Origin: a virus
Length of the DNA stretch: 26,206 nt
Direction: 5' to 3' (one strand)
IMG/VR virus record: IMGVR_UViG_3300035698_026342
Coordinates: 1-26,206 of that record
Under the pieces are notes generated by a model. The model searched no databases. It saw only the letters and a program-made list of their open reading frames with translations, and was not told the origin of the DNA. Position numbers and translations under genes: made by a program. Positions 1 to 26,206 of this stretch are shown piece after piece (positions within the stretch are counted from its first letter, which is position 1; the number at the start of each line of letters is the position of its first letter).

Positions 1-2933
1 ATAGCGGTAGTTGAATTTGCTCCTCTTGTGCAATCAGTAAAATGAGTTGAATCTGTTCCAGAATAAATTATTTGTTCGTTTCCAATATTTATTGTTCCGA
101 TTGAATCAAAATCAGTTGTCCCTGAAACAGGAATTGATGTTTGTGTTTCATTAATAAAAGAAGTAGATTCTCCAAAAGAAGTTCTAACTGAATTACTTAA
201 TCGCATTTCATCAAGATACCCTGAAAAAGTTCCAATTTGTCTTGCTCCAGGAACTCCACTTCCAATAGAATAAGTTCCATTATGAACTGAATCTAAAACT
301 CCATTTAAATAAATTCTTGCTTCAGTGCTTCCTGAATCCCATGTTACAGCTAAATGGTTCCACTCATTAACAGAAACATCATTTGTCGAAGTAAAAGGTA
401 AACTTGTTGGAGTTTCCCTAAAATAGACATTTAATTTTCTAGCAGAATCAATATATATACTTAAATTAATATTAGCAATAGTTGCTTCCCGTGAATATAT
501 TATTTGTTCTCTTGGGCCATCTCCAACAGAATAAACCCATCCTTCAAAAGTTCCTGAAGGCATATTATATAACCACAAATCATAAGGAGAACCAGTATAA
601 ACAAAATAACTTCCAGTATTCATTTCTCCAACAGAATATGAACCAATTTTATTTCCTGAACTAATATAAGTTACTGCACCAGAAACCCCTAAATCTAAGC
701 CACTTGGACCAGAATCAGTTCCGTTGTTTTCAAAATGATATAAAAAATTTGTGTTTGAATCAGAAGAATAAGCAGACACTTCTCCTCCACTAACTTCAGT
801 CCAATTAGGAGAGGCATCATAATAAGTTGTAGAAAATTGATTAATTCCATCTCCTTTTCCAATTGCAACAACATAATTAGCTAACTTTTCAATGTCTTCT
901 TCATAGCTAACTCCATAAGCATTCTGATTTGCTCCGGTAGTATTGAACGTCATTTTTGAAGTAGTGTCTCTTAAACCAACATTAATTACATCTTGTGCTT
1001 CCCCTATATGAGTCATCCACCAATCTAATCCAGCTTGCTCTGCTGTAGCAGCTACTGCTCTTAACTTATCTTCATCATCAAATCTAATTGTTAATCCAGG
1101 AATAGAATCATTTTGCCCTATATTAACAATCCAAGGATTATTGTTATTTAATGAATAATTTCCTAATCCAAGAGTTTTACCTGAACCAGAATTATATACT
1201 TCAGCTTGTTGTTCTTCTGTTAAAGAAAAATCATAAACTCTTATGTCATCAAAATAAAATCCAGTAGGAGGTAATGAAGCAGGGTGTCCTACATAAAAAT
1301 TAGTGAAAGCTATTGCATCATCTTGTAAAAATTTTCCAGTAGCAGTGTTTGAATTAATATTAATAACAATGTTTTTATTTGAACTATCATAAGTTATACA
1401 AATCCAGTACCAGTTTCCAGAAACAGGAGTTAAAGGAGTTGAAACCACTTCCCCTCCAGTTCCATTCTTCCCTAATTGAAACTTCCATAATCCATCAGAA
1501 TAATCATAAATAACATATCCTTGAAGTTCAGTAGAAATATTCCCAAAATAAATCAAATAAACATCCTCAGTTGGTTCAGCGTTACAATAAGCCCAAAAAG
1601 AAACTGAAAAAGAATTATCTGAACTAAATCCATTAAAAGTTGTATTCTCAAATCTATTAACTAAAGAATAAGGCCCTCTTGCGCTGTCAATTTTTCCTGT
1701 TTGATTAGGAACAACGCCTCTTTGAGTTAAATCGTCTCCAGTACCAACACTATCAATTACGTCTCTGGTTCCCTCCATTTTCCACCAATTTGTTTCTAAA
1801 CTTTGAGTTTCAGGATTATCTGAATAAGAACAAAGTGTTTTTATTATAGTATCTGAATTAACATTAGTAAAAACACTTCTCCCTTCAACATAATTAGGAA
1901 AAACTTTTCTTTCAGCTAATGTTTTTGCCATTCCATAACCAGTTATTTTACAATCAAATTCTGTTAAATATTCAACTGAACCAATTTTTCCTTTTTGAAT
2001 TAAATTATTTGTGTTATCAAAATAAAAATAAACGATTGCTCCTTTTTTTATGTAAGCTTTATCAGCATCTTCTATTCCAGTTAATTCACATTCAAACTGA
2101 CTTAACTGACTTAATTTTCTTATTGTTTTAACACTCATATACCTATCAGCGAAATCTTGTCCTTCAATTAAAAGCAAAACAGTACCCTCTTTCTCTAAAT
2201 AAATTCTTGCATTCAAATTGTTTTCTCCTGTGATTTTTGTTTTAATAAATCCGTTTAATAAAACATCATTTGAATCAGGAACTCCTAATGAATTATCTGT
2301 TCCACTTCCAGAATTATAAATAAAATCTTGTTGAGTTGAAGATAAGATAAAATCATAAAATCTAAAATCTTCCATGTAAAAATCCTTTGTAGGATTAGAT
2401 GAAGGATGACTCATATAAAATTTATCAAAACTTGTAGCAGAGCCTTGTGCATAAGTTCCTGTTCCTTCAGTGCCATTGTCTATGTTTAAAGTCATTGATC
2501 CGTCAGAACCATCATAAGTTACACAAATCCAATACCAATTACCACTTGAAGCAGCGGTTGTTTGAGTTATTGCATCACTACCAACTCCGTTCTTTCCTAA
2601 CTGAAAAATCCATCTTCCAGGGTCATAATCATAAATTATATATCCTTGAAATTGGTTTGCTGAATCACCAAAAAACATACAAAAATTATCTGCATCAGGA
2701 TTCTGAAAACAATATGACCAAAAAGAAACAGAAAAAGATTGTGTACTACTAAATCCACTGAAAGTTGTGTTATCAAATCTGTTTGAAGTAGAAAATGGTC
2801 CTCTTGAAGCATCAACGTGTCCTGTTTGAGAAGCAACAGTTCCTTGTTCAGTTAAATTATCAGTGTTATCTGAACTGTCAATTGCGTTTCCAGTTGCTTC
2901 GTTAAGTCTCCACCATCTCCATTCTAAACCCAT
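1..2933 (-). CDS. Tail hub/adhesin with three LamG-like domains (partial, C-terminus off the left edge)
   Basis: One open frame runs from ATG at 2933 to the window edge (about 977 codons, no stop), so the protein is larger than seen here. Three concanavalin A/LamG-like domains can be read at about residues 1-205, 383-581 and 726-921. Each opens with a W/F-x-E-N/G-D/G-x-x-D-S/N pattern and ends in a 'YNSGSG' or 'SNSVR' strand. Residues 226-242 hold two copies of the 'LLNaRIK' repeat found in the fibre genes at 8093-12975. Residues 245-368 and 595-690 ('EFDCKITGYG', 'LAERKVFPNY') resemble phage tail-hub/baseplate domains into which the LamG modules seem inserted. It starts 4 nt after the stop of the distal tail gene. 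Inferred role: receptor or glycan binding at the tail tip. Domain names come from reading the translation, without a search. Confidence 0.75.
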   Translation of the reverse strand, partial: MGLEWRWWRLNEATGNAIDSSDNTDNLTEQGTVASQTGHVDASRGPFSTSNRFDNTTFSGFSSTQSFSVSFWSYCFQNPDADNFCMFFGDSANQFQGYIIYDYDPGRWIFQLGKNGVGSDAITQTTAASSGNWYWICVTYDGSDGSMTLNIDNGTEGTGTYAQGSATSFDKFYMSHPSSNPTKDFYMEDFRFYDFILSSTQQDFIYNSGSGTDNSLGVPDSNDVLLNGFIKTKITGENNLNARIYLEKEGTVLLLIEGQDFADRYMSVKTIRKLSQLSQFECELTGIEDADKAYIKKGAIVYFYFDNTNNLIQKGKIGSVEYLTEFDCKITGYGMAKTLAERKVFPNYVEGRSVFTNVNSDTIIKTLCSYSDNPETQSLETNWWKMEGTRDVIDSVGTGDDLTQRGVVPNQTGKIDSARGPYSLVNRFENTTFNGFSSDNSFSVSFWAYCNAEPTEDVYLIYFGNISTELQGYVIYDYSDGLWKFQLGKNGTGGEVVSTPLTPVSGNWYWICITYDSSNKNIVININSNTATGKFLQDDAIAFTNFYVGHPASLPPTGFYFDDIRVYDFSLTEEQQAEVYNSGSGKTLGLGNYSLNNNNPWIVNIGQNDSIPGLTIRFDDEDKLRAVAATAEQAGLDWWMTHIGEAQDVINVGLRDTTSKMTFNTTGANQNAYGVSYEEDIEKLANYVVAIGKGDGINQFSTTYYDASPNWTEVSGGEVSAYSSDSNTNFLYHFENNGTDSGPSGLDLGVSGAVTYISSGNKIGSYSVGEMNTGSYFVYTGSPYDLWLYNMPSGTFEGWVYSVGDGPREQIIYSREATIANINLSIYIDSARKLNVYFRETPTSLPFTSTNDVSVNEWNHLAVTWDSGSTEARIYLNGVLDSVHNGTYSIGSGVPGARQIGTFSGYLDEMRLSNSVRTSFGESTSFINETQTSIPVSGTTDFDSIGTINIGNEQIIYSGTDSTHFTDCTRGANSTTA

Positions 2934-2937
2934 TCAA

Positions 2938-3342
2938 TCACGACCTAGAACTACCGCAAATAAATTCAATACTTGAATTATAAACATTAGGGATTCCGCC
3001 TCTTTCTTTAAATTTATATTTAGTTACATTTCCAGTGAAAGTTCCATCTGAACCATTATGAAAATGAAAAGTTCCTCCTGCTTCGATGATTGTTTTTAAT
3101 TCACTTTTTTGTTGCCAAGCAGTGCTTCCTCCGACAATGTTTTGAATTTTTCCATTGACAAAAAATCTTCTAGTTTGTTTTTTGAAATCCTGAAGGATTA
3201 CAATTGCTCCGCTTGAAGCATGTTTTGTTTTACTCAATCCTCTTTCAATTGTAATTATTGTTTTAGCAAATTCTTCTGAAACATCAGTCATATTTACTCC
3301 AATAGTTGAACTTCCATCAGTAAAATAAACGCTTCCAGTCAT
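2938..3342 (-). CDS. Distal tail / baseplate protein (134 aa)
   Basis: Small beta-rich protein without transmembrane segments, directly after the tape measure gene, where distal tail (Dit-like) or baseplate proteins are normally encoded. The frame extends upstream to a GTG at 3351. I choose ATG 3342 because GGGTGG lies 5 nt before it and because it forms a TAATG overlap with the tape measure stop, a typical translational-coupling junction. Notable pieces are 'FHFHNGSDGTF' near the middle and a Ser/Arg-rich end. The family is not recognised from sequence; the role is inferred from position only. Confidence 0.65.
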   Translation of the reverse strand: MTGSVYFTDGSSTIGVNMTDVSEEFAKTIITIERGLSKTKHASSGAIVILQDFKKQTRRFFVNGKIQNIVGGSTAWQQKSELKTIIEAGGTFHFHNGSDGTFTGNVTKYKFKERGGIPNVYNSSIEFICGSSRS

Positions 3343-4778
3343 TATTTCCACCCACTTGTAAGTCTTCTAAAATCTGATTCCATGCTTTGATTCAATTCTC
3401 TTTTCAAAGTATCTAAATCACTTCTGGAAGCAGAATTAATATTAATTGTAATATTTGAAACAAAAGAAGCTTCGTTGTTTCCGTAACTATTGTTTCCTCT
3501 GCCTAACGCGCTTGTGTCTTTCATTCCAATAATAGTATCTTGTGGACTAAATCTAACTGGGGCTTGTCCTGGTCTAAACAAGAAATCTTCAAAACCAAGA
3601 AAATTCCCTGCTCCGCCAACTACATTATCAACACCTGCGGTGATTCCTCCAACAAAATCTCCAGTTCCTTTAATGAAATCTCTTACTTCTTTAGGAATAG
3701 CATCCCAAATAGCATTTCCGATTTTATGTGCAATTGATTTAATTCCATCAACAAAACCTTTAATGAAATTAACTCCTAAATCAAACATTGTTGATTTTAG
3801 TTTTTTATCCCATTCGTTTATAACATCCCAAACACTATTTAAAAAATCCCATACTTTTCCAGGGAGTTTTTTTAATTCATCAACTAAAGCACCAACTAAT
3901 TTTGGAGCCATTTCTTTCAACTTATCTATCCATTTTAATGCCCAGGTACCAATAGCTATTAAAACATCAATAAAAAAACCAATCATGGCTTCAACAATTT
4001 TGTCTAACCCCATAAAAATTTCAAGAATTCCATCTATCATTCCTTGAATCCCTTTTAAGATTTTATCAGGGTCTACTTCTATGATTCCTATTATTACATC
4101 AAACAATCCTTGAAAAAAAGTTATTATTCCATCAATTATTGTTTTAACTCCATTAAAAAAAGTTTCAAAATGTTCTCTTATGTTTCCAAAGTTTGTTTCC
4201 CAAGCTAACCAAAGCAATGCAATAACTGCAATAATAATTAAAAGTGGAACGATAATCGCACCGAATGCTGCGCCAAGTGCAGGCAATAATCCTCCTGCTG
4301 CTCCTAATCCTGCAGGGCCTAACAACAAAGCTATTCCTGCAATCATAGGAATTAAAGATAAAATCACTCCCATAATCAAAAAGAATGCGCCAATAGCTAA
4401 TTGCATTCCTTCAGGTAAATTATAAAAAACATCAAGCAAGCCATATAAAATATCTAATAAAGGATCTAAAATTGGTTCAACTGCTGCTAGTAAACCAAAA
4501 GTGAATTCCATGAAAAGAGAATTTAAATAAATTTGAAAAATTAAATCTCTTAATCCGCCAAAAACTCTATTCAATTGCATTGACAAAAACATTATGTTAA
4601 GCCAGGTTCCATAAGTAGCAGTAAAGGCATTATTCATTTTGTCTACTTCTTTAGTCATGCCTTTTACTTGAACTTGACCTTCTGTAATCGAATTGATCAT
4701 TTGTTTAAAGGGTTTTGTGAATGCATCAACAAATTTCGCAAGATATTTGAATGACCCAACTAATATTTCAAACGCCAT
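3342..4778 (-). CDS. Tail tape measure protein (478 aa)
   Basis: Sets tail length and occupies the tail lumen before DNA ejection, by family knowledge. The protein has an amphipathic N-terminal part, a long hydrophobic core at about residues 75-195 with stretches such as 'IIVPLLIIIAVIALLWLAW', then Phe/Ile/Asp-rich repeats of the type 'GIxxFFxGLFDxIIGII', and a polar C-terminus. It lies directly downstream of the -1 frameshifted tail chaperone, the canonical order G-GT-tape measure. The start is ATG 4778 with GAGG upstream, overlapping the end of the previous gene. At 478 aa it is short for a tape measure. Since tape length scales with tail length, this predicts a short siphovirus-type or a myovirus-type tail; no sheath gene is visible in the window. 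Confidence 0.85.
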   Translation of the reverse strand: MAFEILVGSFKYLAKFVDAFTKPFKQMINSITEGQVQVKGMTKEVDKMNNAFTATYGTWLNIMFLSMQLNRVFGGLRDLIFQIYLNSLFMEFTFGLLAAVEPILDPLLDILYGLLDVFYNLPEGMQLAIGAFFLIMGVILSLIPMIAGIALLLGPAGLGAAGGLLPALGAAFGAIIVPLLIIIAVIALLWLAWETNFGNIREHFETFFNGVKTIIDGIITFFQGLFDVIIGIIEVDPDKILKGIQGMIDGILEIFMGLDKIVEAMIGFFIDVLIAIGTWALKWIDKLKEMAPKLVGALVDELKKLPGKVWDFLNSVWDVINEWDKKLKSTMFDLGVNFIKGFVDGIKSIAHKIGNAIWDAIPKEVRDFIKGTGDFVGGITAGVDNVVGGAGNFLGFEDFLFRPGQAPVRFSPQDTIIGMKDTSALGRGNNSYGNNEASFVSNITININSASRSDLDTLKRELNQSMESDFRRLTSGWK

Positions 4779-4781
4779 TTT

Positions 4782-5009
4782 TTATCCTCTCTTACCTCTA
4801 CTTTTTGATTCTAAATCCCTTTGTTGTGCTTTAACTTTTCTGTCTTCTTTACTCATTAATTCTCTTAACTTAAATGCTGCGGGAAAAGGAATTTCATTTA
4901 CGTCTTTTAAGTTCCAATTGAATCTTGCCATGAAATCATAAACCATATTGTCCATCATTTCATCAGCAGTCATTGGAAGGTCTATCCAGACTCCTTGCCC
5001 GCCATCAAC
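4782..5009 (-). CDS. Tail assembly chaperone, -1 frameshift extension (GT domain)
   Basis: This is the downstream part of the tail chaperone, reached only by a -1 slip at 5009-5015. After the slip the reading continues GTT GAT GGC and gives a 75-residue tail with 'GVWIDLPMTADEMMDNM', which looks like real protein and stays open through the end of the zero-frame ORF. The fused product would be 100 + 75 = 175 aa. An ATG at 4973 could open the same frame alone, but no Shine-Dalgarno precedes it. In long-tailed phages such G/GT pairs bind the tape measure and the tube protein during tail assembly. Position between tube and tape measure genes fits exactly. Confidence 0.75.
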   Translation of the reverse strand, partial: VDGGQGVWIDLPMTADEMMDNMVYDFMARFNWNLKDVNEIPFPAAFKLRELMSKEDRKVKAQQRDLESKSRGKRG

Positions 5010-5308
5010 TTTTTTAATTCTGCCTCCGTTATCTTCATTCCATGAAGTTCCATTACAGCCTTACCTAAATCATTCAAATACTTGAGACTTATGTTATTAA
5101 ATTCGTCTTCTGTCATGTCCGGGTAGCTTTTTTTTAGCACTGTCTTCATTAAATCTATTGCTGCTTCTGTTTGATCGCTTTTCTTCTCTGAATCCATTAG
5201 ACTAACTAAGCTTTTTCTTTCACCTAGAGTTAAAGGAATCAAAGTAAATTCTTCAGTTCCTAATTTGATTTTCTTTGGCTCAGTAGCCAAACTATTTATT
5301 TTACTCAT
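4982..5308 (-). CDS. Tail assembly chaperone, zero-frame product (G-like, 108 aa)
   Basis: Small, charged, mostly helical protein between the tail tube and tape measure genes, the conserved place for the abundant tail chaperone G. Its start has a clear GAGGTG 6 nt before ATG. The zero frame ends eight codons after the heptamer A AAA AAG, so most ribosomes make the 108-aa form and a minority the 175-aa GT form. Sequence features: 'FTLIPLTLGERKSLVSLM' near residue 25, then a Lys/Glu-rich helical part and a C-terminal 'ELKKLMAGKESG'. Function is inferred from gene order and the frameshift signal, not from recognised homology. Confidence 0.75.
   Translation of the reverse strand: MSKINSLATEPKKIKLGTEEFTLIPLTLGERKSLVSLMDSEKKSDQTEAAIDLMKTVLKKSYPDMTEDEFNNISLKYLNDLGKAVMELHGMKITEAELKKLMAGKESG
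5009..5015 (-). promoter_or_regulatory. Programmed -1 ribosomal frameshift site (A AAA AAG)
   Basis: On the minus strand the zero-frame codons read TTA AAA AAG, giving the canonical -1 slippery heptamer A AAA AAG, the same as in E. coli dnaX. AAG is codon 100 of the G-like gene. A GC-containing stretch follows, but I did not find a convincing hairpin by eye. Confidence 0.75.
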
Positions 5309-5333
5309 ATTTTACACCTCGCTTGGTTTAAAA

Positions 5334-6317
5334 CTACTGCGGAGCACTTCCAGCAGCAGCATCAACTTTAACTAGCATTCCACAACTTGTTGGCTTCCAA
5401 GTTAAAGTTTGTTCTAATACGCCTTCTTTTTTGGTTGGTTGAGTACAATTCGTTGCTTTGCATCCACTCATCCAAATTTGAGTACTATCTGTTCCACTTG
5501 TTCTTTGGAAATAAAAGTTTGCGTTAAATTCAGAACCTGCTCTATAAAGATTATTATAAATATCTCCGCCTGTTCCTGCAGTCATATTCATTACAGTTTC
5601 TGCATCATATTCTCTTGGTCCAGGAATTGGTTCACCAATTGCTCTTGAAGGATTACCAGTATTAGTTCCTGATTGTCCAGTGTAATGAGCAGTAATCATT
5701 CCGTTTTTTCCAGTCCAATGCCCAGATTTGCTTTCAGTTAAATATCCGTCTAATCCTCCGCCTGAAATTTGTGTTCTAACCATACTCCACATATAAGGAA
5801 CTGAACCAATTGCAGTAACTGCTGTTGCTGCAGCAGAACCAACAGTAACTGATTGTGCAATATAATCAATTTCTTCGTTTATTGGTCCGCCTTCATCCCA
5901 TTTAAAACTCAAAGTATCTAAAACACAACCATTAATTGTTCTCTGTAAACCCTCGTTAGCAATTGTTTCTTGAGTGTCTTGAATTCCAAAAGAAGGAATT
6001 GTGCCTGATTCAGTAATAGTTCTTATAGAAACTGGACTTCCAGTATGAGCTATTCCTCCAAAAAAATAATGCCATAAATCAGGGACTTGAGATAAAGCTG
6101 AAACTTTTCCAGTGAATTCTTGTCCTTCATCAATAAAAGTATGAATGTTTCTACTAGCGCCTCCAACATACCTATATGCTGTTCTTTTTTCATCTTCTGA
6201 TGGAGTATGCTCTTGCACTAAACCAAACCAATATTTAGTTGCTCCGGGTCCAGCGCCATAACTTGTTTCTGGTGCCCAAGATGTTTTTGTATCTGCTCCT
6301 ATTATTACTCTAACCAT
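5334..6317 (-). CDS. Major tail tube protein (327 aa)
   Basis: Beta-rich, Gly/Thr-rich protein just upstream of the tail chaperone and downstream of the tail terminator, the standard place for the tube subunit that polymerises around the tape measure. The opening 'IIGADTKTSWAPETSYG' is typical of tube proteins that list a sample-like N-terminal strand, and the body has several 'G-x-x-F/V' turns. Two Cys pairs near the C-terminus ('SGCKATNC') are notable and could form a disulfide or bind metal. The start has GGGTGAT 4 nt upstream of ATG. At 327 aa it is long for a plain tube protein, so an extra surface domain is likely. Confidence 0.75.
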   Translation of the reverse strand: MVRVIIGADTKTSWAPETSYGAGPGATKYWFGLVQEHTPSEDEKRTAYRYVGGASRNIHTFIDEGQEFTGKVSALSQVPDLWHYFFGGIAHTGSPVSIRTITESGTIPSFGIQDTQETIANEGLQRTINGCVLDTLSFKWDEGGPINEEIDYIAQSVTVGSAAATAVTAIGSVPYMWSMVRTQISGGGLDGYLTESKSGHWTGKNGMITAHYTGQSGTNTGNPSRAIGEPIPGPREYDAETVMNMTAGTGGDIYNNLYRAGSEFNANFYFQRTSGTDSTQIWMSGCKATNCTQPTKKEGVLEQTLTWKPTSCGMLVKVDAAAGSAPQ

Positions 6318-6322
6318 TTAAA

Positions 6323-6781
6323 TCACCCTACGACAAAATATCCGAATTCACTTCTTTTTCTATGAATTCCTTTTTGTCCCTCCTCATCTATATTATTTTC
6401 TCCAAAAAATTTGAAATCATATAATCCATCTAATTCTGTTCCAGTCCAACCCGCTTGAATTCCTGCTTGACTTGTCTTTAATGTTTGATAAATTGAATCA
6501 TTTAATTCATCTCTTTGTTTTGTTTGCTTGCTCCAAACATTAACTTCGCAAAGAATATTGCTTTTCATTACTTGTGTGTTAGTTCCCATTCGTTCATCTG
6601 ACGATTTATTTCCTTCAATAGTAATTAAAGGATATTCAACTTTTCTTGAAGGAAAAGCAGTAGCTACAAATTTTGTATCAGAACTTCTTGAAGCACTAAT
6701 TGGATCAGTTACTCCTGAAGCAATCAATGCTCTTATTTTCATCACACTATCGTGTATTATTGTACTGCCGCTTACAGTCAT
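6323..6781 (-). CDS. Tail terminator / tail completion protein (152 aa)
   Basis: Located between the gp10-like gene and the tail tube gene. Residues around 'EYPLITIEGNKSSDERMG' followed by 'CEVNVWSKQTKQRDELNDSIYQTL' fit the tail terminator family, in which an alpha-beta domain presents an 'x-P-x-h-x-h' strand and a helix after a V-x-V-W-S strand. It would form the ring that stops tube growth and joins tail to head. The leader upstream of ATG 6781 contains the GAGGG ribosome site and a CCAAGCGAGG block shared with the tail chaperone leader. A promoter candidate lies further upstream at 6805-6838. Confidence 0.65.
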   Translation of the reverse strand: MTVSGSTIIHDSVMKIRALIASGVTDPISASRSSDTKFVATAFPSRKVEYPLITIEGNKSSDERMGTNTQVMKSNILCEVNVWSKQTKQRDELNDSIYQTLKTSQAGIQAGWTGTELDGLYDFKFFGENNIDEEGQKGIHRKRSEFGYFVVG

Positions 6782-6804
6782 TTTGAGACCCTCGCTTGGG
6801 TTAA

Positions 6805-6838
6805 ACTAAAATAGAATAGTTCATTCTACTTTATTAAT
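6805..6838 (-). promoter_or_regulatory. Promoter candidate with TAGAATGA element and dyad
   Basis: On the minus strand ATTAATAA, a TATA-like box, is followed by AGTAGAATGA. The 18 nt at 6821-6838 are identical to 18521-18538. TAGAAT and ATTCTA form a 6-bp dyad that ends in TTTT, so this piece could alternatively act as a weak terminator of the upstream gene. It would start a transcript about 25 nt before ATG 6781 and drive the tail genes. Confidence 0.45.
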
Positions 6839-7180
6839 TTATAGTTTAACAATTGTGGGCTTGGTTGTGAGAAAAGCAGGTTCAACAAAAGGATTTCTAA
6901 CTCTTTTACCGCTTTTAGAAGTGAAACCAAATTCTTGATGTTTTCCATAAGAAACTCCATCTTGTAAAGACCATTCAAAATCTGAAACAGGTTCAATGTT
7001 TAATGAATCTCTTAAAGCTCCTGTTTTAAATGGAGCTAAAACTTTTGATTTAACTAAAACTCTTTCCACGAAATCTTTTAAAGCATTTTTTACTTCTTCT
7101 TTTATTTTATCTTTTTGAATATTAGAATCAGTAATAGCTGCTTCAAAACCAGTTACTTCGAATTCAACCATTGTAGGCAT
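6839..7180 (-). CDS. HK97 gp10-like tail/neck protein (113 aa)
   Basis: The central 'APFKTGALRDS' followed by 'YGKHQEFGF' and a C-terminal 'NPFVEPAF' is the signature of the HK97 gp10-like family of neck/tail-completion proteins. The N-terminal half is an amphipathic helix with a Lys/Glu pattern. The start ATG 7180 overlaps the TAA of the head-closure gene (TAATG), so the two are translationally coupled. By family knowledge it acts at the head-tail junction. Its length matches the short members of the family. Confidence 0.8.
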   Translation of the reverse strand: MPTMVEFEVTGFEAAITDSNIQKDKIKEEVKNALKDFVERVLVKSKVLAPFKTGALRDSLNIEPVSDFEWSLQDGVSYGKHQEFGFTSKSGKRVRNPFVEPAFLTTKPTIVKL

Positions 7181-7578
7181 TATGTTTCCCTGTCTGCTAA
7201 AGTTCTAATAAAAACTCTACTGTAAATGTTTGTTCCACTAATGTAATTGTAATCAAATTGTTTAACCCAATAACTTCCAGAATTAATTACAATCGTAGCA
7301 TCTTCTGCTACTGGAAATCCTCCTGGACAATAAAGTTTTTTATCAGTTAATTTAACTAAACCTTGTTGAACATAAGAATAGTCATCAGAATATTGTTTTC
7401 CTGTAACATTAACCATTACGCATTTATATGAATCAATAACTGCTCCTGAAGAAGTTAAAGTTTCATCATCGTAATCAGTTGCATCATAGGTAATTGTTTT
7501 CAATTGAAGTTTTGCGGTAGAACCATGTTTATTCAAAAACCTTTCAAAAGTAGAACCAGTATCTGAAACAAAACTCAT
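7180..7578 (-). CDS. Head closure / head-tail joining protein (132 aa)
   Basis: Small beta-rich protein between the adaptor and the gp10-like gene, the standard place of the head-closure protein (SPP1 gp16 type). 'KLYCPGGFPVAEDATIVINSGSYWVKQFDY' has the typical strand pattern in which a polar hairpin is followed by a Y/W-x-V strand. The start is well supported: the preceding 27-codon ORF ends in AAAGGTGATTGA, which is the ribosome site for this ATG. Function is inferred from position and fold-like pattern; I cannot confirm it by search. Confidence 0.6.
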   Translation of the reverse strand: MSFVSDTGSTFERFLNKHGSTAKLQLKTITYDATDYDDETLTSSGAVIDSYKCVMVNVTGKQYSDDYSYVQQGLVKLTDKKLYCPGGFPVAEDATIVINSGSYWVKQFDYNYISGTNIYSRVFIRTLADRET

Positions 7579-7662
7579 TCAATCACCTTTACAACTTGAT
7601 TTACCAAAAACCCATCCAATAAAAATTAAAATAATTACAAACAAGATTTCAATGACATCCAT
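7579..7662 (-). CDS. 27-residue single-span membrane peptide
   Basis: Starts with ATG immediately after the TAA of the adaptor gene (TAAATG) and ends where the ribosome site of the head-closure gene sits, so it fills the gap exactly. The peptide is 'MDVIEILFVIILIFIGWVF' followed by a short basic tail with one Cys. Residues 4-20 form one clear transmembrane helix, negative end first. A weak AAGTGGT precedes the start at the usual spacing. It could be a small holin-like or membrane-anchoring peptide, or only a translational coupler. No family is recognised. Confidence 0.5.
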   Translation of the reverse strand: MDVIEILFVIILIFIGWVFGKSSCKGD

Positions 7663-8061
7663 TTAACCACTTCCGCCCCAAACTTTTTTGTAACCAATGC
7701 TTCTTCCAATCATTTTCATTGACATATTTGCTTGAGAAACAAAAGTATCTAATTCAACTTTTTCTGGAATGTCTTTGTTTACTTTAGTTACATTTAATTC
7801 TCCAAGTTTAACATCAAAATCAACTCTTGCTCCAATCATTTTCGCTAAAGTGTAAGCGCAACCAAAATTTCTTAGAATAGTAATATATTTTTCTTCTACA
7901 TTATCTGAATTGATTGTTTCTCCAGTAAAATTCTGGACATCAATTCTTGCTAACTCTACATACTCAACTAAAGTTGCTCCTGAATCAACATACGAAGGTA
8001 TATCGTAAATCTGATTTCTAATGTATTGAGCTATGCTCCCAGTGTTTGCTATTAGTACCAT
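7663..8061 (-). CDS. Head-tail adaptor protein (132 aa)
   Basis: Alpha-helical protein with 'YVELARIDVQNFTGE' and 'ILRNFGCAYTLAKMIG', the pattern of phage adaptor proteins (HK97 gp6 / SPP1 gp15 type): short helices for the portal-attached ring, with an aromatic/Gly-rich C-terminus ('GYKKVWGGSG'). It is the first of the connector genes in transcription order after the fibre genes. The start has AAAGGAGATGAT before ATG. By family knowledge twelve copies dock under the portal. Identification is from pattern and order. Confidence 0.65.
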   Translation of the reverse strand: MVLIANTGSIAQYIRNQIYDIPSYVDSGATLVEYVELARIDVQNFTGETINSDNVEEKYITILRNFGCAYTLAKMIGARVDFDVKLGELNVTKVNKDIPEKVELDTFVSQANMSMKMIGRSIGYKKVWGGSG

Positions 8062-8092
8062 ATTTAAATCATCTCCTTTCTACTTAATAATT

Positions 8093-9517
8093 TTATCCCG
8101 TTGGGAATATTCTATCTCCTCCGATTCTTGCAGGCTCTTGGTTGGTTGTTTCGTCATCAATTCTTGTTTCAGAACCAATTAAAGCCTGCACTCTTTGAAT
8201 TTTAGGGATAAAAATAATTCTTGCATTACAAGATAATTCACTGTCAGTTAAACCATCGACACTTGCATTCAATAGATTATCTGAAAAACCCAACGCAGCA
8301 ATAGTGGAATTTAAAATTAATTCTGAATTATATTCTATTTGAATTTTTGAATTTAATAAAGCAATAGAATTCAATGGAACTTGGATTCTTGAATTTAACA
8401 ATTCTTCTGAATAAACTTCTTTTTTTATTCTTCCTGAAACTAAGTTTTCTGAACTAAACTCTTTTTTGATTCTGGAAGATAAAAGAATCTCTGAATCCAA
8501 TTCTAATTTAATTCTTGCTAACAAAAGTTTTGTTTCATTTAACTCTATTTTAATTCTTGAATTAATTAATTTTTGTGAAAAAGTATGAAGAACTGTTTTA
8601 GCATTAAGTAAAACTTCATTTGATTCGTTCAGTGTTTTTATCCTTGCGTTGGTTGAATTAAGAGAAGCATAAATTCCTGAAATGGTTGCATTTAAAGATA
8701 ATTCATTAGATTTTTCTACTTTAACTCTTGCTGATAAAAGGTTGTCTTCTAACTCTTTTATTAAGATTCTTGAATTCAAAAGTGCTTCTTGACTCAACTC
8801 TAATTTTATTCTTGCATTTAATAACTCACTAGAATTTAATGAAATTTGAATTCTTGAAGAAATTAAATTATCCTCTGAAAACTGTTTTTGTATTTTGGCA
8901 ATAGATAATATTTCATTTGATTTTTCTATCTTTATTCTTGCATTAAGTAAATTATCGTTTGTATAAGATTGGATTGTTTGAATTTCTGCATTTAATAAAA
9001 CATCATCTTCATAAGTTATATAATCTTGATATACTGCATAAATTGCAGTGAGTTGACTAACCGAAGAATCAGAAGTTCCCCATGGATCAGTTAATTCGGT
9101 TTCCGAAGAACTTTTTACTTTAGTTTTATTTAAACCAGATGTAGCATAATTTGTATTTGTTGTGGAAGCAGTGTCATCACACTGTGCAGCAACCCAATAA
9201 ATAGTGCTTGAATCTATTTCGATATTAACCGAAGCGTATTTCCAACCGCTTGTAGTTCCTTTTGCAAAAGTAGCTGAACCTAATAAAACATCTGGTTTAT
9301 CATCTCCAGAATCGTGAGTATAAATCCCTACATCAGTATCTGCTGCTTGTGTTGCGTTATCGCAATACCATCCAATTTCTGTAACTAATTTTGCAGTTGC
9401 TGGGGAAGTGTGTTTAAATGCTCTTGCGTTTGTAGATAGTCTAACACTGCCAGCAGAAGGGTTGGTTGTTGGGCGAACTGAAACAAAACCACAATTTGTA
9501 CCTTTTGATAAAGCCAT
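8093..9517 (-). CDS. Repeat fibre protein B (474 aa, about 19 repeats)
   Basis: Residues 1-165 form a beta-sandwich-like head ('TEIGWYCDNATQAADTDVGI', 'STIYWVAAQCDDTAS'), resembling carbohydrate-binding or exosialidase-type beta domains. Residues 170-437 consist of about 19 tandem units of 14-15 residues with consensus S-x-x-L-L-N-A/S-R-I-K-x4. The last 40 residues ('NARIIFIPKIQRVQALIG' and an Arg/Asp-rich end) match the C-terminus of the neighbouring larger protein, so the two genes are paralogues. GAGAGG precedes the ATG. It lies between capsid and connector genes, not in the tail module, so it may be a head fibre. Function is inferred; no enzyme motif is seen. Confidence 0.75.
   Translation of the reverse strand: MALSKGTNCGFVSVRPTTNPSAGSVRLSTNARAFKHTSPATAKLVTEIGWYCDNATQAADTDVGIYTHDSGDDKPDVLLGSATFAKGTTSGWKYASVNIEIDSSTIYWVAAQCDDTASTTNTNYATSGLNKTKVKSSSETELTDPWGTSDSSVSQLTAIYAVYQDYITYEDDVLLNAEIQTIQSYTNDNLLNARIKIEKSNEILSIAKIQKQFSEDNLISSRIQISLNSSELLNARIKLELSQEALLNSRILIKELEDNLLSARVKVEKSNELSLNATISGIYASLNSTNARIKTLNESNEVLLNAKTVLHTFSQKLINSRIKIELNETKLLLARIKLELDSEILLSSRIKKEFSSENLVSGRIKKEVYSEELLNSRIQVPLNSIALLNSKIQIEYNSELILNSTIAALGFSDNLLNASVDGLTDSELSCNARIIFIPKIQRVQALIGSETRIDDETTNQEPARIGGDRIFPTG
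8207..9010 (-). repeat. Tandem 42-45 nt coding repeats (about 19)
   Basis: In-frame repeats encoding the LLNARIK-type unit of fibre protein B. DNA copies have diverged but keep the core that reads ATTCTTGCATTTAA on the plus strand. The spacing alternates between 42 and 45 nt. Confidence 0.85.
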
Positions 9518-9519
9518 TT

Positions 9520-12500
9520 CTAAAACCTCTCATCTTCAATTCTTATTTCTAATTCAGGATTTAATACATCTAAAATCCTATTCTCCGAAGTATCAATTTC
9601 ATCTAAAATTCTAATCATTGGAGGCACAAAAACAACTCTTGCATTTAAGTTATTTTCTCCGGAATACTTCCAACCAGTTCTAGCATTACAAACTAACTCA
9701 TTTGATTCATTAAAAGTCTTAATTCTAGCATCAGCTTTTAATTCATTAGAAAACTCAAAAACTGTTTTAGCGTTCAATAAATTATCTGAATCATACTTGA
9801 TTTTAATCCTAGAATTCACTAAATTGTCATTTAATTCATTTAATAATTTAATTCGTGCATTCAAAAGCTTTTCTTTATTTTCTTTTGATTTAACTCTAGC
9901 ATTAACTAAATTATCATCAAAATAAGAAACAATTACTTTAGCGTTCAATAGTTTTTCTTCTAATTCCCCTATAAGTTTAATTCTGCTTTTTAAAATTAAT
10001 TCAGAATAATCTCCAGCAGTAACTCTAGCGTTTAATAAAACATCATTACTAAATGGCACTTTAATAAAAGAATTCAATAATTTTTCTTCAGAATAACTTA
10101 ATTGAATTTTGGCATTTAATAGTTTTTCATTAAAAGAATTCAATAATTTTATTCTTGCAATTAATAATTTATTTTCTTCTATTTCTTTCTTTATTCTAGC
10201 AATAGCAAGTTTTTCAGAAGAAAAACCAGCTTTAATCATTGCATTTAATAGTTTTTCTTGGTTTTCAGTTACTTTAATAAAAGCATTACATAATTTTATT
10301 TGGTACTTTTCTAATTTAATTCGTGCATTCAAAAGGTTGTCTGAATCATTGGAAACTGTGAGAGTTATTTTGGCATTAAGTAAATTTTCTGATGCATTAT
10401 TTAAAACACTTATTCTTGAGTTGATTAAATTCTGTGAAAACCTTTCTAATTCAATTCTAGCATTTAATAAGATTTCGTTGTTTTTATTTAATTTAATTCT
10501 GGAGTTAAGCAAAACACTATTGAAAAGATTATTTGTTTTAACTCTTGCAATTGATAATTTGTTTTGTCCTTGGCTAGTTTTTATCCTAGAATTAAGAAGA
10601 TTATCGCTGTCTTTTTCAGTTTTAATTCTTGATGAAAGTAATTTATCTGAAAAATCTTCTGTTTTAATTCTCGCATCTAATAAAACATTATTTGATAAAT
10701 TATTGAGTTTTATTCTTGCATTTAATAAATTCTCATTGTTTTTTTCAGTTTTAATTCTTGAATTTAAAACAACATTAGAAAAATACTTTCCAACAATTTC
10801 AATATAGGAATTAAGTAAATTATCTGAAAAAACAAGTAACTTAACTCTCGCATTCAATAAATTATTAGAATTTTCAGCAAGAATAATTGATGCATTGCAT
10901 AGGTTTTCATTAGAATTATTATTAAGTTTAATTCTTGAAGAAACAAGATTTTCTTCTGAAAAATCAACTTTAATTCTAGCGTTCAATAAATTATCTTCAT
11001 TCAAATTTGCTTTAATCCGAGCATTAAGTAATTTCTCTTGATTTAAAGGGACTTTAATTCGTGAAATTAAAAGGTTTTCTGAATTATATTCAATTTGAAT
11101 TCTGGCATTTAATAGTTTTTCATCAAACAGATTATTTATTTTAATTCTAGCGTTCAATAAGTTTTCTGAAGATTTTTCTGCTTTAATTCTAGCATTAAGA
11201 AGATTTTCACTACTTCTAGGAACCTTAATCTTTGCATTTAATGAAAGTTCTGAATTATTTTGTTTCTTTATTCTGGCATTTAGTAATATTTCATCTGAAA
11301 CTGAAACAAGTTTAACTCTGGAATTAAGAAGTTTTTCATTGTCTTTTAAAGTCTTTATTCTTGAATTCAATAAAACTTCATTAGAAAAAGGTACTTTGAT
11401 TCTTGAAAGTAATAGTTTTTCTTCAAAATAACTTATTTGAATTTTTGCTGAAAGTAAAACAACTGAACTGTTATTGTCTATTTTAATTCTTGCATTTAAA
11501 AGATTCTCAGAAGCTAATCCATTTACTTTAATTCTTGAAATAAGCAATTCTTCTGAATTTAATTCTTTTTGAATTCTTGAATTAATTAAATTAATTGAAT
11601 TTAATGGAACCTGAATCATTGAATTTAATAATTTATCTGATGAATAAGTTTGAATTCCAAGATCAATGCTTGCATTTAATAAATTTTCAGAAGTTATGTT
11701 TTTTTTGATTCTTCCTGAAATAAGGTTATCGCTTGTTATTTTTAGATTTATTTTTGCATTCAATAAAACATCTGAATTAGTAGAAATACCTATTCCAGTA
11801 ACATTTTGAACAATAACAACATTTCCACAATAACCATACGCGCCTCTTGAACCTCCAGTTCTTTTAACTGAAAATCCCATATCTGAACCATCAGCAGGTT
11901 CAGTAAAAGAACTTGACCTAATTCTTACATAAGAAGTGCTTGTAGTAGTTACTTCGGTTGCTGCTAATCCACTCCCATCATCAAATAATTCAACTTCAGC
12001 AGAAGTAGAATTAGCTTGTTTGATTGTTGCTTCATTATAAGCAGTAACAGAAACATCTGTCCAAATATTATCGTACAAAGCTTTGTGAGAAGATTCTTCA
12101 CCATAAGTAGAAGAAGAATCAAAATGTCCTAATGAAGACGTTGTTAAATATCCTTGATATTTAGAAACTGGACTTAAATCAACTATAATATACGCGCTTC
12201 TTATTTGTGCTTGAGCAGAAAAAATGCTTGTTTTAATAAAAGTAGTATATTCTGTAGTATCAGCGATTGTTGCTTTTATGCTTCCTGAAGTAATGTTATT
12301 CCAAGTTGTTCCTGTAGCTCCAATTCCTCCTACGGCAGTTCCTCCTCCTACTGGTTGTAATTGAACAGAAGTAGTTCTTCCAGCAACAGAATTTCTAATT
12401 GTTGCATTATAATGAACATCACTAATAGTAGCATAATTACTTGTATCCCAATAAGCGTGTCTTTCATAAGAATTTGAAGCATCTAATGATTCATAAGTAG

Positions 12501-12975
12501 TTGAAGTAGTTATCCCGCTTTGACCAATAGGAATATAAATTCTTGTTTTAGGAGCAGAGTCAGATTCTTGAACAATAACAATTCTTGCTCCGTCTATTAT
12601 TGCATTAGTTCCGCAATGTTTTCTAATTTGAATAATTAAATCTGCTGTGCCTGATGGCATATCATTTACTATATTTGGACTTCTGTTTCTATCCCAACCA
12701 CTTCCATTTACTCCCCAAGGACCTGAAACAATAGATGTACCAGCATAATCATATAATTGCCAGTTAATACCAGGAATAGAATTTGGAAGACAACCTGTTC
12801 CATCACTCATCCAATTTATTTCTACATAAACTTCAGTTATATTAGAATATTTTGAGCCATCCCAAGGAATACAACCTAAAGATAAGTCAGTTGGAGCATA
12901 AGAAGCGCCAGAATTAACTGACCGCATATTATTAAAATCAATGTAACTAACTCGCTTATAAGTAATTTTAATCAC
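9520..12975 (-). CDS. Repeat fibre protein A (1151 aa, about 50 repeats)
   Basis: Residues 1-398 hold two or three beta-sandwich-like domains rich in Gly, Ser, Thr and aromatic residues. Residues 399-1118 are about 50 consecutive units of 14-15 residues, for example 'SENLLNARIKAEK', with invariant-like L-L/I-N-A/S-R-I-K. The C-terminal 30 residues (PPMIRILDEIDTSENRI and following) match fibre protein B. A repeat of this length with a Leu-Leu/Ile core and a polar turn is compatible with a triple beta-spiral or beta-solenoid shaft. The start is uncertain. The open frame begins at GTG 12975, but that GTG is itself part of the AGGTGAT site, and an ATT 9 nt later is at the spacing used elsewhere here. 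Confidence 0.8.
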   Translation of the reverse strand: MIKITYKRVSYIDFNNMRSVNSGASYAPTDLSLGCIPWDGSKYSNITEVYVEINWMSDGTGCLPNSIPGINWQLYDYAGTSIVSGPWGVNGSGWDRNRSPNIVNDMPSGTADLIIQIRKHCGTNAIIDGARIVIVQESDSAPKTRIYIPIGQSGITTSTTYESLDASNSYERHAYWDTSNYATISDVHYNATIRNSVAGRTTSVQLQPVGGGTAVGGIGATGTTWNNITSGSIKATIADTTEYTTFIKTSIFSAQAQIRSAYIIVDLSPVSKYQGYLTTSSLGHFDSSSTYGEESSHKALYDNIWTDVSVTAYNEATIKQANSTSAEVELFDDGSGLAATEVTTTSTSYVRIRSSSFTEPADGSDMGFSVKRTGGSRGAYGYCGNVVIVQNVTGIGISTNSDVLLNAKINLKITSDNLISGRIKKNITSENLLNASIDLGIQTYSSDKLLNSMIQVPLNSINLINSRIQKELNSEELLISRIKVNGLASENLLNARIKIDNNSSVVLLSAKIQISYFEEKLLLSRIKVPFSNEVLLNSRIKTLKDNEKLLNSRVKLVSVSDEILLNARIKKQNNSELSLNAKIKVPRSSENLLNARIKAEKSSENLLNARIKINNLFDEKLLNARIQIEYNSENLLISRIKVPLNQEKLLNARIKANLNEDNLLNARIKVDFSEENLVSSRIKLNNNSNENLCNASIILAENSNNLLNARVKLLVFSDNLLNSYIEIVGKYFSNVVLNSRIKTEKNNENLLNARIKLNNLSNNVLLDARIKTEDFSDKLLSSRIKTEKDSDNLLNSRIKTSQGQNKLSIARVKTNNLFNSVLLNSRIKLNKNNEILLNARIELERFSQNLINSRISVLNNASENLLNAKITLTVSNDSDNLLNARIKLEKYQIKLCNAFIKVTENQEKLLNAMIKAGFSSEKLAIARIKKEIEENKLLIARIKLLNSFNEKLLNAKIQLSYSEEKLLNSFIKVPFSNDVLLNARVTAGDYSELILKSRIKLIGELEEKLLNAKVIVSYFDDNLVNARVKSKENKEKLLNARIKLLNELNDNLVNSRIKIKYDSDNLLNAKTVFEFSNELKADARIKTFNESNELVCNARTGWKYSGENNLNARVVFVPPMIRILDEIDTSENRILDVLNPELEIRIEDERF
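9621..11781 (-). repeat. Tandem 42-45 nt coding repeats (about 50)
   Basis: Longest repeat block of the window, in frame, encoding the shaft of fibre protein A. Copies are diverged from one another, so the selection is on protein pattern and not on DNA identity. A long plus-strand antisense ORF (10109-10807) is a by-product of this periodicity. Confidence 0.9.
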
Positions 12976-13001
12976 CTATGTTGATATTCATTAAAATTAC
13001 T

Positions 13002-13502
13002 TTAGGGTTTTCCATACACCTCAACATCCACTACGCTTTTCAAAGCGTTTCTAATTAATGTTTCTTCTGAAGCAGTTGGAACTCTATTAAAAAAATATCT
13101 TTGTGAAGCATCATAGTTTCCTTCTTCATAACTTCCAGTTGATTTAGGTAAAAACTTAAAAGTTAAATCGCTTCCAGCGTTAGTTAAAATATTTCTTAAA
13201 CCATCAACCATTGCATCTGGAGCAATATGAATTGTAACTAAAACATGATTTTCTGGATATGTTTTATTTTCTTCTTTTTGAGTAATACCTTCAATAAAAG
13301 CAATTACATGATTTTTTTGTTGTTCAGTTAAATCTAAATCAATAGTGAACTTTAATTCAGGCCCATCACTCAAAATAACAACGTGTCCATTCCAACCAAA
13401 AACTCCTCTATAACGATTTCTTAATTCCCAAATTAAATAACCTTGATTAACTCCATTAAAAATTTGTTCTTCAGTTAAAGTATGTTTAATTATAGTAGTC
13501 AT
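13002..13502 (-). CDS. Unknown virion-region protein (166 aa)
   Basis: I do not recognise a family. The protein is acidic with mixed alpha-beta pattern: 'YLIWELRNRYRGVFGWNGHVVI' near the start, then 'LDLTEQQKNHVIAFIEG' and a C-terminal 'RNALKSVVDVEVYGKP'. Its ATG overlaps the TGA of the methyltransferase gene (ATGA), so the two are translationally coupled and probably made at similar levels. It lies just before the large fibre gene, suggesting a role in fibre attachment or modification; this is position-based inference. Confidence 0.6.
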   Translation of the reverse strand: MTTIIKHTLTEEQIFNGVNQGYLIWELRNRYRGVFGWNGHVVILSDGPELKFTIDLDLTEQQKNHVIAFIEGITQKEENKTYPENHVLVTIHIAPDAMVDGLRNILTNAGSDLTFKFLPKSTGSYEEGNYDASQRYFFNRVPTASEETLIRNALKSVVDVEVYGKP

Positions 13503-13948
13503 TCAACAACCTCTGGTAAAATGATTTGTTCATAATGTAAATAACTAAAATTATTACAAGGAAAATCAGGTTTATCAATAAAAACCATTTCTTGCCTATC
13601 ATCAAAAACTAAATCAAAAGTTTCACATAATCCAACGTGTTGAACAAAATTATTAATTATCCAAACGCCTTTTTTTCCTTTGGCCCATTGTTCTGCTTTC
13701 CAATAAACTTCCGGGTGCGCTTCAATAATAACGTGTCTTTTAATTCCTTGTTTTTGGAATTCATCAGCAGTATAACCTAAACCAAAACCTATTTCTAAAA
13801 CAGATTTAGGTTTATATTTTTCATAAAATTTCCTTACTTCTTTTCTAATCCATGTTTCTTCATAAGCATTCATTAAAGCTATTTTACCTAAATAAATTCC
13901 TTTTTCATTAAAAACTAATTTGCTTTCTTTGAATTCTTTTTCATTCAT
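13499..13948 (-). CDS. SAM-dependent methyltransferase (149 aa, short)
   Basis: Class I Rossmann methyltransferase. Motif I 'VLEIGFGLGYT' is at residues 50-60, the acidic end of strand 2 is 'HVIIEAHPEV' (E76), and motif IV-like 'FDLVFDDR' is at 111-118. The context 'NAYEETWIRKEVRKFYEK' before motif I and 'HVIIEAHPEVYWKAEQWA' after it recalls the guanidinoacetate/arginine N-methyltransferase-like family. That family is longer, so the C-terminal substrate part is missing or replaced. The gene sits inside the structural cluster, coupled by ATGA to the next gene, which suggests modification of a virion protein or of a host surface molecule. The substrate cannot be read from the sequence. Confidence 0.75.
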   Translation of the reverse strand: MNEKEFKESKLVFNEKGIYLGKIALMNAYEETWIRKEVRKFYEKYKPKSVLEIGFGLGYTADEFQKQGIKRHVIIEAHPEVYWKAEQWAKGKKGVWIINNFVQHVGLCETFDLVFDDRQEMVFIDKPDFPCNNFSYLHYEQIILPEVVE

Positions 13949-13954
13949 AAAAAT

Positions 13955-14344
13955 TCAACCTTCGTCTTTAAAATAAGTTTTAGTTTTAGTTATTTTTAAC
14001 ATTTTCTTATGGTTTTTTTCATTAATAGTTGTTTGAAAACCAAGAAAATAATCTGTTTCAATAGATTTGTTATACAATAAAGCACATCTTCTTTTAAAGA
14101 AAATTAAACGAAAATTGTGTTTTTCATAATCTTCAAAAAAATTAATTATTGTGTCATTAATAGAAATAGAGCCTTTAGATAAATTAACAGAATAAGAATT
14201 TCCGTCTCCAAATAATTTAAAAACTGTAATTTTATCTGTTTTTTCTTGAACTTTCTTAAAATTAGTTTCAGCATAATTTTCATTAAACTGACTTAAAGAA
14301 GTCTCATCATTAAACAAAACTTCCCATTTTAACCAATCTGCCAT
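13955..14344 (-). CDS. Unknown protein (129 aa)
   Basis: Not recognised. Lys/Asn/Phe-rich, no membrane segment, with 'FEDYEKHNFRLIFFKRRCALLYNK' as the most structured piece and a Lys/Thr-rich end. Translation is well supported by GGAGGT before the ATG. The stop overlaps the ribosome site of the methyltransferase gene. The 10-nt sequence CAATACAATG occurs twice around the ribosome site (see 14345-14394). Confidence 0.55.
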   Translation of the reverse strand: MADWLKWEVLFNDETSLSQFNENYAETNFKKVQEKTDKITVFKLFGDGNSYSVNLSKGSISINDTIINFFEDYEKHNFRLIFFKRRCALLYNKSIETDYFLGFQTTINEKNHKKMLKITKTKTYFKDEG

Positions 14345-14394
14345 TGTATTGACCTCCTTTTCATTGTATTGAAAAAAAAACTATTGAGATAAAA
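14344..14394 (-). terminator. T-run and direct repeat between genes
   Basis: On the minus strand the stop of the upstream gene is followed by a run of nine T, a possible archaeal terminator without clear hairpin. CAATACAATG then occurs twice, once just before and once just after the GGAGGT of the next gene. Confidence 0.35.
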
Positions 14395-14916
14395 CTAGGT
14401 TTCATCCCATTGGAATCTAATTAACTGTGAACCTATGTCGCCTGGAGTAGTAACTGCTGCTTTAACCAGTAACTGCAATACACCATATTTACTGTAACCT
14501 GCTGCTGGGTAAGCTGAACCTGCTGCTGGAGTTGCATCTAATGCTGTTCCTGATGTTGTTGGTATTGCTGCTGTTGCAAAAGTTGATGCTCCGCTTGTTT
14601 GTGCTGCTGGTGCCCAAGTTCCAGTTACATCAGCTAAGATTGATATTCCTGCATCGCTTAATGTTCCTGAACTTTTCCATAATTTTACGTTAGTTACTTC
14701 GTTGTATGTTCCAGTCCACTGAGCTCTAATTACTCTTTCAAAAGAATAAGCCGAACCTGCTGCTGGAACACTAATTGGGTTTGCTGCATAAGAACCTGCT
14801 GTGCTGTCATAAATATCTAATAACAACAAATTCACATTCACTGCACTACTTCCTGCTGCTGGAGCCTCAGTTAAAGGACTCCCCGTATAAACTTTCCAAT
14901 CTATATCACTTGCCAT
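14395..14916 (-). CDS. Ala/Ser-rich virion accessory protein (173 aa)
   Basis: Composition (Ala, Ser, Thr, Gly with 'PAAGSAY' twice) is that of abundant virion surface proteins. The body looks all-beta with regular short strands ('NVKLWKSSG', 'GVLQLLVKAA'). It is encoded just after two other Gly/Ala-rich small proteins and the major capsid gene. The start has AGGTGAT then AAA and ATG, the standard layout of this cluster. Likely a capsid decoration or neck protein. No specific family recognised. Confidence 0.6.
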   Translation of the reverse strand: MASDIDWKVYTGSPLTEAPAAGSSAVNVNLLLLDIYDSTAGSYAANPISVPAAGSAYSFERVIRAQWTGTYNEVTNVKLWKSSGTLSDAGISILADVTGTWAPAAQTSGASTFATAAIPTTSGTALDATPAAGSAYPAAGYSKYGVLQLLVKAAVTTPGDIGSQLIRFQWDET

Positions 14917-14920
14917 TTTA

Positions 14921-15301
14921 TCACCTATAATATATCCTTATATCATTAAATTGATATGTTGAACCTGCTGTGTTTTGTGCTCTTATATAATTATTCATTG
15001 CTGACGATTCCCACATATTTCCTGACTCGTATGTAACTGCAACTCCTGCTGCAGTATGAATTGTTGTTCTTGGATAATATGTTGAAAAACTTGTTCCACT
15101 TGCAACAGCAACACTTAAAAGTGTTTCTCCTGTGCCTGATTCACTTAAAGTTAATGTTCCTGATGCGCCAGTATTAACTGCTACTTTATATAACCTGCCT
15201 CTAATTGCGTGTTCACTGTAAGTATCTGCGCTTCCCGTAGCAGGGTTTGTAAGTAACCCAGTTCCTGAATATCTATATACTATCATTCTATCATAAGACA
15301 T
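14921..15301 (-). CDS. Small beta-rich virion protein (126 aa)
   Basis: The open frame extends to an ATG at 15334, inside the previous gene, but GGGAGG lies 8 nt before ATG 15301, which I choose as the start (product 'MSYDRMIVYRYSGTG' onward). Rich in Ser, Thr, Gly and Tyr, with no membrane segment. The sequence reads like a small jelly-roll or decoration protein. It ends 4 nt before the start of the next gene. Function inferred from location among capsid genes. Confidence 0.6.
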   Translation of the reverse strand: MSYDRMIVYRYSGTGLLTNPATGSADTYSEHAIRGRLYKVAVNTGASGTLTLSESGTGETLLSVAVASGTSFSTYYPRTTIHTAAGVAVTYESGNMWESSAMNNYIRAQNTAGSTYQFNDIRIYYR

Positions 15302-15320
15302 TGAAGTGCCTCCCTGAATT

Positions 15321-15911
15321 TTAAAGTTTTCCAACCATTACTAAAGCTGCTCCACCTGAAGATGCTGCGCCTAAAACTTTTCCAAAAGTCAATGTGCTTA
15401 ATGCTCCTGATGCAACTGTGTGTGCTGCTGAACCTGCTGTAACATAATCTGCATTACCTACATCGTCTGCGCAAGTTAAATACTTTAGTCCATAAACCAC
15501 TAAAGGAACAGTTAATGATGTACCTGAAGGATATTTTGCTGATCCATAAATTACGCCTGTAACTTGTCCTATTGCTCCTGAAAGTTTTGCTATTGAATCC
15601 TCAACATACATATATTGGCCGCCTGTTGCTGCTGCTGCACAAGTGAAATTGTATACCAATCCTTCACCATAAGGGCTTCCTGTTAATTCCATTTCCGTGT
15701 GTTTTGTGTTCATTGTTGAACCAGTATTTGTAACATTTACTCCTGCAATTGCTGTTGTTGCAGTAAGTGATGTTCCAACAGAAACTGCGCCTGTGAATGT
15801 TCCTCCAGATCCATAAATAGGGGCTGCTCCAGAACAATATGAAGAAAACTCTAATTCTTTTGCTCTATATTTTCCTCTTTCCATTCCATCATTAATATTT
15901 GTATTTGCCAT
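15321..15911 (-). CDS. Capsid accessory protein, DUF2190-like end (196 aa)
   Basis: Gly/Ala/Thr-rich protein directly downstream of the major capsid gene. The C-terminal 'FGKVLGAASSGGAALVMVGKL' resembles the end of the DUF2190 group of capsid decoration proteins, in which a 'G-x-x-h' hairpin leads into a V-x-h strand. The middle has 'GAVSVGTSLTATTAIAG', a repeat-like strand pattern also seen in fibre or spike proteins. GAGGTG precedes the ATG. The terminator-like hairpin after the capsid gene separates it from the capsid transcript. Confidence 0.6.
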   Translation of the reverse strand: MANTNINDGMERGKYRAKELEFSSYCSGAAPIYGSGGTFTGAVSVGTSLTATTAIAGVNVTNTGSTMNTKHTEMELTGSPYGEGLVYNFTCAAAATGGQYMYVEDSIAKLSGAIGQVTGVIYGSAKYPSGTSLTVPLVVYGLKYLTCADDVGNADYVTAGSAAHTVASGALSTLTFGKVLGAASSGGAALVMVGKL

Positions 15912-15922
15912 ATTTTCACCTC

Positions 15923-15959
15923 AAAAAAATAAAAAAAACTACAACAATTAAGTTGTAGT
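15923..15959 (-). terminator. Hairpin plus T-run after the major capsid gene
   Basis: On the minus strand ACTACAAC and GTTGTAGT form an 8-bp stem with a 6-nt loop that contains the capsid stop codon, followed by eight T, A and seven T. The form is that of an intrinsic terminator; partial termination would keep the capsid protein above its downstream genes. Confidence 0.65.
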
Positions 15960-16817
15960 AATTTTTGACATTGCCAAAGGTCTCAAATAACTTGCTGCGA
16001 ACCTTTGGGTAACGACCACTCCTGATAAATCATGTGTTACATCATCGTATTTCTCTATTGTTAATGGTCTTTTTTCTGCTAAAAAGAACGCATTTGCCGA
16101 ATCAATTGCATAGGCTATGTTTGTGTAAGTTGAACTTGGCGCTACGTTTGGAGAGAATAAATGAATATTCATTCCTCTTATTCTTCCTGCTAAACCATTT
16201 ATCATGTTGCTTGAGTTTCCAATTTTGTTTGCTTCCATGAATGAATCAATGTTTTCTAAGTCATTCAAAACTTTTGGTCCAACAAACATAGTATCTGGTT
16301 CAAAATCTTGTTCTCTTAAATTCTTTTTTGCTGTTCCCATGTCTTGGTAACCCATTGCTCCGCCTGTACTTATTGCGTTTGTTGCTGAAGCAGAATCTAA
16401 TGCATCATTGATTATTATTTTGTCTTCGTTGTAGCCCATTTCTAAGCCTGCTTGTCCGATGTTGTATAGGATTAAATCCCATTTTCCGTCTTCTTGCATT
16501 TCTTTTGTAACTAAAGGTCTACAACCATATTTTGCTGGTCTGATGTTAATGCTTGTGTGATCTACTACTTTAATTGGAACTGCTCCGCCTTCTGCTACTT
16601 TGTTTACTTTCATTGTTTGTGCTGTGGTTAAATCTACATCGACACTTGAACCTGGAATACTTGAAGGGCCAACAATAAAAGCCGCTTTGTTTCTTCCAAT
16701 TCTTTTTCTCAATGGAGGAGAAATTAATGTATCGTAAATCTTTTTTTGTATTAACAGGCTTCCCTCGGTTCCTGCGTCTCTTGTTAATAGTTCTTTAATC
16801 ATCATTCCGTCATTCAT
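15948..16817 (-). CDS. Major capsid protein, HK97 fold (289 aa)
   Basis: Recognisable HK97-type capsid protein. The N-arm 'LLTRDAGTEGSLLIQKKIYDTL' is followed by a P-domain helix region ('LVTKEMQEDGKWDLILYNIGQA'), an A-domain with 'DTMFVGPKVLNDL', and the C-terminal 'VVVTQRFAASYLRPLAM' strand. This is the usual order. The region before residue 20 is short, so there is no long N-terminal delta/scaffold domain, which agrees with a scaffold supplied by the protease gene. GAGG precedes the ATG. It follows a decoration-like gene and precedes the capsid accessory genes. Confidence 0.9.
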   Translation of the reverse strand: MNDGMMIKELLTRDAGTEGSLLIQKKIYDTLISPPLRKRIGRNKAAFIVGPSSIPGSSVDVDLTTAQTMKVNKVAEGGAVPIKVVDHTSINIRPAKYGCRPLVTKEMQEDGKWDLILYNIGQAGLEMGYNEDKIIINDALDSASATNAISTGGAMGYQDMGTAKKNLREQDFEPDTMFVGPKVLNDLENIDSFMEANKIGNSSNMINGLAGRIRGMNIHLFSPNVAPSSTYTNIAYAIDSANAFFLAEKRPLTIEKYDDVTHDLSGVVVTQRFAASYLRPLAMSKITTT

Positions 16818-16818
16818 T

Positions 16819-17253
16819 TTAAAACCTCACTGAAACAACTGAAAATCCTGTCAAAGCTGTAGATGCTGTCCATGCTCTACCCATGCCTCTATATAAATTT
16901 CCTGCTGCGCTTCCTGTTATTGGGACAACCATGTTTTCATATCCTGCATCGTATACTGCGAATCCGCCTGAAGTTATTGCAGTTGAACCGCATTGCAAAA
17001 TAAACATTCCTTGTGTTGCAACTGATACTACTCCACCTGAAGCGGCTGTAGTTAATGCAATTCCTATTGCCATTCCTGCTGTATCTGATACTGCTACAGA
17101 AACATCTTCGGTTGCGTAAGTTGCTGTTCCACTTCCTACGACATCAGTTCCGCTTGTCCAGCCAACTAAAAACCCGCCTGAAATTACTCCGGCTGCTTTT
17201 GCTGAAAATTTAGTTCCAATATCATCTAACATTAATAATCTATCGTATGCCAT
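16819..17253 (-). CDS. Capsid decoration protein (144 aa)
   Basis: Gly/Ala/Val-rich all-beta protein between protease and capsid genes, where lambda gpD-like or DUF2190-type head stabilising proteins are encoded. It contains 'GGVVSVATQGMFILQCGST', in which a 'V-x-G-h-h' strand reads like the pattern of these families. GGGTGAT lies 3 nt before the ATG. Its stop overlaps the ribosome site of the capsid gene. Likely binds the outside of the mature shell. The opening 'MAYDRLLMLDD' resembles 'MSYDRMIVYRY' of the gene at 14921-15301, possibly a shared N-terminal strand. Confidence 0.65.
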   Translation of the reverse strand: MAYDRLLMLDDIGTKFSAKAAGVISGGFLVGWTSGTDVVGSGTATYATEDVSVAVSDTAGMAIGIALTTAASGGVVSVATQGMFILQCGSTAITSGGFAVYDAGYENMVVPITGSAAGNLYRGMGRAWTASTALTGFSVVSVRF

Positions 17254-17257
17254 TTAA

Positions 17258-17638
17258 TCACCCTTTAAATTTTATTCCTTTAGGAATCTGATTTGTGCTT
17301 TCTCCATAAACAAGTTCTTCGTCAAGACTGTAAATACTTAATCCGTCTCTTGTTCTTTCTCGAATCAATCCATCAAACTTTTTTTCTTGTTTAATAGAAT
17401 TTGACACAATTCCTTTTCCTTTTGGTTTTTCTTTTATTTTTAATTCTTCTTTTATAACTTCTCTAAGCATTTTTTTCATTGCTTCAGTAGAAGTTTCATC
17501 AGCAGGCTTTTCTTGCTCTGCTGGAACTTCCTTTGGTGTTTCTGCAGGAGTTTCTGCAGGTGTTTCCTCGGGGGTTTCCACTGGTGTTTCCTTTGGTGTT
17601 TCCTCAGGGGTTTCCACTGGAGTTTCTTCTTCTGCCAT
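17258..17638 (-). CDS. Predicted internal-start scaffold protein (126 aa)
   Basis: In frame inside the protease gene, ATG 17638 (codon 180) is preceded by AGGTGAT and 3 nt, exactly the layout used by bona fide starts of this cluster. The resulting protein is a Pro/Glu/Thr-rich linker (repeats of E-T-P-E/A) followed by a basic, helical C-terminus with 'KKMLREVIKEELKIKEK'. This is the composition of capsid scaffolds. The arrangement parallels lambda gene C / Nu3, where a scaffold is made from an internal start of the protease gene. Direct evidence for separate expression is lacking. Confidence 0.6.
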   Translation of the reverse strand: MAEEETPVETPEETPKETPVETPEETPAETPAETPKEVPAEQEKPADETSTEAMKKMLREVIKEELKIKEKPKGKGIVSNSIKQEKKFDGLIRERTRDGLSIYSLDEELVYGESTNQIPKGIKFKG

Positions 17639-18175
17639 ATTATCACCTAAATTTAATTTTTCACTTATTGCCTGACTAATTGTGGCGTTTTGAACGCCTT
17701 GAACTGGAGTAACGGATAATTCAAGGAATGTAATACCCTCTGCGACAAGGGGTGAGTTAGAATCTTTTGGATTCTCTCTCCGTAATTTTTCTACTTTAGC
17801 ACCAATAGAAACATTTTTTATTCTTCCATCTTCAACCATTTCTATAGTGTTTTCATCCATAATAAAGCCATCGTATAAAACTTGATTTGCAACTTCATTG
17901 AATGAAGACTCGCTTGTTCTTCCTACTAAAGAATCAATTTCATTTTTATGGTCTTTTAAAATTGGTTTATCGCTTAAACTTGGTGCTGCTTTCTTTAAAG
18001 CTTCTTTAGTGTATTTTAAATTATTATGAGAAATTGTTTCGTCAATTGCAACTCCACTAATTTTTAATGGAGTTTTTTTTCCTGTACTTTTTGTTTCTAG
18101 TTTTTCTGAAACAAAAGAAATTGGCGCAATGTATTCAACTATAATATTTTCTGCAATTAAGTTTTCTTTTTTCAT
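17258..18175 (-). CDS. Prohead protease-scaffold fusion (305 aa)
   Basis: Maturation protease of the HK97 (herpes-fold, S78/U35) type. 'DKPILKDHKNEIDSLVG' carries the candidate catalytic H76, and 'IKNVSIGAKV' the candidate S123, 47 residues apart, close to the spacing in this family. 'LELSVTPVQG' (151-160) is the conserved last strand. Residues 180-305 are the scaffold-like part. The frame opens at ATG 18202, but AAGTGAT stands 3 nt before ATG 18175, which I take as the start. The protease cleaves scaffold and itself before DNA packaging. The PxETP-rich linker likely separates protease and scaffold. Confidence 0.8.
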   Translation of the reverse strand: MKKENLIAENIIVEYIAPISFVSEKLETKSTGKKTPLKISGVAIDETISHNNLKYTKEALKKAAPSLSDKPILKDHKNEIDSLVGRTSESSFNEVANQVLYDGFIMDENTIEMVEDGRIKNVSIGAKVEKLRRENPKDSNSPLVAEGITFLELSVTPVQGVQNATISQAISEKLNLGDNMAEEETPVETPEETPKETPVETPEETPAETPAETPKEVPAEQEKPADETSTEAMKKMLREVIKEELKIKEKPKGKGIVSNSIKQEKKFDGLIRERTRDGLSIYSLDEELVYGESTNQIPKGIKFKG

Positions 18176-18179
18176 AATA

Positions 18180-18503
18180 TCACTTAAATTTAATATACTC
18201 ATAATGTTGTCTTTGTCTATGAGTTGGAGCTTTGGCTCCTCTGATAGTAAAATTTGTTAATCTTTCTCCTTGAATTCCTGCAAAAGTTCCTTGCAGTTTA
18301 TTTGCTAAACCTTGTAAATTTGCGCCCGGTTTTTTAGTGATTTCGCCTTCTCCTGGTTCATTTCTTTCTCCAACAAAATCGCCTACTACAACTCTATCTT
18401 CTTGATCTAAAGCTAAATAACCAGAATTGCATCTGTGTTCAGCATCACAATCATAACTGTTTACAGAATAATACTGCATACAGTGTGGGCATACCTTCAT
18501 CAT
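18180..18503 (-). CDS. Cys-rich protein before the protease (107 aa)
   Basis: Starts 'MMKVCPHCMQYY' and has Cys at residues 5, 8, 19 and 25, a possible zinc site, then an acidic, Gly-rich linker and a basic tail 'RQRQHYEYIKFK'. The TGA overlaps the ribosome site of the protease gene. There is no Shine-Dalgarno upstream: the start is a few nt behind a TATA-like box and TAGAATGA, so it may be the first gene of a near-leaderless transcript for protease and capsid. Family not recognised. Confidence 0.6.
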   Translation of the reverse strand: MMKVCPHCMQYYSVNSYDCDAEHRCNSGYLALDQEDRVVVGDFVGERNEPGEGEITKKPGANLQGLANKLQGTFAGIQGERLTNFTIRGAKAPTHRQRQHYEYIKFK

Positions 18504-18505
18504 AA

Positions 18506-18538
18506 TATAAAATTAGAGACTCATTCTACTTTATTAAT
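18506..18538 (-). promoter_or_regulatory. Promoter candidate for the capsid block
   Basis: Minus strand ATTAATAAAGTAGAATGAG. The TATA-like box is centred about 31 nt upstream of ATG 18503. The 18 nt at 18521-18538 are identical to those at 6821-6838. Here they also encode the end of the upstream protein (KINKVE and the stop). Confidence 0.45.
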
Positions 18539-18739
18539 CTTACCATACATTTCAAACATTACTTTGTCATTTTGAGCTTGACGTTGTTTAACACAAGGAT
18601 AACAAACAATTTTTGGTTCTCTTTTTCCTTCATCTAAATATTGTAAAACAATAAATCCTTCGTTTTTGTTTTTACAAATAATTCCATCTTGGCATTTGGG
18701 TTTACTGTCAAAAGGTTTTTTTAAATCTATTTCAATCAA
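18521..18739 (-). CDS. Small Cys-rich protein (72 aa)
   Basis: Coupled to the portal gene: a TTG start at 18739 overlaps the portal TGA (TTGA). Four Cys (C-x5-C near residue 16 and C-x2-C near 46) suggest a zinc ribbon. No Shine-Dalgarno is clear. It lies between portal and the second Cys-rich gene, and both may assist head assembly, although this is only inferred from position. An alternative overlapping frame (18732-18971) is a shadow of the portal gene. Confidence 0.5.
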   Translation of the reverse strand: MIEIDLKKPFDSKPKCQDGIICKNKNEGFIVLQYLDEGKREPKIVCYPCVKQRQAQNDKVMFEMYGKINKVE

Positions 18740-20178
18740 CTTCTATCAGTGCTTCTTTCTTTATCAGAAACTCTTGGTTTGACTTTTGGTTTTTTACTTC
18801 CCACTTTAGGTTTTCCGGGTCCTTGTTTGTTCCCTTTGTTGAAACTATCTTCGTTGCCATCCTCACCACTCCCTTGCGAAAACATTTGTTGTTTTTTTTC
18901 TTGATCAGTCTGTCGATCTTCAACTGAAAGGTTTCCCTCAATTCCAAGTAAATCTCTAATTTTATTTTCAATATCAGTTTTAGTGTCTTCAGTTAAAGTA
19001 GATGCCATCATAGCCAAATAAGCTTGGACTTCATCTAATTTTTCTTTCATTGACTGCTGACCCCATTGAAGTTTAGGGGTTTCATCTTCATCTACAATAG
19101 ATGATTCAATTTTAAAAATTTGTTGTTCTAAAGGAATCTGAACAGCTAACTGAATTGATTTAACGTGCCTTTGGAAAGTTTCTAATTGAATTTTAGCTAA
19201 CCCTTCAGGAATGTTTCCTAATCCAAGTAATACATAAGGAACTCTTAAATCATAAACTATTTGATTATCATAATGTTCTAAGTATGGTTTAAAATCCATT
19301 GATTTATCTCTAGTTGAAATAATACTAATGTCAGCTAAATAACTTGTAACCCATTCGTTTCTTGATTTTAAAACAGCTAACTCTGAAGCAAAACCAGAAA
19401 TGTCAGTATCTGAAGGAGGATAATCTGGAGTTCCTAATTTAACATGATAAGGAGCATTAGCTTTTCTAGATAAAATAAAACCCATGTCTCTTTCAGCTTG
19501 AATTTTCATTTTTAAAATAGGTAAAATTGGTTCAATTAAAGAAGTTCCATAAGCTCTGTCTCCAATTTTATTGTAAATAAAATGAACTATTTCGTCTGGT
19601 TGAAATTCAATTGGTTTTGCTTGTCCAGTTCCAACAGTTTGTAAATATCCTTCAATGTTTCCTGTTTCATCTCTAACAACAGTCATTGTTTTAGGATGTA
19701 AAATTTTTAGTTCTGCAATAGTTCCTTCGTATTCATCTTCGTTTTTAACTATTTCAACAAAACAATCTCCATAAACTAAAAGGAATTTAACAATTTGTCT
19801 TAATAAAATATCAAAATTTAATCTAGTCATTAATTTATTGCATGATTCAATTACTTGTTCGTTTTCTGCAGTAATGTATAATCCTGGAGAAACAGTAAAA
19901 TCAACTGTTAAATCAACTGCTGCTGCAACCAAAGGAACATGAGTAACAATATCTTCAAAAATTTCTACATCAACAATTCTTTCTTCTCCTTTTTTATCTG
20001 GACTTATTTTTTGTAGTCCTGGAGTAGCAGAAACTAATCCTCTGCCAGAAACTTCATTTAAATAATTATCTAATTTTTCTTCAATAAAAGATTTTTTGTT
20101 TTCAACTTTTAAAACATCAAAAGCACTAACTTTAAAAGACGTAGGTTTTTTTGTTTTAAATAAGTCCTGAATTGCCAT
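18736..20178 (-). CDS. Portal protein (480 aa)
   Basis: Dodecameric ring at one capsid vertex through which DNA is packaged. Recognised by 'VPLVAAAVDLTVDFTVSPGLYI' (residues 80-101), 'ILLRQIVKFLLVYGDCFVEIVK', 'DEIVHFIYNKIGDRAYGTSLIEPIL' and 'LRVPYVLLGLG', the order typical of portal families. The last about 70 residues are a Lys/Gln/Gly-rich disordered tail. The start is leaderless: no Shine-Dalgarno, with a TATA box 26 nt upstream. It is the first gene of the late transcript after the terminase, on the opposite side of the plus-strand island. Confidence 0.85.
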   Translation of the reverse strand: MAIQDLFKTKKPTSFKVSAFDVLKVENKKSFIEEKLDNYLNEVSGRGLVSATPGLQKISPDKKGEERIVDVEIFEDIVTHVPLVAAAVDLTVDFTVSPGLYITAENEQVIESCNKLMTRLNFDILLRQIVKFLLVYGDCFVEIVKNEDEYEGTIAELKILHPKTMTVVRDETGNIEGYLQTVGTGQAKPIEFQPDEIVHFIYNKIGDRAYGTSLIEPILPILKMKIQAERDMGFILSRKANAPYHVKLGTPDYPPSDTDISGFASELAVLKSRNEWVTSYLADISIISTRDKSMDFKPYLEHYDNQIVYDLRVPYVLLGLGNIPEGLAKIQLETFQRHVKSIQLAVQIPLEQQIFKIESSIVDEDETPKLQWGQQSMKEKLDEVQAYLAMMASTLTEDTKTDIENKIRDLLGIEGNLSVEDRQTDQEKKQQMFSQGSGEDGNEDSFNKGNKQGPGKPKVGSKKPKVKPRVSDKERSTDRS

Positions 20179-20210
20179 AGATAATCAATATTCCATTCTA
20201 TTTATAAATT
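20179..20210 (-). promoter_or_regulatory. Portal promoter, leaderless, TATA at -26
   Basis: On the minus strand TTTATAAA (20201-20208) is centred 26 nt before the ATG and is followed directly by TAGAATGGA. The TATA box reads nearly the same on the other strand, so it could also serve the divergent gene at 20265. Confidence 0.65.
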
Positions 20211-20264
20211 TTCTTAATATATTATGTTTGTGTTACTTAATAAATTTTTCGGAGGAGATTGAAT

Positions 20265-20468
20265 TTGACTAGGTATATGATGTATGTTGGAGGCTTAGGG
20301 CCTTATAGAGAAGTTAATAACCTTTATTTTCCAGAGAAGACAGTAGTAGAGGTTCCTGATGAACAAATTAAAGTTTTAAAATATCAAAGTAAATTCATTG
20401 AAGTTAAAGGAATAAGTTATTTAAAAGAAAGCGGTACTTTTTCTTTTCCTGCGAAGGGAAAGAAATGA
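20265..20468 (+). CDS. Small protein (67 aa)
   Basis: Plus-strand gene divergent from the portal. The strong ribosome site GGAGGAG ends at 20257. I choose TTG 20265 at good spacing; TTG 20259 is too close and ATG 20277 too far. Product opens 'LTRYMMYVGGLGPYREV' and has mostly beta pattern. Unknown function. First of a three-gene plus-strand cassette, coupled to the next by ATGA. Confidence 0.6.
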   Translation: MTRYMMYVGGLGPYREVNNLYFPEKTVVEVPDEQIKVLKYQSKFIEVKGISYLKESGTFSFPAKGKK

Positions 20469-20749
20469 ATTCTCTTAAAGTTCCAATAAGATGCGCAAAC
20501 TGCAACTACCCACAAAAATACGGAAGCTTAGTCGAAGCAGAACTAAAATATTCAAGCAAAGACCAATTAGTTCAAAAACACTGGAGATGCCCTGATTGTA
20601 AAGCAGAAACAACAATAGAATTTTATCCAAAGAAATTTGAAAAAAACCCAATAAAAGGAATGTTTTCAATTAAATCAGATGACACTGAAAACGAAAAAAA
20701 AGGATTAGAAGAATTAGTTGCAGGTGGCGGAGTAGAAAAACTAGATTGA
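20465..20749 (+). CDS. Zinc-ribbon protein (94 aa)
   Basis: C-x2-C ('CANC', residues 10-13) and C-x2-C ('CPDC', about residue 43) frame a beta-rich zinc ribbon, followed by an acidic tail ending in 'ELVAGGGVEKLD'. The ATG overlaps the TGA of the previous gene and is preceded by GAAGGG. Zinc ribbons of this kind are common in viral transcription factors and small DNA-binding proteins. A role in late gene regulation is possible but unproven. Confidence 0.65.
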   Translation: MNSLKVPIRCANCNYPQKYGSLVEAELKYSSKDQLVQKHWRCPDCKAETTIEFYPKKFEKNPIKGMFSIKSDDTENEKKGLEELVAGGGVEKLD

Positions 20750-20754
20750 TTTAA

Positions 20755-20892
20755 ATGGATTGTAAAAACTGTGGAATAAAAGGCTATCCCTGGCAATTTA
20801 AAAACGAAGTTTGTTCAGACAAACTCGAATGTAAAGAAAGAATCAATGTTGCCTTACTCCACTTAAACCAAAAGAAGCCTCTGAAATCCTAG
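20755..20892 (+). CDS. Small Cys-rich protein overlapping the TerL end (45 aa)
   Basis: Opens 5 nt after the zinc-ribbon stop: 'MDCKNCGIKGYPWQF' with C-x2-C and then a second pair C-x5-C ('CSDKLEC'). The last 50 nt run antisense through the 3' end of the terminase gene (20843 onward), so the two genes are convergent and overlap. Likely a short zinc finger. No strong ribosome site, but the spacing implies coupling. Confidence 0.5.
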   Translation: MDCKNCGIKGYPWQFKNEVCSDKLECKERINVALLHLNQKKPLKS

Positions 20893-23353
20893 AAGCCCAA
20901 GTAGCCAAACACAACGCATCAACACAATTATGAACTAATATTCCATTAGCAAAAAATTCGTGTTCTTCTTCTACTGTTAAATCATAAACCTTTCCTGTAT
21001 AATTTAACTTTCTCAGGGTTATTAATTCTAAATGCTTTTTGTAGGCACCTGCTTGAACAATATTTGCCTGATTGTTGGAATGAATTATCTTGAAATTCTT
21101 TAAAACATATTTGGCATAATTTTTTAATTGATTTTCTTTTATTTCCAATACTTGTTTCCCAGTGTTTTTTATGCCATTCTCTTCCTTCTTTTGATTTGTG
21201 CCATTTCTTTGTAAGAGGTCTAATTTTATCAACCCAATCTTTTTGTTTTTGAATTCTTTCTTTTGTCCAATTAGCAATGTGTTTAATGGTGTGTTCTTTC
21301 CTTGAAATGCATTCAAGGTTTTCAAGTTTGTTATTGGATTTGTTTCCATCTTTATGATGAATTTCAAATCCTTTGTTAATTTGTCCGTTATAAAATTCCC
21401 AAATATCTCTGTGTAAAAGCCCAAATCCTCCTGCTTTACACCAATAACCTGTTCTTTTATTTTCGTTATATGTTTTTTTATTAAATCTGATTGCCATACA
21501 TAATTTATAGCATCTATTGGTTTATAAGTATTACTCATAGCATCCATTGGTATGAAGCCTTTCTCTTGAGTATAAATTTTGTGTTCAGGCGTTCCAATTA
21601 AAGTTCTTCCATCATTAAATTTTAATTTAACTAATTCTGCGTTTTCTGATTTTAGCCAAGCCCTTGTAACTTTTCTAAAACCTTTTCTTGTTAAAACTAA
21701 ATCGCCTACGATTATTTCTTCAATAGGTTTTTGTCCATTAATCGTTGTTATTAAAGTTCCTTCTAAAAGACAATCATCTGAGCTACCCATCATGTGATGT
21801 AATTTCTTTTTACCAGTAGCACCAACCAACTCATACCGAAACGTTCCTAATTCATAAATTAATTTATCATGCCGAGGAATAGTAATTAAACCTTTCTCCA
21901 TTTGAACCAACAAATAATCAAAAGCTTCTTCTTTTCTATCCAAAGTCGGCTTAAAAAAAATAACAGGCAAATGCTCTAATCTCAACCTCTCACACAAAGG
22001 CAAACTTAAACCTGCATATTCTGCCATAACTCGCTTACATTTATAGATTTTTTGTAATCTAATAATTTCTTGCAACTGAATAGCAAAAGGAACTTTATCT
22101 AATTCTTTAAGTCTTTCCACTCGAACTTCTCCATTAAGCTGCTTAGAAACAACAATAATGACAGTCTGGTCTCGAATTCTACCCCAGTCAATTCCCATGA
22201 AATAAACTTGATCCGGGCTAGTTGGACTTAAAACAGGATCATATTCACGAATACAACGTTCAATTAGTTCGCGCGGAAAAAAATTAGAAATAGACTCTAA
22301 GAATTCAGCGTTAATTTCATTATCATATCTTTGACTTGAAAGCGTTTTTTTTGCTTGTTCTAAATAATCTCGGCTTAAATACTTATTATCAAAAGAAGTT
22401 AAATGCATTGAATGATAAGCTGGATTATTCCAACAATTCCAAAACATTCCCTCACACCCCGCAGGGGAGCTGAAAAGATGTAAGCCTCCATTTAACCTGG
22501 AAAGCATTGGTTCTACTGCAGCAAAAGAATCTTCTCCAATTCCATGCGCAACTTCATTCATAAAAGCATCAGTAACCTCAGTAAAACCTCTAATATAAGA
22601 AGTAGCCGGTAAAGCATACATTTTACTGCCATTCTTAAATTCCATGATTTCCATAGTAGAAGACTTAATGGAAGCAAACAATTCATCAGAATTACCAATC
22701 CAAGCTTTAATACGATTAAACAACAAATCCGACTGACGTTGAGCAGGAGAAACAATAACAATCTTTCGATTACTACAAGTAACACATAACCACAAAGCAT
22801 AACAAGAAATAGTGAAATCTTTGCCAACCTGCCGGCCTAAATTAAAAATGTTTCTTTTATTCTTTTGCATCATCGAAACCATTTTAATTTGATAATGCTG
22901 CAATTCAACTCCCAAAACCTCCTTACAAAACAAATAAATGCCCAAAGCATCCTTAGTAATAAATTCATTGATTTCAGCAACAGAAAACTTAGATTGCAAA
23001 TTAATTAACTCTATAGCAGAAAACCAACCCAACCACCTTTTAAGCTGCCAGTCATAAAAAAAAGCTTTAGTTTCCGGTTTCTCCACTGACTCGCCTTTAA
23101 GATACCGAACTCGAGAAGAAAGGTCATCTTCATTCTTATCGTCTTTAAACATATTCTTAACAGTAACACGATAATCCTTCACCGATAATCCAGCTCGATT
23201 CATAGCAGCATACAAAGTTTGCACAGGAACCTCAAAAACCTTAGCAATATCCGTGCCCGTTTTGCCATCCTTAAGCATATCTTTAATTTGATTCATTTTA
23301 GCTTTAGACCACTTAGGTTCTGATTTTCTAAAACCAAAAGGATTACTAGCCAT
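20843..23353 (-). CDS. terL: Large terminase subunit with intein (836 aa precursor)
   Basis: ATP-driven DNA packaging motor and nuclease. Extein features: Walker A-like 'GRQVGKDF' (173-180), a Walker B-like 'DAFMNEVAHG' (262-271) with Asn instead of the usual Asp before Glu, nuclease motif I 'GIDWG' with D389, motif II 'AEYAG' with E445, and motif III 'DD-CVDALCLA' split by the intein after D527. Residues 14-60 are a helix-turn-helix domain of small-terminase type ('GTDIAKVFEVPVQTLYAAM'), so TerS-like DNA recognition appears fused to TerL. The start ATG has no ribosome site and a weak TATA-like TTTATCTA about 26 nt upstream. The spliced protein would be 554 aa. Confidence 0.9.
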   Translation of the reverse strand: MASNPFGFRKSEPKWSKAKMNQIKDMLKDGKTGTDIAKVFEVPVQTLYAAMNRAGLSVKDYRVTVKNMFKDDKNEDDLSSRVRYLKGESVEKPETKAFFYDWQLKRWLGWFSAIELINLQSKFSVAEINEFITKDALGIYLFCKEVLGVELQHYQIKMVSMMQKNKRNIFNLGRQVGKDFTISCYALWLCVTCSNRKIVIVSPAQRQSDLLFNRIKAWIGNSDELFASIKSSTMEIMEFKNGSKMYALPATSYIRGFTEVTDAFMNEVAHGIGEDSFAAVEPMLSRLNGGLHLFSSPAGCEGMFWNCWNNPAYHSMHLTSFDNKYLSRDYLEQAKKTLSSQRYDNEINAEFLESISNFFPRELIERCIREYDPVLSPTSPDQVYFMGIDWGRIRDQTVIIVVSKQLNGEVRVERLKELDKVPFAIQLQEIIRLQKIYKCKRVMAEYAGLSLPLCERLRLEHLPVIFFKPTLDRKEEAFDYLLVQMEKGLITIPRHDKLIYELGTFRYELVGATGKKKLHHMMGSSDDCLLEGTLITTINGQKPIEEIIVGDLVLTRKGFRKVTRAWLKSENAELVKLKFNDGRTLIGTPEHKIYTQEKGFIPMDAMSNTYKPIDAINYVWQSDLIKKHITKIKEQVIGVKQEDLGFYTEIFGNFITDKLTKDLKFIIKMETNPITNLKTLNAFQGKNTPLNTLLIGQKKEFKNKKIGLIKLDLLQRNGTNQKKEENGIKNTGKQVLEIKENQLKNYAKYVLKNFKIIHSNNQANIVQAGAYKKHLELITLRKLNYTGKVYDLTVEEEHEFFANGILVHNCVDALCLATWASRISEASFGLSGVRQH
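20982..21497 (-). CDS. HNH homing endonuclease nested in the intein, other frame (171 aa)
   Basis: Lies wholly inside the intein, offset by -1 relative to the TerL frame. It has a full HNH domain: 'FEIHHKDGN' (H47, H48, D50), N56/N60 and H69, preceded by 'LLHRDIWEFYNGQI', which is the phage HNH pattern. A C-terminal C-x2-C/C-x3-C zinc finger ('CQIC' and 'CSSRC') follows. The protein starts at ATG 21497. A TATA-like TTATAAAC lies about 27 nt upstream and no Shine-Dalgarno is seen, so a leaderless transcript of its own is possible. In the same frame a stop (TAA) lies 27 nt upstream, which argues against an in-frame fusion. The intein frame has no stop over the same 171 codons. Confidence 0.85.
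   Translation of the reverse strand: MAIRFNKKTYNENKRTGYWCKAGGFGLLHRDIWEFYNGQINKGFEIHHKDGNKSNNKLENLECISRKEHTIKHIANWTKERIQKQKDWVDKIRPLTKKWHKSKEGREWHKKHWETSIGNKRKSIKKLCQICFKEFQDNSFQQSGKYCSSRCLQKAFRINNPEKVKLYRKGL
21519..21528 (-). promoter_or_regulatory. Candidate TATA box for the nested HNH gene
   Basis: CTTATAAACC on the minus strand, about 27 nt before ATG 21497. Position fits a leaderless archaeal start. TATA-like words are common in this AT-rich DNA, so confidence is low. Confidence 0.35.
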
Positions 23354-23483
23354 ACTTTAATTACACATAGAAAAATAGATAAAGAAACAGGATTCAATCC
23401 AAGAAACATCGACCCAAGCGCGCCTGAGCAATAAAACTAACAATCAAACCACTTAAAAAACTTAACTGAAAAACAATACAATA

Positions 23484-23585
23484 ATGAACTATAAAATAAT
23501 AATAACCTCCGATTTCGAAAAACTCGTTAAAGAAACTAATTGCAACTGTGCTGTTTGTAAACTAATAAAAAAACAAATGCATTAA
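23484..23585 (+). CDS. Small Cys-rich peptide (33 aa)
   Basis: ATG-started ORF in the gap right of TerL: 'MNYKIIITSDFEKLVKE', then 'NCNCAVCKLIKKQMH' with C-x-C-x2-C. No clear ribosome site. The Cys pattern and the position next to the other Cys-rich small genes make it plausible but unproven. Confidence 0.35.
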   Translation: MNYKIIITSDFEKLVKETNCNCAVCKLIKKQMH

Positions 23586-23599
23586 AAAAACAATTATAA

Positions 23600-23668
23600 T
23601 GAAAAGTGAGGGATTCAAACCCCCTCGCCAAAAAAAAGGCTTTATCGTGCCACAATCTACTTCTTTCC
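23600..23668 (-). tRNA. tRNA-like remnant (degenerate)
   Basis: Minus strand: a 3' acceptor-like ACTTTTC pairs with GGAAAGA at the other end (six of seven pairs, one of them wobble). A T-arm-like GGGGG / TTTGAAT / CCCTC stands next to it. The length of 69 nt is short, the T-loop lacks the conserved C, and I could not fold an anticodon arm: the expected place has GCC, eight T, GGC. Probably a decayed tRNA gene. Confidence 0.3.
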
Positions 23669-23703
23669 CAGTTAAATAAATCATTCACCGAAATAAATAA
23701 AAA

Positions 23704-23775
23704 TGGACCCGGAGGGAATCGAACCCTCAATCGCCTGGTTGCAAACCAGGAATGTAACCATTACACCGCGCGCCC
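23704..23775 (-). tRNA. tRNA-Ala (anticodon UGC)
   Basis: 72 nt. Anticodon stem CCTGG/CCAGG with loop TTTGCAA, anticodon TGC. T-arm GAGGG / TTCGATT / CCCTC. D-arm GTGT/ACAT with loop AATGGTT. Acceptor GGGCGCG/CGGGTCC carries the G3-U70 pair, the alanine identity element, and discriminator A; one mismatch (position 5-68). CCA is not encoded; TTTTTATTT follows. C at position 8 and the D-arm are unusual for tRNA-Ala. Confidence 0.75.
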
Positions 23776-23790
23776 GAAAAAAGGATCTAA

Positions 23791-23829
23791 GGAGTGCGGG
23801 TAATCAGCCCGCCTTGCCACTCCAAAGAA
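23791..23829 (-). tRNA. Half tRNA-like fragment (Ile GAU anticodon arm)
   Basis: Minus strand: a D-arm-like CTT / TGGAGTGGC / AAG, then the anticodon stem GCGGG/CCCGC with a 7-nt loop CTGATTA (U33 present, anticodon GAT). No T-arm follows: the DNA runs into a T-run and then the Ala gene. It also forms a hairpin GGAGTG/CACTCC. Confidence 0.4.
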
Positions 23830-23839
23830 AGACGCCCTG

Positions 23840-23858
23840 TCAGATACAAGGAATCTGA
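23840..23858. other. Inverted repeat TCAGAT-7-ATCTGA
   Basis: Perfect 6-bp arms with a 7-nt loop beside the tRNA-like block. Could be part of a tRNA-derived structure or a terminator. Confidence 0.4.
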
Positions 23859-23919
23859 ACAAAACCAAAACAAATTATACATAGAAACAAATAAAAACAC
23901 TTCTATTTAGAAATTAATA

Positions 23920-24153
23920 ATGGTATCAGAAAAAACACACGAATGTAAAAAAATACCAGAAGCCCAACGAATCTGGTTTAATGAAGAAGATAAAGAATGG
24001 TACTTAATATATGATGATGAAAAAGACATGACATTCATTCCAATCCAATACTGCCCCTACTGCGGCAAAAAATTAAAAGAAAGCAAATACAAACCAGGAG
24101 ATATTGTAGAAGTCCACACACCAGGAAAACCAACAACTTATAGAGAATACTAA
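23920..24153 (+). CDS. Zinc-ribbon protein (77 aa)
   Basis: Acidic small protein with 'YCPYCGKKL' (C-x2-C, residues 43-51) and a single Cys near residue 8, followed by 'YKPGDIVEVHTPG', a short KOW/SH3-like strand pair. Similar zinc-ribbon small proteins occur in many viruses. The ATG has no ribosome site; an A/T-rich stretch about 26 nt upstream could be a TATA-like element for a leaderless start. It is the only protein gene with fair support between the tRNA cluster and the intergenic region. Confidence 0.6.
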   Translation: MVSEKTHECKKIPEAQRIWFNEEDKEWYLIYDDEKDMTFIPIQYCPYCGKKLKESKYKPGDIVEVHTPGKPTTYREY

Positions 24154-24600
24154 AAAAACCTTACCCCTAAAGCCTTATACCCTCTGACCCCCTTACCCCC
24201 CACACTTCCACTACTCCACACAAAAGCCCGCAAGCGCACACGCTACCAAAAAATTCTTGTACCACCCACAGATTATTTAAAACCCTTCAAACTGCTGAAA
24301 CAAAGCAATCCACAAAGCCGAAAGGCTCCGCGTCAAAAAACAAACCCTGAAATAAGGCATTTAAAGCCAGTCTCACAGAAACACAATCTACGGGAGGAAA
24401 CGCAAAACTGACGTATATTTCTGGTATTTCCAGCCTCGCAACAAGCCAAGGGACCCAAAACCGAAACCGAAACAAAACAACAAACCCCCCCCAAAACCCG
24501 ATACACAACAAGCGAATATACAGTGCAGCTATCCTCATGCCACACCGATATGGAGTCCCTTTTTGGTTTCTCTTGTTTGTTTTTTTGTGTGTCTAATGGG
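24154..24600. ncRNA. C/A-rich, G-poor intergenic segment with small GC hairpins
   Basis: About 440 nt with clearly higher GC than the genes on either side and strong C over G bias on the plus strand. It holds short stems such as AGCC-GAAA-GGCT (a GNRA tetraloop), AGCG-CACA-CGCT and CTGG-TATTT-CCAG, and ends in a T-rich run (24570-24597). In an AT-rich genome this can mark a structured RNA or one side of an origin. The minus-strand ORFs here have no support. Confidence 0.3.
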
Positions 24601-24664
24601 GTAGGGTAAACGGGTTAAACAGGGGTTGTTACGACCATGCCGATAAACAGTATAATAGACTATC

Positions 24665-24680
24665 TGCCTGTATACAGGCA
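24665..24680. repeat. 16-bp perfect palindrome
   Basis: TGCCTGTATACAGGCA reads the same on both strands. It lies between the skew flip and the repeats at 24697, a typical place for an initiator or regulator site. Confidence 0.6.
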
Positions 24681-24696
24681 ACACAACAACAAACCC

Positions 24697-24840
24697 GTTA
24701 TATAGTAGATTACAGTTGAGCCGTTATATAACAAGCTAACCCCCCCTGCTACACACCACACACAACCCGTTATATAAGGGGTTTAATGCTACTCATTAAT
24801 GGGTAGCTACTCATTTTTGGGTTATATAAACTTATATAAC
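24697..24840. repeat. Iteron cluster, candidate replication origin
   Basis: Five copies of GTTATATA(A): 24697-24704, 24723-24731, 24769-24777, 24821-24829, and inverted at 24832-24840. The last two form a perfect inverted repeat with 2-nt spacer. CCGTTATATA is shared by the first three. Direct repeats of CTACTCATT (24788, 24807), one paired with AATGGGTAGC, lie between. GC skew flips just to the left. Confidence 0.55.
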
Positions 24841-25099
24841 TGGGGTTTTGTGTTGGTTGTTGGTTTTGTTCTGTATGACTGTGGGACAGGCAGACGGCAG
24901 GATAGTTTAAGGTTAGTTAAGACTGTTATACATGTAATTATAGAAGTAGGTAATGGTAAGGTTATAATTAATAATAATAAGGGTTGAATTAATAGTGTCG
25001 TTAAGGGTTTACTGCAACCCTTTACAATCCCAGAAATTACTCTGAAACTGTAAAGAGAAACAGATTTTATTGTATTGTCGCAAGGGTAAAACAAAAAGT
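24841..25099. other. G/T-rich right side of the skew flip, no gene seen
   Basis: Plus strand rich in G and T to about 25000, then ordinary AT-rich DNA. I see no supported gene. 'AGTTTATACTATTCT' at 25097-25111 repeats a block found at 25213-25228. Confidence 0.5.
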
Positions 25100-25177
25100 T
25101 TATACTATTCTTTTTGCATAAACTAAACCTTTATGGAAATAGTTATTTTCTGAATACATTTTTTTAGTCATAGTCAT
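25100..25177 (-). CDS. 25-residue peptide with strong ribosome site
   Basis: ATG 25177 is preceded by a perfect GGAGGT 8 nt upstream, the strongest site in this region. Product 'MTMTKKMYSENNYFHKGLVY' and five more residues, basic and without membrane segment. The TATA box and the dyad upstream suggest its own regulated promoter, divergent from the early operon. Function unknown. Confidence 0.45.
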   Translation of the reverse strand: MTMTKKMYSENNYFHKGLVYAKRIV

Positions 25178-25185
25178 AATTTAAA

Positions 25186-25222
25186 ACCTCCAACAGTACA
25201 AACGCAGTTGGAGTTTATATAC
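25186..25222 (-). promoter_or_regulatory. TATA box, dyad and ribosome site of the peptide gene
   Basis: GTATATAAAC (25213-25222) on the minus strand. CTCCAAC and GTTGGAG (25188-25194, 25207-25213) are perfect 7-bp arms with a 12-nt spacer, lying between the TATA box and the expected start and overlapping GGAGGT. It could be an operator or an RNA hairpin that hides the ribosome site. Confidence 0.45.
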
Positions 25223-25293
25223 TATTCTAGTTAGAAAATCACACCTATTTAACGGACTGAAACAGGCTAAAAACAGGCAAAAACGCATTAAGC

Positions 25294-25333
25294 TTATATA
25301 CTCTTTCTTATTCTTTCTATATAGAAAGAATAA
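25294..25333 (+). promoter_or_regulatory. Early operon promoter with 26-bp perfect palindrome
   Basis: TTATATA (25294-25300) is the likely TATA box. The palindrome 25308-25333 (left half TTATTCTTTCTAT) is centred at about the predicted start site, so a bound dimer would block initiation. GAGGT follows at 25341-25345 and ATG at 25353. Confidence 0.6.
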
Positions 25334-25352
25334 ATTAAGTGAGGTTGATAAA

Positions 25353-25565
25353 ATGAACTCTAAAATAATAGTAAAAATAAAATTTAAAAACAAAGAAACA
25401 AAAAGAACACATCACTTAAAGAAAGGATTTTCAGATAGAGCAGACGCTAAAAGTTGGATTTATCAATTTGAAAACACAGAACACATAGAAGTTATTAATA
25501 AAAAAATAAAAGAATATTCTTTAAAAGAAAGATTGAAAATAGCAAGGGAAAAAGTGGTTAAATGA
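25353..25565 (+). CDS. Early small basic protein (70 aa)
   Basis: First gene of the plus-strand operon, Lys-rich ('KIKFKNKETKRTHHLKKGF') with an amphipathic helical second half. GAGGT precedes ATG at 8 nt. It is directly behind the palindrome and could itself be a regulator, but no helix-turn-helix is evident. Stop overlaps the next start (ATGA). Confidence 0.6.
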   Translation: MNSKIIVKIKFKNKETKRTHHLKKGFSDRADAKSWIYQFENTEHIEVINKKIKEYSLKERLKIAREKVVK

Positions 25566-25660
25566 ACAATATTGATTCTTATAGTGGATTAGAGCCGACT
25601 ATTTATTTAATCCCTGTCAGCAGGTACGTAAGACAGAAATTTTTAAGAGGGTGGATATAA
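25562..25660 (+). CDS. Small protein (32 aa)
   Basis: ATGA overlap with the previous gene and TAATG overlap with the next. Product 'MNNIDSYSGLEPTIYLIPVS' then a basic tail. The tight packing on both sides supports it. No family seen. Confidence 0.5.
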   Translation: MNNIDSYSGLEPTIYLIPVSRYVRQKFLRGWI

Positions 25661-25815
25661 TGAATTGTGATAAATGCAATAAAATATTATTAAACAAAGA
25701 AATGTCTAATAAAGTCTTAAAAGACATTGGCTTAAAAAGTGGCTCCCAAACAGTTAGAATTGAAAAATTACTTTGTGATAATTGCTATAATAAGCATTTT
25801 AAGGAAAAATCTTAA
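25660..25815 (+). CDS. Zinc-ribbon protein (51 aa)
   Basis: 'MNCDKCNKIL' and 'LLCDNCYNKHF' give two C-x2-C knuckles about 35 residues apart, a zinc ribbon. GAGGGTGG stands before the ATG, which overlaps the preceding stop (TAATG). Helix-forming Lys/Ser/Asn-rich middle. Probably a DNA- or RNA-binding early protein. Confidence 0.65.
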   Translation: MNCDKCNKILLNKEMSNKVLKDIGLKSGSQTVRIEKLLCDNCYNKHFKEKS

Positions 25816-25840
25816 GCGTTTAGGGTAGCCTAAAAGATTG

Positions 25841-25860
25841 ATTTAACTATATAGAATGAA
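25841..25860 (+). promoter_or_regulatory. TATA/TAGAATGAA element before 25882
   Basis: CTATATAGAATGAA matches the element of the late promoters and the right half of the 25308-25333 palindrome. TATA is only about 32 nt from the ATG at 25882, so with GGAG at 25869 it would leave almost no leader. An operator role is as likely as a promoter. Confidence 0.35.
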
Positions 25861-25881
25861 ATAAAAAAGGAGTTGTATAAT

Positions 25882-26166
25882 ATGACAGAAAACGGACAAA
25901 AAGAAACCGATAAATTAAAAGTAGAATTAATTAATTTAGGTACTGTGAACCAGAACCAAGTTAAATTAATTAAAGGAAATAAAGAAATAAACCTTTATTT
26001 CAGCTATAAAACGCTAGTCGGAGTTAATCAGTACGCTAGTGTCAATAATTGGAGTACCACGACAGGCAAATTATTAAACAAAATAGAGCCAGACCACAAA
26101 GCACGAATTGAACACATAGAAGTTTTAAAGAAAGCAGACGAATTAATTAAATTGGTGGTTGAATGA
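25882..26166 (+). CDS. Early protein (94 aa)
   Basis: ATG 25882 with GGAG 9 nt upstream (an upstream TTG at 25873 is in frame but sits on the ribosome site). The body 'INLYFSYKTLVGVNQYASV' and 'WSTTTGKLLNKIEPDH' has the S-Y-x-T ... W-S-x-T-T-x-K/H pattern of small phage early proteins. Function is unknown. ATGA coupling to the next gene. Confidence 0.6.
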   Translation: MTENGQKETDKLKVELINLGTVNQNQVKLIKGNKEINLYFSYKTLVGVNQYASVNNWSTTTGKLLNKIEPDHKARIEHIEVLKKADELIKLVVE

Positions 26167-26206
26167 AAAAAGTATATAAAAAATTAACTACAACACAAAA
26201 AGCAAG
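26163..26206 (+). CDS. Start of next early gene (partial)
   Basis: ATG overlaps the previous stop (ATGA). Only 14 codons visible, beginning 'MKKVYKKLTTTQKA'. Confidence 0.5.
   Translation, partial: MKKVYKKLTTTQKA

Follow-up and report, generated by a model that had tools for sequence, protein, structure and literature searches.

The window analyzed here, a 26,206-nucleotide stretch of viral DNA (IMG/VR record IMGVR_UViG_3300035698_026342), encodes a terminase large subunit (TerL) interrupted by an intein, and the linker of this mini-intein very probably harbors a nested, independently translated gene for an HNH homing endonuclease; no expression, cleavage or splicing data are available for this locus. 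The putative composite mobile element would consist of a gp41-1-like Hint mini-intein inserted in TerL and, within the DNA of its linker, a complete gene for an HNH_3 zinc-finger protein in another reading frame. The initial annotation of this DNA proposed just such an independent HNH gene overlapping a splicing-competent mini-intein, and the comparative evidence presented below supports that proposal.

The TerL intein and the HNH ORF in its linker

The coordinates of the relevant features are given in Table 1. The N-extein aligns in tblastn searches with the TerL proteins of Halogranum tailed virus 1, Thermus phage P23-45 and others, and several of these alignments end exactly at residue 527; the intein is inserted at a TerL nuclease motif (...DD^C(V)DAL). 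The intein frame is uninterrupted from C1 (codon 21770-21772) to N282 (codon 20927-20929), which is followed by C+1, and contains all the splicing blocks (C1, TPEH and VHN/C); the ORF listing and the Pfam and NCBIfam matches agree with the open 282-codon frame with complete splicing blocks described in the initial annotation. C1, H64 and N282 are invariant in an alignment of 61 inteins. The best PDB match of the window intein is the gp41-1 intein (6qaz, E=5.5e-8, TMt 0.86), and in the AlphaFold model the Hint halves have a pLDDT of ~97, compared to ~50 for the overlapped linker of ~160 residues. The sequence and structural criteria for an intein are satisfied, namely, the terminal and block B residues, the Hint fold, and a conserved insertion site with empty alleles in relatives. 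The window intein is a single ORF, so the two-ORF criterion for a split intein is not met. No group I intron was detected in the window by the Rfam search, which yielded only a tRNA, and the TerL ORF is unbroken.

Table 1. Features of the TerL locus in the window
Feature	Coordinates	Strand	Basis
TerL ORF with in-frame intein, 836 aa	20843..23353	-	PHROG phrog_2, E=2.7e-40; ORF listing
TerL N-extein, 527 aa, ends ...SSDD	21773..23353	-	tblastn to other TerL proteins
Intein, 282 aa, C1 to N282	20927..21772	-	Intein_splicing, Hint_2, TIGR01443, TIGR01445
Hint N-terminal splicing half (blocks A and B), outside the overlap	21498..21772	-	conserved T61 and H64; pLDDT ~97, residues 1-90
Block B, TPEH	21581-21592	-	
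TAA in the HNH frame, upstream of the HNH ATG	21522..21524	-	read from the sequence; stop-to-stop ORF bounds
Nested HNH_3 homing endonuclease ORF, 171 aa plus TGA, frame +2 relative to TerL	20982..21497	-	Pfam, PHROG
HNH catalytic region, H29 to H69 (HH-D-N-H)	21291..21413	-	invariant residues
C4 zinc finger of the HNH protein, C128 to C151	21045..21116	-	invariant cysteines
Hint C-terminal splicing half (blocks F and G, ...VYDLTVEEEHEFFANGILVHN)	20927..21025	-	TIGR01443; pLDDT 96-98
TerL C-extein from C+1 (CVDALCLA...)	20843..20926	-	homologous junction in relatives and empty sites

The ORF in the other frame matches the Pfam HNH_3 profile (E=7e-17; 61.2 bits against a cutoff of 24.8) and a PHROG of HNH endonucleases (E=1e-22); its best PDB match is I-HmuI (1u3e), and its AlphaFold model has a pLDDT of 94.2. 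Eight residues, H29, H47, H48, D50, N55, N56, N60 and H69, are invariant in 55 nested HNH proteins, as are the cysteines C128, C131, C147 and C151 across 55 HNH sequences, and the window copy retains all the catalytic and zinc residues. An in-frame TAA sits 24 nt before the HNH ATG. At the other end, block F supplies the stop: the codons for Tyr and Asp in its VYDL motif yield the TGA of the HNH gene, which thus terminates at the start of the C-terminal Hint half. Tyr-[Asp/Asn] codons provide the stop in 17 of the 70 copies with the common frame relation (see below), a count that includes the window. Thus, the ORF is complete from ATG to TGA and lies wholly inside the intein in another frame, as originally noted, and with HNH and splicing blocks in different frames, the locus does not fit the classical arrangement with an in-frame endonuclease domain.

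Several further observations concern the window and database entries. Three PHROGs (phrog_35162, phrog_28563 and phrog_30251) match the intein including the overlapped linker and may, in part, represent other-frame translations of HNH genes. A tRNA-Ala(TGC) is located at 23704-23775 on the minus strand, and a second sequence that looks tRNA-like, at ~23604-23670, was not called by ARAGORN. The minus-strand ORF at 9520-12975 encodes a 1151-aa protein that consists largely of many degenerate LLNARIK-type repeats.

Out-of-frame HNH genes in the inteins of other phages

A single-sequence search yielded four loci, every one with the same nesting. A profile scan added 80 loci, and the resulting HNH set comprised 87 ORFs from viral contigs, including the window. 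Among these profile-selected relatives, 76 are enclosed from end to end by a longer ORF read in another frame, and in none of the 87 is the HNH domain fused in frame to a longer host ORF. All 76 host ORFs show intein splicing blocks, and nearly all are TerL. The frame relation of the window is shared by 70 of the 76 nested copies, the remaining six being in the other frame, and the HNH ORF begins at intein residue ~80-110 in nearly all of them. The inteins are inserted mainly in TerL nuclease motif III, but also in motif I and near Walker B, the motif names being our own reading of the flanking sequences. In one of the four loci from the single-sequence search (L005:656-3982), a single TerL is interrupted by two inteins, inserted at different nuclease motifs, and each of them contains a separate out-of-frame HNH.

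The same nesting is found in Acinetobacter phage Highwayman, Rhodobacteraceae phage LS06-2018-MD07, Tetrasphaera phage TJE1 and a Bacteroides mediterraneensis genome. A scan of a genome collection produced 11 loci, among them one nested intein and one methylase case (see below); the DNA-pattern search samples only HNH proteins that carry two conserved motifs. Out-of-frame HNH nesting is a common phage architecture that is not peculiar to the window.

Mobility of the intein-HNH unit

The unit consisting of the intein and the HNH gene is present in two related loci, L109 and L110, and exactly absent from a third, L111, whose empty TerL gene has flanks that are 94-99% identical in DNA sequence on both sides. 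In this TerL family, 3 of the 56 loci examined are occupied by an intein, and in another, 5 of 14 (counted from the listed rows). Such empty-site polymorphism would result from either gain or loss, and the direction is not distinguished by these comparisons. Mobility is apparent in relatives but not for the window copy itself, given that a search with the whole TerL protein found no close relative of the window TerL. That cleavage by the HNH protein is the mechanism of homing is an inference, in the absence of cleavage data.

The association with terminase genes leaves some room for a different function, that of an accessory packaging nuclease that acts with TerL and is merely stored in the intein. 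Nearly all copies of the HNH gene lie in or beside terL, the free-standing relatives adjoin terS or terL, and HNH nucleases near terminases can aid cos cleavage; the HNH nuclease of phage HK97 is reported to act with TerL (discussed in PMC10448857). Against a packaging function, the element is sporadic, with near-identical empty TerL alleles, it moves within the intein at several TerL sites, and the nearest solved structure is that of a homing endonuclease, I-HmuI. We therefore consider a packaging nuclease unlikely and retain the homing endonuclease as the preferred interpretation.

Selection on the overlapping reading frames

Within the overlap in the window, the third reading frame contains 27 stops. 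Given the HNH protein, the intein frame remains open in 2% of the shuffles of the gene's own codons and in 4% of the draws from host gene codon usage; such an outcome is no more than moderately improbable, given that only HNH codons with T at position 2 can create a stop in this frame relation. The initial annotation relied on the openness of both frames, and both are indeed open, but taken alone, the window is not decisive (P 0.02-0.04), and it is the family as a whole that makes the result significant.

In the 76 intein frames, no stops were observed compared to ~239 expected from synonymous-codon shuffling within each HNH gene, while the third frame of the nested loci holds 1345 stops. With one copy retained per 50%-identity cluster (n=41), there were again no stops versus 113 expected, the minimum in 3000 shuffles being 85. 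Openness was itself the criterion for calling a copy nested, so the appropriate controls are the 11 non-nested HNH relatives, in which the two other frames contain 80 stops versus 80.3 expected and 259 versus 262 expected, respectively. In these controls, the cost of stop avoidance per HNH gene is ~7 stops in the preferred frame and ~24 in the other one, which accounts for the frame bias among the nested copies, 70 of the 76 being in the cheaper frame.

The pattern of divergence differs between the overlap and its flanks. In all 14 disjoint pairs, the fastest-diverging position of the overlap is HNH codon position 3, and in the common frame relation, where this position is the second position of intein codons, its divergence is 0.40 as opposed to 0.22 and 0.18 at the other two; in the flanking Hint halves, intein codon position 3 is the fastest. 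The identity of the linker in the intein frame is 0.308, a slight excess over the 0.282 expected from HNH conservation alone, which suggests that the linker is under little amino acid constraint. Taken together, the fast third positions and the near-forced linker identity indicate that the HNH is conserved as a protein, with the intein frame merely kept open, in agreement with the structure models, in which the HNH and the Hint halves are confident and the linker is not. The initial annotation suggested a per-frame test of selection; divergence by codon position reveals protein-level selection in the HNH frame. The overlapped DNA is selected for the HNH protein sequence and, in the intein frame, only for the lack of stops.

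These results bear on the possibility that the overlap in the window is a decaying relic, with an HNH that is no longer under selection and an intein frame that is open by chance. The long branch of the window HNH, the lack of a Shine-Dalgarno sequence (see below) and the borderline probability of openness in a single copy are compatible with decay. Against a relic, all catalytic and zinc residues of the window copy are intact, its model is confident, and the selection in the HNH frame is family-wide; we consider decay very unlikely, and an HNH gene under selection remains the favored explanation.

Expression of the nested gene

A start codon is present at a homologous place in nearly all nested copies, and a Shine-Dalgarno match of at least 5 nt precedes 41% of them, compared to 7% of background starts; this comparison uses the best start candidate, and the match rate is accordingly inflated for those loci, a minority, that offer several. 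The HNH start in the window has no recognizable Shine-Dalgarno sequence. We infer that the HNH protein is made by independent internal initiation, without expression data and without a demonstration for the window virus.

A TATA-like box, TTATAAA, is located ~27 nt upstream of the HNH ATG (window 21500-21530), and a similar box precedes the portal gene at the same spacing (window 20160-20250); occurrence by chance is not excluded. Together with the similarity of TerL to those of haloarchaeal and Nitrososphaera viruses, these boxes hint at an archaeal host and leaderless initiation.

The main alternative to internal initiation is programmed -1 ribosomal frameshifting from the TerL-intein frame, which would produce a fusion of the N-extein, the N-terminal Hint half and the HNH. 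The predominant frame relation (74/80) is the one reachable by a -1 shift, and some relatives lack a Shine-Dalgarno sequence, as frameshifting would allow. A slippery heptamer in the frame where a frameshift would need one was nevertheless found in only 6 of the 76 loci, the window not among them, in line with the absence of a slippery site and the presence of a stop before the ATG reported in the initial annotation. Furthermore, the HNH frame is open upstream of the start for a median of only 36 nt, six copies are in the other frame, and the internal start codon is conserved with Shine-Dalgarno enrichment, so that frameshifting appears highly improbable and separate translation of the HNH is preferred.

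Finally, a sequencing or assembly error, or two compensating frameshift mutations that displaced an in-frame HNH, would yield an out-of-frame HNH in an open intein in a single contig; the initial annotation disfavored both, suggesting a search for the overlap in relatives and naming in-frame HNH relatives without an overlap as a refutation, and both are effectively ruled out, given that the arrangement recurs in four genomes of isolates or prophages and in 73 further viral contigs, that no in-frame version exists among the 87 relatives, and that the HNH gene has its own start and stop.

Free-standing, nested and split states

Members of the same HNH family also occur outside contiguous inteins. 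Free-standing genes are located directly downstream of an intact terL in L032, L064, L098, L100 and Pseudomonas phage PAE1. In nine relatives, the HNH gene lies between the halves of a split TerL intein (L021, L039, L057, L068, L069, L103, L099 from Staphylococcus borealis, L090 from Lactobacillus phage CL2 and L092 from Vibrio phage 1.238.A). These split copies no longer avoid stops, as expected if the openness constraint is released. Where annotated, the split loci are entered as a plain terminase plus an HNH or hint-domain protein. In Exiguobacterium phage vB_EauM-23 (L087), TerL stops abruptly at the intein site (NNHSMAA) and the HNH gene comes next, possibly a broken or unusual split arrangement.

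Most inner forks of the HNH tree, which is deep and places the window HNH on a long branch, lack support, so that the order of the free, nested and split states is unresolved. The deep congruence between HNH and Hint is weak (Mantel r 0.52 overall and 0.15 for distant pairs), and swaps of HNH genes between inteins are therefore not excluded. Given that a single HNH family is represented around TerL by free-standing, nested and split forms alike, we tentatively propose that nesting is a widespread, separately evolved way of arming inteins, an intermediate between a free terL-adjacent HNH gene and a passenger, from which a stop in the linker would generate a natural split intein; this scenario is plausible, with the odds slightly against it.

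Comparison with known systems

The closest precedents are the ShiLan domain and the Pacc40 insertion in mycobacteriophage DNA methylases, out-of-frame HNH insertions without splicing domains (Arsenault, Gosselin and Gogarten 2025, PMC11855218). In these elements, as in the nested family described here, the host frame is open through an HNH ORF in another frame that has its own start and stop, and the distribution is sporadic and homing-like. The ShiLan insertion has no splicing domain and persists as a loop in the host protein, whereas the overlap in the window is the linker of a full Hint intein and should be spliced out, as inferred from its splicing residues. A full-text search for an out-of-frame HNH in a contiguous intein retrieved only the ShiLan paper and a genome announcement citing such an element; a 2025 preprint on non-canonical actinobacteriophage inteins, cited in the ShiLan paper, may overlap with the nested-HNH finding. 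The ShiLan arrangement itself was detected outside actinobacteriophages, in Oceanobacillus sojae, where an N6/N4 DNA methylase ORF (L106:843-2576) encloses an out-of-frame HNH_3 ORF and shows no detectable Hint blocks.

In the so-called fractured genes, a homing endonuclease gene reportedly separates the two halves of a split intein. Both PMC3229294 and PMC8228797 cite Dassa et al. 2009 for this layout. Fractured genes share with the present family a gp41-1-type Hint domain and a separate endonuclease gene between its halves; they differ in that the window intein is contiguous, with a cis-splicing layout, and the endonuclease gene overlaps the intein ORF.

In classical inteins, such as PI-SceI, the homing endonuclease is found at a conserved insertion site (PMC6801210). 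As in the window, the endonuclease information is located between the N- and C-terminal halves of Hint, but the classical nuclease is a same-frame domain of the spliced-out intein, whereas that of the window is encoded in a different frame as a protein of its own. Phage HNH homing genes can also be free-standing and reside beside the target gene, as in collaborative homing (PMC10448857); the present HNH family includes genes in such a position, downstream of intact terL, but free-standing genes are outside the target gene and have no splicing element. The nearest solved HNH relative, I-HmuI, is borne by a group I intron, whereas the host ORF in the window is open without RNA splicing.

Implications

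Under the proposed mechanism, TerL and the intein would be translated as one protein from which the intein excises itself, leaving the packaging motor functional, as can be predicted from the intact splicing residues. The HNH protein would be translated separately, from a start codon internal to the intein coding sequence; this is inferred, a Shine-Dalgarno sequence being present at that start in many relatives but not in the window. It would then cut intein-free terL alleles, and repair would copy the whole intein-plus-HNH unit, as the empty-site polymorphism in relatives suggests.

Textbook inteins contain the homing nuclease as a domain that is read in the same frame and removed with the rest of the intein. 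Here, splicing and nuclease functions are assigned to separate proteins encoded on one stretch of DNA that is kept open in dozens of lineages, and the most-used frame is that with the lowest cost of stop avoidance. Annotation often lists only one of the two genes, for example, only the terminase in one record. Given that the same HNH family is also found between split intein halves, the origin of natural split inteins becomes directly testable.
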